Of a DNA stretch of 64,000 nt, positions 1 through 64,000 are shown piece after piece. Origin of the DNA: Hyphomicrobiales bacterium (GTDB taxonomy: Bacteria > Pseudomonadota > Alphaproteobacteria > Rhizobiales > Beijerinckiaceae); assembly GCA_027488155.1 (NCBI GenBank), contig JAIYCE010000084.1, forward strand, positions 1 to 64,000, given 5' to 3'. Numbering within the stretch: position 1 is the stretch's first letter; each line of letters begins with the position of its first letter. The notes under the pieces were generated by a model. The model worked only from the letters and a program-made list of their open reading frames with translations. It searched no databases and was not told where the DNA came from. The translations under genes were made by a program, and so were the position numbers.

Positions 1-2
1 CG

Positions 3-176
3 GGATGGGAGAACGTTCCGATCATTGGTCTTTCTGCTTCAGTTTTGCCTGATCAGATCCAAGCTTACCTCAAAAGTGGGATGGATGCGTTCGTTCCCAA
101 ACCGGTCGACGCCGACCTTTTGCTCGATACGCTGCGCGAGAGGGTTGGAAGCATATTGCAGCGTCGCCGTGCTTAA
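3..176 (+). CDS. Response regulator receiver domain, C-terminal part (truncated by window start)
   Basis: Frame 3 reads GWENVPIIGLSASVLPDQIQAYLKSGMDAFVPKPVDADLLLDTLRERVGSILQRRRA*, with the conserved SA...GMDAFVPKPV receiver C-terminus. Confidence 0.75.
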   Translation, partial: GWENVPIIGLSASVLPDQIQAYLKSGMDAFVPKPVDADLLLDTLRERVGSILQRRRA

Positions 177-180
177 ATGC

Positions 181-573
181 TTATGCTGGCAGAACGGCAA
201 GGGTACTTTTCGCAATCCGCAAATAAGCATTAAGAACGACACCGACAGCAGCATGATCACCAGCGGCGCAGGCCTGTTCGAGTTCGCGGGCAGACGCTGC
301 AAGTGATACAGCGCCAAAATTCGCGGCTAAACCCGCTACCGCGTGCGCCTCAGCTTGCAAGGCAGGTAGACCAGCTGGCGACAGAGCGAGCGCACCTGTC
401 TTGGCGATACTGGTCTCTATGCGCTCGGCAAGACGTGTAAGCATCGATTGGAAGCGCTCGCATCCAATCTGTTTGGCCATTCGTTGATGGCGACCGATAT
501 CAAGCATGTCTTCAGTAGCTGCCACGGCTTTTCCTCCCGCGAGGTAATGCGGGAGCGTGCGTCCAAGTTCCAC
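181..573 (-). CDS. Hpt (histidine phosphotransfer) domain protein
   Basis: EAHAVAGLAANFGAVSLAASARELEQACAAGD resembles the Hpt helix (AHxLxGxAxxFG); adjacent to receiver gene. Confidence 0.65.
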   Translation of the reverse strand: MELGRTLPHYLAGGKAVAATEDMLDIGRHQRMAKQIGCERFQSMLTRLAERIETSIAKTGALALSPAGLPALQAEAHAVAGLAANFGAVSLAASARELEQACAAGDHAAVGVVLNAYLRIAKSTLAVLPA

Positions 574-579
574 TGGCGC

Positions 580-1218
580 TTAAGGTCCGTCAAAACGGCG
601 TATTGCAGATGGTGTCACCGTGATTGCACGTTCAACTTCATCAAGCTTCTGCACCGTTAGCGTCAGCATGGCCGTATTGCAAAAAGTGATCAGGAACAGA
701 AGAACCACGAGACCAAGCAAAACGCGCTCGCGGCTCGACATCTCACTTGTGAATCTGCCAACCGTAGGATGCGTGCTTAACATGTGCTGGCTGGTCTGAT
801 GCAACTCGGAAGATGTCGTATCTCGGTTGGTGAATGTAAATAAGGGCTGGTAGGAGCCAGCATTCAACATAATGCGGACATGATCATTCATGCCCTCAAC
901 CGCATAGTAAGCAGTGAGCGCACGACGCAAACGGGAAGCCTCAACGCGAACGATGGGATCCTGTGATGGGTCAAAACTGTCTGGCCGACCCAAAGCAACC
1001 GTTGCAATATTGTATGCTTTCAACCGCTCCGCGCGGCCGGCGAGAGCTTCTTCAACTACATAAATCAGAAAGCGTTGCAGCTTAACTGACTTAGCGAAAA
1101 TCGGATGGGCAACGATCCGAGCCAATGAGAAGCGAATATCGTCTTCGGCCGGAACACACGGGACAATAACCTCCAGCGGACGAAGGCGTGCCCAGGCTTC
1201 GTCGAGTGCTATTTTCAT
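580..1218 (-). CDS. Membrane-anchored protein with the N-terminal module typical of TPR/adenylate-cyclase-like regulators
   Basis: FLIYVVEEALAGRAERLKAYNIATVALGRPDSFDPSQDPIVRVEASRLRRALTAYY motif; C-terminal hydrophobic segment VLLGLVVLLFLITFCNTAML. Confidence 0.55.
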   Translation of the reverse strand: MKIALDEAWARLRPLEVIVPCVPAEDDIRFSLARIVAHPIFAKSVKLQRFLIYVVEEALAGRAERLKAYNIATVALGRPDSFDPSQDPIVRVEASRLRRALTAYYAVEGMNDHVRIMLNAGSYQPLFTFTNRDTTSSELHQTSQHMLSTHPTVGRFTSEMSSRERVLLGLVVLLFLITFCNTAMLTLTVQKLDEVERAITVTPSAIRRFDGP

Positions 1219-1228
1219 TGTCGATTAC

Positions 1229-1639
1229 TCAAGCACCGACTGCAGATGTATTATCCCGTCGCGCTGGCTGGTCGACCGCGGGTGCGATCCCAAGATCTGC
1301 GCTGAATTCACCAAGTTGGGCGCCAATCTGGCACCACGTCGAGAGATCGGAGATGTAGACGCCGTTATTGTTCCGCTTGACCAGACCGCGCTTGATGAGA
1401 TCGATGACCTTACGGCGGACAGTTTCCTTTGGAATTCCAAGCCCATAGGAAATGTTCGCAATGTTTGTGGGCTTCATGATGATCAGGTCATCCTTGCTTG
1501 AAGCGACATTGGCCTCCCCGATCGAAGCGTAAATAATGAATTCATCGCAATCGATCTGGTAGCGGTTACGGAATTCATCCAGAACGATCAGCAAATTGCG
1601 GACGTTCCGCTTCGCAAGCATGATGCTGCCTTTACTCAT
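1229..1639 (-). CDS. Winged-helix type transcriptional regulator
   Basis: NIANISYGLGIPKETVRRKVIDLIKRGLVKRNNNGVYISD HTH-like segment; start at internal MSKGS Met preferred. Confidence 0.5.
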   Translation of the reverse strand: MSKGSIMLAKRNVRNLLIVLDEFRNRYQIDCDEFIIYASIGEANVASSKDDLIIMKPTNIANISYGLGIPKETVRRKVIDLIKRGLVKRNNNGVYISDLSTWCQIGAQLGEFSADLGIAPAVDQPARRDNTSAVGA

Positions 1640-2077
1640 CGACGCCACCCCACCCTGATCGCCCGAACGCGATTTGAAATACCTTAACCTCACGTTAGCT
1701 ATACTGCCGTTACGCAACCTGCGATAGCCCCGGCTGAGGTTTTCTACCTGTTTTGGGTAAGGGCGCAGAGCTTGGTCTAGTCTTGTCCTCAGCGGCTGAC
1801 ATCAATCTGTCATTTTGAGCGCGATCGCCAATTTTTAAAGACGCGCACCAAACTAGGCTTTTTTCATATAAGTGTCAGCACCTTAGTGATTTTCTGCCAA
1901 TTTGACGATTTTATGTATCCCTATTCCTAGCTGGGTGCCGGTTACAGCTTGGGCTAGATGCTATGCATTCTTGTTGTCTTAGGTATGCGCAGGACGAAAA
2001 CCCGCGACGCTTTATCTCAGGCAAGATTGTATGGCAGGCCCTAGAATCGAGGCTCACAAGGTCGGGTCCCAGCCTCC

Positions 2078-2791
2078 ATGCGTAGAATCACACCCCTCGT
2101 CTTGGTCCTCATGACGACGTCTGCAAACGCGGACATGCAGAATATTGGCTCCTTTGCCATCGACCGGACGGAGGTGACCATAGCCGAGTTCGGACGTTTC
2201 GCAGCGGCAACGGCGCTCGTTACCAAGGGAGAGCGCGATGGTGGCGGTCTCGTCTTCGAGGCTGGCTGGACGCGCAAATCCGGCTGGACATGGAAAACCC
2301 CTTTCGGGAAAGCCGGCCAACCTGATGAGCCAGCGGTCCATGTCACCTTCAGCGAGGCTAAGGCCTATTGCCAATGGGCTGGAAAGCGGTTGCCAACCGA
2401 TCGCGAATGGGTTGAGGCTGCGTATACGGAGCGACGCAACGCGCCGCCGGCGCCTTTCACCAAGGGCAAGACCTATCCATTCCCAACCGGCGACTCACCC
2501 GAAGGTGCTAATTGCCTGGGCGATTGCGGTGTCGTGCCTGTGGTCGATTACTCCGCCGTTCTCACACGCGGCCGCGGCCCGTCGCGCGCTGGCACAACAC
2601 GCGCAGGCGTTAATGGCCTTTACGATATGGGCGCCAATGCGTGGGAGTGGGTCGATACCGATGTGAATGGTGAGAAGGGAACGCGGGGCGGTTCGTGGTG
2701 GTATGGCGCCGCGCAAATGCGCAATGGTTCGCTCGCTTCTAAACCGCCAGAAATGGCCGTCGTCTATATCGGTTTCCGCTGCGCGAAATAA
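2078..2791 (+). CDS. SUMF1/formylglycine-generating-enzyme family protein, exported
   Basis: DRTEVTIAEFGRF...AVHVTFSEAKAYCQWAGKRLPTDREWVEAA...GLYDMGANAWEWV...RGGSWW...GFRC. Confidence 0.8.
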   Translation: MRRITPLVLVLMTTSANADMQNIGSFAIDRTEVTIAEFGRFAAATALVTKGERDGGGLVFEAGWTRKSGWTWKTPFGKAGQPDEPAVHVTFSEAKAYCQWAGKRLPTDREWVEAAYTERRNAPPAPFTKGKTYPFPTGDSPEGANCLGDCGVVPVVDYSAVLTRGRGPSRAGTTRAGVNGLYDMGANAWEWVDTDVNGEKGTRGGSWWYGAAQMRNGSLASKPPEMAVVYIGFRCAK

Positions 2792-3250
2792 TCAAATGAC
2801 GGTGAAAGGCGCCACCGCAACATAATCCGTGTCGCGGCCTGCGCCGTCTTCATGCACCAGCATCGCCATGCCGCAAGGCGCATCCAGAACCGCCATACCA
2901 ATGTGCCAGATCCCACGCGCATACGAAATTCCCTGCCGACCGGGCACGATAAAGGCGGCGAGCGTCGACAGATCCGGCGCATCGCCGCCCTCTGCGACAA
3001 CAAGCAGATAGCGTTGGGTATCGAGTGGGAAAAACGCCTGCGTCGAGAAAGCGTGCCGCTCCATCGTGTCGACCGTGAACGGCAATGTGACGACAGGAGG
3101 CCTTACAATACAGAGATTGGCGTGCGCCGTTTCCCGATGGTTCTCGACAGGCACTGCAAAATTCAACCGCGGAACATTAATCTCTGAATCGATCAGCGTA
3201 CCGAAACGGGTAAAGGCCGGTGCTGAGATCGGCTGCGCTACGATGTTCAT
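2792..3250 (-). CDS. Ureidoglycolate lyase family protein
   Basis: Sequence MNIVAQPISAPAFTRFGTLIDSE... with RYLLVVAEGG, FIVPGRQGISYARGIWHIGMAVLD. Confidence 0.7.
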   Translation of the reverse strand: MNIVAQPISAPAFTRFGTLIDSEINVPRLNFAVPVENHRETAHANLCIVRPPVVTLPFTVDTMERHAFSTQAFFPLDTQRYLLVVAEGGDAPDLSTLAAFIVPGRQGISYARGIWHIGMAVLDAPCGMAMLVHEDGAGRDTDYVAVAPFTVI

Positions 3251-5607
3251 TCCGCCGCAACCTGCTGGCCATTATGGATCGCCTGCCAGATTTTCAGCGG
3301 CGTCGCCGGCATGTCGATGTGGTGCACGCCGTAAATCGACAAGGCATCGACAATCGCATTCATTACCGAAGGCAATGATCCCGCGCAGCCTGCCTCGCCG
3401 CACCCTTTTGCGCCCAGTGGATTGGTCTTGGTTGGCACTGGACGGCTTTCAAACGTGAATACCGGCGGTGCATTGTCCGCGCGCGGCAAGGCATAATCCA
3501 TGAAGGAACCGGCCACCAGCTGGCCCTCCTCGTCATAGACTGTGTCTTCCATCAGAGCCTGACCGATCCCCTGTAACACGCCACCATGCAATTGACCTTC
3601 AACAAGCAACGGATTCACCACCGTGCCGAAATCATTGACCATAACATAGGTTACGACAGCGACGCGGCCTGTTTGCGGATCAATTTCAACTTCCGCGATA
3701 TGGCATCCATTCGGATAGGCGGAGGGTGCGTGCTTAAAGACAGTTTCCACGTTCAGCGTCCGGGGTATTTCCGGCGGTAGATTGAGGCGGCCATCCCGCA
3801 TTTTCGCTGCGAGTTCCATGATGCCAATGCTGCGATCGGTTCCGGCAATCGTGAAGCGACCATTTTTAAATTCGAGATCGGCGATGCCAGCTTCAAGAAC
3901 GAAGGACGCAATCTGTTTGCCCTTCTCAATGACAAGATCGCCCGCTTCGAGAATGGCAGCACCGCTGGCCATAATCGATTTCGAGCCGCCCGTGCCACCG
4001 CCTGCAATCAACTGATCGCTGTCGCCTTGGAGGAGTTTGATGCTTTCGAATGGAATAGCCAGCTTCTGATGCAGTATCTGCGCAAATGCTGACCAATGAC
4101 CCTGTCCGTAATCGAGCGTGCCGGTCACGATGGTCACCGTGCCATCATCGTTGAAACGCAGCCCACCCATCTCACTCGCAGGTGCCGCCGTCACTTCGAG
4201 ATAACAGCCAATCCCGCGCCCGCGCAGCTTCCCACGCTTGGCGCTTTCACGTTTGCGCGCAGGAAATCCCTTCCAATCGGCGGCCTCGAGCGCACGCGCA
4301 AACAAGCCAGGAAAATCCCCTGAATCATAAGTCGTTGCCGCTGGAGTCGTCCAAGGCATGTCGTCCGGCGTGACCATGTTGCGGCGGCGTAGCTCGACGC
4401 GATCAAGCCCCATCTGTGTGGCTGCGACGTCGATCAGTCGCTCCATAAAGTAATTGCCTTCGGGTCGCCCGGCACCGCGATAAGCGGCAACCGGCACCGT
4501 ATTGGTCACGGCGAGGATCGTATTCACCTCGATAAGCGGCGTGCGATACATACCAATCGAATTCTTGGCGATGTTGAGCGTCGTCATCAAAGGTGCCACT
4601 TGTGAGAGATAGGCACCAATATTCGCCGTTCCTGTGAAACGGGTAGCGAGAAATCTGCCGCGCTTGTCGAGCGCCAATTCAGCCAAGACATCCATATCGC
4701 GGCCATGATGATCGGACACGAAACTGTCAGAGCGTATATCGGTCCATTTGACCGGCTTGCCCAGTTCGCGTGCTGCATGTAGCAGCGGGACATACTCCGG
4801 AAAGATCGAGCCTTTCATGCCGAACGAGCCGCCAACATGGCCCGTGATAAGACGCACGTCTTCTTTCGGTACACCAAGAATTTCGGCCAAAAGATTGCGC
4901 TTGCCGAAGACGCCTTGGCTCGGCGCATTCAACGTGAAACGCTTTGCCTTCTTGTCATAGCTTGCGAGCGCCGCACGCGGTTCCAGCGAATTGACGACAA
5001 CGCGATTATTGTGGATCGGGAGGCGCACAACATGCGCTGCCTTGGCAAAGGCTGCGGCAACCTTGTCGCTATCGCCATAATGATAATCGAGAATGATGTT
5101 GCGCGGCGCATCCTCGTAAAGCAAAGGCGCGCCCTTTGCCGTCGCCACTTCAACGGTCGTGAGCGCCGGCAAGGTCTCGATATCGAGGACAACCGCTTCG
5201 GCCGCGTCGCGTGCCTGCTCGTTCGTCTTCGCGATGACGATCGCCACAGGATCACCGACAAAGCGAACCTTATCTGTCGGCAAGGAAGGACGCTTCGGCA
5301 TCAGCATTTTTGTGCCGTTACGACCCGGCAGGTCGAACACGCATTTGAGCGTGCCGTATTGGCCGAGATCGTGACCGGTATAGATGGCAGCCACACCCGG
5401 CATCGCGGCAGCCGCGACTGTATCAATGCCACGGATGATGCCATGCGCGTACGGGCTGCGGACAAAATGGGCGTAGAGCTGGCCGTCCGCATTCACGTCG
5501 TCAGTGTAGCGGCCTTCGCCGCGTATAAGCACCGGATCTTCCTGCCGCGGCACAGATTGGCCGACGCCGAATTTCAGATGAGACGGATCGAGTTCCTGCG
5601 CGGCCAT
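3247..5607 (-). CDS. Xanthine dehydrogenase/CO dehydrogenase family molybdopterin-binding subunit
   Basis: Typical N-terminus VPRQEDPVLIRGEGRYTDDV, GGSFGMKG, AYRGAGRPEGNYFMERLID, GAKGCGEAGCAG. Confidence 0.9.
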   Translation of the reverse strand: MAAQELDPSHLKFGVGQSVPRQEDPVLIRGEGRYTDDVNADGQLYAHFVRSPYAHGIIRGIDTVAAAAMPGVAAIYTGHDLGQYGTLKCVFDLPGRNGTKMLMPKRPSLPTDKVRFVGDPVAIVIAKTNEQARDAAEAVVLDIETLPALTTVEVATAKGAPLLYEDAPRNIILDYHYGDSDKVAAAFAKAAHVVRLPIHNNRVVVNSLEPRAALASYDKKAKRFTLNAPSQGVFGKRNLLAEILGVPKEDVRLITGHVGGSFGMKGSIFPEYVPLLHAARELGKPVKWTDIRSDSFVSDHHGRDMDVLAELALDKRGRFLATRFTGTANIGAYLSQVAPLMTTLNIAKNSIGMYRTPLIEVNTILAVTNTVPVAAYRGAGRPEGNYFMERLIDVAATQMGLDRVELRRRNMVTPDDMPWTTPAATTYDSGDFPGLFARALEAADWKGFPARKRESAKRGKLRGRGIGCYLEVTAAPASEMGGLRFNDDGTVTIVTGTLDYGQGHWSAFAQILHQKLAIPFESIKLLQGDSDQLIAGGGTGGSKSIMASGAAILEAGDLVIEKGKQIASFVLEAGIADLEFKNGRFTIAGTDRSIGIMELAAKMRDGRLNLPPEIPRTLNVETVFKHAPSAYPNGCHIAEVEIDPQTGRVAVVTYVMVNDFGTVVNPLLVEGQLHGGVLQGIGQALMEDTVYDEEGQLVAGSFMDYALPRADNAPPVFTFESRPVPTKTNPLGAKGCGEAGCAGSLPSVMNAIVDALSIYGVHHIDMPATPLKIWQAIHNGQQVAAE

Positions 5608-5695
5608 GGGTCATCCTCAATGCTTGCTCAGCGGCGCAGAAACTAGGCTCCGCCCTGCTCTGCGGCAAGGCGAAGCCGTCTCATGGCCGGGCCGC

Positions 5696-7102
5696 TTAGG
5701 ATGCAGAGCCGCGCGGCGCGGAAATCGGGGCAAAGGGCGCCGCCGCTTCATAGGCCTGCGAGGCCATCAGCACAGTCAAGTCTTCGCCAAAGCGCCCCAC
5801 GATCTGCAGTCCCACCGGCAAGCCGCCGCGCGTAAGCCCGCATGGTACGGTGCTGGCTGGTTGCTGCGTCAGATTGAAGGGATAAGTGAAGGGAGACCAA
5901 CCCGTCCAACGATCGCCATAGCGCGTGTCGTCCGGCATTAGCTGTCCGACCTTGAACGCAGGCAGTGGCATTGCAGGCGTCAGCAGCAGATCGAACCGTT
6001 CATGGAAGCGTGCCATGGTCAAGGCAAGTGCATTGCGCTTGAAGAGCAGCGCCTCGGCATAAGCAGCAGCCGGCATGGCCGCGCCGGATTCTGCAATGGC
6101 GACGAGGCCCGGATCCATCTTCGCTCTTTGCTCGGCGGAATAAGATTGCAGCAGGACCGCGGCACCCGCAAACCAGAGCGTATTGAGGGCATCGACAGGA
6201 TCGCTAAAGCCAGGATCGACCTGTTCGACATGCGCGCCAAGTTCAACAAATTTCTTGGCCGCTGCCTCAGTCAGCGCGGCCACGTCCGGGTCGAGATGAA
6301 CATTGCCGCCGAGCTTGGGTGACCACGCCACACGCATCCCTTTGAGCGATGCGGGCGCATCGGGGCCAAGCGAACCTGCCAGCACAGCCGTCATATCGCG
6401 CTGATCGAGCGCAGCGATCACACGCATTGCCCGCATAGAATCTTCAACGCTGCGCGATAGCGGGCCGAGATGAGCGAGAAAGCCCATGGTGGAAGACGGC
6501 CAAGCCGGAACGCGGCCATAGGTCGGCTTGATACCAAACACACCCGTAAAGGCCGCAGGAATACGGACGGAGCCAGCACCATCAGTGCCAAGATGAATGC
6601 AGCCGATATTGAGCGCCGCACAGGCTGCAGCACCCGCCGAAGAACCGCCTGTGGTCATCGCGAGATCCCAAGGGTTACGCGTAAGACCGGTGAGCGGAGA
6701 ATCCGATAGGCCTTTCCAGCCATATTCAGGCATCGTCGTTTTGCCCAGAAGGATAGTCCCTGCTTCGCGCAAACGCGCAGCGATGGGAGAATCTTCTGTT
6801 TCCACTTTGTCAGGCGAAACGGCAGAACCGCGCCGACATGGTGCGCCTTTCACGACGAGATTGTCCTTGATGGTGATCGGTACGCCATCAAGCGCCGACA
6901 AATTCTCCCATTTCTGCCAACGCATTTCGGAGGCTTTTGCAGCTGCCAGCGCTTCGTCATAGAAGCGCACAGCAAACGCATTGATCTGTGGCTCAAACTG
7001 GTCGCGCCGCTTGATATGATCCTTCACAACGTCAACCGGCGACAATTTTCTGCTGCGATAGAGACCTGCGAGTTCGGCCGCCGATAAATTGGCAATATCC
7101 AT
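5696..7102 (-). CDS. Amidase signature family protein
   Basis: GVPITIKDNLVVKGAPCRRGSA...TGGSSAGAAACAALNIGCIHLGTDGAGSVRIPAAFTGVFGIKP. Confidence 0.9.
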   Translation of the reverse strand: MDIANLSAAELAGLYRSRKLSPVDVVKDHIKRRDQFEPQINAFAVRFYDEALAAAKASEMRWQKWENLSALDGVPITIKDNLVVKGAPCRRGSAVSPDKVETEDSPIAARLREAGTILLGKTTMPEYGWKGLSDSPLTGLTRNPWDLAMTTGGSSAGAAACAALNIGCIHLGTDGAGSVRIPAAFTGVFGIKPTYGRVPAWPSSTMGFLAHLGPLSRSVEDSMRAMRVIAALDQRDMTAVLAGSLGPDAPASLKGMRVAWSPKLGGNVHLDPDVAALTEAAAKKFVELGAHVEQVDPGFSDPVDALNTLWFAGAAVLLQSYSAEQRAKMDPGLVAIAESGAAMPAAAYAEALLFKRNALALTMARFHERFDLLLTPAMPLPAFKVGQLMPDDTRYGDRWTGWSPFTYPFNLTQQPASTVPCGLTRGGLPVGLQIVGRFGEDLTVLMASQAYEAAAPFAPISAPRGSAS

Positions 7103-7116
7103 AGCGTGTTTCTCAC

Positions 7117-7716
7117 CTACATAATGGGTAAACCAAGATGCTGACGCATCCGGTTGCGGACGTATACGCCATCTCGCGGCGCAAGCGCGCGCTCATGGTC
7201 GGCGTTGGTGATACGAATGGCGGCAAAACGTGGACCACTCGCAATGTCGCGAACCGCCTCACGCAGCGTCTGCAACCCCGCATCGTCACGCACATCGAAT
7301 GTGCTTGCGATGCCGCATGATTGTGCGATCGCCACGAGATCGGCACCGAGGCCAGAATGGCTCATCTGCATCCCCGTCTCGCCGAAATGGCCATTGTCGA
7401 GCACAGCGATGGTGAGGTTTTTTGGATTCTGCACGCCAATCGTAACGAGACCGCCAAGCCCCATCAATTGCTCGCCATCGCCTGTAATCACAAGTACAGG
7501 CTTATTAGGCTGAGCAAGCGCCAGCCCAAGGCCCATCAAAGCAGCGCCACCCATGGCACCCCAAAGGTAGAAATTGGCATCATGATCGCCTGCAGCAAAA
7601 GTGTCGTAAGTCGATGAACCAAGCCCGGTGATGACGAGCGTTTCACCCCGATTTTGTAAAAGCATTTTCACAGCCGCGCGGCGGTCGAGCGTACCTGCAC
7701 TCATTTGGACACCCAT
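7117..7716 (-). CDS. TPP-dependent decarboxylase, C-terminal (beta) subunit, sulfopyruvate/phosphonopyruvate decarboxylase-like
   Basis: MGGAALMGLGLALAQPNKPVLVITGDGEQLMGLGGLVTIGVQNPKNLTIAVLDNGHFGETG TPP-binding motif; overlaps the alpha ORF. Confidence 0.75.
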   Translation of the reverse strand: MGVQMSAGTLDRRAAVKMLLQNRGETLVITGLGSSTYDTFAAGDHDANFYLWGAMGGAALMGLGLALAQPNKPVLVITGDGEQLMGLGGLVTIGVQNPKNLTIAVLDNGHFGETGMQMSHSGLGADLVAIAQSCGIASTFDVRDDAGLQTLREAVRDIASGPRFAAIRITNADHERALAPRDGVYVRNRMRQHLGLPIM

Positions 7717-8240
7717 TTTTTTCGGCCGATCATGCGCTGCGAGATCAGCACGGCGATCTGCTGTTCCCCTGAAAATGCAAGCGTTGCTGCATTCGAAATC
7801 ATTTCATCGGCGTCTTCGGGTTTTTCAAGACGAAACACCGTCATGCCCATCGCTTCGAGAACGCTCGGCGTGGCCTGCCCCATCGGCACCTGCCACGAAT
7901 TGAATTCCGCCCATTCACCGCGCATCGTCACCAACATCAGAAGCGGAAAACGACAGGAATTGGCGAGCGAGAGCATATTGATGCAATTGCCAACACCGCT
8001 TGATTGCAGGAGCACCGCCGATTTTTCGCCGCCCAGCCATGCGCCGGCGGCAATCGCAATGCCCTCTTCCTCCGTGGTGAGGACGATTGTCTTTATCGAG
8101 GGATCGCCATGCGCCATGCGGATCAATCGCGCATGGCCGGCATCGGGCACATAGGAGATTTGCGAAACGCCTGCGGCCTTCAACTGGGAAAAAATCGCGG
8201 CAGGCCAATCCACCCCCGGCGCGCTGTCCGTTTCAACCAT
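7701..8240 (-). CDS. TPP-dependent decarboxylase, N-terminal (alpha) subunit, sulfopyruvate decarboxylase-like
   Basis: SYVPDAGHARLIRM...LTTEEEGIAIAAGAWLGGEKSAVLLQSSGVGNCINML. Confidence 0.75.
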   Translation of the reverse strand: MVETDSAPGVDWPAAIFSQLKAAGVSQISYVPDAGHARLIRMAHGDPSIKTIVLTTEEEGIAIAAGAWLGGEKSAVLLQSSGVGNCINMLSLANSCRFPLLMLVTMRGEWAEFNSWQVPMGQATPSVLEAMGMTVFRLEKPEDADEMISNAATLAFSGEQQIAVLISQRMIGRKKWVSK

Positions 8241-8318
8241 ACTCCGAATCTCCTCACCCCACCTGAGGGCCGGAGTTTAGAGCGCAGACAGTACAAATCC
8301 AGCCCGCGCAGGGCCCGG

Positions 8319-8987
8319 TCAAATATCCATCGCCCGTTGGCGGGCATTGTTGATATGGCGCGACATGGCGTCCGCCGCCCCATCGGCATCCCGGCGCGCC
8401 ACGGCATGGAGGATGGCGATGTGGTCTTCCATCACGGGGATAACGAGATCGTCGTAAAGGCGCGTTTCATTCTGGCGGATCAGCTTCACCTTGAGCCAAT
8501 TCACACGGTAGGCTTTCGAGATGATGTCATTGCCGAGATGATCAATGATCGTCTCGTGCAGGTGTTGATCGACCGCCTGCGCGTCGGCGACAAGCCCATT
8601 CCTCTGCCCGCTCACTGCACGCTCGATGATGAGATCGTGCTCTTGCCGCAAATGATCGATCAATTGCGTATCGGCGCGCTGCGTAAACAAGGCCGTCGCT
8701 TCCCGCTCCATGAAGAGCCGAAACTGAAATGCATTACGGATCAAATCGAGATTGACATTGGCAACCTGCATCCCGCGTTGCGGAACGGTGATAATCAACC
8801 CCTCCGCTTCAAGACGTGGAATGAGTTCACGGATTGCACCAAGCGGCAGCCCCGATAGATCGACCAATTCACGCTGCGTGATGAATTGGCCGGGCTTAAT
8901 CTCGCGCGATAAAAGCCTATCCGTAAAATCGACATAGGCCTTCTCTCGCAGCGGCGTTGCTTTGCGCGTAGAGCGTGCCTGTGCCAT
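8319..8987 (-). CDS. GntR family (FadR/FCD-type) transcriptional regulator
   Basis: LLSREIKPGQFITQRELVDLSGLPLGAIRELIPRLEAEGLIITVPQRGMQVANV wHTH; helical FCD-like C-terminus. Start at internal Met (MAQARS). Confidence 0.8.
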   Translation of the reverse strand: MAQARSTRKATPLREKAYVDFTDRLLSREIKPGQFITQRELVDLSGLPLGAIRELIPRLEAEGLIITVPQRGMQVANVNLDLIRNAFQFRLFMEREATALFTQRADTQLIDHLRQEHDLIIERAVSGQRNGLVADAQAVDQHLHETIIDHLGNDIISKAYRVNWLKVKLIRQNETRLYDDLVIPVMEDHIAILHAVARRDADGAADAMSRHINNARQRAMDI

Positions 8988-8988
8988 C

Positions 8989-9888
8989 TCAGGCGGCTTT
9001 CGATTCCATCGCGCGGTCGAACGCAGGAAAAAGCTTGGCGCGATCAACCGCAGACAAGGCTTCAAGCGGCGGCAACATATCACCGAAGCCGGGATCATTA
9101 TTCATTTTGCCAACGAGCGCCTTAACCGCAGGAACCACCGGGAAAGCGCAGATCAGGTCGACCATTGCATTCACCCGCGGATCTTCGACGCCCTTGTCAA
9201 CCATTGGCCGGAGCCAAGCGGGCACGAGATTAGCCACGCCGCAAATCGAGCCTTCGCCGCCCTGACGGACGGCGCGTGCAAGCAGACGTTCATCGCCAAC
9301 AAGAATGGCGAGATCGGATGCATGGTCCTTAAGAAAACGCTCCGTGGTCGGCCAATCGCAGGACGAATCTTTCACGCCTGCAATCACGCCAGGAAACGCC
9401 TTCTTTAAGCGGCCGACGAGATCCGAGGAGAGCGAGACCGCCGTTACCGATGGAATGTGATAGAGAATAATCGGGAGACAATCGGGCCCGAGCGCTTCGA
9501 TGAAGCGCGAGAACCAAGCATAAAGCCCCTCGTCGCTGACGCCTTTGAAATAGAATGGCGGGCAGACCATCTGGTAGCGGCAGCCATGCTCAATCCCCAT
9601 GCGGGCCTGATCGAGTGCCTCGCCCATCGCCGATGCGGCAATGCCAAGATTAATCTGCTGACCTGCAATACCGACGCCGCGCAGTGCACCAAGCATGGCA
9701 GCCCGCTGTGGCAGGGAGAGTGCCGCCCCCTCCCCCGTGGTCCCGAAGGCGGTCACTGTCTGACAACCGTTCTCCAGCGTCCAGCGTGCGTGACGGGCAA
9801 AGCGGGCGAGATCTGGTTCGCCATGGCCGTCGATAGGGGTCGTTAGGGCGCAGGACAGGCCGAAGCGCTCACGTTTTGTGGCAGACAA
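8989..9888 (-). CDS. Dihydrodipicolinate synthase (DapA/NanA) family lyase
   Basis: CALTTPIDGHGEPDLARFARHARWTLENGCQTVTAFGTTGEGAALS...YHIPSVTAVSL...GVKDSSCD. Confidence 0.85.
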   Translation of the reverse strand: MSATKRERFGLSCALTTPIDGHGEPDLARFARHARWTLENGCQTVTAFGTTGEGAALSLPQRAAMLGALRGVGIAGQQINLGIAASAMGEALDQARMGIEHGCRYQMVCPPFYFKGVSDEGLYAWFSRFIEALGPDCLPIILYHIPSVTAVSLSSDLVGRLKKAFPGVIAGVKDSSCDWPTTERFLKDHASDLAILVGDERLLARAVRQGGEGSICGVANLVPAWLRPMVDKGVEDPRVNAMVDLICAFPVVPAVKALVGKMNNDPGFGDMLPPLEALSAVDRAKLFPAFDRAMESKAA

Positions 9889-9922
9889 GGATCACCTATG
9901 GCGTTAGCTGAAGTACATTTCG

Positions 9923-9936
9923 ACTAACATGTTAGT
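9923..9936. promoter_or_regulatory. Perfect 14-bp inverted repeat ACTAACATGTTAGT, candidate GntR operator upstream of the dapA-like gene
   Basis: Read directly: ...ttcg ACTAACA TGTTAGT gatc...; 35 nt upstream of the dapA-like start. Confidence 0.5.
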
Positions 9937-9976
9937 GATCTTATCGGTGTGTGCAAGTTGCCCGAGGCGGCAGTCC

Positions 9977-10420
9977 TTAGGCCACGAGCGCCGCAATGCG
10001 GGCAACGCCAAAGACATAGCCCTGCGTCCCGCACCCGGCGATTACGCCATCCGCCCGCAAGGAAACGTAGGAGTGATGGCGGAAAGCCTCGCGCTTGTGG
10101 ACGTTCGAAATGTGCACCTCGATCACCGGCCCATCAAAGGTGTTGAGCGCATCGAAAATGGCGACCGAAGTGTGCGTGAAAGCGCCGGGATTGATAACTA
10201 TTCCCGCTCCTTTTTCGCGCGCCTCGTGAATCCAATCGATCAGCTCATATTCGCGATTGGATTGGTGATAGCGAATATCAAAACCATGTTTATGCGCTTC
10301 GGCAACGCACATCGCCTTCACATCGTCCATGGTTTCGTGGCCATAGATTTCAGGTTGGCGCTTGCCAAGGAGATTGAGATTAGGGCCGTTCAGAACAAAA
10401 ATCGTTTTTGACATGGTCAT
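9977..10420 (-). CDS. aroQ: Type II 3-dehydroquinate dehydratase
   Basis: [27 protein letters not shown]...[17 protein letters not shown]...[17 protein letters not shown]...[20 protein letters not shown]. Confidence 0.92.
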
Positions 10421-10449
10421 CTACCGCTAAGGAAAAGGGATCGTGACAT

Positions 10450-11352
10450 TCAGCGCTCGGGAAGCGAACGCTCGCCACCATCCGACAGATTGGCGAGGAT
10501 TGTCGGCAAAACCGACATGAATTGACGGGAATGGCCGAGCCGGTTTGGGAGCGCATACAGTTGCGAGGCTGCTTCGGCCATGATGGTGACGAGATCGGAT
10601 TGGCCTGCAAGTTTGCGATAGTATTTCAGGTCCTTGTACGCGATGCTCATCATGCCCTGCATGTGGGAATCATCACCCTCGAGAACCCACGGCATGAAGC
10701 GTTGGAACATCACGCCGTTGCCGCCACTGGTGTCGACGACTTTCTTGAATGTTGGCAGATCAACGCCTAGGCGCAACGCCGCAGCAATGCCCTCCCCCAC
10801 TACAGCGCTGGTGCAAATCGCGAGGAAATTATTGAGGAGCTTCATCGTGTGAGCGGAACCTAAATCACCGGTTTCAACGATGGCATCAGCAAAACACTGA
10901 ATCGCAGGCATCACACGCGCGACGCTCTCCTTGCTGCCGCCGACAAAAGCACTCAACTTGCCAAGCTCAGCTTCCTTAGGTGTGCGGCCCAAGGGGCAAT
11001 CGACCATGTCGGCTCCTTTAGCGCGCAAATCATCGCCGATACGGCGCGTTGAATCCGGGTCCGATGTGGTTGAATCGACAAGAATGAAACCAGGGCGCGC
11101 CGCTTCAAGCACGCCATCCTTGCCGTAGACGGCATCCTCTACCTGCACAGTCGATGGCAGGCACATGAACATCACGTCGCATTGCCGGGCGAGATCGGCC
11201 GGGCTCTTCGCCTCTGTGGCACCAATGGCCAGCAAATCTTCGACAGGGTTACGGTTGCGATTGCCGAGAATGACCAGTTCATGACCTTTGAGGCGAATGT
11301 TCTTAGCAGCGCCATGCCCCATGTAGCCGACGCCCATATATCCAATACGCAT
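10450..11352 (-). CDS. NAD(P)-dependent oxidoreductase, 3-hydroxyisobutyrate dehydrogenase family
   Basis: MRIGYMGVGYMGHGAAKNIRLKGHELVI...FILVDSTTSDPDSTRRI...TMKLLNNFLAI. Confidence 0.85.
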   Translation of the reverse strand: MRIGYMGVGYMGHGAAKNIRLKGHELVILGNRNRNPVEDLLAIGATEAKSPADLARQCDVMFMCLPSTVQVEDAVYGKDGVLEAARPGFILVDSTTSDPDSTRRIGDDLRAKGADMVDCPLGRTPKEAELGKLSAFVGGSKESVARVMPAIQCFADAIVETGDLGSAHTMKLLNNFLAICTSAVVGEGIAAALRLGVDLPTFKKVVDTSGGNGVMFQRFMPWVLEGDDSHMQGMMSIAYKDLKYYRKLAGQSDLVTIMAEAASQLYALPNRLGHSRQFMSVLPTILANLSDGGERSLPER

Positions 11353-11432
11353 GTCTTCTATCCTCGCCCTCTGCGCGTGTGAGCCGCGCTTCGGGTGAGA
11401 TTAGGCAATCGGGGCGGCGACGTATAGCCCGA

Positions 11433-12674
11433 TCAGCGCTGGGCCGCGGCACCCAGCTCATAGCGGCTGCCCTGAACCGTCACATCAAGAGCATCGCCCG
11501 GAACAAGAACGGTCTCAGCCTGAGCCTCGAAAGATTCAGCCTTCTCCGGCCCCTGCCTGTGCAACATCACCTTCACGATAAGACCTGAAGACCCCGGCAA
11601 GCGCATGCCAGAAATGGCAAGCTTTTCCTGAGCGCCTTCGAGGCGAGCCTTGTCACCGGCAAGCTTCAACTGCGCATCCTTCAAATCTTTGAGGAGCTCG
11701 CTTCGGCGGGCGTGGTCGAGCCGCTCAAGCTCCCGCTGATATTCGCCGCGCTTTCGAATCGTGTCGAGCAATTGTGCTTCTGTTTGGAGTTTACGAGTCG
11801 ATGATAAAAGGACATTCCGGCGTGCATCGGTTACGCGCTGGCTTGTCAGGCTGCCCTTGCCGTAAAGATCGTTGACACGTTGAAAATCGGCAATGTCTTC
11901 CTGCATTCCCTCGTCCTCTTTTTTCTGCTGCTCTGTGAGGACGTTGACCTGAGTATTGGCCTGTTCGACTGCCCTTTCATAAAAGCTCCGCTGTGCCGCA
12001 TACTCGCCGCTGCGACGCTCTCGCAACTGCGTTTCGGTTTCGACCATTTGGTTCAACACGGATTGAGAAACCGGCGCATTCGCCAATACCGTCTGATCAA
12101 GTTCGCGCTCTTGACCCAATTCGTTCTCAATACGCCAAATCTGCGTGAGACCGGCAAACATGTTGATCCACGCGTTGATGTATTCATTCTTCGCATTCGC
12201 TGGGTCGAATGGCGCTAAAAGCCCACGCATGGCTTGCCCCGGTGCACCCCCAGCTGACGCAATGGCCTGCCGTACTGTCATGCTGGGGCGATAAACAATC
12301 TCGCCAGGCTTGCCGACATCGCCAGCAACAAAAACAGGGCGATACTCGACGATGCTAACAGAAATTCCGTCGCGCTCGAAGAAGCGCGTCTCCTCACGCC
12401 CATCCGGCAGGCGCACACGCCAGACACGCGCTTCGAAAGCCCCCTGAACGCTAAGCCGCAGCTCGGTGAGTGTAAGTCCTTGAGCGGGCAAGGTACCCAC
12501 CAAAGGCAACGAGAGAGAGCCATCCATCTGGATGGGCAGACGCTGCTTCAACTCGGCATAATTGGCGATACCAATTTCGACGACATCACCAGGTTGCAGC
12601 CGATATTCGTCAGCACGGAGTGGCGTGAAAAAATGTACAGACAACGCCAATACTAAAATCACTACGCGTTTCAT
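11433..12674 (-). CDS. Polysaccharide biosynthesis/export (SLBB-type) periplasmic protein with long coiled coil
   Basis: EYRLQPGDVVEIGIANYAELKQRLPIQMDGSLSLPLVGTLPAQGLTLTELR; VFVAGDVGKPGEIVYRPSMTVRQAIASAGG. Confidence 0.75.
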   Translation of the reverse strand: MKRVVILVLALSVHFFTPLRADEYRLQPGDVVEIGIANYAELKQRLPIQMDGSLSLPLVGTLPAQGLTLTELRLSVQGAFEARVWRVRLPDGREETRFFERDGISVSIVEYRPVFVAGDVGKPGEIVYRPSMTVRQAIASAGGAPGQAMRGLLAPFDPANAKNEYINAWINMFAGLTQIWRIENELGQERELDQTVLANAPVSQSVLNQMVETETQLRERRSGEYAAQRSFYERAVEQANTQVNVLTEQQKKEDEGMQEDIADFQRVNDLYGKGSLTSQRVTDARRNVLLSSTRKLQTEAQLLDTIRKRGEYQRELERLDHARRSELLKDLKDAQLKLAGDKARLEGAQEKLAISGMRLPGSSGLIVKVMLHRQGPEKAESFEAQAETVLVPGDALDVTVQGSRYELGAAAQR

Positions 12675-12731
12675 CACTCTCCCTTTCAGAAAAAGGCGAG
12701 CTTGAGTTACGCACAAATGCGACGAAGGTTC

Positions 12732-13322
12732 CTACAGCGCCGGTGAAGCCGGTTGCGCCGGTACGCGACGGTCTTCGCCTACGCGTCGTTCCGGGCGCTC
12801 ATAATTCTCGCGGCCAAGTTTAGAAACCAAAGTCGAAAGATCGATGAATTCGTCGCATTGACGGCGCAATTCATCAGCAACCATGGGTGGTTGAGAGACA
12901 AGTGTGGAGACGATCGTCACACAGACACCACGCCGCTGCAGGGCCTCAACCAATGTACGAAAATCACCATCGCCGGAGAAAATCACAGCACGGTCGATAT
13001 GCGTTGCCAATTCAAGTGCATCGATCGCAAGTTCAAGATCCATATTGCCCTTAAGCTTACGGCGTCCTGTTGCGTCGATAAATTCCTTCGCTGGCTTGGT
13101 AACAACACGATAGCCGTTATAGTCAAGCCAGTCGACCAAAGGGCGAAGAGAAGAGAATTCCTGATCCTCAAGGATGGCGGTGTAGTAAAACGCGCGGATT
13201 AAACGGCCGCGACTGGCGAACTCTTTCAAAAGGCGTCTATAATCGACCTCGAACGCGAGTGCCTTGGCCGTTGCGTAGAGATTTGAGCCATCGATAAAGA
13301 GCGCAATTCTTTCAGTCGTCAT
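12732..13322 (-). CDS. NYN domain (LabA/DUF88-like) protein
   Basis: IALFIDGSNLYATAKAL...KGNMDLELAIDALELATHIDRAVIFSGDGDFRTLVEALQRRGVCVTIVS. Confidence 0.85.
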   Translation of the reverse strand: MTTERIALFIDGSNLYATAKALAFEVDYRRLLKEFASRGRLIRAFYYTAILEDQEFSSLRPLVDWLDYNGYRVVTKPAKEFIDATGRRKLKGNMDLELAIDALELATHIDRAVIFSGDGDFRTLVEALQRRGVCVTIVSTLVSQPPMVADELRRQCDEFIDLSTLVSKLGRENYERPERRVGEDRRVPAQPASPAL

Positions 13323-13580
13323 GAGATTATCCCAAAATGCTTTTTGCAATAGATTCATATTAAGCGGCAAAAGGTTAATGGACAAATGATTCTTCATGGG
13401 CAATTCGCGCCTTTGTAGAAGTATTTGCATTATTACTACTACAGGTTGCAATCGTCGGGCGGGTCAGCCATAGCCCGAAGCGCCGTCGGGCCGATGAATA
13501 CATGAGGTCTTAGAAGTTGCGTCCTCGTAGAAGGCTTGATCAGATAACGGTCTATGTTGAACAGGTGGAGAGAACAGGCC

Positions 13581-14369
13581 ATGCCCGAGATCCATCAGGA
13601 GACCAGTCGGGAACCACTGCCGGGGTTGCCCTCCATTCGCACCATTCGTGCCAATGACATTGTCGATTCACTCGCAAAAGGGTTGCGCGATTTCCAAGCC
13701 TATCCGGCTTATGGACTTTTCTTTGGCGGAATCTATACGCTGGGCGGTCTCTTGAGTCTTGCAGCCGCTCTTGTCTGGGACTTGGCCTATCTCGTCTATC
13801 CTTTGGCTGCCGGTTTTGTTTTGATCGGGCCTTTTGTTGCTGTCGGACTTTACGAAATCAGCCGCCGCCATGAACGTAACGAGCCTATCAACTGGCGCGC
13901 CATTCTTGGGGTCGTCTTTGCTCAGAGCGGCAAAGAAATTTCCTGGATGGCGTTTGTCACGCTCTTCATATTCATGGTGTGGATGTATCAGGTTCGACTC
14001 CTGATCGCCCTGTTCTTTGGATTGCACGGATTGCCCTCGGGAGACTTCCCGGCAATCTTGTTCAGCACGCCCGAAGGGCTTGCGTTTCTCGCTGTCGGCC
14101 ATGCCATTGGAGCAGTACTCGCCGTCCTCGTTTTTTCAATTACTGTTGTCTCATTTCCACTGTTGCTGGATCGGCCCATCGATGTAGTAACCGCCATGAT
14201 CACCAGTGTGAAATCGGTCGTGAATAATCCCATACCGATGATCGGCTGGGCGCTGGTAGTGACGCTGCTGATCGTGGTGGCATCCTTGCCTGCTTTTCTC
14301 GGCTTTCTCGTCGTCCTTCCGGTCCTCGGGCATACGACTTGGCATCTTTATCGCAAGATCGTTGTTTGA
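13581..14369 (+). CDS. DUF2189-type multi-pass membrane protein
   Basis: LAKGLRDFQAYPAYGLFFGGIYTLGGLLSLAAALVWDLAYLVYPLAAGFVLIGPFVAVGLYEISRRHE. Confidence 0.75.
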   Translation: MPEIHQETSREPLPGLPSIRTIRANDIVDSLAKGLRDFQAYPAYGLFFGGIYTLGGLLSLAAALVWDLAYLVYPLAAGFVLIGPFVAVGLYEISRRHERNEPINWRAILGVVFAQSGKEISWMAFVTLFIFMVWMYQVRLLIALFFGLHGLPSGDFPAILFSTPEGLAFLAVGHAIGAVLAVLVFSITVVSFPLLLDRPIDVVTAMITSVKSVVNNPIPMIGWALVVTLLIVVASLPAFLGFLVVLPVLGHTTWHLYRKIVV

Positions 14370-14664
14370 TGCGACATCAAGATGATCGGGCCAGATCGCC
14401 TGCCATTCAGAAGGGTAATCCATGAGTGGATAATGCGCGGCTCAAACATGACCGTATACGAAGCGTCGTCATGAACAGCATTTTGTACATGACCTGGTAT
14501 CAATCACCGCTCCGCAAGGCTGAGCCACTTAAACTACAGTGATCCATTTGAGACAAAGCCAATCGACGATGTCTTATTCCTCGTCCATTCATCAGGGTGT
14601 CATCGGATCAAAAACGATTTTCTGAAGATTATTGTTTCATAACGTAAATTGTTCGATGTCAGAG

Positions 14665-14692
14665 AAAAACCGCCACACCTTGGTGTGGCGGT
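14665..14692 (-). terminator. Intrinsic terminator of the choloylglycine hydrolase-like gene
   Basis: ACCGCCACACC-TT-GGTGTGGCGGT stem followed on the minus strand by TTTTT. Confidence 0.8.
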
Positions 14693-14728
14693 CAACGCAT
14701 TGGCGACAGTACAGTTTGGTTCTCGCTT

Positions 14729-15838
14729 TTACTTAGACACGTCGAGAACGTTGAGCTTCTGATCGAGCGGAATAAAGCGGATCGTCTTGGCTTCTAGGTC
14801 AACCGATCGCAGAGAAATCTGGCGTACCTGCTGATCGTCATAGGTCCGGATTTGATAGAGTCCATTTTTCAAATCAGCAACGCTGGCCCACTCGGTGATT
14901 TCATAACCAGCAATACCACCCCCGGCATTACCGCCTGCAGACGTACGCACTGCGCCCGGCGGAATATCAAACTGGTTGAGAAAATGCCAAGAAATGCCCA
15001 TCGCTTCTTTTGCATCTTTCATTTTCGGGGCATTGGCGACAAGGAAGGCGGCACGCAAAAAGCGCGTTGCCGCCGATAGATCGCCAGGCAGACCGTTCAT
15101 CCCCGTCCCGCTTGACCAAGGCGTGTAAGCCTTTCCGTTAATCGCAAAATTCGCTCCGGGATTGGCCGTGACGTTTGCATACTGCGCGAGGTTAGCCAGA
15201 TGCCAGCCAATCGCTGGCGCATTCGTCATGACGGTTGTTGGATTATCAGTGATCTGCAACTGGCCACCGACATACTCAATCACGATACTCTTGCCTGAAG
15301 CGTCATGCACAGTCGCATGGATCGGCACAGCCATTTTGAATGTAGTTTGCGGCGCACGATTGACCTTAATCTTCGGAAGGCCCGATTTGACTTCGTCAAC
15401 CGAGGAGAACTGGGTCAAAATGTAAGTTGCAAGCTCGTAGGAGGCGATGGATTGAGCCGCATCCGCTGGGCCAACATCCTGAAACTCTGCAAGGCCTGGA
15501 AAGAAGAGAAGACCTGCATAAAGGCCTTTCTCATTGATGCCGTCGACAATGATTGGAAGCCCTAGGCCATTGGCACCCGTCACACCATACTTTGTCGTGT
15601 AGGCGAGGCCTGTTCCGGCATTTCCATCCGGCCCAACCGCTTTGATCGCCAAATTACGGGGGATGACGATGAGTTGCGAATTGAGTGGCAACGCGAATTC
15701 TAGGGTGCGACCCGTGACCACTTCATCATTCGTGGCCTTTAGAAGGAAGGATGTGCAAGCTGAAGCTGCGATTGGGTTAATGGCCAGAAACGCAGAGAGC
15801 GCCGTGACGCCGATGAGGCGAAGATATTTGATGATCAT
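14729..15838 (-). CDS. Choloylglycine hydrolase / penicillin V acylase-like linear amide hydrolase, secreted
   Basis: Signal peptide then ASACTSFLLKATNDEVVTGRTLEFALPL (N-terminal nucleophile Cys). Confidence 0.85.
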   Translation of the reverse strand: MIIKYLRLIGVTALSAFLAINPIAASACTSFLLKATNDEVVTGRTLEFALPLNSQLIVIPRNLAIKAVGPDGNAGTGLAYTTKYGVTGANGLGLPIIVDGINEKGLYAGLLFFPGLAEFQDVGPADAAQSIASYELATYILTQFSSVDEVKSGLPKIKVNRAPQTTFKMAVPIHATVHDASGKSIVIEYVGGQLQITDNPTTVMTNAPAIGWHLANLAQYANVTANPGANFAINGKAYTPWSSGTGMNGLPGDLSAATRFLRAAFLVANAPKMKDAKEAMGISWHFLNQFDIPPGAVRTSAGGNAGGGIAGYEITEWASVADLKNGLYQIRTYDDQQVRQISLRSVDLEAKTIRFIPLDQKLNVLDVSK

Positions 15839-15905
15839 AACACCACTCCAAAATAATTCTTCGTCGTTATCCTACTCCATTATGGAGGAAAAGTGTCCAA
15901 GCCCT

Positions 15906-17051
15906 CTATTGACCTATCGTTAATGTGAACGCTTCGTGCACAGCAGATTGGACCGACCCGCCAAGCACGGCGCCGCCGCCGGCGACATAAATCCAATCGC
16001 CGATCGTGACGGCGCCGACTGCATGGCGCGGCGTGGGCATGGGCGCATGCGATTGCCATGTATCGGTTTTGGGATCGTAGCTTTCCATCTGGCCAAAGAC
16101 TTTTTGCTGGCCCGGACGGTTGATGATGCCGCCCTCGCCACCCATGGCGTAGAAACGATCACGATAAACCACAAGCCCATGACCTGAGCGTGCGGTCGGC
16201 ACAGGCGCACGTACCTCCCACGTGTCTTGCTGCGGTAGGTAAACGTGATGCAGATCGGTATTATATTCGAACGTGTTAAAACGCCCGCCGATAATGTGAA
16301 TTCTGCCCTCATACGTCACGCAACCGACATGGTCGCGCGCGCCCGGCAATGCTTTTCGCACCGTCCATTTGTCTGACTTCGGATCGTAAACCTCATGCCA
16401 GCCGACACTGGCGCGCTCTTGCGTGGGTGAGGAAGCGCCACCAATGAGATGAATTTTCCCATCAAGCGCGAGGGCGGCGGCTGCGCCGCGCGGGCGCGGC
16501 AGAGGCGCAATCTCCGACCATTGATTTGTGGCGACATCGTAGACGTAGGCGTGCGTATCGGGATTACGGTTCTGTTCTATAAATCCACCGAGCGCATAAA
16601 TCTTTCCGTCGAGGGCGACGACGGCGACGTGATTGGCACCGCGTGGCAACGCAGCTGCAATAAACCATTCATCGCGTGTCGGGTCGTAGACATGATGATA
16701 GCCGCGATCGACACGCCCCTCGCCATAGCCACCGATGACGTGAAGCTTGCCTGCCCACTCGGTCGCCCACGCCATCTCACTGCGTGGAATCGGAAGTGCG
16801 GCGCGGGTAACCCAGCGGCCCTGCGGACCCTTGGGAGCGGGGCTATCGATAACGCGCTGCGCCTCTTGATCGGGCGTGAGGTGATGCGGCACTCCGCCTT
16901 GCAATTTAGCATAAGGCTCGGGCGATGGCGTGGCAGGCGTGAGTTGAACCCCATGCCCGGCATGAGACTGGGCCCAGACAGGTGCTGCTGCCACAGAGGC
17001 TATAGCGGACGTCAGAAAACGGCGGCGATGCATGGGGAAGCTTCCTCTCAT
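15906..17051 (-). CDS. Kelch-repeat protein with Tat-like signal peptide
   Basis: MHRRRFLTSAIASVAAAPVWA; repeated GKIYALGGF / GKIHLIGGA / GRIHIIGGR / DRFYAMGGE motifs. Confidence 0.85.
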   Translation of the reverse strand: MRGSFPMHRRRFLTSAIASVAAAPVWAQSHAGHGVQLTPATPSPEPYAKLQGGVPHHLTPDQEAQRVIDSPAPKGPQGRWVTRAALPIPRSEMAWATEWAGKLHVIGGYGEGRVDRGYHHVYDPTRDEWFIAAALPRGANHVAVVALDGKIYALGGFIEQNRNPDTHAYVYDVATNQWSEIAPLPRPRGAAAALALDGKIHLIGGASSPTQERASVGWHEVYDPKSDKWTVRKALPGARDHVGCVTYEGRIHIIGGRFNTFEYNTDLHHVYLPQQDTWEVRAPVPTARSGHGLVVYRDRFYAMGGEGGIINRPGQQKVFGQMESYDPKTDTWQSHAPMPTPRHAVGAVTIGDWIYVAGGGAVLGGSVQSAVHEAFTLTIGQ

Positions 17052-17186
17052 CCTTTCAACCAGATTGGCACGCCATGCGATGGGAGGCCACCTGCCCGTT
17101 AAGCTGTAGCGGTTGCAGGGTGAGAGGCGATCGGGTTTGATCCTGCAAGCACAGCCCGCAGTGGCCGTGGCCGATGAGGATCTTCC

Positions 17187-18176
17187 ATGAACCGTTTTGC
17201 TTCACTGATTGTTGGAATAGCTGTCGCGGCTACCGCCGGATCATCCGCGCTGGCACAGACGGTAGCGCCCGTCTGGGCACCCACCAAGCCTATCCGCATA
17301 ATCGTGGCCTATCCGGCCGGAGGGCCTACCGATGTGATTGCTCGCTTCGTGGCGCAGGATCTTTCAGCGTCGCTGGGACAGCAAGTGATCGTCGAGAATA
17401 TCGCAGGTGCCGCAGGCGCGCTCGGTACCCGACAGGTGGCCAAAGCCGAAGCTGATGGCCACACCATTACCTTTGGCAACAATCAGACGCATGGCAACAA
17501 CATGTTCATGCTCAAAGACCCCGGCTATGACGCCGTGAAGGACTTCACGCCGCTTGCCGGAAGCGGCGCGTTCGAGCACGTGTTCGTGGTGCGCAACACA
17601 TTACCGGTGCAATCGATCAACGATGTTATCAAAATGGCCAAGGATAAGCCCGGCACATTGAATTATGGATCGACAGGTATCGGCTCCGGTTCGCATCTGT
17701 CCACGGAATTGTTCATGGCGAAGACCGGCACGCAGATGACGCATGTGCCCTATCGCGGCGCAGCTCCTTTGGTGCAAGATCTGATCGGTGGGCAGATTGA
17801 TGTCGCCAATTCGACGCTGCCAAGCGTGATCGAACAAATCAAGGCTGGTCAGGTTCGCGCCGTGGCGATCGGTAGCCCGCAACGCAACCCAAAACTACCG
17901 GACGTTCCCACCCTGCGCGAGCAAGGCATCTCCGGTGCCGATGCGAATTCATGGACGGCATTCTTCGCCCCAGCAGCTACGCCCAAACCTGCCGTCGACC
18001 GGCTTTCCAGCGAAATCATGAAGAGCTTGAAGAAACCGGAAACGGTAGCCGCGCTCGACAAGATGGGTTTCACCATCGATCTGCGTACACCCGATCAGTT
18101 CCGCCCTTACCAAGTCGAAGAAATTCAGGTCTGGACGAATGTCGCGAAACAGGCGGGCATCAAGCCGGGCGAGTGA
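17187..18176 (+). CDS. Tripartite tricarboxylate transporter substrate-binding protein (Bug/TctC family)
   Basis: KPIRIIVAYPAGGPTDVIARFVAQDLSASLGQQVIVENIAGAAGALGTRQVAKAEADGHT. Confidence 0.92.
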   Translation: MNRFASLIVGIAVAATAGSSALAQTVAPVWAPTKPIRIIVAYPAGGPTDVIARFVAQDLSASLGQQVIVENIAGAAGALGTRQVAKAEADGHTITFGNNQTHGNNMFMLKDPGYDAVKDFTPLAGSGAFEHVFVVRNTLPVQSINDVIKMAKDKPGTLNYGSTGIGSGSHLSTELFMAKTGTQMTHVPYRGAAPLVQDLIGGQIDVANSTLPSVIEQIKAGQVRAVAIGSPQRNPKLPDVPTLREQGISGADANSWTAFFAPAATPKPAVDRLSSEIMKSLKKPETVAALDKMGFTIDLRTPDQFRPYQVEEIQVWTNVAKQAGIKPGE

Positions 18177-18200
18177 ACATTGCTCTCGCATATCTAACAG

Positions 18201-18226
18201 AAAAGGGCGCCACGTGGCGCCCTTTT
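18201..18226. terminator. Palindromic intrinsic terminator
   Basis: AAAAGGGCGCCAC|GTGGCGCCCTTTT perfect palindrome just after the Bug gene, also serving the converging gene. Confidence 0.8.
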
Positions 18227-18245
18227 CGATTCCCAATCGTCGTTC

Positions 18246-18878
18246 TCAATAAGGCGGCGCGACGACTTGATAATAGAGGCCGTTGGAACCGTAGTAAGGA
18301 CGGAACCAGGTCGGGCCGCAGACATAGTAATTCACACCTGCATAAGCCTGATAGCCGCAGCCAGAAGCCGGCGGCGTGACGATGACTTGTCCGACCGGAT
18401 AGGGGCGCGCTGCCGAAGCAATGGCTGCACCTGCCGCCATTCCCACCGCCGTGCCGACGGCGGCACCAGCAACGGCGCCACCCCAACCACCACCGCCCCA
18501 GCAACCGGCGCAACCGCCAGCCACGTAATTGTTGACGACCGTAGGGCTGTGCCAGCCACCGGCATAATAGGAATTGCCGTGATAGCCGTCGGAATGCCAA
18601 GTGCCGCCATTGGCGTTCACGCCGCCGGCATGCCAAGTGCCATTATTGTTGACATGCACTGCGCTGGCACCTTCGCCGGGGCGGCCCGCAGCGTAGGTCG
18701 TGCCATTGGGCCCATGAATGTCGCCATAATGCATATTGCCATAATGGCCGCCTCCGCCGGAGAAGCCGCCGCCACGAAACCCGCCGAAGCCACCGCCGCG
18801 AAAAGCTTGCGCAGGTTCAGGCAAAATCATTGCACCCGCGAGAAGGCCGAGCGCTGCTAGGGTGAAAGACTTTTTCAT
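18246..18878 (-). CDS. Glycine-rich exported protein
   Basis: Signal peptide plus GGGFGGFRGGGFSGGGGHYGN low-complexity region. Confidence 0.6.
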   Translation of the reverse strand: MKKSFTLAALGLLAGAMILPEPAQAFRGGGFGGFRGGGFSGGGGHYGNMHYGDIHGPNGTTYAAGRPGEGASAVHVNNNGTWHAGGVNANGGTWHSDGYHGNSYYAGGWHSPTVVNNYVAGGCAGCWGGGGWGGAVAGAAVGTAVGMAAGAAIASAARPYPVGQVIVTPPASGCGYQAYAGVNYYVCGPTWFRPYYGSNGLYYQVVAPPY

Positions 18879-18895
18879 CGCTTACGTCCTTCCAA

Positions 18896-19693
18896 TTACT
18901 TGCTGATGTTTTCAGGCTTGGCGAAGTCTATTTGCCGTGCCGTCTTGCGCTGCTTCGCCTCAAAGGTTGACGAAGGGATCGATGTGTTGATCTGCCAATT
19001 TGAGAATTGCAGCATTTGACGACCGCGCTGCCCCGCTTCGACCGGAACGATCGAAACCAAGCGCGGTAGACGATCTTTCGCGCCGATCCACATCTGCACC
19101 ATCACATTCGCATTAGCGAACGCGACCATGTCAGTCACCGTGTCGCCGATGACTTTCGACTGGCCAATGTAAAATGCGGTCTTAAGGCCGTTCTCGATCT
19201 CGCCATAAGGATTGGCTGTGATAAGGTCGACCCATGGGAAATAGATGCCCGCTTTGGTAAAAGCTTGATCGAGCATATCCTCGACATTGCCCGGAGCCGG
19301 TGAAACCGCGACAAGCTTCTGGTCTGGCATGGAAACGACCATGTCCTTACCATTGTAATAGAACCCGCTGCGCGGACCATCGCCTAAAGTCACGACCGCT
19401 AAACGGTTTGGCCGGACGAGAGCAACATTGGATTTCGTACCATAAAAGATCGGCTGATTGTTACGGCCGGGCTGATCGAACGCCGTTGTGACCGTGAATG
19501 CGATCGACTTGGCACCGCCGAGTTTGCTGCTCATCGCCTTAAGAATGTCGAGCGCCTTGGGCTCGAGGAGCGGCGCAGCCGGTTGCGTGGCCGGTGCCGC
19601 TGCCGGTGCAGCCTGTTGCGCCATCGCAGGCAAGGCTACGCAAGACAGAGCTGCCATAGCCAATGGAAGAAGGATCTTTTTCATATAAACCAT
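18896..19693 (-). CDS. Exported DUF2092-type (LolA-like) protein
   Basis: Signal peptide; LDILKAMSSKLGGAKSIAFTVTTAFDQP...NRLAVVTLGDGPRSGFYYNGKDMVVSMP. Confidence 0.65.
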   Translation of the reverse strand: MVYMKKILLPLAMAALSCVALPAMAQQAAPAAAPATQPAAPLLEPKALDILKAMSSKLGGAKSIAFTVTTAFDQPGRNNQPIFYGTKSNVALVRPNRLAVVTLGDGPRSGFYYNGKDMVVSMPDQKLVAVSPAPGNVEDMLDQAFTKAGIYFPWVDLITANPYGEIENGLKTAFYIGQSKVIGDTVTDMVAFANANVMVQMWIGAKDRLPRLVSIVPVEAGQRGRQMLQFSNWQINTSIPSSTFEAKQRKTARQIDFAKPENISK

Positions 19694-20179
19694 CCGTGAA
19701 AAACGGGGCCGGCGAATCCAGCCATAAGCGGCAAGCTATTCGTGGTGCCGATGGCAGGACAAGGCCAACCTTGCGGCAAGACTGTGTTCCAAGCGCAACC
19801 GGACCATGAAGGTGACCCAATTTGAGCTAGTTTTCATCGCCACCATGATTCGCAAAAAACGTCAACGACAAAGGAGCCGCACTGCACATTTTAGAATGTC
19901 GTAACCGCCTCGCTCATCAAGTGTCACGACCAATGTGTGCGCACGGGCCCGTTGCATCAGCGTTTAGCTTCAGCACCTTAACATCCTATAGGCCGGCGTG
20001 TGGCATGAACAAACGCAACATCGTCAACAATTGAGTATCCAAAGTTTCACTGCACAATAACGCGCAGTGGATGCAATGCGTCAGATACATGAGGAATGCC
20101 CACCACCCGTCCTAAGACAAACAGGTCCGTGCAAATGTCTGCGAGCATCATACCTTAGACGCTGACCGTCTGTTGCCGG

Positions 20180-22585
20180 TCAACGGGCCGCTGCAAAACG
20201 GCGCACGGGACGGCCCGGTGCCATATGTTCTGCCGCGTCAAGAATAGCTGCTGCATCGATGCGATAATGCCCATAAAGCTCGTCGATATCGCCCGTCTGA
20301 CCAAAATGCTCGACGCCGAGCGACGTAATCCGGTGACCATAAACGCCGGCCATCCATGCCAAAGTCGCAGGATGCCCATCAAGCACTGATATGATGGCAC
20401 AATCACGTGGGACGGCATCGAGTAGGTTCTCGATTTGCGCGCGTGTTGTCGGCATACCGCTCTGGCGCGCGCGTTGTGCTGCTGTCCATCCCGCATTTAA
20501 TCTGTCGGCAGAAGTGACAGCAAGCAACCCAACGTCGCGGCGATCTTCAGCCATCATGCCGACGGCGCGAATGGCTTCGGGCACCACCGCGCCCATTGCG
20601 ACGACGACGCAGGCTGGGTTGGGGCCGGGCTTACGTAGCCAATAACCGCCTTCAACAATATCTTGCGCCAAATCGGGCGTCATTGCGCGTTGCGGCTGTT
20701 CAATACTACGCGTGGATAGGCGCAGATAGACCGAGCCGCCATTGGCATCACGGATCCAACGCTCATCCTGCGTGGGCTTATCTTCCGCCGCACGCTTGCC
20801 GTCACGCTGCATGTAATCGAACCCCCAGCGCATGATGACGGCGAGTTCGTCGACGAATGCAGGTTCAAAAGCTGCCAGACCATCTTGCGCCATGCCGATA
20901 AGTGGCGTTGCGATGGATTGATGCGCGCCACCTTCCGGTGCCAATGTAATACCTGATGGCGTCGCCACCGCCATGAAGCGCGCATCCTGATAGCAAGCAT
21001 AATTCAGCGCATCGAGGCCACGTGAGATGAACGGATCGTAAAGTGTGCCGACAGGCAAAAGTCGCACGCCATTAATGCTATGCGACAGGCCCAACGCCGA
21101 GAGCAGAATGAACAGGTTCATCTCTGCAATGCCAAGCTCGATATGCTGGCCTTCCGGCGAAAACTCCCACGTAAAGGTTGAAGGTATTTTTTCTTTCCGA
21201 AACAGATCGGCCACGGTATCGCGCGCGAAGAGGCCACGCCGATTCACCCAACCGCCCAGATTGGTCGACACCGTTACATCGGGCGCGCAGGTAACGATGC
21301 GATCGGCAAGCGCGCTGTCAGATCGCGCAATCTCCTGCAAGATCAGCCCGAAGCCTTGCTGAGTCGACATGGTTCGGTTGATGCGGACCTCAAGCCTCTC
21401 GGGAACAGGAACCGATGGCGCGGTAAGCCGGCGCGTCTTGTCGGTCGCGAAGGGGGCCTTTTCGATGAATTTTTCAACTTCAGCGGCCGGATAAGGCATG
21501 GCCTCAAACTTGTCCCATTCATGCCCGGTACGAATGCCCAGTTTGGTCCGCCAATCCTCAACCTGTTTCGGCGTCATGAGGCCGGCATGGTTATCCTTGT
21601 GCCCCTGAAACGGCAGACCCACACCCTTGATCGTGTAGGCAATGAAACAGACGGGCCGGTCGTGATCGATGCGCTCGAATGCATCGATCAGGCTTTCCAT
21701 GCAATGGCCGCCCAGATTGGACATCAAAGCGAGCAATTCGCCATCGTTGCGCTTTTCAATCAAACGCGTGACCTCGCCTTGGTCGCCAATGTCATCAAGC
21801 AGACGCTTACGAAATGCTGCACCACCTTGAAAGCAGAGCGCCGCGTACATTTGGTTCGGGCAATTGTCGATCCATTGCCGTAATTTGTCTCCGCCTGTTT
21901 CAGCAAACGCCTCTTGCATGAGGCGGCCATATTTGACGATGACGACATCCCAACCGAAATTGCGGAAAATCGCCTCCAGTTTTTCCCACAGGCCTTCGCG
22001 AATGACAGCGTCAAGCGATTGTCGATTGTAATCGACAATCCACCAGCAATTTCTGAGGCCCTGCTTCCAACCTTCAACGAGCGCCTCGTAGATATTCCCC
22101 TCGTCCATCTCGGCATCGCCAACCAACGCAATCATTCGGCCTTCAGGGCGATCTTTCATCCAGCCATGAGCGTTGACGTAGTCCTGCACAAGCGAAGAAA
22201 ACAAGGTTTGTGCGACGCCCAATCCGACAGAGCCAGTGGAAAAATCGACATCGTCACTGTCCTTGGTGCGTGAGGGATAAGATTGCGCGCCGCCAAGCCC
22301 ACGAAAACGCTCCATCTTCTCGCGTGTCTGTTTTCCGAACAGATATTGAATGGCGTGATAGACAGGCGAAGCGTGCGGTTTAACAGCAACACGGTCCTCC
22401 GGTTTCAACACGGAGAAGTAAAGCGCCGTCATGATGGTGGAGAGCGAAGCTGAGGATGCTTGATGGCCGCCCACTTTTAACCCGTCGCGATTAGGCCTGA
22501 TGTGGTTCGCGTGGTGGATCATCCACGTTGAAAGCCAGAGAACCTGCGTCTCCAGCGCTTTGAGCATTGCGATACGTCCAGCCAT
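20180..22585 (-). CDS. Homodimeric pyruvate dehydrogenase E1 / transketolase-like protein
   Basis: WLSTWMIHHANHIRPNRDGLKVGGHQASSASLSTIMTALYF...GDAEMDEGNIYEAL...WWIVDYNRQSLD; AceE-like architecture. Confidence 0.8.
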   Translation of the reverse strand: MAGRIAMLKALETQVLWLSTWMIHHANHIRPNRDGLKVGGHQASSASLSTIMTALYFSVLKPEDRVAVKPHASPVYHAIQYLFGKQTREKMERFRGLGGAQSYPSRTKDSDDVDFSTGSVGLGVAQTLFSSLVQDYVNAHGWMKDRPEGRMIALVGDAEMDEGNIYEALVEGWKQGLRNCWWIVDYNRQSLDAVIREGLWEKLEAIFRNFGWDVVIVKYGRLMQEAFAETGGDKLRQWIDNCPNQMYAALCFQGGAAFRKRLLDDIGDQGEVTRLIEKRNDGELLALMSNLGGHCMESLIDAFERIDHDRPVCFIAYTIKGVGLPFQGHKDNHAGLMTPKQVEDWRTKLGIRTGHEWDKFEAMPYPAAEVEKFIEKAPFATDKTRRLTAPSVPVPERLEVRINRTMSTQQGFGLILQEIARSDSALADRIVTCAPDVTVSTNLGGWVNRRGLFARDTVADLFRKEKIPSTFTWEFSPEGQHIELGIAEMNLFILLSALGLSHSINGVRLLPVGTLYDPFISRGLDALNYACYQDARFMAVATPSGITLAPEGGAHQSIATPLIGMAQDGLAAFEPAFVDELAVIMRWGFDYMQRDGKRAAEDKPTQDERWIRDANGGSVYLRLSTRSIEQPQRAMTPDLAQDIVEGGYWLRKPGPNPACVVVAMGAVVPEAIRAVGMMAEDRRDVGLLAVTSADRLNAGWTAAQRARQSGMPTTRAQIENLLDAVPRDCAIISVLDGHPATLAWMAGVYGHRITSLGVEHFGQTGDIDELYGHYRIDAAAILDAAEHMAPGRPVRRFAAAR

Positions 22586-22590
22586 GGCGA

Positions 22591-22602
22591 CCCCCCCCCC
22601 CC
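22591..22602. repeat. 12-bp poly-C (poly-G on minus) homopolymer at the RBS position of the E1-like gene
   Basis: Minus strand reads GGGGGGGGGGGG-TCGCC-ATG. Confidence 0.9.
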
Positions 22603-22719
22603 GAGAATGAACCGATGCTAGGAATAATTCAGGGCAAATTTTTGCCTCTTTTTTGCTTGCAATTCCATTATTTTAGATGTTCTTTCCTTTTAAAACCCCG
22701 TTTTGAGGATTTTATACCC

Positions 22720-23181
22720 TTGGTAACCCTCGACGAAACCGACCGGAAAATCCTGTCCCTGCTGCAAACCGATTCACGCCTCACCCTGCAAGAGATCGCG
22801 GACCGGATTGGGCTGTCCGCCTCGCCCTGTCATCGCCGCATCCGGCGCCTCAAGCAGGAGGGCGTCATCGTCCGCTACTCGGCCATGGTCGACCAGCGCG
22901 CGGTCGGCTTACCGGTGTCGGTTTTCATTTCCATCAAACTCGAACGCCAGAAAGAGGCCGATCTCGAACGTTTCGCCAAGGCCATCCAGAGCTGGCGGGA
23001 AGTTGTAGAATGTTACCTAATGACAGGACCACGGGATTATCTGCTGCGCGTCGTTGTTCCCGATCTCATCGCGTATGAGCAATTCATTAAGCAGAAGCTG
23101 ACGCGGCTCGATGGCATTGCTTCGATCGAATCCAGCTTTGCGCTCGACCAAATCAAATATTCAGTCGCACTCCCTTTATGA
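22720..23181 (+). CDS. Lrp/AsnC family transcriptional regulator
   Basis: LDETDRKILSLLQTDSRLTLQEIADRIGLSASPCHRRIRRLKQEGVI; in-frame TTG start. Confidence 0.88.
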   Translation: MVTLDETDRKILSLLQTDSRLTLQEIADRIGLSASPCHRRIRRLKQEGVIVRYSAMVDQRAVGLPVSVFISIKLERQKEADLERFAKAIQSWREVVECYLMTGPRDYLLRVVVPDLIAYEQFIKQKLTRLDGIASIESSFALDQIKYSVALPL

Positions 23182-23241
23182 GATGCGGCTTGCATCCAGC
23201 TCACGCGATCTCCAAGGTGCTGGGCGTGTGAGGAGAACCCG

Positions 23242-24078
23242 ATGAAATCATCTGAAATGCAAACTGCCGCGAACGACGCCCTCGCCAAGCGTTATGGTCA
23301 AAAGGCTATTCCAACCATCGGTGGTTGGAACGAAACGATTGCACTCCTCATGGCGCACCGCTCAATACGCGCCTATCGTCCCGATCCCCTTCCAATAGGC
23401 ACGCTCGAAACCTTAGCGGCTGTTGCGCAATCTGCAGCGACAAGTTCAAACATGCAGATGTGGTCAATGATCGCTGTTACCGATCAAGACACAAAAGCAA
23501 AGATCGCTGCGGCTTCACAAAAGCAGAAGCACATTGAACAGTGCCCACTTTTTCTTGTCTTCGTGGCCGATTGTTCGCGCAATCGCCGACTGGGCGATGC
23601 TGCCGATACCGAACTCGCGTCGCTCGACTATTTTGAATCCTTTCTCGTTGCCTCAATCGATGCAGCTCTTGCCGCACAGAACGCAGTCGTTGCTGCGGAA
23701 TCTCTCGGGCTCTCTACTGTCTATATAGGCGCGCTACGCAATCAACCGCTCTTCATTGCCGAATTGCTAGGCCTCCCGAAGGGTACGCTCGGCGTGTTTG
23801 GTTTATGCGTCGGGTACGCCGATGAACACGCCGTGAACGAAGTAAAACCGCGCCTGCCTCAAGAAGCAGTTCTATTCCATGGTCGATATGGAGTGATGCA
23901 GGAAAAAGATCTGATCGCAGATTACGATCAAGAGATGGGCGCTTTCTCCAAACGTCATGAGATGTCAGACGACACATGGTCGGGACGTGTGCTTAACCGC
24001 CTATCTAATCCTGCCAATCTCAATGGCCGCGACCAACTTGCATCTATTTTGAACGCCATGGGTTTCAAGCTCAAATGA
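23242..24078 (+). CDS. Nitroreductase family (NfsA/FRP-like) oxidoreductase
   Basis: LLMAHRSIRAYRPDPLPIGTLETLAAVAQSAATSSNMQMWSMIAVTD...GVFGLCVGYAD. Confidence 0.88.
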   Translation: MKSSEMQTAANDALAKRYGQKAIPTIGGWNETIALLMAHRSIRAYRPDPLPIGTLETLAAVAQSAATSSNMQMWSMIAVTDQDTKAKIAAASQKQKHIEQCPLFLVFVADCSRNRRLGDAADTELASLDYFESFLVASIDAALAAQNAVVAAESLGLSTVYIGALRNQPLFIAELLGLPKGTLGVFGLCVGYADEHAVNEVKPRLPQEAVLFHGRYGVMQEKDLIADYDQEMGAFSKRHEMSDDTWSGRVLNRLSNPANLNGRDQLASILNAMGFKLK

Positions 24079-24102
24079 ATGAATATTGACCAGTCCGCTG
24101 CG

Positions 24103-24240
24103 TTACTTGGAGCGGATAACACCCTTCAGCCCAAAAAGCCGTTTAACCAGAAATAGGATCATGTAATTCATGAAAACCTCGATCGACGAGGCTACGGCAA
24201 TCACCAGCCGCAGGTCATGGTAATGGTCGCCAATAACATC
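24103..24240 (-). pseudogene. C-terminal remnant of a membrane protein
   Basis: Minus frame DVIGDHYHDLRLVIAVASSIEVFMNYMILFLVKRLFGLKGVIRSK* with no start or upstream body. Confidence 0.35.
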
Positions 24241-24863
24241 TGAAAAGCCGCGCTATCAAACGTTTCACCCGTAAATCCAAAAAGAAAAGGGATAGCCCAT
24301 AACCCTTACAATGCAAAAACCGGCTTAATCTTTGCGAGATGAGCAGCGCATAAAACCAATAATTGCGAGATGTTGGAATCGGCGAAAAAAGCTGAATGAC
24401 TGCATAATCATTCAACTACAAAGCTCGACGCGAATGTCATAATTTTTGTAGACGATTGGCCTTATGCCCTTCGATGAAAGGCTCATTAGGCTTCACTTGT
24501 ATGAACCGACGATGAAAAGCGGGGCAAGATTAACAGGCTATAGAACCCATGTATGGACAATAATTTCCTTATAAAACAACCACCTATCCGCCTTCAATAA
24601 GCAATCATGAGATAATTATAGACGCTGAATATACTCAGATATTCTTAAAACACTCGATAAGATTTTTAATTTAGAAGATATAGGTTTTGCATTCTATTCT
24701 GCTTTCATTTCTTCAATAAATATTTTTTGATATAATTTCTGCGCTAAGAGTATATTCTTCTGAAATATTTGATGTAAGCAATCTGATAGATGTCTATCTC
24801 AAACAATCGATATGAATAAATGGAACAGCACTCTCATCTCCAGTGAGCATTAAAATTACATAC

Positions 24864-26144
24864 CTACATCAATAAATTCGGTAGCCACATCGCCGATTGC
24901 GGAAAGTATACCACGAGGAAAACAACCGCTAGAACAACGCCAATAAATGGAATCACTTCGACACTCACCTCTTTAATCGTACAATTAGCCATCGGGGTAA
25001 CGATAAAAAGTGCAATCGCCATAGGTGGCGTTATCAAAGCGATTTGCACAGCCATCACAATCACGAGGGCTAAATGATGTCCATCAACAGCGAACACTTT
25101 ACTCATAGGAAAGATAATCGGGACCAGCATGATCATGGCAGCTACACCTTCCATGACAAATCCCAACAAGAAGAAAAGTATGACAACGACTGTCATGAAC
25201 ATATCGGCTGAACCAATCACTCCTTGGAGTGCGATACCGAGCTTCTGTGGGACCATATCAAGAACGAGAATCCACGAGACAAGCTTTGCTGTTCCGAACA
25301 AGAGAAACACAATCGCGCTTAGCTTACCGGCTGCTAACAGCGATTCATAAATCTCACGAGGAGTCAGCGTCCGATAGATAAACGCACCAAGAACTAAAGC
25401 GTAGCAAGATGCTATAGCGCCAGCCTCAGTTGGGGTAAACCAGCCAGATAAAATACCGCCTATAATAAAAACAGGTAACACTATCGCTAACGAAGCGCGC
25501 TTCAGGCTACCGCCAATTTCCCTAATATCCCAGCCTTGCTTTCCTCCAGGAAAACCGCGCCGTCTTGCTAGAATAGCAATCAGCGCCATCATACCCAAAC
25601 CAATCAGAATTCCAGGTGTGATGCCTGCAAGAAATAATCGAGAAACTGAAAGATTACCGCCTGCAATGTGCGCGATGATTAACATACCCACACTAGGTGG
25701 AATGATAGCGCCCATGACCGATGATGCTGCTGTCACCGCAGCTGCAAAGCCACGCGGATATCCCTCACGAATCATACTTGGAATCATCGTGCTCCCAACG
25801 GCCGCACAATCTGCAATCCCAACACCCGTCACGCCACTAAAAAGCATGCTTGAACCAACAGTTACATGAGCCAAGCCGCCTTTAAACGGTCCAATCAACG
25901 AACGTGCAAAATCAACGATACGTGGCATTAAATCACCACGGACCGCAAATTCACCGACCAATATAAAAAATGGAATTGCGAGCAATGGAAAAGAATCCAT
26001 TCCACCAAAAATAATCGTCGGGACAACTGTCAAATCCGCCTGCCCGGATATAACGATATACGCTACGCCGATTAGGCCCAAGGAAAATGCGATTGGTACG
26101 CCGATCGTCAGCAGGGCAAAGAAGGTCGGGAAAAGCGCAATCAT
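24864..26144 (-). CDS. TRAP transporter large permease (DctM-like)
   Basis: PTFFALLTIGVPIAFSLGLIG...FILVGEFAVRGDLMPRIVDFARSLIGPFKGGLAHVTV. Confidence 0.92.
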   Translation of the reverse strand: MIALFPTFFALLTIGVPIAFSLGLIGVAYIVISGQADLTVVPTIIFGGMDSFPLLAIPFFILVGEFAVRGDLMPRIVDFARSLIGPFKGGLAHVTVGSSMLFSGVTGVGIADCAAVGSTMIPSMIREGYPRGFAAAVTAASSVMGAIIPPSVGMLIIAHIAGGNLSVSRLFLAGITPGILIGLGMMALIAILARRRGFPGGKQGWDIREIGGSLKRASLAIVLPVFIIGGILSGWFTPTEAGAIASCYALVLGAFIYRTLTPREIYESLLAAGKLSAIVFLLFGTAKLVSWILVLDMVPQKLGIALQGVIGSADMFMTVVVILFFLLGFVMEGVAAMIMLVPIIFPMSKVFAVDGHHLALVIVMAVQIALITPPMAIALFIVTPMANCTIKEVSVEVIPFIGVVLAVVFLVVYFPQSAMWLPNLLM

Positions 26145-26644
26145 GATGATTTAACCTCGACTTCATTCGATAACTGGGCCGTCTTGCCGGCTAGCATCTT
26201 CCACGTGTTATATGCGGTCACGAAAAACATCAGGCCTCCGCCAACAGGCAAAGCCAAATAAATCCAAAACATCGATATCCCTAATGTAACAGTCTGATCG
26301 CCTCGCATACCGGGCAATATTTTTAAGGACGCGTAAACAAACACCGCCAAAAATAGAAGTGTCAAAAATTGAGAAGCAATCGCCATTCCCCTCTTTATTG
26401 ATGGCGATATGCGCGTTGGTAACATTTCAATTCGTATGTGCTCATCTGTTTGCGCAGCTAACCCACCAGCAAGCATTACAATCCAAATCATCAAATACCG
26501 TGACGCCTCATCCGAAACAATAATCGAAAAATTAAACATACCACGCAACGCCACTTCTGATGTGACAATCACAGTAATGAGCGCGGTCAACCCAACGGTG
26601 AGGTATTCTAATGTTCTCTTGAGCCTATCCATAAAATTGATCAT
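26141..26644 (-). CDS. TRAP transporter small permease (DctQ-like)
   Basis: Four-TM protein, RYLMIWIVMLAGGLAAQTDEHIRIEML; overlaps the DctM start. Confidence 0.88.
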   Translation of the reverse strand: MINFMDRLKRTLEYLTVGLTALITVIVTSEVALRGMFNFSIIVSDEASRYLMIWIVMLAGGLAAQTDEHIRIEMLPTRISPSIKRGMAIASQFLTLLFLAVFVYASLKILPGMRGDQTVTLGISMFWIYLALPVGGGLMFFVTAYNTWKMLAGKTAQLSNEVEVKSS

Positions 26645-27396
26645 GCTAAAACATACCCTCCGTTAACATCCAGAATAGCGCCGGTCATAAACGACGCTGC
26701 ATCGGAAGCTAAAAACAATACAACCGGCGCGATATCATCTGAACTTGCTAAGCGGCCGATCGGGATCTGTGCAGCTAAAGAATCTTTGCCATCATGATCA
26801 AGCAAATCAGCCAACCGATCGCCATCAACGGGACCTGGCGCAACTGTATTCACTAAAATTGCTTCATTTGCATATTCTTTTGCCAGATGTCGGCTTAGCC
26901 CGATTACCCCAGCTTTGGCGGCCGTATACGAACAACCTAGAAGCGGACTAACTGTGCGTCCGGCATTAGAAGAAAAATTTATAATCCTGCCGCCATGACG
27001 CTTTCGCATCAATGGCACTGCATATTTGGCACAAAGAAAAGATCCCTTCAAATTAGAATCAATAACCATGTCCCATTCGTCAGCTGGTGTTTCATCAGAA
27101 CGACGAAAAGCTTCTCCATAGCCGCCAGCCATATTCACAAGTATATCGAGACCCTTAAACTCTTGATCAACGTTTTGAAACATGGCTTTCACTGAGGCAT
27201 CATCTCTGACATCAGTATGAAATGCGCGCGCTATTCCGCTATGCCTCGTTATGTCGGAAGCGACGGATTTCGCGCGCATCTCATCAAGATCGGCTACGCA
27301 GACGGTGGCTGATTCTTTAGCAAAGGCATGAGCAACTGCTGCGCCCATTCCACGACCAGATCCCGTAATGAGGACAATTTTATTTGCAAAAGACAT
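26641..27396 (-). CDS. SDR family oxidoreductase
   Basis: VLITGSGRGMGAAVAHAFA...INFSSNAGRT...YTAAKAGVIGLSRHLAKEYA...VNGGYVLA. Confidence 0.92.
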   Translation of the reverse strand: MSFANKIVLITGSGRGMGAAVAHAFAKESATVCVADLDEMRAKSVASDITRHSGIARAFHTDVRDDASVKAMFQNVDQEFKGLDILVNMAGGYGEAFRRSDETPADEWDMVIDSNLKGSFLCAKYAVPLMRKRHGGRIINFSSNAGRTVSPLLGCSYTAAKAGVIGLSRHLAKEYANEAILVNTVAPGPVDGDRLADLLDHDGKDSLAAQIPIGRLASSDDIAPVVLFLASDAASFMTGAILDVNGGYVLA

Positions 27397-27423
27397 CAGC
27401 CTATTCCGCCTGCTTGACGTTAG

Positions 27424-28416
27424 TTAGCTATTTGCTTTAACGATATCTGCTACGAGACCTTCGCCGTCTGGGCCAAGTTGCGCAATCGCCGGTGCATAAA
27501 CCGATTGCGCTGCATCCCGATAAGCTTTTAGCGTCTCAGCTGGAACATTGTTAACTTGCATGTTTTTCTTAAGAAGTTCCATTGTTTGCTCTTCTTCTTG
27601 AGCGTTGACGGTTCGCTGGAACTTTGTTGCTTCAGCCATTGCCTCACGGAAAGCGTTCACCAAATTAGCCGGGATCTTTTTCAAGCTCTGCTCGCTAGCA
27701 ACAACAACCATAGGCTCGTTGGCATGCGCAGTTAGCGAATAGAACTTCTGGACTTCATACATCCGGAATGAACCCATCACAGCAACCGGATTTTCTTGTC
27801 CGTCAATCACTCCCTGACGAAGGGCAGAAATCAACTCCGAGAAGTCCATTGGCGTTGGGATAGCTCCTATTTTCTTAAAGAACTCAACATGAACAGGCGT
27901 TGGCAGAGTTCTGAGCTTCAGACCCTGAATATCTCCAGGGGCCATGATCGGGCGCTTACTGTTAGAGACATGGCGAAAACCATTATCCCACCATCCTGCA
28001 GCCGAAAGGTTCTGGGCTAGCATTAAGCTATCAAGTTTCTTGCCGACATTCCCATCCAGAACACCAAACATCGTTGCCCGGTCTTTGAAAAGATACGGGA
28101 AAATCAACGCATTTAGCTGTGGCACATTCCGTGTTGCGTGAGACACACCTGTCAGCACAAGATCAACACTTCCACGACGTGCAAGCTCGAGAACTTCTCG
28201 ATTTGAACCCAGTGTATTATTGTTGAAGATGGCAACTTCGATCCGTTTTCCAGACCTGTTTTCAAGCTCTTCTTTGAACTTGGCTTGTGCACGCCCCCAT
28301 GAGCTTGCATCAGTCGCAAAGCTAGCAAAACGAAGCGTAAGCTCTGCTGCGCGCGCAATGGATGGAATGATAAAGGGTGAAGCAACTGCTGCACCAAGGA
28401 ATTGTCTACGGTTCAT
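27424..28416 (-). CDS. TRAP transporter substrate-binding protein (DctP family)
   Basis: LTLRFASFATDASSWGRAQAKFKEELENRSGKRIEVAIFNNNTLGSNREVLELARRGSVDLVLTG. Confidence 0.92.
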   Translation of the reverse strand: MNRRQFLGAAVASPFIIPSIARAAELTLRFASFATDASSWGRAQAKFKEELENRSGKRIEVAIFNNNTLGSNREVLELARRGSVDLVLTGVSHATRNVPQLNALIFPYLFKDRATMFGVLDGNVGKKLDSLMLAQNLSAAGWWDNGFRHVSNSKRPIMAPGDIQGLKLRTLPTPVHVEFFKKIGAIPTPMDFSELISALRQGVIDGQENPVAVMGSFRMYEVQKFYSLTAHANEPMVVVASEQSLKKIPANLVNAFREAMAEATKFQRTVNAQEEEQTMELLKKNMQVNNVPAETLKAYRDAAQSVYAPAIAQLGPDGEGLVADIVKANS

Positions 28417-28487
28417 GGATTCCCTCCCCTATTATAACTGCGCATGATTACGCAGCTTATACCTTCAACTGACTTTCGTATGCGGCC

Positions 28488-28907
28488 TTATACCTCATGA
28501 ACGCTTAAGCCTCTGGGCTTAACATCTGGCGGTAATGGTAGTGGAGCATTGGCACTGTTTTTGTGCTCAACCGTAACAAACACGAGATCCGTATCGCCTA
28601 TATTTTCTAGATCATGCACCATGAAATGCCCTTTTTCGAAGGTGAGGTGCTTCGTCTGACCAGGTGCGTATTCTGCAACGGTCGGAGCACCACCATTTAC
28701 ATGTTGCTGAGCCTTTCCTGTTGAAAGGCTTGTCCAGAAATAGTCTAGAACATGGCGGTGAAATCCAACGCGTTCACCCGGCGCAATGCGCATATACCAT
28801 ACACGCGTATTATCGGTCTCCGACAACAGCACCTGACCCACACAAGGGTTAAAGCTGTTTTTCTCAAAATCTGTTTTGAGTGGCTCTGGAAGCGCCCATA
28901 CCGTCAT
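28488..28907 (-). CDS. Small cupin-fold protein
   Basis: RIAPGERVGFHRHVLDYFWTSLSTG...VHDLENIGDTDLVFVTVEH. Confidence 0.7.
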   Translation of the reverse strand: MTVWALPEPLKTDFEKNSFNPCVGQVLLSETDNTRVWYMRIAPGERVGFHRHVLDYFWTSLSTGKAQQHVNGGAPTVAEYAPGQTKHLTFEKGHFMVHDLENIGDTDLVFVTVEHKNSANAPLPLPPDVKPRGLSVHEV

Positions 28908-29959
28908 GGAATGATCCTTTCTTTCTGCATCCTGCGGAAAAGATCAATGAACATCACTTCGCTATCCATGAATTCTAAGAATCCGTATTTGCGGCATTTA
29001 GTTGTATCGGACATCACGTCCCAATCATTAGAGAACGCATAATTGGCGAATGCCCAGCTCACTAGGCGTGACAACGGGTAACCTGCAAGGTTGTATTTGA
29101 CGTTCATAAGTTCCCAAACCTTGTCTGATCCCTTCATCGTCTCCCGGAGATCGACTGTTTCAACGCCTCCAGCTTCCATCCCAAAATGCTCGGCAAAACG
29201 AGGCCAAAGATTTTGATAACGGAAAAAGTCGCCATTAGTAATGTTAAAGGCCTGATCGGCGCATTTTGGATTCGTCGCCATCCAAACCATGGCCCGCGCG
29301 AGCAAGCCGGCGTCTGTTGCTTGATAGATGGATGTGAATGCGCCGGGCTTGCCGGGAAAGCTTAAGGGTCGCCCCATCTCTCGCAAAAGCGTCGCATACG
29401 CACCAATAGTTGCGATCAAATTAAGTGGATTTCCGAGGGAAAGGCCACAAATGACATGAGGGCGAGCGGCAGACCAGCTCCATTGCTTTCCGATCCGTGA
29501 CTTTTCAAGAAAATCCTGTTGGTCGTAATAAAAATGCGGTGTTGAAACACGCGCATCAGCTTCTTTTGCAGGAGTTTTAAATGGCCCTAGATACTGACCG
29601 TAATATTTGGTTCCCTGAAGCAAGCAAACATGCTGAAGATTCTTTGCTGCCTTCTCAACAATAGGAAGCATGTTTTCAAACATTCTTGCATTCGGCTCAC
29701 GCGTATTTGCAATAACTGGATCATCTTTATAGGCCATATAGAAGACATGTGTGACGTCAGAAAGACCACTCAACGCTTCTCGGCAATTGGCTACATCGCT
29801 CAAATCAGCAGATACAAAACGTGCTTTGGTTGGGAAATAAGGTGCATTTCTTGAAACAATAATCGTGTTCCAATCAGACAGCATTTCAAGATGGGAGACT
29901 AATGCGCGTCCAGAAACACCTGTAGCGCCAAGCACAAGCGCTGTTTTCTTATCAATCAT
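28904..29959 (-). CDS. SDR-type reductase resembling the PRISE (progesterone 5beta-reductase/iridoid synthase-like) family
   Basis: TALVLGATGVSGRALVSHLE...THVFYMAYKDDP...LLQGTKYYGQYLGP...ADARVSTPHFYYDQQDFL...WSAARPHVICG. Confidence 0.75.
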   Translation of the reverse strand: MIDKKTALVLGATGVSGRALVSHLEMLSDWNTIIVSRNAPYFPTKARFVSADLSDVANCREALSGLSDVTHVFYMAYKDDPVIANTREPNARMFENMLPIVEKAAKNLQHVCLLQGTKYYGQYLGPFKTPAKEADARVSTPHFYYDQQDFLEKSRIGKQWSWSAARPHVICGLSLGNPLNLIATIGAYATLLREMGRPLSFPGKPGAFTSIYQATDAGLLARAMVWMATNPKCADQAFNITNGDFFRYQNLWPRFAEHFGMEAGGVETVDLRETMKGSDKVWELMNVKYNLAGYPLSRLVSWAFANYAFSNDWDVMSDTTKCRKYGFLEFMDSEVMFIDLFRRMQKERIIP

Positions 29960-30668
29960 GTTTCTGTTCCATTTCTTCGTAGGTTCCGGGAGGCGGACGC
30001 ACAACTATTTCTTCGCCGAGTGCACCCAATTCATACTTTGATAATTCAGCGTCTAAATATTCTGTGTATTCTGCCCGAACCAAATTGATCGCGCTTTTGA
30101 GTTCATCAGGCGTCGAGAACCAAAGCTCAATCATGCCATCATAAACGCCTTCACCACTTATCAAAGAGAGGTTGCCGTCTGTCTTTGAGTTAAGCAGCTG
30201 CCCGGCTTCATCAACGCAGACGCGCGCGCTTTGCGCCTTTACTTGGCCCGGTAAGTCGGGAAGAAACGCGTGCCACGACTCACAAAAGTCACCCCGAGCC
30301 ATTCCCATTTGGCGCTTTCCGGAAATTACAAGCTTAAAAGGTGTTTCGGAAAGACTGCAACCAATGAAACGCCACTTTTCTGAGACCAGCATATGCTCCC
30401 GGCGACCAAGATACTGGATGGCATCAGCCGAACCCTTGCGGCCAATGTCGGAGGCATAGGATGCTTGGCAGGCCTCTCTGCTATCAAACCAAAGTTGAGC
30501 GATTCCATCAGCGGGTGGGTCACCGGCTTCTATCGAGAAGCCGAGCATATAACCGCGTAAATTTGGGAATTTGGCCGCCATAGGGCCATGGATTGTACGC
30601 CAACGGTTTTCAAATTCCGGACGCGTCATCCCCGCTGCACGTTTTTGATACGTGACTAACTTTATCAC
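29952..30668 (-). CDS. EthD-domain protein, apparently two tandem EthD-like domains
   Basis: LVTYQKRAAGMTRPEFENRWRTIHGPMAAKFPNLRGYML and KLVISGKRQMGMARGDFCESWHAFLPDLPGQVKAQSARVCV; GTG start. Confidence 0.7.
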   Translation of the reverse strand: MIKLVTYQKRAAGMTRPEFENRWRTIHGPMAAKFPNLRGYMLGFSIEAGDPPADGIAQLWFDSREACQASYASDIGRKGSADAIQYLGRREHMLVSEKWRFIGCSLSETPFKLVISGKRQMGMARGDFCESWHAFLPDLPGQVKAQSARVCVDEAGQLLNSKTDGNLSLISGEGVYDGMIELWFSTPDELKSAINLVRAEYTEYLDAELSKYELGALGEEIVVRPPPGTYEEMEQKHD

Positions 30669-30801
30669 GATCGCCTCCCTCGGCTTATCGCGCGCGTGAA
30701 TGTCAGCAGCATTTTTGCTGTCAGGACATCCGCGTTTCCCCTCGTCGAGTATGATCCAAGCAGCGACTTGAAAAAGCTTTATTGTTAGGACAATGTGTTG
30801 A

Positions 30802-31722
30802 TTGGAAATCGACAATCCGGGAGATAGGGTGCTTCACCCCGACGACATTCGTCTCTTTTTGGCTACAGTGCGGGCAGGTGGCTTCAGTGCTGCCGGCCAA
30901 CAAGTTGGCATGACGAGGTCGGCGGTCAGCCGGCGCATAGATCAATTAGAGAGTAGGATCGGTGTTCGCCTTTTGCAGCGCACAACCCGCCATTTTTCAT
31001 TAACGGAACCAGGGCAGGCTTTCTTCGAAAAATGCTCACACATCATTGAAGAGCTTGACTACGTTGAGAATGCGCTTCTTGAAGAATTTTCGACTCCGAG
31101 AGGCGACATTCGTATCAACTGCGCCGTTATGATCGGCCTTAAATTGATCATTCCACGTTTAGATGAACTCAAAGAGAGCCAGCCTAATCTACGTTTTCAT
31201 ATCGATTTATCAGATCAACCAGTTCAGCGAAATGATCAGCAGCATGATATCTATATTCGGTTTGGAGCCGTAGAGGATCCTAACCTCGTATCAAGCCTGC
31301 TAGCAAGAAGCAGTCGTATACTTTGCGCTGCACCTAGCTATATCGCTAAGCATGGATCCCCGAATAGCATTGAGGATCTTAACCAACATACCTGCTTGCT
31401 CATTAGTGGGCTTGGCTCAAATTTTAATGATTGGATCTTTCAAGACAATGGAAACAGAGTAACTTTTAGAGCAACAGGCAATCTGATTTTTAATAGCGGC
31501 GATGGTCATTACGAAGCCTTGATAGCCGGGCTCGGCATTGGCAGAGTTACACAAATACTAGCTCAAAATGATATCGATGCAGGTCGCCTTGTACCTATTC
31601 TAGGTGATAAGCATAGCAGTGTAGCAGAACCAATCCACGCACTTTTTCACGGCGGCACTAAAACGCCTAAGAAAGTCCGATCCGTAGTTGAATATTTTCG
31701 TAAAAGCTTGAAGAAGATTTGA
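30802..31722 (+). CDS. LysR family transcriptional regulator, divergent from the EthD/PRISE/TRAP operon
   Basis: DDIRLFLATVRAGGFSAAGQQVGMTRSAVSRRIDQLESRIGVRLLQRTTRHFSLTEPGQAFF. Confidence 0.92.
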   Translation: MEIDNPGDRVLHPDDIRLFLATVRAGGFSAAGQQVGMTRSAVSRRIDQLESRIGVRLLQRTTRHFSLTEPGQAFFEKCSHIIEELDYVENALLEEFSTPRGDIRINCAVMIGLKLIIPRLDELKESQPNLRFHIDLSDQPVQRNDQQHDIYIRFGAVEDPNLVSSLLARSSRILCAAPSYIAKHGSPNSIEDLNQHTCLLISGLGSNFNDWIFQDNGNRVTFRATGNLIFNSGDGHYEALIAGLGIGRVTQILAQNDIDAGRLVPILGDKHSSVAEPIHALFHGGTKTPKKVRSVVEYFRKSLKKI

Positions 31723-31790
31723 TTCTGTTTTGTTTATTGTTTCAACCCCGATATTCATCAAGCCATCGCTGCGACGTCAACGTGCCGGGG

Positions 31791-31930
31791 CGGATGCGCA
31801 TAGTTTGGTTCAATAAACAGCCGAGTAAATTGACCAAGAAGAACCAGCGATTTTGCGTCTCCGCATATCCGACGCCCAAACATGAGCACTATTCCCGTGC
31901 AAAAGCGGTTTAGTCGCCGGAAACAGGCAT
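31791..31930 (+). repeat. Left copy of an imperfect ~140-bp direct repeat
   Basis: cggatgcgcatagtttgg...agaagaaccagcg.ttttgc..ctccgcatatcc...gcaaaagcg shared with 36230-36369. Confidence 0.8.
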
Positions 31931-32202
31931 GCCTCGGAGAAGAACGGATTTAGCGCTTAGAAGCCTTGGTTGGATGAATCATCATCGCGGAGATTGCTCG
32001 AAGACAGCTTTCAGCCAAAACTTTCTATTCCTGCGGACATTGGTTTCGCAACGATGATTATGAAGGAAACCAGAACCCCAGGCAGGAAGCCTAACCCATT
32101 GAAAATACTTGGTTTTATCGTTGCACTTCACGCAACCGCTTCATGGGTGAAGTTCACTTTCAAGTATATCAATTTAACTTGATCTTATGACGGTTTTGCA
32201 CC

Positions 32203-34371
32203 GTGAACTTTTCTTTCCGGGCCGCAATGAAGAGGGGTGCCCAACTGGGTAATCCCCTGAAAGGAAATGCTGTGGCAAGTGTGACTAAAATTCAATGGGC
32301 CTGGGGTCAAAATCAGGTCATCAATTTTAATAGCGCATCAGACACCCTCGATTTCGGCTGGTTTCAGTCGGGTCAGTACGCGGTATCCGAGGTGAACGGC
32401 TCGGTCGTGATTGCAATTCCGTCGAACAACCAGACCTATACGTTGTCTGGCGTCTCGCTCAACGAATTATCGCTGCAAAATATCCGCGCCAACGATAGTT
32501 CGGTGGTGAGCGCGTGGCAGAAGCTACTGGCCGATGCGCCAGCCCCAGTCCAGCCAACGCCGTTAGAACCCGCCCCGGTTGAACCGACACCTGTCGATCA
32601 GACACCTGTCGATCAGACACCTGTCGATCCTACCCCGGTTGAGCCCACTCCGGTTGTTCCCCCTGCCGGCGGTGGCGATGGTACTGCTGGTAGTCTGCCT
32701 ATCATTGCGGCTTACTATCCAGAATGGGCCATCTATTCTCGCGATTTTAATGTGGCAGACATTCCAGCGGGTCATCTGACGCATTTGATTTACGCGTTTT
32801 CAAAGATTGATACCAGCGGCCGCATGAGCCTGTTCGACTCGTACGCGGCGATCGAAAAAACTTTTTCGGCCAGCGACAGTGTGGATGGCAAGGCCGATAC
32901 GTGGGATCAAACCTTGGCCGGCAACTTTAACCAGCTCGCCGAGCTTAAAGCAGCCAACCCTGCATTGAAGACGATGATTGCTGTAGGTGGCTGGACACTT
33001 TCGGGCCCATTTTCGGATGTGGCTAGCACGGCGGAGGGCCGCGCGACCTTTGCCGATTCTGCATTCAATTTCCTCCAGAAATACACCATGTTTGATGGCA
33101 TCGATTTCGACTGGGAATATCCGGGCGGTGGCGGTTTGGAATCCAACATCGTGCGGCCTGAAGATGGCAAAAATTACGCATTACTGCTGCAAGAAGTCCG
33201 GGATCGTCTGGACACCCTTGAAGTCACCACCGGCCGTGAGTACCAGATTTCGGTCGCATCGCCCGCCGGTGCCGACAAGATTGCCAATATGGATCTGGTG
33301 GGGATGAAACCGTCCGTCGATTTCTTCAACCTCATGGCCTATGATTTCCATGGCGGTTGGGAAACAACCACCGGCCATCAGGCCCCCATGTTTGACACCA
33401 TCGGTGGCAACTACGATATCGCCACTGCCGTCGATCTGTATTTGGCAGCTGGGGTTGAGGCATCTGCCATCGTGCTCGGCACGCCCGCTTATACGAGGGC
33501 CTGGTCAGGCGTTCAGGACGGTGGTGATGGAGGCTGGAATGCGCCAAGCACTGGCCTCGCCCAAGGCAGCTTCGAGCGCGGCGTTTACGACTATAAGGAT
33601 ATTGTCGACAAGGTGACCGACCCGGATAGCGACTGGGAGATCTATTGGGACGACGAAGCGCAGGCTGCCTACACCTACAGCGCTTCGGAACAAGTGTTCT
33701 CGACCATGGAACCCCCCGCCTCGATTGCCCTTAAGTCGCAATGGGCGCAGTCCAAGGGCTTGGGTGGTCTTATGCTCTGGGATCTTTCAGGGGATGTGTC
33801 TTCCGGGCCGGAGAGTCTGTCGGGCGCGGCTTACCAAAGCTGGTATGCTGGCGCGAGCGTAGACACGATTGCTACAGCATCGGCACTCAGCCCCGATCAT
33901 GTGATCGGTGGAAATGGTGCCATGGATAGCTTTGTGGATTACGTCTACGAGCCGCCCGTGGTGATACCGCCGACTGGCGGTGGCACGAGTGGAACGTCGG
34001 GTGACTCCGGTGGCCAGAATGGCGGTAGCGCGCCGCCGACACAGACCGACCTTTCTGGTCAGACCTACGGCATTGGCTGGTCGTGGGGCAAACATCAGGT
34101 GCTGGACTTCAAACCCGATGCGGACACTCTGGACTTTGGCTGGGCATTCCAGGCCGGTCAATTGTCGCTGACCGAGGCTAATGGCTCGACTGTACTAGCC
34201 ATTTCCAGCAATTCGCAGAGTTACATCCTAAATGGGGTGAGTCTGGATGAATTAAGTCTGGCGAACTTTGCATCGAAGGATGCGGGGGTGATGGCCTACT
34301 TCAAATCGGTGCTTGATGCTGCGGACGTTCAAGTGGTCGGTGTTGTCAACGATACAGGCTTAGTCCTTTAA
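32203..34371 (+). CDS. GH18 chitinase flanked by two copies of a ~75-aa accessory domain
   Basis: GH18 catalytic motif FDGIDFDWEYPGG; N-terminal WAWGQNQVINFNSASDTLDFGW and C-terminal WSWGKHQVLDFKPDADTLDFGW homologous domains. Confidence 0.9.
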   Translation: MNFSFRAAMKRGAQLGNPLKGNAVASVTKIQWAWGQNQVINFNSASDTLDFGWFQSGQYAVSEVNGSVVIAIPSNNQTYTLSGVSLNELSLQNIRANDSSVVSAWQKLLADAPAPVQPTPLEPAPVEPTPVDQTPVDQTPVDPTPVEPTPVVPPAGGGDGTAGSLPIIAAYYPEWAIYSRDFNVADIPAGHLTHLIYAFSKIDTSGRMSLFDSYAAIEKTFSASDSVDGKADTWDQTLAGNFNQLAELKAANPALKTMIAVGGWTLSGPFSDVASTAEGRATFADSAFNFLQKYTMFDGIDFDWEYPGGGGLESNIVRPEDGKNYALLLQEVRDRLDTLEVTTGREYQISVASPAGADKIANMDLVGMKPSVDFFNLMAYDFHGGWETTTGHQAPMFDTIGGNYDIATAVDLYLAAGVEASAIVLGTPAYTRAWSGVQDGGDGGWNAPSTGLAQGSFERGVYDYKDIVDKVTDPDSDWEIYWDDEAQAAYTYSASEQVFSTMEPPASIALKSQWAQSKGLGGLMLWDLSGDVSSGPESLSGAAYQSWYAGASVDTIATASALSPDHVIGGNGAMDSFVDYVYEPPVVIPPTGGGTSGTSGDSGGQNGGSAPPTQTDLSGQTYGIGWSWGKHQVLDFKPDADTLDFGWAFQAGQLSLTEANGSTVLAISSNSQSYILNGVSLDELSLANFASKDAGVMAYFKSVLDAADVQVVGVVNDTGLVL
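32586..32630 (+). repeat. Three tandem 15-bp repeats encoding the TPVDQ linker
   Basis: gacacctgtcgatca x3 (last ends gatcc). Confidence 0.9.
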
Positions 34372-34385
34372 AACTTATTCAATGG

Positions 34386-34419
34386 GGGAGGTTGGTTTTT
34401 AAACCACCCTCCCTTTTTT
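34386..34419 (+). terminator. Intrinsic terminator after the chitinase gene
   Basis: GGGAGGTTGGTTT-TT-AAACCACCCTCCC followed by TTTTTT. Confidence 0.75.
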
Positions 34420-34426
34420 GATGGCG

Positions 34427-34891
34427 CTACATCACCAGCAACGCGGCATCGGCAATGCCGAGTTCATCCAAAAGCCCGATAACAGCCTCGAACCATGCGT
34501 CGGGACTGGCCAAGCGCAGAAGCGCGGCGGCAGCCAGTATGATGAAAATGCGCGAAATCCGACCGGCAGAGCGCCATTGAGTGACGAGCCTCTGGAGTAT
34601 GTTTTGGCGCGCTGGTGTCAGGTTATTGAGCAGCTTTTGTAAAGCCAAGTCCGGGTTACGGTCGGCACCGATGCGGCGTACAACCTGACTCAGTTGTTCT
34701 GTAAATTGTAAGGCATTCTGCGATGCTGGATTATCCGCCAGATAAGCATCGACAAAGTCTTTGTCTGATGCTGAAAGCTGCCGGGTGACATAAAAGGGCA
34801 AGAGTTGCTGAAAACGCTGGGCGTCGTTTTGTGATGCGCTCGGCTCAGACATAGGCTTGGGCCCCACCAACGGCGTTTCTGACGCAGTCAC
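34427..34891 (-). CDS. Putative membrane-anchored anti-sigma factor
   Basis: LLPFYVTRQLSASDKDFVDAYLADNP (zinc-finger-less anti-sigma-like N-terminus), one TM; overlaps the ECF sigma stop. Confidence 0.6.
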   Translation of the reverse strand: MTASETPLVGPKPMSEPSASQNDAQRFQQLLPFYVTRQLSASDKDFVDAYLADNPASQNALQFTEQLSQVVRRIGADRNPDLALQKLLNNLTPARQNILQRLVTQWRSAGRISRIFIILAAAALLRLASPDAWFEAVIGLLDELGIADAALLVM

Positions 34892-35435
34892 TTATTTTGG
34901 CGCGCGCATTAAACAATCGGCTCTTAATGGTGCCGATCGGACATTCAAGCCGTTCTGCCACGCGCTCCATAGGTTCCTCTTCAAACCATGTCCAAAAGAA
35001 TGCCTCCCGATGGGCGACCGGGAGCCGATCGATACAGGCGCGTATGATCTCATCCATTTCGCGACTTTCGAGTTGGCTCAGCACGTTCCAGTCGGGGTCA
35101 GGCAGGCCCTCGAGTTCATCACCATCAATATGCACCATGGCACGGGCCAGCGCGACGTTCTGCTTGCGCATCCAAGTGCCACAGACATTTTTGGCAATGC
35201 CACACAACCAGGTCTTATAGGTGGAACTGGCGTTGTAATGGGCTGATTTGCTGAAGGCTATCATGAAGGTGTCATTGAGAATTTCTTCTGCGGCAGCATC
35301 ATCCCTCACCCGCAGACGGATGAAAGAAAACACCGTAGCCTGATAGTGGCGATATACTATTTCAATGGCTTTATTGTCGCCCGCACCGACTTTGTTCAGC
35401 AAAATCGTCAGTTCATTTTCCGGCAGATCTTTCAT
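34845..35435 (-). CDS. ECF RNA polymerase sigma factor
   Basis: IVYRHYQATVFSFIRLRVRDDAAAEEILNDTFMIAFSKSA...PVAHREAFFWTWFEEEPMERVAERLECPIGTIKSRLFNARAKI. Confidence 0.9.
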   Translation of the reverse strand: MKDLPENELTILLNKVGAGDNKAIEIVYRHYQATVFSFIRLRVRDDAAAEEILNDTFMIAFSKSAHYNASSTYKTWLCGIAKNVCGTWMRKQNVALARAMVHIDGDELEGLPDPDWNVLSQLESREMDEIIRACIDRLPVAHREAFFWTWFEEEPMERVAERLECPIGTIKSRLFNARAKISDCVRNAVGGAQAYV

Positions 35436-35593
35436 GCTGAATGGTCGGATTTCATTGGGTCAATGTCAATTTCTATACACGGCGATTGTATCAGATGGGA
35501 TTCTCAGAATTTTTCTTCAAAAACCATTTATCCTGCCCATAGAAGGCCGAACACCCATCAGTTTAGCAAATCAAGAAGTACCCAAAATGGGTA

Positions 35594-35818
35594 TCAACAA
35601 CCCAATATCGTTCGCTTTGTGTTAGGATATAAAAACATTTCCGAAACACGGGACAATGGTCCTGCGACCATCGCCAAAGTAGCAGATTGCAGAATAGCCC
35701 ATGAATGGCGAGCCTGAATACCTAAGGCAAATAATGTGCGGAGGACCGGACCGGGCGCAACGAAGCTAGCTACGATCTGCGGAAGCGTGTCGTCGAGCAA
35801 TTCGGTATCCTTTTCCAT
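35594..35818 (-). CDS. Hypothetical protein, in frame directly after the TAG stop of 35819-36154
   Basis: Open frame only; stop TAG at 35819-35821 abuts ATG at 35816-35818 in the same frame. Confidence 0.3.
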   Translation of the reverse strand: MEKDTELLDDTLPQIVASFVAPGPVLRTLFALGIQARHSWAILQSATLAMVAGPLSRVSEMFLYPNTKRTILGC

Positions 35819-36154
35819 CTATTCTTGGATAAACGCCTGCGGCACGTCGGTTTGCATCTCTAAAGGCAGCTGACCCGAGAAAATTGTTTGGCGGAGCCAA
35901 TCGCGCCTAAAGAAGGCCGTACGCTTTTCTTCAGGCGTCAATGGTCTTCGCTTTTGGTTTAAATTCTCGTGCACCCGAAATTCGGTCGGGTTACCTGACA
36001 TTCTGGCAATGAGTTCGGGTCTCACTATTTCCTGAACTGTCCCGCCCTGTTCTTTCAATTTCTTGAAAAGGACATCAAGAAAACGGTGCTTTCGGCGGTC
36101 TAGTTCGGCCAGTGCCGACAAGCAAAGCCACTCAAAAAAATTCGCGCACATCAT
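35819..36154 (-). CDS. Hypothetical protein
   Basis: Open frame with plausible composition; no family recognised. Confidence 0.4.
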   Translation of the reverse strand: MMCANFFEWLCLSALAELDRRKHRFLDVLFKKLKEQGGTVQEIVRPELIARMSGNPTEFRVHENLNQKRRPLTPEEKRTAFFRRDWLRQTIFSGQLPLEMQTDVPQAFIQE

Positions 36155-36229
36155 CGGTTACGGCGGCCGAGGAATTCGCCGCCCTATTTCGTTTTCCTGA
36201 CGATGCGTTGTGGTTCCGCGAGCTTTTTG

Positions 36230-36369
36230 CGGATGCGCATAGTTTGGCTCTACAAACAGTGGGCGAATTCAGCGCAGAAGAACCAGCGGTTTTGCACCTC
36301 CGCATATCCACTGCACAAACACATGCGTTATTCCCCCGCAAAAGCGCGGTTTCAGCCGGAGACCGGCAC
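36230..36369 (+). repeat. Right copy of the imperfect direct repeat, abutting tRNA-Gln
   Basis: Aligned by eye to 31791-31930, roughly 70-75% identity with several blocks of 10-18 identical bases. Confidence 0.8.
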
Positions 36370-36392
36370 AAATCGGTTTTCTGGAAACCGGC

Positions 36393-36467
36393 TGGCTGGG
36401 GCGGGAGGATTCGAACCTCCGCATGGCGGAATCAAAATCCGCTGCCTTACCGCTTGGCGACGCCCCA
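36393..36467 (-). tRNA. tRNA-Gln (anticodon TTG), CCA encoded
   Basis: Minus: TGGGGCGTCGCCAAGCGGTAAGGCAGCGGATTTTGATTCCGCCATGCGGAGGTTCGAATCCTCCCGCCCCAGCCA; cloverleaf arms and T loop GTTCGAATC. Confidence 0.95.
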
Positions 36468-36620
36468 TCAATGGCCGGGAGAGCCGTTTGACATAGGACA
36501 AGGCGGGGGGCAAATGAAAAATGGCCGATTGCCCGAGGAGAGCGCTTTCGCGCTTGCGGAGGCACCATCAGGCGGCTATATGTCGCCGCGCTTACGGGGT
36601 TTCGGCCCTGTTCGTCATGT

Positions 36621-36697
36621 CGGAGTGTAGCGCAGTCTGGTAGCGCACTACGTTCGGGACGTAGGGGTCGCAGGTTCAAATCCTGCCACTCCGACCA
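36621..36697 (+). tRNA. tRNA-Pro (anticodon CGG), CCA encoded
   Basis: CGGAGTGTAGCGCAGTCTGGTAGCGCACTACGTTCGGGACGTAGGGGTCGCAGGTTCAAATCCTGCCACTCCGACCA. Confidence 0.95.
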
Positions 36698-36938
36698 TTC
36701 ATTCAAGCGGGGCGGCCATCCCGAGGCCTTTACGGCCCTCTCTGTGTTTCGACCATCACTTACTTGGTGGTCTATGGCCCAGATGGGCTTAGATTGTTTG
36801 TTTTAGCCAGCTCCCACTGCTCCCAGCTTACATGCGGATGCCACTCGTCTGGATATAGCGCGGCTGGATGCAGGCCATTCGCTGCTCTTGCACTTCCCAA
36901 AATGCATCGTTTAGGGGGCCGCAGGAAAGGTCGAGCGA

Positions 36939-37496
36939 TCAATCGCCAAGCTGACCCGGCCTCGCGACCTCATGCTCGACCCAGTGCAATTCCCCGCCAA
37001 AATCCTCGCCCGGGTGCACAGCCAATAGCTCAGTCAGCCGATTGCGGGCGCGGTTAACGCGGCTCTTCATCGTCCCAATGGCGCACCCGCAGATCCCGGC
37101 GGCTTCTTCATAAGATAGCCCCGAAGCACCCACCAAAATCAGGGCTTCTCGTTGATCGGGCGGTAATTTCTGAAGTGCCGTCTTAAAATCGAGGAAGTCC
37201 ATATGACCCATCTGGGCCGGGATACTGGCGAGCCGCGCCGCAAATTGCCCTTCCGGGTCGGCAACCTCGCGGCGTCTCTTGCGGTACTCAGAGTAAAATA
37301 TGTTGCGCAAAATGGTGAAGAGCCAGGCCGACATGTTGGACCCTTCGGTAAAGGAATGCAGATTGCTCCAAGCTTTGACCAAGGTTTCTTGAACAAGATC
37401 ATCTGCGCGGTCCATATTGCCGCACAACGACATGGCAAACGCACGCAGACTGGGGATGGCGGCAAGAAGTGCGGACTTGACGTCCTCGGCGCTCAT
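36939..37496 (-). CDS. ecfG: General stress response sigma factor EcfG
   Basis: LCGNMDRADDLVQETLVKAWSNLHSFTEGSNMSAWLFTILRNIFYSEYRKRRREV...LPPDQREALILVGASGLSYEEAAGICGCAIGTMKSRVNRAR; linked to nepR/phyR. Confidence 0.93.
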   Translation of the reverse strand: MSAEDVKSALLAAIPSLRAFAMSLCGNMDRADDLVQETLVKAWSNLHSFTEGSNMSAWLFTILRNIFYSEYRKRRREVADPEGQFAARLASIPAQMGHMDFLDFKTALQKLPPDQREALILVGASGLSYEEAAGICGCAIGTMKSRVNRARNRLTELLAVHPGEDFGGELHWVEHEVARPGQLGD

Positions 37497-37768
37497 GATG
37501 ACGCCTTTGTTGAGGGGTCCTTAGGGTCTTCCGATGCCGGCGCGCCTTTCGCTTCCGGCTTCCCCTGATCGAGCTTTTCCAGCAGATCAAGAAAGCGATC
37601 TGGGACGGGTTGGCTCAGCAGATCATCGTAAACGGCGCGCAACTGCCGCCCGATATGGTCCTGAACCTGCATTTGGATGGAGGCCCCACTCTTTGGAGGA
37701 CGCCGACGGGACCTTCCAGGCGAATCGCCCTTGGCTCCCCGCGCTGGCGTCGTATTGTTCTGGTCCAT
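37493..37768 (-). CDS. nepR: Anti-sigma factor NepR
   Basis: DHIGRQLRAVYDDLLSQPVPDRFLDLLEKLDQG; 4-nt overlap with ecfG. Confidence 0.93.
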   Translation of the reverse strand: MDQNNTTPARGAKGDSPGRSRRRPPKSGASIQMQVQDHIGRQLRAVYDDLLSQPVPDRFLDLLEKLDQGKPEAKGAPASEDPKDPSTKASS

Positions 37769-37806
37769 TAATCCCTCCGTGCCGCCCGCTCCGGGCGACG
37801 GTTCCT

Positions 37807-37832
37807 AACGCAAAGGCCCTGCCTTCGGTTCC
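37807..37832 (-). promoter_or_regulatory. EcfG-type promoter of nepR-ecfG
   Basis: Minus: GGAAC-N17-CGTT, ~40 nt upstream of the nepR ATG. Confidence 0.88.
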
Positions 37833-37852
37833 CTTTAATCTGCGTGAGTCCG

Positions 37853-37878
37853 GGAACCTTTGCGAGTGCTTGGCTGTT
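37853..37878 (+). promoter_or_regulatory. Near-consensus EcfG promoter for phyR
   Basis: GGAAC-N17-TGTT (one mismatch to CGTT). Confidence 0.55.
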
Positions 37879-37953
37879 GTAAAAGTCCATGGGGTAAGTT
37901 CAGCGTCGCCCACGGTGCACCTTGAGCTTACCAGGCCCCGTATTGAGGTGACT

Positions 37954-38772
37954 ATGCCATCGGCGTCAGAGAAGATTGCTCCCCACCTGCCCTATCTCCG
38001 CCGGTTTGCGCGTGCCCTCACCGGCACACAAACAGTGGGAGACATCTATGTTCAAGCAGCCCTTGAAGCGCTCATTGCTGAGCCCGACCATCTGACGCGG
38101 GCGCGGGATGTACGCACCGTCCTCTACAAGCTGCTCCTAGGGGTGTGGCGCTCTATGCCCATCCATGCTCAGGCCGATGCCAGCACCACCTCCCCTATCG
38201 AGGTCAGCGCGCGCCGCAATCTTGAGGCTATAACGCCGCGTCCCCGGATTGCGTTCCTCTTGCGCTCGCTGGAAGGTTTTTCGATCGAGCAAATTGCGCA
38301 AACACTCGACTGCTCAGTCGCCGACGCACAGAGCCTGATTGATGCCGCGGGGCGCGAGATCGCCGAACAAATCAAAACAGATGTGCTGATTATCGAAGAC
38401 GAACCTTTTATTGCCCTCGATCTGCAAACGCTTGTGGAAGATCTTGGCCATCGTGTTGTCGACATTGCGCGCACACATGCGGAAGCGATTTCTGCCATCG
38501 AGACCTTTAAGCCCGGCCTCATCCTTGCCGATATTCAACTCGCAGATGGTTCCTCAGGGCTGGAGGCCGTCAACGAAATACTCGCTACGATGGAAGTGCC
38601 GGTGGTTTTCATCACTGCCTATCCCGAACGTTTTCTCACGGGCGACCGACCGGAACCGGCCTTCCTTATCACCAAGCCTTTTCTGATCGAGACAGTGAAA
38701 GCTGTGATCAGCCAAGCCTTATTCTTCGACCGCCGTTCACACCGCTCACACAGGATCGAAATGCAGGCTTGA
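37954..38772 (+). CDS. phyR: PhyR anti-anti-sigma response regulator
   Basis: N-terminal sigma-like domain HLPYLRRFARALTGTQTVGDIYVQAALEAL...; C-terminal receiver DVLIIEDEPFIALDLQTLVEDLGHRVV...LADIQLADGSSG. Confidence 0.95.
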   Translation: MPSASEKIAPHLPYLRRFARALTGTQTVGDIYVQAALEALIAEPDHLTRARDVRTVLYKLLLGVWRSMPIHAQADASTTSPIEVSARRNLEAITPRPRIAFLLRSLEGFSIEQIAQTLDCSVADAQSLIDAAGREIAEQIKTDVLIIEDEPFIALDLQTLVEDLGHRVVDIARTHAEAISAIETFKPGLILADIQLADGSSGLEAVNEILATMEVPVVFITAYPERFLTGDRPEPAFLITKPFLIETVKAVISQALFFDRRSHRSHRIEMQA

Positions 38773-39088
38773 TACTGAAACGCCAGCATCACAGGTCCGA
38801 ATTTCAACAGCGACAAAGCCAATGCCTGGGCAAAACCCAGCGGCAAGATCACAGGCGAGCATCATAGATTTCAAGGTTTTTAGGTCACTAGAGCACAGCG
38901 CCTGTTCTGCACCGCTGATCGCAACACTGGCTTGCGCCATAGGCTGGCCCGATACGCCAACCCATTTCCACTCAGCATGGCGATAGAATTTTTGCGATGG
39001 CCGTACGATCACAGTCACGAGAAGAATCAATTCTCGACAGTCCGACGATCCTGTTTTTTTGAAAACTCTTGATGGCTCATTGGCGTGC

Positions 39089-39246
39089 TCACATGCGGCC
39101 CGTGAGCAGCAGTACAATAACGATGATCAAAACAATAGTCAGAAGACCCGATGGTCCAAACCCCAGCCGCGGCTATAAGGCCAAGTCGGAACTGCCCCAA
39201 CCAAAAGCAGAATTAGAATGATTAATGCGATGGTACCGATCGTCAT
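39089..39246 (-). pseudogene. DUF3309-like small membrane protein with apparent single-base frameshift
   Basis: MTIGTIALIILILLLVGAVPTWPYSRGWG then, in a shifted frame, GPSGLLTIVLIIVIVLLLTGRM*. Confidence 0.7.
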
Positions 39247-39262
39247 AGCTGGTATCCTGACA

Positions 39263-39478
39263 TTAAAGGTTTAAGCCCTGATCGCGGATGAAACGCTCAA
39301 TTTCGGCCGCAGGCTGCATGCGCGTATAGCCATAGCGATGCCGTAAACACTCAATCAGAAACTCACGATTATTCTCAATTCGCTCAAGATCATCGTCTGA
39401 AATGTCGTCCCACTCCATTCGAATTGCACCGCGCATTGCACCCCAGCGAGAACATGTTTCTTCGCTTTGCATCGCCAT
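39263..39478 (-). CDS. CsbD-like general stress protein
   Basis: SRWGAMRGAIRMEWDDISDDDLERIENNREFLIECLRHRYGYTRMQPAAEIERFI. Confidence 0.7.
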   Translation of the reverse strand: MAMQSEETCSRWGAMRGAIRMEWDDISDDDLERIENNREFLIECLRHRYGYTRMQPAAEIERFIRDQGLNL

Positions 39479-39507
39479 GACCTCCCTCGTTCAAACGATA
39501 TAGAGTA

Positions 39508-39533
39508 AACGCGCGCCGCTAAGTACAGGTTCC
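39508..39533 (-). promoter_or_regulatory. EcfG-type promoter of the csbD-like gene
   Basis: Minus: GGAAC-N17-CGTT, ~30 nt upstream of the start. Confidence 0.85.
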
Positions 39534-39541
39534 TCTAAACG

Positions 39542-39575
39542 AAAAGACCCGCAACGACCTTAATCGTTGCGGGTC
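39542..39575 (-). terminator. Intrinsic terminator of the candidate sRNA
   Basis: Perfect 12-bp stem GACCCGCAACGA/TCGTTGCGGGTC, 6-nt loop, then TTTT on the minus strand; no T-tract on plus. Confidence 0.88.
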
Positions 39576-39632
39576 CATGGACGGTTAGAGGCGTGGGAGG
39601 GGGCTCAAACATCCACAACCGCGCATTGCAAT
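39542..39632 (-). ncRNA. Candidate EcfG-dependent small RNA (~90 nt), GsrN-like
   Basis: EcfG promoter at 39638-39663 (minus); no ORF; C-rich segment GAGCCCCCTCCCACGCC; ends in GACCCGCAACGA-TTAAGG-TCGTTGCGGGTC-TTTT. Confidence 0.75.
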
Positions 39633-39637
39633 GTTTC

Positions 39638-39663
39638 AACGTGCAAAAAGCCCGGGAAGTTCC
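39638..39663 (-). promoter_or_regulatory. EcfG-type promoter of the candidate sRNA
   Basis: Minus: GGAAC-TTCCCGGGCTTTTTGCA-CGTT (N17). Confidence 0.87.
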
Positions 39664-39695
39664 TGTCAACAAAAATGTGTATTCCTCACATTTGA

Positions 39696-39720
39696 GGAAC
39701 TGCTGTCAGAGCATCGCGTT
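39696..39720 (+). promoter_or_regulatory. EcfG-type promoter of the PRC-barrel gene
   Basis: GGAAC-TGCTGTCAGAGCATCG-CGTT (N16). Confidence 0.85.
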
Positions 39721-39756
39721 CACGACAAGGACCACCAAAAGATCAGGGAGATAGTC

Positions 39757-40182
39757 ATGGCTAATTCCTACAATGCATCCGGTAGCGGTTCGGGTATCGA
39801 GCGCGCTGTCAATCTGGAAAATCGTGAAACCGAGCGATTGATAGGCAGCGACAAGGTCGAAGGGACCAATGTTGTGCGGCCAAATGGCGAAACGATCGGC
39901 GAGATTGAACGCGTCATGATCGACAAGCGCTCAGGCCAAGTCGCTTACGCTGTCATGAGTTTTGGCGGATTTCTCGGTATAGGTGAAGACTATTTTCCCT
40001 TGCCTTGGAGCATGTTGACCTACGATGAGAATCTCGATGGCTACGTTGTCGATCTCACCGAAGCGCAATTAAGCGGAGCACCCAAAATTCATGAAACGGA
40101 CAATGACAAAAAATGGGCAGACCGAAAATGGGGGCGTAGCGTGCATGATTATTATGGAGCTCAACCTTATTGGGGAATGTAA
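39757..40182 (+). CDS. PRC-barrel domain protein
   Basis: RLIGSDKVEGTNVVRPNGETIGEIERVMIDKRSGQVAYAVMSFGGFLGIGEDYFPLPWSMLTYDENLDGYVVDLT. Confidence 0.93.
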   Translation: MANSYNASGSGSGIERAVNLENRETERLIGSDKVEGTNVVRPNGETIGEIERVMIDKRSGQVAYAVMSFGGFLGIGEDYFPLPWSMLTYDENLDGYVVDLTEAQLSGAPKIHETDNDKKWADRKWGRSVHDYYGAQPYWGM

Positions 40183-40250
40183 AGCAATAAGCTCAAATAA
40201 TGTCGACAGACCCTTAAGCACAGGTGTCTTTTTTTAATGCACGATGCGAT

Positions 40251-40288
40251 AAAATGATCCGCCAAATGAATTGGCGGATCATTCGTTT
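40251..40288. terminator. Bidirectional intrinsic terminator between the PRC-barrel and KGG genes
   Basis: AATGATCCGCCAA-ATGAA-TTGGCGGATCATT with T-tracts on both strands. Confidence 0.8.
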
Positions 40289-40301
40289 TGTCCGAATCTC
40301 T

Positions 40302-40589
40302 TTATTGGCTCGGCTGCCCCTCATCACGCCGCGTCCGGCTGCCATGCGAAGCCTCGCCCCCTTTACGTCCAGCTGCAGCTGCCAGTTCATGGTTGCGCGA
40401 GAAGCTGCGATCCTGTGGAGCCACGCTCTGCCCACCCTTTCGTCCAGCGGCCGCAGCCAATTCATGATTGCGCGAAAAACTGCGCTTATGATGCGGTACG
40501 CTTTCACCGCCCTTGCGAGCAATTGCGCGCTGCTTTTCCGGATCCATCGCAGCAAAGCCACGATTCGACTTTTTCGGCTGGTCCACCAT
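40302..40589 (-). CDS. KGG-motif stress protein (YciG-like)
   Basis: MVDQPKKSNRGFAAMDPEKQRAIARKGGESV...SFSRNHELAAAAGRKGGQSV...SFSRNHELAAAAGRKGG; internal duplication. Confidence 0.85.
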   Translation of the reverse strand: MVDQPKKSNRGFAAMDPEKQRAIARKGGESVPHHKRSFSRNHELAAAAGRKGGQSVAPQDRSFSRNHELAAAAGRKGGEASHGSRTRRDEGQPSQ

Positions 40590-40621
40590 GATTGCCTCCC
40601 TGTGAAACGCCACATCTCAAC

Positions 40622-40646
40622 AACGTCAGCGACACCATGCAGTTCC
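40622..40646 (-). promoter_or_regulatory. EcfG-type promoter of the KGG gene
   Basis: Minus: GGAAC-TGCATGGTGTCGCTGA-CGTT (N16). Confidence 0.87.
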
Positions 40647-41107
40647 TTTATTTTGTGCGCTCTGGCGAGCACTTGGCCCGTTTCTGGCTTCACCGCACAG
40701 GCGATAAGAGTGACTGAAGCCGCGTTGGGCTTCATATCGTCTTGTACTGAGGAAATGAGAAAATCAGGACACCGCGTACAGTCAGATGAATTATCTTCGC
40801 GCTCACCTGGCGCAGGTTGGCGTCAGCGGAAATAGGATTACGGACGAACTAGAGCTCAGCTGTCAGTATGGTGGGGCAATCTTATGTCGAAGCTGATGGC
40901 GATCGTCTGTTTAACTAGCCTCGCCACGCATGGGCTACGATTTTGAATTGTGCTTTCTGTTGGTATGTTTCTCCGCACCGTAATTGCCGTTGCAGAATGA
41001 TCGCTTCATTGCCATCTGCGACACGATTGATCTAGCCGTATAGCGCATGATCCAGATCTTCAGCGTGTAGGACGTGGAGCGGCATTGCGTGCAGCGTGTT
41101 CGTTAAA

Positions 41108-41133
41108 GGAACTTGCCTGCGGGTACATGCGTT
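41108..41133 (+). promoter_or_regulatory. EcfG-type promoter of the GSR-linked histidine kinase
   Basis: GGAAC-TTGCCTGCGGGTACATG-CGTT (N17), ~34 nt before ATG 41167. Confidence 0.85.
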
Positions 41134-41166
41134 AATTGCCCACTGAGTCTGGCCGAAGGGGCCGAA

Positions 41167-42210
41167 ATGCTTATTTCCGTAAATAGTGCAAAACGCGCCT
41201 TGGAAGAAACGCAACGGCGTGTTGATGATCCTTTAAAGTGGGCTGCGGCCTTCACGGAGCATCTTCCGATCCCTATTTTCGAGCTCAGTACAGCTGGCCA
41301 ACTTATCTATGCGAACGCTGAATGGCGCGCATTTTCTGGCTGTGCGCCAGATGCGCTCAGCGTCATACTTCATCCTGATGATCATTTGGCTTATTGCGAA
41401 GCACTTTCAAACACTTTAACGCAGGGCGCTGCATTTCGTTTGACTATTCGGAAAATGCGGCATGACGGCGTATGGCGAAAAATTCGAGACGATGTACGGC
41501 CTCTTGTACACGATGGAAGGATTGCGGGCTTTGCTGGCTGTTCGACCGATGTCACCGAAGAGATAGAAACGCGCGAAACGGCATTCAAGCTAGGCGCAGA
41601 AATCCAATCCGCCTTTCGTCAACGCGATGTACTGACAACTGAAGTGCATCATCGTGTGAAGAACAATCTACAAGCAATACTCAGCATGATCGGCTTACAT
41701 GCCCGACGCATCACGTCGGAAGAAGCGGGACACGATCTCGGCATCGTGGTGCGGCGTATCCATGCCATGGCCACAATCCAGCAGGAATTGCATGATGATA
41801 CAGATGTTTCCCGGATCGATCTTCTGATGTATGTGCGGCGTGTAGTGGAGGCGCTTTCAAGGCTTCACGATCGTGCTGATGTACGTGTTCAAGTGAACGG
41901 CGATTGGGCCGATGTAAGCATCAGCACGGCAGCTGCGGTCGGAGCCATTCTTGCCGAGCTGATTGCGAATTGCTTCGACCATGGCGTGCGTGATGGCGAA
42001 GGGGAAGTTGTCGTTTCCATGCGGCGTGAAGGTGGGCGCGCTGTGCTCGACTTGGTCGATAGCGGGCCGGGTTATACACCCGCGATTGCGCGCAAAGATG
42101 GAATCGGATTGTTCGTCGTCGAACGGATTGCGCGCCATAGCCGCATCGGCTTGCTGCGCGGAGAAGGCCCTGGAATGCCGTGGCGGCTAACGGCTCCACT
42201 TCAGGAATAG
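41167..42210 (+). CDS. PAS-domain HisKA_2/HWE-type sensor histidine kinase (PhyK-like candidate)
   Basis: PIFELSTAGQLIYANAEWRAFSGC PAS; EVHHRVKNNLQAILSMIGLHARR; ATPase domain LIANCFDHG...DSGPGYTP...GIGLFVVERI. Confidence 0.88.
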   Translation: MLISVNSAKRALEETQRRVDDPLKWAAAFTEHLPIPIFELSTAGQLIYANAEWRAFSGCAPDALSVILHPDDHLAYCEALSNTLTQGAAFRLTIRKMRHDGVWRKIRDDVRPLVHDGRIAGFAGCSTDVTEEIETRETAFKLGAEIQSAFRQRDVLTTEVHHRVKNNLQAILSMIGLHARRITSEEAGHDLGIVVRRIHAMATIQQELHDDTDVSRIDLLMYVRRVVEALSRLHDRADVRVQVNGDWADVSISTAAAVGAILAELIANCFDHGVRDGEGEVVVSMRREGGRAVLDLVDSGPGYTPAIARKDGIGLFVVERIARHSRIGLLRGEGPGMPWRLTAPLQE

Positions 42211-42377
42211 GCTTCAGTTAAAGCAATCTGAGCGTGTGCAGCAAGGATGATCACCCCGATCATGAAAGCGAGTGCGGGCGACCCAATCCTAATGTGGTGC
42301 TGGCCCTCGCATCAGCCCCTGTCTGTCCGGTCAGGATTCGTGTCGCTATGGCGCACAGCTAGGCCGTTTAAAACAAA

Positions 42378-42401
42378 AAAGGCCGCCCGAAGGCGGCCTT
42401 T
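42378..42401 (-). terminator. Intrinsic terminator after bioY
   Basis: AAAGGCCGCC-CGAA-GGCGGCCTTT with T-run on the minus strand. Confidence 0.85.
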
Positions 42402-42425
42402 CGAAATACGAGAGGGCGAAATCAT

Positions 42426-43007
42426 TCAGCCTTTGCGGGCCGAAAGCCAGAGCACCGGCATCATGGCTGCGCCGAGCGCAATCTTCAGCACCGTCGCCAT
42501 CGCGAACGGAGCCACACCGGCCTTGAACGCTGCCAATGCACCGATCAGACTCGCCAGATAAGCATAGCCGAATGCGAAGATTACGACATGGCCGAGCGAC
42601 ATGACGGCGAGCGAGCCGAGAATGGAACGGCCGAAGCCCTTGTCGCCGCACCAACCCGCAAAGGCTGCCGCAGCCAAAAAGCCCACCAGATAACCGCCCG
42701 TTGGACCCATCATGTAGGCGAGGCCAATGCCGCGCTCAGGTGTGTCGGCGAAGACCGGGAAGCCGAGCGCGCCTTGCATCAGATAAAGACCCACTGTGGC
42801 CGCGCCCAAGCGCAAGCCGCCAGCCATGGCAATCATCAGGACGACCATCGTCTGCATGGTCATCGGCACAGGATAGAAAGGCACTTTCACCTTGGCCGAC
42901 AGCGTCAACAGCGCTGCACCGGCAAAAGCGAAAACGAGACCGCGCAAGATTTCGTCGCGACGCGACTGGACCGGCCAAACCGTAGCCATCAACGATGCAG
43001 ACTGCAT
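42426..43007 (-). CDS. bioY: Biotin transporter BioY
   Basis: LSAKVKVPFYPVPMTMQTMVVLMIAMAGGLRLGAATVGLYLMQGALGFPVFA...GPTGGYLVGFLAAA. Confidence 0.93.
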   Translation of the reverse strand: MQSASLMATVWPVQSRRDEILRGLVFAFAGAALLTLSAKVKVPFYPVPMTMQTMVVLMIAMAGGLRLGAATVGLYLMQGALGFPVFADTPERGIGLAYMMGPTGGYLVGFLAAAAFAGWCGDKGFGRSILGSLAVMSLGHVVIFAFGYAYLASLIGALAAFKAGVAPFAMATVLKIALGAAMMPVLWLSARKG

Positions 43008-43126
43008 GAGACTTCTCTTCCTGAACGTGCCGGCAAGACCGGCCGGGCATGTGCCCCTTCCCTCACCATCCTGCGATGTATAGGGTCTCGCCGCGTTCGC
43101 CACAAGCCAGCCGAAAGCCTCAGACC

Positions 43127-44038
43127 ATGGCCGAAGAGATTCCTTTCAACAGGTCTGCGCCTGCGCCTGCTGGCGTGCTGGAAGAGGTTTCGCCGCTCCT
43201 GCGGCGGATCGTGGCACCCAATCCCGGTCCGATGACCTTTACGGGCACCTGCACCTATGTGGTGGGGCGTGGTGCGGTCACGGTGGTCGATCCCGGGCCG
43301 GACGATGCGGCGCATCTCGAAGCGCTGCTCGCCGCATTGCAGGGCGAGACCATCGAGACGATCCTCGTGACACATACCCATCGGGATCATTCGCCCCTCG
43401 CCGCCCGCCTCAAAGCCCTGACGGGGGCTCCTGTCATCGGGGTAGCACCGCATCGCACCGCGCGCGATCTTGTCGAGGGCGAGTATGTGCGCCTCGATGC
43501 AGGGGCCGATTACGATTATTCGCCCGACAGGGTCCTCGCCGATGGCACGGTTCATCAAGGCCGGGGCTATACGCTCGAAGCCGTCGAGACGCCCGGCCAT
43601 ACCGCCAATCACCTCGCCTTCGCCTTGAAAGAGGAAAACGCGTTGCTTTCGGGCGATCATGTGATGGCGTGGTCGACGACAACTGTCGCCCCGCCCGATG
43701 GCGCCATGGGCGATTACATGGCCTCGATCCAGAAATTGCTGGGCCGCGACGAGCGTGTGTTCTGGCCGGGCCATGGCGGGCCAGTCACCGAGCCGCAGCG
43801 TTTCATGCGGGCGCTCCAATCCCATCGCCGTCAGCGTGAAGCCTCGATCCTCGACCGGTTGGGGGCAAGCGAGGCGACCATCCCCGAGGTCGTCGCCGAT
43901 GTCTATCAGGGGCTCAACCCGGCGCTCGTGAAAGCCGCCGCGATGAATGTCTTCGCCCATCTCGAGGATTTGGTGGCGCGCGGGCTTGCCGCGACCGATG
44001 GACCGCCGCGGCTCGATAGTCGTTTCAAGCGGAGCTGA
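43127..44038 (+). CDS. MBL-fold metallohydrolase
   Basis: FTGTCTYVVGRGAVTVVDPGPDD...ILVTHTHRDHSPLA...VETPGHTANHLAF...LSGDHVM. Confidence 0.92.
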   Translation: MAEEIPFNRSAPAPAGVLEEVSPLLRRIVAPNPGPMTFTGTCTYVVGRGAVTVVDPGPDDAAHLEALLAALQGETIETILVTHTHRDHSPLAARLKALTGAPVIGVAPHRTARDLVEGEYVRLDAGADYDYSPDRVLADGTVHQGRGYTLEAVETPGHTANHLAFALKEENALLSGDHVMAWSTTTVAPPDGAMGDYMASIQKLLGRDERVFWPGHGGPVTEPQRFMRALQSHRRQREASILDRLGASEATIPEVVADVYQGLNPALVKAAAMNVFAHLEDLVARGLAATDGPPRLDSRFKRS

Positions 44039-44102
44039 CCTGATTTGAAGGCTGAGCCTCCGCTCGCCTAAACTGCGTCTCCGTTTTGTGTCAGGTAATC
44101 GC

Positions 44103-44564
44103 ATGTCTTTAGGCCAGCCCGACGATCCCAGCGCCGATGCCATGCGCGCTTGGTTGCGCTTTCTCCGCCTCAACCAGCGCATTGCGCGCGTGGCGGCACG
44201 CGTCATGCGCGATACGGGCTTGTCGGTGCCGCAGTTCGATTTGCTCTCGACATTGTCGGAGCGTGAAGGCGCAACACAGCAAGACATCGCCGAGCGGCTC
44301 TATGTGACCAAAGGCAATATTTCCGGCCTCATCGACCGCATGGCCGAGGCCGGGCTCGTGGAACGCCGCGCCTTGCCGCATGATCGGCGTTCACACGCAC
44401 TCTTCATCACCGAGATGGGCCGTGCTGCCTTGGCCCGCGGCGATGCCATTCAACGCAAGATGATTGCGCGCACGCTTGGCGAACTACCCGAGCCGGAAAT
44501 CCGCGCGCTCTACGAAACGCTCGGCCGCTGGCGCGACAAGGTTCGCGACCTGCCGCAGGGGTGA
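44103..44564 (+). CDS. MarR family transcriptional regulator
   Basis: VPQFDLLSTLSEREGATQQDIAERLYVTKGNISGLIDRMAEAGLVERRALPHDRRSHALFITEMGRA. Confidence 0.92.
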   Translation: MSLGQPDDPSADAMRAWLRFLRLNQRIARVAARVMRDTGLSVPQFDLLSTLSEREGATQQDIAERLYVTKGNISGLIDRMAEAGLVERRALPHDRRSHALFITEMGRAALARGDAIQRKMIARTLGELPEPEIRALYETLGRWRDKVRDLPQG

Positions 44565-44570
44565 GCGCGT

Positions 44571-45509
44571 CTAATCATCATCAATGAATGTGATGTTATC
44601 AAACGCATCCGGATATACATCCAGAATCAATTCTGCGTTGATCTCGGCAACGAAATCCTGCGTCGAAGGGCCATAGACCGGTGGGTTGGTGCCATCGTCA
44701 TTCTCAACAAAAACCCAGATCTCGGCACGGCTACCTTCGTCTGCGAGGCGTGTGACAAAATCTGAACGCGGAAATCCAAGCAGGAATCGCAAGGCGCTCA
44801 CATGCGCATCAATGGATAACATGTCGGGGCCACGGCATTCGAAATGGACCCTTCCAGTTTTACTCGGCAAGAAAGAAGGGCGGCCCGAAGGGGTGATATG
44901 ATACTCGCCTTTGTACGCAAACGATACTGGCGCTAAACCGAAATACATTGCCCACGCCTCTGCGTCGACATGATCGCCGCGGATGGTCAGCGATGCGCGG
45001 GTGCGCCGATAATCGTGCGGGGGCTGAGAGGCGACTTCACCAAGCGCCAAAGACTCTTCGTCGATAATTTGCAGATCAAGACTCGCGCCCGTTTCCGCGA
45101 GAAACCTTTCAGTTATTGCACCATAGACAGGCAGATTTTTACATCTCCTGTTATTGACATCAATCTTCAGATGTGCGGACATTTTTTCTGCAATGATCCG
45201 CGTCTTGAAGTCATGGCGCGGAAACCGAAGCATGGTACACAATCGAGCGACCTGTTCATCAATCGTTACTAAACGCGGATCGGCTGCGATATAAGCGACG
45301 AAATTTTCGTGCGCCGTTCTAGGACCCAAGAAATGCCGATCACCCACAACAGGCTCGTCGCGGAATGCCCATTCATCAGGCGAGCGTTCGAAGTATAACG
45401 CCCACGCGTCAGGAAAAACCCTGTCACCGAAGATGATCAAACTTGCTTTGGTGCGCGCATTCTTGAGGTATGACATGTTGTTGTGCTGCGTTTTGAGAGA
45501 AACGCTCAC
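44571..45509 (-). CDS. Protein with two DUF4279-like domains
   Basis: Two homologous halves: RTKASLIIFGDRVFPDAWALYFERSPDEWAFRDEP... and RTRASLTIRGDHVDAEAWAMYFGLAPVSFAYKGEY... Confidence 0.7.
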   Translation of the reverse strand: MSVSLKTQHNNMSYLKNARTKASLIIFGDRVFPDAWALYFERSPDEWAFRDEPVVGDRHFLGPRTAHENFVAYIAADPRLVTIDEQVARLCTMLRFPRHDFKTRIIAEKMSAHLKIDVNNRRCKNLPVYGAITERFLAETGASLDLQIIDEESLALGEVASQPPHDYRRTRASLTIRGDHVDAEAWAMYFGLAPVSFAYKGEYHITPSGRPSFLPSKTGRVHFECRGPDMLSIDAHVSALRFLLGFPRSDFVTRLADEGSRAEIWVFVENDDGTNPPVYGPSTQDFVAEINAELILDVYPDAFDNITFIDDD

Positions 45510-45548
45510 GCAACGAAAATCACCATTATGGATCGTGTCTTCTGTTAA

Positions 45549-45636
45549 TTTTCAGCTCGTCATCGCGAGAAGCGAAGCGACGAAGCAATCCATCTTGATG
45601 CAGAGCACCCTCCTCGCATTGACGAGGATCATTCTG
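45549..45636. repeat. Dispersed intergenic repeat (REP-like)
   Basis: ctcgtcatcgcgagaagcgaagcgacgaagcaatcc...ctcgcattgacgaggatcattctg; related copy at 51478-51538. Confidence 0.6.
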
Positions 45637-45651
45637 CCAAATGTTAATTCG

Positions 45652-46350
45652 TCACAACCCTCTTACCAAATCCGGCAAGTCCAAAATTGACTCGATGACA
45701 TAATCGGCGTGCGGTGCGAGCGCTTCGCGCGAGGCGGGGCCGCTCAAAACTGCAATTGCCACCGCGCCTGCGGCGCGCGCGGCGTGCAAATCATGTGTGG
45801 AATCGCCAATCAGCGCGACTTCACTTTCCTGCAATCCGCAATGGCGCGCGAAGGCATGCACCATGCCGGGATCGGGCTTGCCGCCATGGCCGGAATCATA
45901 GCCGGCGATGAAATCGAGAATGGGCATCAGGCCCAGCGCATTGGCCTGTTCAAGCGCGCCATATTCGGAATCGTTTGTGGCGATGCCGATTTTGTAGCCG
46001 CGCTCCTTCAAGCCTGTGAGAATACCGAGCGGATCGCCAATCGGCGCGAGGCTTTGGCGCGCCGCATCCTTGAACAGCCGATCCATCAGAATGCGGAATT
46101 CGGCGAGATCGGGATGGCCGGCAATCTCCTGCCAGATCGCGCCATATTCCGCTGAAGAGCCCGCGACGATGTGGGAATGCGGTTTGAAGCGCATCGTCTC
46201 CAAACAATAATCGCTCGCCGCCACAAGCTGGTCGAACACGTGCTGCCGCCCATCCGCAAGCGCGGTGATGACAGCGTGACCGGCGGGACCCCATGTCAGA
46301 TCGAAATCGATCAGGGTCCCGTCCTTGTCGAACAACAAGCCCTTCAGCAT
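45652..46350 (-). CDS. HAD family hydrolase (phosphoglycolate phosphatase-like)
   Basis: LKGLLFDKDGTLIDFDLTW...GIATNDSEYGALEQANALGL...GGKPDPGMV...ALIGDSTHDLHAARAAGAVAI. Confidence 0.9.
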   Translation of the reverse strand: MLKGLLFDKDGTLIDFDLTWGPAGHAVITALADGRQHVFDQLVAASDYCLETMRFKPHSHIVAGSSAEYGAIWQEIAGHPDLAEFRILMDRLFKDAARQSLAPIGDPLGILTGLKERGYKIGIATNDSEYGALEQANALGLMPILDFIAGYDSGHGGKPDPGMVHAFARHCGLQESEVALIGDSTHDLHAARAAGAVAIAVLSGPASREALAPHADYVIESILDLPDLVRGL

Positions 46351-47762
46351 TAGCGCGGATCGATCGGCTTGAGATCGAGAGCGAGGATCGTTTCCAAGAT
46401 CTTTGCGCCGGCCAGCACCTGCGCCTCGCCGCGCGGGCGCGCAATCACCTGCAAGCCCACCGGCAAACCCGCTTTGGTGAAGCCGCAAGGCAGCGACAGC
46501 GCCGGGCATGTCGTCAGCGTGATCGCGTAAACGATGCCGAGCCATTCAATGTAATTATTGAATTTGTGCCCGTTGCATTCCTCGATGAAACGCTGCTCAA
46601 CCGGGTAAGGCGGCACGATGGCTGTCGGTACCAGCAAGAGGTCGTAGGTCTCGAAGAAATCATTCGTGCTTTTCAGCATTTTCGCGCGCTGGATTTCAGC
46701 CTTGACGATATCCTCCATCGTCAGCGCGAGGCCCTTCTCGATGTTCCAGACGATTTCAGGCTTCAGCAGGTCGCGGTAATTCTTCAAATTCTCGGCATGG
46801 GTGGCCGCGAAAGCTGCAGCACGCAAAACGCCGAAACATTCATGCGCGTCTGACACATCGGGGTGGGCTTCCTCAACCTTCACGCCAGCATCGCGGAAGC
46901 GCAGCGCGGCCTTTTCGCAAATCTCGGCGATTTCAGGATCGATCGGTGTAATGCCAAGATCTTTCGAGAACGCGACACGCACGGGCTTGGGTCCAGAACG
47001 CGCGGCGGCGAGATAACGCTGGCTCGTGCGCGGCAACGAAATCGGGTCGCGCGGGCTCTCGCCCGTCATAGCATCGAGAAACAGCGCGAGATCTTCCACA
47101 TTACGCGCCATCGGGCCTTCAATAAAGAGAAGGCTGTCGATCATGTTAGATGGATTATGCGCCACGCGGCCCGGGCTTGGACGCATACCGACCACGCCGC
47201 AGAAGCCCGCGGGCGTGCGCAGCGATCCGCCCATGTCCGAACCATGCGCGAGCCACGCCATGCCGGTCTTGAGCGCCACCGCTGATCCGCCCGATGAACC
47301 CGCCGCCGACAATTTCGTATTCCACGGATTGAGCGTGCGGCCGAACACTTCGTTGAACGTGTTTGCGCCTGCGCCAAACTCCGGCGTATTGGTCTTGGCG
47401 TAAATCACGCCGCCTTCATGCTCGATCGTGTCGACCATGATGTCGTTTTTCGTCGGCACATGATCTTTGAAGATCGGCGAGCCATAAGTTGTCCGTACAC
47501 CGGCGACGTCATTCAAATCCTTGATCGCCACGGGCAATCCGGCAAGACGGCCGCGTTCCTTCACCGGCTTTTCGGTGAGCGCGCGGGCCTGATCGCGTGC
47601 ACGCTCGAACGCCACGGTGGGGAGCGCGTTCACTCTTGAATTGACCGCGCTGATGCGCGTCTCAAGCGCCTCCAGGCACTCTAGGGGGGTGATGGCGCCG
47701 ATGGTGAGGAGATCGACGATTTCGGTGGCGGTACGCGATACAAGGCTCTGATCGGACGGCAT
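46350..47762 (-). CDS. Amidase signature family protein
   Basis: GLPVAIKDLNDVAGVRTTYGSPIF...AAGSSGGSAVALKTGMAWLAHGSDMGGSLRTPAGFCGVVGMRPSPGR. Confidence 0.92.
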   Translation of the reverse strand: MPSDQSLVSRTATEIVDLLTIGAITPLECLEALETRISAVNSRVNALPTVAFERARDQARALTEKPVKERGRLAGLPVAIKDLNDVAGVRTTYGSPIFKDHVPTKNDIMVDTIEHEGGVIYAKTNTPEFGAGANTFNEVFGRTLNPWNTKLSAAGSSGGSAVALKTGMAWLAHGSDMGGSLRTPAGFCGVVGMRPSPGRVAHNPSNMIDSLLFIEGPMARNVEDLALFLDAMTGESPRDPISLPRTSQRYLAAARSGPKPVRVAFSKDLGITPIDPEIAEICEKAALRFRDAGVKVEEAHPDVSDAHECFGVLRAAAFAATHAENLKNYRDLLKPEIVWNIEKGLALTMEDIVKAEIQRAKMLKSTNDFFETYDLLLVPTAIVPPYPVEQRFIEECNGHKFNNYIEWLGIVYAITLTTCPALSLPCGFTKAGLPVGLQVIARPRGEAQVLAGAKILETILALDLKPIDPR

Positions 47763-47862
47763 GGCTATCGTGCTTCACTCTCGGGTTTTCCACCCTTTAC
47801 GCGCGGGCGGTGAAGGACCATCATGACGCTCCTTGTCGAAGTTTCCTAGACCCGGAACGATC

Positions 47863-49239
47863 ATGCTGACCAATTTGCAAACGCGCGACGTCGAGACCCT
47901 CGTCCACCCCTACACCAATCTCGATACACATCGCCGGGTGGGGCCCCTCGTTCTGGAGCGCGGCAAGGGCGTCTATCTCTACGATACGGAAGGCAAGCCT
48001 TATCTCGAAGGCATGGCCGGGCTGTGGTGCACCTCGCTCGGCTACGGCAATGAGGAACTGGTAGAGACCGCCCGCGAACAGATGATGAAGCTGCCCTTCA
48101 CCCATCTATTCGGCGGCAAAAGTCACGATCCGGCCATTGAACTGGCCGAAAAGCTGAAGGAAATGGCGCCGATCCCGGTTTCAAAAGTGTTTTTCGGGGC
48201 GTCCGGCTCAGACGCCAACGACACCCAGATCAAGCTCGTCTGGTACTACAACAATGCGCTCGGCCGACCGAAAAAGAAGAAAATCATCGCCCGGCTGAAG
48301 GGTTATCACGGCGTCACGATCGCCTCGGCCTCGTTAACGGGCCTGCCGAACAACCACATCGATTTCGACCTGCCGATCCAGAACATCCTGCATACATCCT
48401 GCCCACACCATTACCGCTTCGGGATGGAAGGCGAGACCGAGGAGGAGTTTGCCACCCGCCTCGCCCATGAACTGGAAGAGCTAATCCTGAAGGAAGGGCC
48501 CGAGACGGTCGCCGCCTTCATTGCCGAGCCGGTCGGCGGCGCCGGCGGCGTGATCACGCCCCCCAAAGGCTATTACGAGAAAATCCAACCCGTCCTGAAG
48601 AAATATGATGTGCTCTTCATCGCCGATGAAGTGATCACGGGCTTTGGACGGCTCGGTACGATGTTCGGTTCATCAACCATGAACATGCAGCCCCATACGA
48701 TGTCGCTCGCCAAGGCGATTACGTCGGCTTATTTCCCGCTCTCGGCGGTGCTCATCCCCGATTTCATGTATGAGGCGATGATCGACGAGAGCAAGAAGAT
48801 CGGCGTATTCGGCCATGGCTTCACCTATTCCGGCCATCCGGTCGGCACTGCCATCGGCGTGAAGACGATGGAAATCTACCAGCGCGACAATATTGTCGGC
48901 CATGTGCAGAAACTGATCCCGCTGTTCTGGAAACACCTCGATGCGCTGCGCGAACATCCGCTCGTCGGCGAAGTGCGCGGCAAAGGCCTCGTGGCCGGTC
49001 TTGAAATCGTTGCGGACAAGGCGTCGAAAAAATCCTTCGAAGCCAAGCAGGCCATCGGCGCCAAGCTCAACATGATGGCGCAGGAAGAAGGCCTTATCGT
49101 CCGCAATATGGGCGACACAGTTGCGGTCTGCCCGCCGCTGGTCATCTCCGAAGGGGAGATCGAGGAGCTCTTCGCAAAGCTTGGCAAGGCGTTCGACCGC
49201 GCCGAGGCCTATGTGCGGGCGGAAGGCTTACGGGGCTAA
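47863..49239 (+). CDS. Class III aminotransferase
   Basis: MAGLWCTSLGYGNEELVETA...FFGASGSDANDTQIKLVWYYNNALGRPKKKKIIARLKGYHGVT...FIADEVITGFGRLG...YFPLSAVLI. Confidence 0.93.
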   Translation: MLTNLQTRDVETLVHPYTNLDTHRRVGPLVLERGKGVYLYDTEGKPYLEGMAGLWCTSLGYGNEELVETAREQMMKLPFTHLFGGKSHDPAIELAEKLKEMAPIPVSKVFFGASGSDANDTQIKLVWYYNNALGRPKKKKIIARLKGYHGVTIASASLTGLPNNHIDFDLPIQNILHTSCPHHYRFGMEGETEEEFATRLAHELEELILKEGPETVAAFIAEPVGGAGGVITPPKGYYEKIQPVLKKYDVLFIADEVITGFGRLGTMFGSSTMNMQPHTMSLAKAITSAYFPLSAVLIPDFMYEAMIDESKKIGVFGHGFTYSGHPVGTAIGVKTMEIYQRDNIVGHVQKLIPLFWKHLDALREHPLVGEVRGKGLVAGLEIVADKASKKSFEAKQAIGAKLNMMAQEEGLIVRNMGDTVAVCPPLVISEGEIEELFAKLGKAFDRAEAYVRAEGLRG

Positions 49240-49416
49240 TTTCTTAACTCTTGCGCAACCATGCGACCATTTGTGCGCCGTTTTTGCCCTCCTTTGGGGC
49301 CGGCGCGTAAAAATTGTCACAATTTCTCCATGTCTTCGCCTTGCCAGAAGATAAGAAAGTTCCATCTCTTAACGTAAGCGATCGCCGAAGACGGTCGCAC
49401 CTCGAGGGAACTCACA

Positions 49417-49590
49417 ATGTCATCCCATACCCGCAATACTCCTGCTGCGCCCCAGGCCAAGGACAAGCCGCAGGATTTCCGGCCGATCGGCATTCAGTCC
49501 GTCGCTGCAGCCGTTGAAGTCATGAAACCCAAGGCCAAGCCCGAACCCGCCCGTGCGATGCCGCCCGGCGTCAAGGCGGAATGGCACTAA
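49417..49590 (+). CDS. Small hypothetical protein (57 aa)
   Basis: gagggaact RBS-like, ORF MSSHTRNTPAAPQAKDKPQDFRPIGIQSVAAAVEVMKPKAKPEPARAMPPGVKAEWH*, followed by a terminator. Confidence 0.6.
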   Translation: MSSHTRNTPAAPQAKDKPQDFRPIGIQSVAAAVEVMKPKAKPEPARAMPPGVKAEWH

Positions 49591-49596
49591 CACAAA

Positions 49597-49619
49597 AAAG
49601 GGGCCGCCTTGGCCCCTTT
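49597..49619. terminator. Intrinsic terminator
   Basis: AAAGGGGCC-GCCTT-GGCCCCTTT. Confidence 0.8.
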
Positions 49620-49641
49620 GCCGTCTCAAAAAATACGAGAA

Positions 49642-50226
49642 TTAGAGAACGACCACACGCGTGCTCATCGGCACACGGCTGTAAAGGTCGATAACGTCGA
49701 TATTGCGCATCCGGATACAGCCCGAAGAGGCCGCACGCCCGATCTTCTCCGGCTCATTGGTGCCATGGATGCGGTAAAGCGTGTCGCGCCCATTGTCATA
49801 AAGATAGAGTGCGCGCGCGCCGAGGGGGTTTTCAGGGCCGCCCTTCGTAAACTTCACATGCGGCCAGCGTTTCACCATTTCCGGGGGCGGCGTCCAATCC
49901 GGCCATTCGGCCTTACGCTGGATCTTCGCTTCGCCTGTCCAGCCGAAAGCCTCGTCCCCGACGGTGACGCCATAGCGGATGGCCTTTCCGTTCGGCTCGA
50001 TCCAGTACAGAAACTTGTTCTTGGTATCGACAACGATTGTTCCGGGCTTCTCGCCGGTTGGATTGTCGATCTTGTACCGCTCGAAGGGCAGATGAACCTC
50101 TGCGGTCGGCGCATAAGCCAGCGTAGCCTGATCCTTGGCGCTTAGCGCAGGCTCGGGCACAGGTTCGTAACGGCAGGAGGCCAATGCAAGGCCGACGAGA
50201 AAGAGGGAAGCGAAGCGACGAATCAT
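49642..50226 (-). CDS. L,D-transpeptidase (YkuD) lipoprotein-like
   Basis: GTIVVDTKNKFLYWIEPNGKAIRYGVTVG...YRIHGTNEPEKIGRAASSGCIRMRNIDVIDLYSRV; lipobox-like LVGLALASC. Confidence 0.93.
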   Translation of the reverse strand: MIRRFASLFLVGLALASCRYEPVPEPALSAKDQATLAYAPTAEVHLPFERYKIDNPTGEKPGTIVVDTKNKFLYWIEPNGKAIRYGVTVGDEAFGWTGEAKIQRKAEWPDWTPPPEMVKRWPHVKFTKGGPENPLGARALYLYDNGRDTLYRIHGTNEPEKIGRAASSGCIRMRNIDVIDLYSRVPMSTRVVVL

Positions 50227-50373
50227 GACTGAACTTTAGGTAAGCGAACAAGGCCTTATGGAACACGCATTACGGTTAAGAAAGAACTGCCGAAGACCCG
50301 ATTTGGCTCCAATTAACCCAAAGACCCCCGCATTCCTACGCCATGGACGAGGCGATCACGAGGGGTATGATAG

Positions 50374-51336
50374 TTGACCTACCCTCCCCCTCTCGAGGTC
50401 GCCTTGGGCACGCTACTTATCTCGCATCCCTGCTTCGTCCATCATGAAACGCCGCATGGTCACCCCGAACGGCCCGACCGCATCAGAGCGGTCGAACGCA
50501 TTTTGGAACACGAGCGGTTCCAGCCCTTGATCCGCGAGTTGGCGCCAATGGCCGATCGAACTGATATCATTCGCGCGCATCCGGAGAGCTATTTCGACGC
50601 GCTCGAGGCAGCAGCCCCGACCCATGGCACGGTGCAGATCGACGACGACACCGCGATGTCGGCTGGAACATGGGAAGCTGTGTTGCGCGGTGCAGGTGCA
50701 TCCGTCATGGCCGTTGACGAAGTCATGCAGAAGCTCGTCAACAACGCATTCTGCGCCATCCGGCCGCCCGGACACCACGCCGAAAAAGCGACGGCCATGG
50801 GCTTTTGCTTTTTCAACAACGCAGCCGTGGCCGCACGTTATGCGCAGGCGAAGTATGGTGTCGGGCGCGTCGCGATCGTCGATTGGGATGTGCATCACGG
50901 CAATGGCACGCAGGATATCTTCTGGAACGATCCGAGCGTCATGTATTGCTCGACGCATGAAATGCCACTCTATCCCGGCACGGGTGCTGCGAACGAAACG
51001 GGCGCACACAATACGATCGTCAATGTACCGATGCGTGCGGGCGATGGCGGGCCTGAATTTCGCGAAGCCTTCGAAGTCGTACTCTTGCCGCGTGTGATGA
51101 CATTCAAACCCGATCTCATCATCATCTCGGCAGGGTTCGACGCGCATCTGCGTGATCCACTCGCCAATCTCAATTTGACGGAAGCGGACTTCGGCTGGGC
51201 GACTGCGCAATTGATGGATATTGCCGACAAGACTGCCGAGGGACGTGTCGTCTCCCTGATGGAAGGCGGCTACGACCTCGAAGGCCTATCGCGCTCGGTC
51301 GCCGCTCATGTCATGACACTGATGAGAGGCGCTTGA
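50374..51336 (+). CDS. Histone deacetylase family protein
   Basis: HPERPDRIRAVERIL...AIRPPGHHAEKATAMGFCFFNNAAVAARYAQ...IVDWDVHHGNGTQDIF...ISAGFDAHLRDPL. Confidence 0.92.
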   Translation: MTYPPPLEVALGTLLISHPCFVHHETPHGHPERPDRIRAVERILEHERFQPLIRELAPMADRTDIIRAHPESYFDALEAAAPTHGTVQIDDDTAMSAGTWEAVLRGAGASVMAVDEVMQKLVNNAFCAIRPPGHHAEKATAMGFCFFNNAAVAARYAQAKYGVGRVAIVDWDVHHGNGTQDIFWNDPSVMYCSTHEMPLYPGTGAANETGAHNTIVNVPMRAGDGGPEFREAFEVVLLPRVMTFKPDLIIISAGFDAHLRDPLANLNLTEADFGWATAQLMDIADKTAEGRVVSLMEGGYDLEGLSRSVAAHVMTLMRGA

Positions 51337-51477
51337 ATTCAAAGTGACCTCGCGAAGTCTCGGGCGGCCGTTCGGCCTTTGACGCTGCGCGTGTCAACTA
51401 TACGCCACAACCCTCATGACGAGGGGCGGCGCGGCCGCGTCTCGGACCACGCGGGAGACCAGTTTTCTTGAATAGTA

Positions 51478-51538
51478 AACCACGACTTCGTTCTTCGAGA
51501 CGTCGCTTCGCGCCTCGCAATAACGAGGATTATTCTGC
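51478..51538. repeat. Second copy of the dispersed intergenic repeat
   Basis: gtcgcttcgcgcctcgcaataacgaggattattctgcgag, 3' block ~21/24 matching 45549-45636. Confidence 0.5.
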
Positions 51539-51549
51539 GAGAACCAAAC

Positions 51550-52623
51550 CTACTCCAGCGGCTCTGTCTTGACGATTTCGATCCCGAAACCAGCGAGGCC
51601 GACGAAAGAGCGCGTCTTTGAGGACAAATTCACGATCGACGATACGCCAAGGTCACGCAAAATCTGCGCTCCCAAACCGACTTCACGCCATTGCTTCTGA
51701 CGCGCATCTTCTGAAGCCGTCTCACCTTCAATGGTTTGCAGCGGAACCCCCGCCGTTCCATCGCGCAGATAAACAAGAACGCCTTGTCCCTCATCCTTGA
51801 AGCGCTGCAATGCCGCACTGATGGTCTTTCCACCGCTGAACGTATCGGCGATCACATTGGCGCGGTGCAACCGCGTGACTATGTTTTTGCCATCACCAAT
51901 CGTACCGAAGACGAAGGCGAAATGGTTCACCGGATCAAAGGGCGTTGCGTAGGCATAACCGGTCAATTCACCGATCTCGGTTTTGACCGGAAATGTCGCA
52001 ACCTGCTCAACGAGCTTCTCGCGCGCCTGCCGATAAGCGATCAAATCGGCCACTGAAATCTTGCGCAGCTTGTGTTGTGCAGCGAACGCATCGATCTGCG
52101 GGCCCTTCATCACCGTGCCATCGTCATTGGCCAATTCGCAAATGACGCCGACTGGAGGCAAGCCCGCAAGCTTGCATAAATCGACGGCTGCTTCGGTATG
52201 GCCCGACCGCATCAATACGCCGCCATCGCGCGCGACAAGCGGAAACACATGACCTGGACGCACGAAATCAGCGGCGCCCATATTGCCATTCGCGAGAGCA
52301 CGCACCGTGTTTGAACGCTGCTCGGCGGAGATGCCCGTGGTCAGACCATGCTTCACGTCCACCGACACCGTGAAAGCGGTTCCCAGCGGCGCATCGTTCA
52401 TCGCGACCATAGGTTGAAGATGGAGGCGGCGCGCTTCAGCCGCCGTGACTGGCGCGCACACGATGCCGCAGGTATTGCGAATGATGAAAGCCATCTTCTC
52501 CGGCGTGCACAGGGAGGCTGCACAAATCAGATCGCCTTCATTCTCACGATCATCATCATCGGTGACAATGACGAGCTCGCCGCGCTTGATCGCTTCAATC
52601 GCTTCGGTGACGGTATGGGGCAC
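51550..52623 (-). CDS. ribB: 3,4-dihydroxy-2-butanone-4-phosphate synthase with GTP cyclohydrolase II-like C-terminus
   Basis: ELVIVTDDDDRENEGDLICAASLCTPEKMAFIIRNTCGIVCAP...RSGHTEAAVDLCKLAGL. Confidence 0.92.
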   Translation of the reverse strand: MPHTVTEAIEAIKRGELVIVTDDDDRENEGDLICAASLCTPEKMAFIIRNTCGIVCAPVTAAEARRLHLQPMVAMNDAPLGTAFTVSVDVKHGLTTGISAEQRSNTVRALANGNMGAADFVRPGHVFPLVARDGGVLMRSGHTEAAVDLCKLAGLPPVGVICELANDDGTVMKGPQIDAFAAQHKLRKISVADLIAYRQAREKLVEQVATFPVKTEIGELTGYAYATPFDPVNHFAFVFGTIGDGKNIVTRLHRANVIADTFSGGKTISAALQRFKDEGQGVLVYLRDGTAGVPLQTIEGETASEDARQKQWREVGLGAQILRDLGVSSIVNLSSKTRSFVGLAGFGIEIVKTEPLE

Positions 52624-52641
52624 GAAAAAACTCTCCGAAGA

Positions 52642-53754
52642 TCACGCGCGAACGAACGGCCAGGACGCACCTTCGCCGTTTTGCGCACGATGGCGTAGCA
52701 GATGATCGGCCAACACACAGGCCATCATGGCTTCGCCGACAGGAACTGCACGAATGCCGACACAAGGATCGTGACGGCCTTTGGTCATGACTTCAACTTC
52801 ATTGCCATAGCGGTCAACGCTTTGACGTGTCGTCAGGATGGATGAGGTCGGTTTGACGGCAAAGCGCGCAACGATCGGTTGCCCCGTCGAAATGCCACCA
52901 AGAATGCCCCCGGCGCTGTTCGAAAGAAAATGCGGTCCGTCATTGCCGCGCCGCATCTCATCCGCATTCTGTTCGCCCGTAAGCTCAGCAGCTTCGAAGC
53001 CAATGCCGATCTCAACACCTTTGACGGCGTTGATGCTCATGAGCGCTGCGGCGAGATCGGAATCGAGCTTGCCATAGATCGGGGCACCAAGGCCGGGCTT
53101 CACGCCTTCGGCGACCACTTCGATCACCGCCCCAATGGAGGAACCGCTTTTGCGAATGCCATCGAGATAATCGGCATAGAAATCGGCTTTCAGCGCATCG
53201 GGGCAGAAGAACGGATTGCGCGCCACCTCATCCCAATCCCAGCGCGAACGATCAATCTTATGTGGCCCCATCTGCACAAGCGCACCGCGAATCGTAACGC
53301 CATCCAGAACCTTGCGCGCAATCGCGCCAGCCGCGACGCGCGCTGCCGTTTCACGGGCAGACGAGCGCCCACCGCCGCGATAATCGCGGATGCCGTATTT
53401 CACATCATAGGGATAATCGGCGTGTCCTGGGCGATAGCGGTCTTTGATGTCACCATAATCCTTGCTGCGCTGATCGACATTCTCGATCAAAAGCGCAATC
53501 GGCGTGCCGGTGGTTAGCTGCGGGCCTTCGCCCTCACGAAACACACCCGAAAGAATGCGCACCTGATCGGGCTCCTGCCGCTGCGTGGTGAAGCGGGATT
53601 GGCCGGGGCGGCGGCGATCGAGTTCGGACTGGATGTCCGCCTCCTCGAGCGCAAGGCGGGGCGGGCACCCATCGACGACGCAACCCAGAGCGGGCCCGTG
53701 GCTTTCGCCAAAGGTGGTGACGCGGAAGAGGTGACCGAAGCTGTTGTGCGACAT
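52642..53754 (-). CDS. aroC: Chorismate synthase
   Basis: [31 protein letters not shown]...[20 protein letters not shown]...[17 protein letters not shown]. Confidence 0.97.
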
Positions 53755-53884
53755 GTTGATCCCTGTTGGGCCGACCCTCTATCGCACTTTTGGCCGGAAT
53801 AAAACGCGTGAGCTGCGCTTTGGTCGAAAACCTGTCTTTGCGGGCGCGCCAGCACTCAAACCCCGCCCTTGGCAGGGACAAGCC

Positions 53885-56800
53885 TCAAGCGGCAGCTTGG
53901 GCAACTGGCTCTCGGCCCCGCAGGGCGGCAGACGCTGGGATGGCGGGGGCTCCAGCCCATTCGGAATGGGCGGGCAGCGCCTCACCCTTCATCACGACGG
54001 TCAGCGGATTCAGCCGCACATAATCGCCGATATGGGTGTCATAGAGCACCGTCGACAGAGCGCCAACCATTACTCCTCGACCGAGGTGAACCCGTCCGAC
54101 CTTCATCACCCGGTCTTCATAAAGATGGGTCTGAAGGGCCGAAATGCTATTGAGGGTGCAATAGTCGCCAATCGTGACGCAGTCGAATTCGGTAATGTCC
54201 GTCATGTCCATATAGACACCCTTGCCCGTCTTTGCTCCAAAGACGCGCAAAATCCATGGCAAGAACGGCGTGCCGCGCAAATGTTCGAGCAGAACCTTTC
54301 CGGCCAGACCCCAATACATGACGGCGATAGCCTCGGTCCGCATTGCCCACCAAGACCACATCGGCTTCATCGTGGGAACATAGCGGCCCATCAAGCTCCA
54401 TTTGATACCTGCGACAACCAAAGTCATCACAATGGGAATGATGACGCTCGCGGCCAAAAACAGCAGCAAAAAGGTTTGATAATCGCGCGCAAGAATAGTC
54501 GGCGTGAATACTTCAACAGCGAGCGTGCCACATGTGATGAATAGCATCGACGGTAATGAAAGGTTGAATGCTTCGAAAACACCGCGGCCTAAACGACGCC
54601 AGCGCGACGGCTCATAAGTCCAATTTGCACCAATACCGTCTACTTTTTGGCGCGTCGGCAAATGAATGGGCGGAGAGCCGAACCATGTGTCGCCGGGTTT
54701 GATGGCGCTGTTTTCAGGCGGTTTGGATTTGATGCCGATCAACGTGCCTTCAGGGATGTCGGCACCGGGCGGTACCACGCCGTCATTACCGATGAAGACA
54801 CGCGCCGCCGTCCGCACAGGAGCCAGCATCATGTAGCCGCGTCGAATATCTTCATCGCCGAGAGTGACCTCATCCGCGATAAAACTTTTCTCGCCGATTT
54901 CGGTGAGATCGTAACGACCCGCAAGATTGGACGAGATCTCGGCATCCTTGCCAATCTTCGCTCCCATGAGGCGATACCAATTGCGCATGTAAACTGTCGC
55001 GAAGAGGGACGACAAGGTTTCAAGCGTCACTTCTGTCGCCAGCGCAACTACCCATTTGCGGGTGTAAAACCAGCTGTAAACGGAGTAGGTGCCGGCGCGT
55101 ACGACAGGCAGAATCACCCAGCGAAGAGCGGCAATCAGAAGCACGGTGACAAACACCATTACCATCGCAGCAGGCCAAGCGAGCGCGGGGAGATAGAATA
55201 GATAGTTCACATCGAAATGCGCTGAAATCAGCGAGTCAATTTTATCAAAAAGATAAAAGCCGGGGAAAATCGGGATCAGACTGACGGGTGGTAACACCAG
55301 CAAGGCAAGGATGTAAGCGAAAAGCTGGGCGCGGCGGCGACTTTCGGGGGCGTCGGCCTGAGGCGGCAAATGATCGCGATCGACCATCCCAATCTTTTGA
55401 GCCGGCGAGCCGTCCCATTTTTCCCATGCACCAATACGCGTACTGTCGGGCAGAGATGTTAGATCGAGAAGCTCAGCCCCCTCGCCTACCACGGAATTAC
55501 GGCCGACGACACATGATGTTCCGATATAGGCATCACGCTCGATCTGAATGGTGCCGATCACCAATTCATTGCCGATCACCTCGGCATTGGCGAGAACGAC
55601 TTTGTGTCCGATCGAGACATTATCGCCGATGGCCACCAGATCGAATGCGCCTGAATCGATGTGCGACAGAACGGCGTCACGGCCGATCTTGGCGCCCAAT
55701 GCCATCAGATAAAGTCGCATGATCGGTGTAGCCTGAAACCATTTCATGTGAGACAGGCCGTTCAGGCGCTGCACCAGCCACCAACGGTAATAATAAAAGC
55801 CCCAGAGCGGATAGCGCCCCGGCTTTGTGCGGCCGAGAATGAGCCATTTACCGGCAATCGCGATGAAAACCGTCACCACATTGATGACCATGTAGATCGC
55901 GACCAGAGAAATGAATTCAACAAGCAGGCTCGACCCTTCTTCCGTGATCAGCATGTAACTCACGAAGATGCCGAGCCATTGCGCTGTCATCAGGCTAAGG
56001 ATGAAAGGCAGCGCCAAGGCCTGTCCGACCCCGCATAGGAAACGCCGCAGCAGCGGCGGCGGCGTGAACGAGAGGTCGCGCCGCTCTCGCGGCATGTTCG
56101 CAACTTGATGTTCAAGTTTCGCCGCCATCGCGCGCAAAGTGCGGACGCTATAAACATCCTGCAACGCCATGCCCTCTAGGCCAGGATTTTTGCGCACAGC
56201 AGAGATAAAGCGCGCAGCAAGGAGCGAGTGGCCGCCGAGATCGGTGAAAAAATCCGCGTCAAAGGGAATGGTTTGTCCTGTGAAAACGGTTTTTGCAGCG
56301 TCAAGCAAAAGGGCTTCGGTTTCGGTGCGCGGCTCTTCCTGTTCTTCGCTGATCGTGTCGGCCGTCAGTGCTACCGCTTTCAGCGTCTTGCGATCAATCT
56401 TGCCAGAGCTCAAACGCGGCAAGCGCTCGACCAACTCGAAACGTGACGGCAGCATATAAGCAGGCAGGTCTTGGGCCAGCGCGGCACGCAGCGCCATGCG
56501 GTCGATTTCGACATCGGGATAAGGTACGAGGAAGGCGACAAGCCGGTCGATGCCATCATCCTGGCGCAGCACGACGGCGGCCTGTGCGATTTCTGGTCGT
56601 GCATCAATGCGGGTTTCGATTTCGCCTAATTCGACGCGGAAGCCGCGGATCTTGACCTGATCGTCGATGCGGCCATGAAACAAAATTTCGCCGTCAGGCG
56701 ACAGGCTCACCGCATCGCCCGAGCGATAGAGAATGGGATCGAGACCGTCGCTGCCGAACGGATTGGCGATGAATTTTTCCGCGGTTAATTCGGCGCGCTT

Positions 56801-57931
56801 GAAATAGCCGCACGCCACGCCCGGGCCACCGATGAGCAACTCACCTTGCACGCCCGGCGCGCAAAGTTGCATCGCTTCATCGACGATGTAGCAGGAATAA
56901 TTCGGGATAGGCTTGCCAATGGTGACAGTTTGGCCTGCGACTGTCTTGCACGCGGTCGCAACCACTGTCGCCTCGGTCGGGCCATATGTGTTGAAGATCG
57001 TGCGGCCCGGCTTCGCCCAACGCTCAATGATGGAGGGCGGCAAGGCTTCACCGCCGAAGATAACGAGCCGCAACGATGGTACATCGCGCGAAAACATCGA
57101 CAAAAGCGTCGGAACCGTATCGATGGCGGTAACGCTGCGTGCGATCAGATGATCGGCAAGCGCATCAGTGTCGGCAAGCAATTCAGGCGTCGCAACCTCA
57201 AGTGTTGCGCCGACGAGATATGGAATCCAGATCTCTTCCATCGAGAGATCGAAAGCCACCGAAGCGCTTTGAAACATCACATCATCGGGCCGAAGCCCGT
57301 AAAGTGCATTTCCGGCGCGCAGATAATGGCAGATGTTACGATGGCTGATAACGATGCCTTTCGGCACGCCCGTCGAACCCGAGGTATAAATCAGATAAGC
57401 GGCATCATCCGGCTTGAGGCCGCGTTGGCGCGCCGGGATCAGCGGTGTTGTGCTTTGCGGCAGCGTGGTTGTGGTCACGACGGCGCACGGCATGGAAGAC
57501 GTCCGCTGAGCGAAAACGTCCGATGTGAGTAATGCCAGTGCGGAAGCGTCGTCGAGGCAAACGGCAATGCGATCGACTGGCGCATCGGCATCGAATGGGA
57601 GCCAGGCAGCGCCCGATTTCGCGATCGCGATCTGCCCGACCAGGAGATCGATGCCACGTGGCATCCAGAGGCCGATGATCCGGCCCGGCCCTGCACCGAT
57701 ACTGACAAGTCCGGCGGCAATCGCCTCGGCGCGACGGTTCACCTCGGCATAGGTGAGTGCTTCGCGCGCATCGCGCATGGCGACATGATGGGGACGCGCA
57801 GCGACCGTGGCTTCGAAAATCTCGGCGAGGCACTCGTTGCGCAAGCAATCGGGCATGGCCGACCCGCGCAAAAAGGCAGACGGGTTCGCCTGCCTTGCGA
57901 TGGCATCTTCATCCGAACTCGGTCGTGTCAT
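53885..57931 (-). CDS. Pls/PosA-type NRPS-like protein: adenylation + carrier + membrane/hexapeptide (LbH) domains
   Basis: A domain [74 protein letters not shown]; carrier [15 protein letters not shown]; then TM segments and LbH repeats. Confidence 0.87.
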   Translation of the reverse strand: [1348 protein letters not shown]

Positions 57932-58047
57932 CCCCGCCCCCGGCAGCCTTCGCTCCCCAGCGATTGGCTAGGCTGCACTCTTCATTGGCATCAGATTAAC
58001 CTTGCATGAACGCGCGTCGCAATCGACCGCACTGCGGTGGTTTTTCC

Positions 58048-58626
58048 TCAAATCCAAGCGTGAGAACCCATTTCGAGACGCAGGATTTCGCCCTGTCTTA
58101 TGTATTGAAACGGCGCCTCAGCCATCGTGACGCCACCCATGATGGTCAGGAGAACACGAGCGACACCGCCATGGGAGACAATGACCGCCTCATCGGGCAT
58201 TTCGGCGAGCCAAGGTTCGATGCGGCGGGCAAGCAGGGCATAGCTCTCCCCGCCCGGTGGCAGAAAATTCCATTTGTCGGCCTTGCGGGCGCGGGCAAGG
58301 TCTCGCTCCCGCTTCTTGAGATCGTGCCAAGTCTGCCCTTCCCAGCGACCGAATGTCAGTTCCTTAAGGCGCTCATCGGTGAGGAAGCCAAGCGGTTCGA
58401 GGCCGATGGAGGTGCGGGCCAAAACGGCCGTTTCCATTGTCCGGCTAAGCGGACTGACATGCCAAGGCAGACGCCCCGAATCAGGTCTCGCAGCCATCAG
58501 CCGCTTTCCGGCTTCGGCCGCCTGCGCGCGACCCAAGTCGTTCAATGGAATATCGCGCTGGCCCTGCAATCGACCTTCACGATTCCAGTCGGTCTCGCCG
58601 TGACGGATGAACCAGAGCGTCTTCAC
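58048..58626 (-). CDS. Histidine phosphatase (phosphoglycerate mutase-like) family protein
   Basis: LWFIRHGETDWNREGRLQGQRDIPLNDLGRAQA...ERLKELTFGRWEG...VSHGGVARVLL. Confidence 0.92.
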   Translation of the reverse strand: MKTLWFIRHGETDWNREGRLQGQRDIPLNDLGRAQAAEAGKRLMAARPDSGRLPWHVSPLSRTMETAVLARTSIGLEPLGFLTDERLKELTFGRWEGQTWHDLKKRERDLARARKADKWNFLPPGGESYALLARRIEPWLAEMPDEAVIVSHGGVARVLLTIMGGVTMAEAPFQYIRQGEILRLEMGSHAWI

Positions 58627-59450
58627 TTGTCGAGCGTGATATCGGGTGCTTCTGGATTTTTCATGCCGACCACGTGGTAGCCCGCATCGACATGCAGGAT
58701 TTCACCCGTCATGCCACGGCCCATGTCGGAGACCAGATAAGCGGCCGTGTCGCCGACTTCCTCAATGGTCACGGTGCGGCGCAGCGGAGCATTGTATTCG
58801 TTCCAGCGCAAAATATAACGGAAATCGCCGATGCCCGATGCGGCCAATGTCTTGATAGGACCGGCCGAGATGGCATTGACGCGAATATTTTTCGGACCCA
58901 GATCGGCTGCTAAGTAACGCACCGATGCCTCGAGCGCAGCTTTAGCGACGCCCATGACATTGTAATGAGGCATCCATTTTTCCGCACCGTAATAGGTCAA
59001 GGTTAGGAGGGTGCCGCCTTCCGTCATCAGCTTTTCAGCGCGCTGCGCAACGGCCGTGAATGACCAGCAGGAGATGTTGAGCGAACGGTTAAAATTAGCC
59101 TCAGTCGTGTCGACGTAGCGGCCGGTCAGTTCGTCCTTGTCTGAAAACGCGATGCAGTGGACAACAAAATCGATCTTGCCCCAGAGCTTCTCGACTTCGG
59201 CAAACGCCGCATCGATGCTGGCCGCGTCCGTCACATCGCAATGACCGACGACGTGCGCGCCAAGTTCAGCCGCGAGTGGGCGCACGCGCTTCTCAAGCGC
59301 GTCACCTTGGAAGGTGAAGGCGAGTTCCGCCCCATGGTCATGGGCCGCTTTGGCGATGCCCCAGGCAATCGAGCGATTGTTGGCCACACCCATAATCAGC
59401 CCGCGCTTACCGGCGAGAATGGAAGACCGGCGATCCGATGCGTTCGTCAT
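58623..59450 (-). CDS. fabI: Enoyl-[acyl-carrier-protein] reductase (NADH)
   Basis: GLIMGVANNRSIAWGIAKAAHDHGAELAFTFQG...LTYYGAEKWMPHYNVMGVAKAALEASVRYLAADLGPKNIRVNAISAGPIKTLAASGI. Confidence 0.95.
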   Translation of the reverse strand: MTNASDRRSSILAGKRGLIMGVANNRSIAWGIAKAAHDHGAELAFTFQGDALEKRVRPLAAELGAHVVGHCDVTDAASIDAAFAEVEKLWGKIDFVVHCIAFSDKDELTGRYVDTTEANFNRSLNISCWSFTAVAQRAEKLMTEGGTLLTLTYYGAEKWMPHYNVMGVAKAALEASVRYLAADLGPKNIRVNAISAGPIKTLAASGIGDFRYILRWNEYNAPLRRTVTIEEVGDTAAYLVSDMGRGMTGEILHVDAGYHVVGMKNPEAPDITLDK

Positions 59451-59671
59451 GAAGTCAAAAACTGCCTTTAAAGAGGTTCCGGCCCGAGGGCTTTGTGGCA
59501 TCTTTAGCTGAACGGAGAGCCGCACGGAAGCCGAGAAAGCTGACCTTTAGACCCTTCCCATAGGTAAAATACATAAGTCTTCAATCTCAGGTCTGCTATT
59601 CCAAAACAGAGGGACAGCAAGGTGCAGACAGGTCCGACCGGTGCTATAAGCCGCCCCGCTTTCGCGTTTCA

Positions 59672-61615
59672 GTGATGGATACCATGCCCGAGCCGGCTCA
59701 CAGCCACGAGAATTCGCACGAGACCCACGACCATAGCAGCAACGGTCAGGTCTGGGGGCTGGCCCTTGGCAGCATCGGGGTTGTCTACGGCGATATCGGG
59801 ACAAGCCCGCTATACGCCTTTCGCGAGGCGCTGATGGCCGCTGCGGGCATGCATGGATCCCATGGCGTGCCCGCCGCTATTGAGCGTGCAACTGTCCTTG
59901 GCGTTCTGTCGCTGATCGTTTGGTCGTTGTTTCTCGTCGTCACTGCAAAATATGTGCTTATCCTTCTGCGCGCCGACAATAATGGCGAAGGTGGCACGCT
60001 TTCCCTGATGGCACTGTGCCAGCGCGCAATCGGAAAAAATCTCAACAGCCTATTCTTCCTCGGTGTGATCGGTGCAGCCATGTTCTATGGCGACTCGATC
60101 ATTACTCCGGCCATCTCGGTGCTGTCTGCCGTCGAGGGACTCAAACTCGTTACACCGGCTTTCACCCCCTACGTTATTCCCATCACACTCGCCATTTTGA
60201 TCGCGCTTTTTGCCGTGCAGAGCCATGGCACAGCGGCCGTTGCGCGTTTCTTTGGGCCGATCATGGTGTTTTGGTTTTGCATGCTGGCGGCGGGCGGCCT
60301 TCTGCATGTTAGTGACGATTGGGGCGTGCTCGCCTCGTTCAATCCCTATTACGGGCTGAAGTTTCTTCTCAATCACCAGATCATCGGCCTTGTCACATTG
60401 GGCGCCGTGTTCCTCGCCGTCACGGGCGGCGAAGCGCTTTACGCCGATCTCGGCCATTTCGGTCGCAAGCCGATCCAGCTCGCATGGTTCTGCCTCGTTC
60501 TGCCCTCTCTCGTAATCAATTATTTCGGCCAAGGCGCACTCGTTCTGGCGGATCCCTCAGCCATTCAAAATCCGTTCTACAATCTTTATCCGGATTGGGC
60601 GCTGATCCCGATGGTGATCCTTGCAACTTGCGCAACCGTCATCGCCTCACAGGCCGTCATCACAGGCGCTTTTTCGCTCACGCGCCAAGCCGTGCAACTT
60701 GGCCTCTTGCCGCGCCTCGAAATTCGTTTCACGTCTGAAACCCATTCGGGCCAGATCTATCTGCCGCGCATCAACACGCTGCTTTTGATCGGCGTCATCA
60801 TTCTTGTCCTACTCTTCCGCAATTCGAGCGCTTTGGCCTCCGCCTATGGGATCGCTGTAACGACGACGATGGTGGTCGACGCATCGCTCGCGTTCATCGT
60901 GATCTGGCGCTATTGGGGCTGGCGGCCCTCGCTTGCAGCCGCTCTTGTCATCCCTTTCCTGCTGATCGACACTACATTTTTCCTCTCGAACCTCCTGAAG
61001 CTATTTGAAGGCGCATGGGTGCCTCTTGCGTTCGGATGCTTCCTGATTGGCATTATGTGGACGTGGCGGCGCGGTACGCGCATTCTTGCTGAAAAAACGC
61101 GGCGCTCGGAAGTTCCGCTCGATATGCTCGTCAACAATCTCGAAAAGAAGCCCCCACATTTCGTTCAAGGTACAGCGGTCTTCTTAACGAGCGATCCCAA
61201 TTATGCGCCCACCGCACTCCTGCACAATCTCAAGCACAACAAGATTTTGCATGAAAAGAACGTCATCCTGACAGTGACGACGGCAACGACGCCGCGCGTA
61301 CCGGAAAAGGATCGCATTCAGATCGACAATGTGAGCGAACATTTTTCACGCGTGACGATGAAGTTTGGCTTCATGGAAATGCCGAATGTACCGAAGGGCC
61401 TTGCCATTGCGCGCAAGAGCGGCTGGAATTTCGACATCATGTCGACATCGTTCTTTGTGTCTCGCCGATCAATCAAACCGGCTGCACGATCGGGTATGCC
61501 GCTTTGGCAGGACAAGCTCTTCATCGGTCTTGCGCGTAATGCAAACGATGCAACGGACTTCTTCCAGATCCCAACTGGACGTGTGGTGGAAGTCGGCACG
61601 CAAGTGACCGTGTAA
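59672..61615 (+). CDS. kup: Kup-type potassium uptake protein
   Basis: [26 protein letters not shown]...[36 protein letters not shown]. Confidence 0.96.
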
Positions 61616-61677
61616 ACCTGCGACAAGATGTCGGGCTGATTGCTGCGCCGACATCCTCTATTTCCCATTAATGGTCG

Positions 61678-62472
61678 GTGAGATCGATGGGATCAGACGC
61701 TCTTTTCGCATTACTGGTGTGTTCAGCGGCTGCAGCGGCATCAATTGTTGGCGCCTTTTTTGTCTTGTGGCGCGGCCATGTCGGTGTACGCGTGCTTGCA
61801 TTTGGATTTGCCTTTGCCGCGGGCGCGATGGTGTATGTCTCGCTCGTTGAAATCCTCGCCAAGTCGCAAAGCTCCTTTGCCGAGGCCATGGGCGAGACCG
61901 ATGCAAAGCGTCTCGCCATGCTGTGGTTCTTCCTCGGTGTTTTGCTCATCATCCTTTTCGAACGCGCCCTTCCGAAAGGATTGCAGGACAAGCCGGACCC
62001 TTCGGATCCCGAGATACGTATAGCCGTCGGGCGCGCTGGGTTGCTGACCGCACTTGCCATCGGGGCCCATAATCTGCCGGAAGGAATGGCCACCTTCTTC
62101 GCAACGCTTGATGATCCGCAATTGGGAGAACGACTCGCTTTCGCCATTGCGATCCACAATATTCCCGAAGGGATTTCAGTGGCGCTACCTGTGCTGTATG
62201 CAACAGGTAGCCGCGCCAAAGCGCTCGGCGCTACCGTGTTGACGGCGGTGGCCGAGCCGCTTGGCGGATTGATCGGTTATGCCGTAGCCGGGCCTTTTCT
62301 CAGCCCGCTTGTGTATGGGGCCATCTTTGGCACGATCGCAGGCTCGATGGTCTTTCTGTCGCTGCATGAATTGATGCCATCGGCGCGTCGCCATGCACGC
62401 GGGCACGAGACGGTCTATGGCCTCGTGGCAGGCATGGCGATGATGGCGATCAGCCTCGTCCTTGCGAAGTAA
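61678..62472 (+). CDS. ZIP family metal transporter (ZupT-like)
   Basis: AIGAHNLPEGMATFFATLDDPQLGERLAFAIAIHNIPEGISVALPVLYATGS. Confidence 0.93.
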   Translation: MRSMGSDALFALLVCSAAAAASIVGAFFVLWRGHVGVRVLAFGFAFAAGAMVYVSLVEILAKSQSSFAEAMGETDAKRLAMLWFFLGVLLIILFERALPKGLQDKPDPSDPEIRIAVGRAGLLTALAIGAHNLPEGMATFFATLDDPQLGERLAFAIAIHNIPEGISVALPVLYATGSRAKALGATVLTAVAEPLGGLIGYAVAGPFLSPLVYGAIFGTIAGSMVFLSLHELMPSARRHARGHETVYGLVAGMAMMAISLVLAK

Positions 62473-62475
62473 CGC

Positions 62476-63399
62476 TCACGAAACGGTCGTTTCGCGGCGT
62501 TTACGCATGAGCGCTTCAAGATCGGCGTCGGGTTTCGCGGGCAAGGTGATTTCGATTGTCACCAGAAGATCGCCGGTGCCTTCTTTACTGGGCATGCCCT
62601 TGCCGCGCAGGCGCATTGTGCGCCCAGAGGATGAATTGGGTGGCAAAGTCAGTTCAACCGTACCATCGAGCGTGGGGACGCGCAGCGGGCCGCCCAAGAC
62701 CGCATCTTCCAAGGGGACGGGAAGGCGGATCCGGAGATTCTGTCCGTCGATGGAAAAACGGCTATCCATTTTCATGCGGACAGTGACATAGGCGTCGCCC
62801 GGTTGGCCGCCAAACTGGCTCGGCTCGCCCTGTTTCTTTAAGCGGATCACCTGTCCGTCGGTCACGCCGGCCGGAATTGTCACTTCCACCGTGCGGCCAT
62901 TCGGCAAAATCACACGCGCTTTTGTTCCTTTTGCAGCATCGGCAACGGCAATCGTGGCTTCGACACGAATGTCCTCGCCAGCCGGCGGCGCAGCCGAGCG
63001 GCGGCGGCGTCCGCCACCACCAAACAAGTCGGCGAAGATGTCGGAGGCGTCGAAGCCCGCATCCTGCCCACCACCGGAACCGCCCTGCCCGGGATGGCCC
63101 TGCCGAAAATTGAAATCGAAACCGCCCGCACCGGGGCCACCGCCCTGACGAAAGCCTTCAAAGCCCTGAAAGCGCGGCTTTCCTTCGGCATCGATTTCGC
63201 CACGGTCAAATTGGGCGCGCTTGTCCTTGTCACCCAGAATTTCATAGGCGGAGTTCAGCTCGGCGAATTTTTCCTTCGCCCGCTTGTCGGCCTTGTTGGT
63301 GTCGGGGTGCCATTGCTTCGCCAGCTTCCGAAAAGCCTTTTTGATATCGGCTTCGGACGCGTTACGAGGCACGCCGAGAACATCATACGGATCGCGCAT
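62476..63399 (-). CDS. DnaJ-class chaperone (CbpA-like)
   Basis: J domain [61 protein letters not shown]; DnaJ C-terminal domain. Confidence 0.95.
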
Positions 63400-63522
63400 G
63401 CAAATACTCGAAAAGTCGGATTCAAACGCCAGACACGCGACAGCGTGACCGAGTAGCGCTCGTTCAGCAAGTCATCTGGGGTGTCTGTTGCGAAATTGCA
63501 ACTCGAGAGGCCGGAAAAAGCC

Positions 63523-63987
63523 TTAGCTCGGCCTCTGGGCCGGCTGGACTTCCTGCACAGTCCATTCCTCCGAACCGACGCGGCAGGCCGCGCCTTGCAG
63601 CCATTCTTCCTTGCTGCCGAAGCTCAGCGCGGCGATGAAGCCGCGGCAGAGCTCGTCTTTCTTGACGAAAGCCTGCCCGACTGGCGCAAAACTGCCTTTA
63701 ACTGCTGTCTCTGGGTTGGACCAAGCCACCGGCGCACCATTGCCCGTGGGATCGAGCGCTGTATTGAGCGCCGCCTTGGCGCGACGCCAATCTTCGCCCT
63801 CAAGCTTGGAAGACAGGGGCGAAACCTGCTGGGCGATGCTACCCGTGGTTTCAGACGATGGGATGAGGGACATCATCGGAAAGCTGATGGTGCAGCCGCC
63901 CGTAGCCAGCCCTGCCGCCAGAATGGCCGCAAAGGAGAGGCTTCGGCCAGCAGCCGCCTTCTTCCCAATGCGGCGCTCCCGCGCCAT
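63523..63987 (-). CDS. Lipoprotein-like surface antigen (RT0821/Lpp0805-like)
   Basis: Lipobox-like LAAGLATGGC; C-terminal CRGFIAALSFGSKEEWLQGAACRVGSEEWTVQEV. Confidence 0.55.
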   Translation of the reverse strand: MARERRIGKKAAAGRSLSFAAILAAGLATGGCTISFPMMSLIPSSETTGSIAQQVSPLSSKLEGEDWRRAKAALNTALDPTGNGAPVAWSNPETAVKGSFAPVGQAFVKKDELCRGFIAALSFGSKEEWLQGAACRVGSEEWTVQEVQPAQRPS

Positions 63988-64000
63988 ATAGGGGTCGTAC

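Follow-up and report, generated by a model that had tools for sequence, protein, structure and literature searches.

The minus strand at positions 39542-39632 of the window, the whole analyzed stretch of 64,000 nt, likely contains the gene for a trans-acting small RNA (sRNA) of the general stress response (GSR), which would act by the mechanism proposed below. The promoter, terminator, fold, homologues, locus statistics, covariation and synteny of this gene, taken together, point to a conserved, putatively EcfG-controlled sRNA rather than to a lone look-alike. Hence, conservation, synteny and covariation lend strong support to the original prediction, an EcfG-controlled sRNA that targets through a C-rich region.

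Promoter and genomic context

To describe the surroundings of the sRNA, the features of the locus are given in the order of their coordinates.

36939-37496, minus strand: ecfG sigma factor gene (Sigma70_r2 and Sigma70_r4_2 domains)
37493-37768, minus strand: nepR (PF18557)
37954-38772, plus strand: phyR (PhyR_sigma2, PhyR_sigma-like and Response_reg domains); the sRNA gene is located on its 3′ side, in convergent orientation
39266-39478, minus strand: 71-codon gene, an open reading frame, the next gene downstream of the sRNA
39508-39533, minus strand: own EcfG promoter of the 71-codon gene, from the EcfG site scan
39542-39632, minus strand: predicted sRNA gene of about 91 nt, supported by fold, homologues and covariation, with the start placed 6 nt past the −10 element
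39546-39575, minus strand: intrinsic terminator hairpin with a 12-bp stem showing compensatory changes, followed by TTTT at 39542-39545
39594-39606, minus strand: C-rich core GAGCCCCCTCCCA of 13 nt, part of the 5′ hairpin and unchanged across four genomes from two genera
39638-39663, minus strand: EcfG-type sRNA promoter GGAAC-N17-CGTT, an exact match, kept in G006, G071 and G105
39696-39720, plus strand: EcfG promoter of the PRC-barrel gene, divergent from the sRNA promoter at a distance of 33 bp; the divergent pair is also present in G006
39757-40182, plus strand: PRC-barrel gene, the divergent neighbor of the sRNA (PF05239, E 3.5e-13)
40302-40589, minus strand: KGG stress protein gene (PF10685) with its own EcfG promoter at 40622-40646, minus strand
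41113-42210, plus strand: HisKA_2/HWE-type sensor kinase gene, from a domain match, with an EcfG site at 41108-41133, plus strand

The presence of ecfG, nepR, phyR and the PRC-barrel, KGG and HisKA_2/HWE kinase genes identifies this region as a GSR locus. The sRNA gene is located 894 bp beyond phyR, and thus is close to ecfG, nepR and phyR, as expected for a GsrN-type RNA. A second ECF-type sigma factor gene is located near the locus, at 34848-35435 on the minus strand of the window.

The sequence of the sRNA promoter is GGAACTTCCCGGGCTTTTTGCACGTT, which confirms the exact motif with a spacer of 17 that had been predicted at this place, and the published consensus for EcfG in Methylobacterium is GAAC-N16,17-C/GGTT (PMC4814048). 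Sites of this type, with spacers of 16-18, were found nine times in the window, where 1.54 were expected and none of 100 shuffled sequences reached nine; the whole genome contains 37 such sites including these nine. On the basis of this motif the transcription of the sRNA is predicted to depend on EcfG.

Structure of the transcript

The terminator has the form GACCCGCAACGA-TTAAGG-TCGTTGCGGGTC, and inspection of the sequence bore out the predicted GC-rich 12-bp stem, 6-nt loop and TTTT, with a T-tract in the minus direction only. A scan for terminators alone in the 1.3-kb region found three, against 1.7 expected, which is not significant; it is conservation, rather than the terminator scan, that carries the case for the sRNA. 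The minimum free energy (MFE) of the segment 39542-39632 was −40.9 kcal/mol, compared with −25.0 ± 3.4 kcal/mol for shuffled sequences (z −4.7), and none of 200 shuffles was as low; the fold z-score for 39543-39631 was −5.5. The outer CGGTT/AACCG helix of the previously proposed 5′ hairpin was present both in the MFE structure and in the consensus of four species, while the full exposure of the GAGCCCCCTC loop was not upheld, as in both structures a GAG/CUC helix closes a CCCC tetraloop, so that the C-rich core is partly closed. The GTGG/CCAC helix is an alternative pairing in this hairpin.

The RNAs of the alpha-r14/cuckoo type have C/U-rich hairpin loops, which are able to pair with Shine-Dalgarno regions and contain a CCUCCUCCC motif. 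The sRNA of the window resembles them in having such loops, and differs from them in its EcfG promoter, its place in the GSR locus and its core, which reads GAGCCCCCUCCCA; the transcript has no CCUCCUCCC motif. The Rfam 15 covariance models, including that of alpha-r14, gave no match to it at the gathering threshold and nothing credible at E ≤ 10.

Conservation in close relatives

When 60 relatives were searched with blastn, one other genome matched, from the transcript start through the terminator, and a search with the core pattern added two further genomes with homologues. These three metagenome-assembled genomes (MAGs) of another genus, G006, G071 and G105, all keep the promoter, the core GAGCCCCCTCCCA, the terminator and the position in the GSR locus. 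The comparison of the four sequences showed that 19 of 21 columns around the core were invariant, against none in the promoter spacer, and that the stems also diverge between the window and the homologues. Hence, the 5′ C-rich segment is the best conserved part of the RNA, as in GsrN-type RNAs, even though the MFE structure closes part of it by GAG/CUC, and the 3′ end is formed by an intrinsic terminator. Promoter, loop and terminator, on whose conservation in related genomes the original prediction had been staked, were thus all conserved. When named genomes were scanned for the promoter together with the core, the matches were three MAGs from ponds, labelled Hyphomicrobiales, and two unrelated genomes, which probably matched by chance. 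The plasmid collection contained no DNA match to the window.

Six GAGCCCCCTCCC-like matches in G151 were rejected as homologues of the sRNA. They are dispersed palindromic repeats (L014, L018-L022) containing GATGTTCGAGCCCCCTCCC or sequences close to it, and in pattern searches they imitate the core.

The distribution of the RNA is uneven. G001, which is of the same genus as the window genome, has phyR and neither the RNA nor the PRC gene, which indicates that some close relatives can do without the RNA. In G002 a search for phyR at E ≤ 1e-50 gave no match. These two observations suggest that the module was lost, or never gained, in some close relatives.

The conserved segment could also be read as a micropeptide gene, because an ATG in the core opens a frame with the MFEPPP or MLEPPP start in the window and in G006, G071 and G105. 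This frame has no Shine-Dalgarno sequence and reads through the terminator stem, its length and C terminus differ among the homologues, and the ATG is missing in other genera, for example in G033 and G244, which have AACGCCCCCTC. As the covariation of the helices also points to an RNA, a micropeptide is very improbable.

A wider class of C-rich RNAs in GSR loci

To place the sRNA in a broader context, 42 GSR loci (637 kb) were surveyed, with permuted promoters as the control. The loci contained 182 exact EcfG promoters, compared with a mean of 24 permuted ones. A terminator followed within about 130 nt after 15 of these promoters (8.2%), against 1.4% after permuted promoters, and a C-rich stretch together with a terminator after 11 (6.0%), against 2 of 1889 permuted ones (0.1%), which makes the combination about 57 times more common. 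The p-value of 1e-10 for this difference is indicative only, because the definition of the C-rich stretch postdates seeing the examples and because the loci are related. The predicted structures from many genera have a common plan, in which a 5′ hairpin with a C-run in or near the loop is followed by a terminator. In an alignment of 13 sequences, 14 of 19 base pairs showed compensatory changes, five of six in the 5′ helix and nine of 13 in the terminator, and 92.5% of cells were paired, compared with 38-45% when the pairing was slid. An alignment of the short RNAs of genera g11 and g32 (A3) gave no useful consensus, and was probably misaligned by MAFFT.

A covariance model built from the 13-sequence alignment matched G109 (E 2e-13; genus in the training set), with an EcfG promoter and a C-rich segment, and G035 (E 7e-5; genus outside the training set), with an EcfG promoter and a C5 loop. 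Most order-wide matches of the model were rejected, being plain GACCCGC...GCGGGTC terminators; outside the bacterial family only two plausible matches, G050 and G440, had both the promoter and a C-rich loop.

The promoter followed by CCCCCTC was by itself a poor classifier, with 46 matches family-wide against about 31 for the reversed-pattern control. This modest excess speaks for a stray promoter match beside an unrelated terminator. Such a coincidence is nevertheless extremely improbable here, since the conservation covers promoter, core, terminator, position and covariation at once.

In genus g11, four genomes contained 6, 4, 3 and 2 matches to the pattern of an EcfG-driven C-rich RNA, one of which was not a clear RNA, while the control gave none. 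Most of the matches in G012 and G076 were outside the GSR locus, and these two genomes have several dispersed EcfG-driven RNAs of about 70 nt each, with the core GGAATGCCCCCTCC (L098-L105). In genus g5 the GSR locus contains a second RNA with an EcfG promoter and a terminator, and with a conserved CACACGTCCTCAGGCTGGAACTTG near its start (L003:4929, plus strand; L081:2665, plus strand).

Position 3′ of phyR

In 18 of the 19 tabulated loci, including those of Methylobacterium bullatum and Sinorhizobium meliloti, the RNA and phyR are convergent, with the RNA located about 150-2000 bp beyond the 3′ end of phyR. RNAs of this kind thus occur at the corresponding place in many relatives of this bacterium, which makes it very likely that the sRNA really is a GsrN-like helper in the stress response. 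G010, from the family group of the window, is about 92-93% identical to M. bullatum over 12 kb, and therefore the family of the window is the one which holds Methylobacterium. A diverged C-rich RNA with CCTGGTCCTCCCC...CATTCCCCTTG is found 3′ of phyR in Methylobacterium and two other genera (L251:7016, L054:8584, L057:8978 and L058:8808, all on the minus strand). The S. meliloti RNA (L250), which was found by eye, has a fold z-score of −5.7. It resembles the sRNA of the window in place, direction, C-rich loops and terminator, while it differs in having two C-rich hairpins, a length of about 130 nt and a −10 element with one mismatch (CATT); it may be an RNA for which homology to GsrN was already predicted (PMC5869019).

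Genes for DUF3309 and YqjD-like proteins are often found between the RNA and phyR. Because the RNA points towards such small genes, which often come after it, it could be their leader or attenuator, acting on the 71-codon gene or a DUF3309-like gene, rather than an independent transcript. The claim that no open reading frame lies downstream was correct for the RNA itself; the next gene does follow, but it has its own EcfG promoter beyond the terminator, both in the window and in G006. Additionally, in G029 the 3′ end of phyR comes directly after the RNA. Hence, a leader function is improbable, and an independent sRNA is the preferred reading. The DUF3309-like small gene of the window (39084-39247, minus strand) has an apparent one-base frameshift in comparison with the intact copy in G006, which could be either a mutation or an assembly error.

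Candidate targets

The pairing of the sRNA with katG was rejected, as the 120 nt upstream of katG contained no G-tract in G000 (the window genome), G006 or G071. However, katG is one known target of GsrN and not a strictly defining feature outside Caulobacter. The start regions of the GSR-locus genes were also rejected as targets, since none formed a significant duplex and the best of them, the PRC gene, had a z-score of −1.5. The leader of a cold-shock gene contains GGGAGGGGGC 29 nt before the ATG, but a similar tract in G001, which has no RNA, and the lack of a clear counterpart in g5 genomes leave this target unsupported.

The leader of an RTX-repeat protein gene (L213:752-783, on contig C74 of G000) contains TGGGAGGGGGCTC, a perfect 13-nt complement of the core, located 22 nt before the ATG. 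The pairing would reach a strand predicted to mask the ribosome site, and the complement could be due to chance.

The lack of targets in the katG, GSR-gene and cold-shock checks, together with the several copies per genome in genus g11, speaks for a decoy or sponge that titrates Hfq or another sRNA. On the other hand, an invariant 13-nt sequence exceeds the needs of a generic binder, and GsrN, the closest model, pairs with mRNAs, using a G-tract in the katG leader (PMC5869019). Hence, a sponge is unlikely, and the regulation of mRNAs is preferred. The hfq gene is present in G000 and in the genomes with homologues. The sRNA would probably use Hfq, and its C-rich core is predicted to pair with G-rich leaders of mRNA targets.

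Relation to known sRNAs and proposed role

GsrN-like RNAs have been proposed in Caulobacteraceae, Rhizobiaceae, Brucella and two relatives of Bradyrhizobium, partly by position and promoter alone, and the published BLASTn matches of GsrN were confined to Caulobacteraceae (PMC5869019). GsrN of Caulobacter crescentus and its proposed homologues have in common with the sRNA of the window a SigT/EcfG-type promoter, a C-rich 5′ loop as the best conserved part and a 3′ terminator, and the genes of this group usually adjoin ecfG-nepR-phyR (PMC5869019), which are also near the sRNA of the window. The absence of a G-tract from the katG leader sets the two apart; the likeness lies in architecture, predicted regulation and locus. 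The 88-nt ReC64 RNA of Rhizobium etli has an EcfG consensus promoter and is located in the ecfG-phyR region, downstream of the phyR-tcrY locus; its dependence on EcfG was demonstrated by 5′ RACE and reporter fusions (PMC3892343). It is likened to the sRNA of the window by its size of about 88 nt, its EcfG promoter and its place in the phyR region. These comparisons suggest that locus and plan probably link the sRNA to the GsrN/ReC64 group, and that it most plausibly works like Caulobacter GsrN. The original reading of it as a GsrN-like RNA is thus retained for architecture, predicted regulation and locus, but not for katG pairing.

In the proposed mechanism, stress would activate PhyR, and NepR would then release EcfG. 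RNA polymerase with EcfG would start at GGAAC-N17-CGTT and produce an RNA of about 90 nt ending at the terminator, alongside the transcripts of the other GSR genes, among them the divergent PRC-barrel gene. The 5′ hairpin would present the C-rich segment GAGCCCCCUCCCA, which could base-pair, probably with Hfq, with G-rich leaders or sequences resembling ribosome sites in mRNAs, and this pairing would turn the translation of the targets up or down.

These data add statistical, syntenic and covariation support to the idea of GsrN-like RNAs in the family that contains Methylobacterium, while the multicopy set in genus g11 and the Methylobacterium member go beyond what has been published. Direct tests are now possible with the coordinates and the invariant core. 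In Methylobacterium the protein-level control of an EcfG paralogue was attributed to "possibly a small RNA", and no such RNA was named (PMC4814048). We tentatively suggest that a C-rich EcfG-driven sRNA, convergent with and 3′ of phyR, may belong to the core of the alphaproteobacterial GSR locus as an ancestral fourth component, in addition to ecfG, nepR and phyR; its sequence would drift beyond the range of BLAST while its architecture and place persist, with an expansion to several copies per genome in genus g11, and in Methylobacterium it could underlie the unexplained protein-level control of EcfG2.
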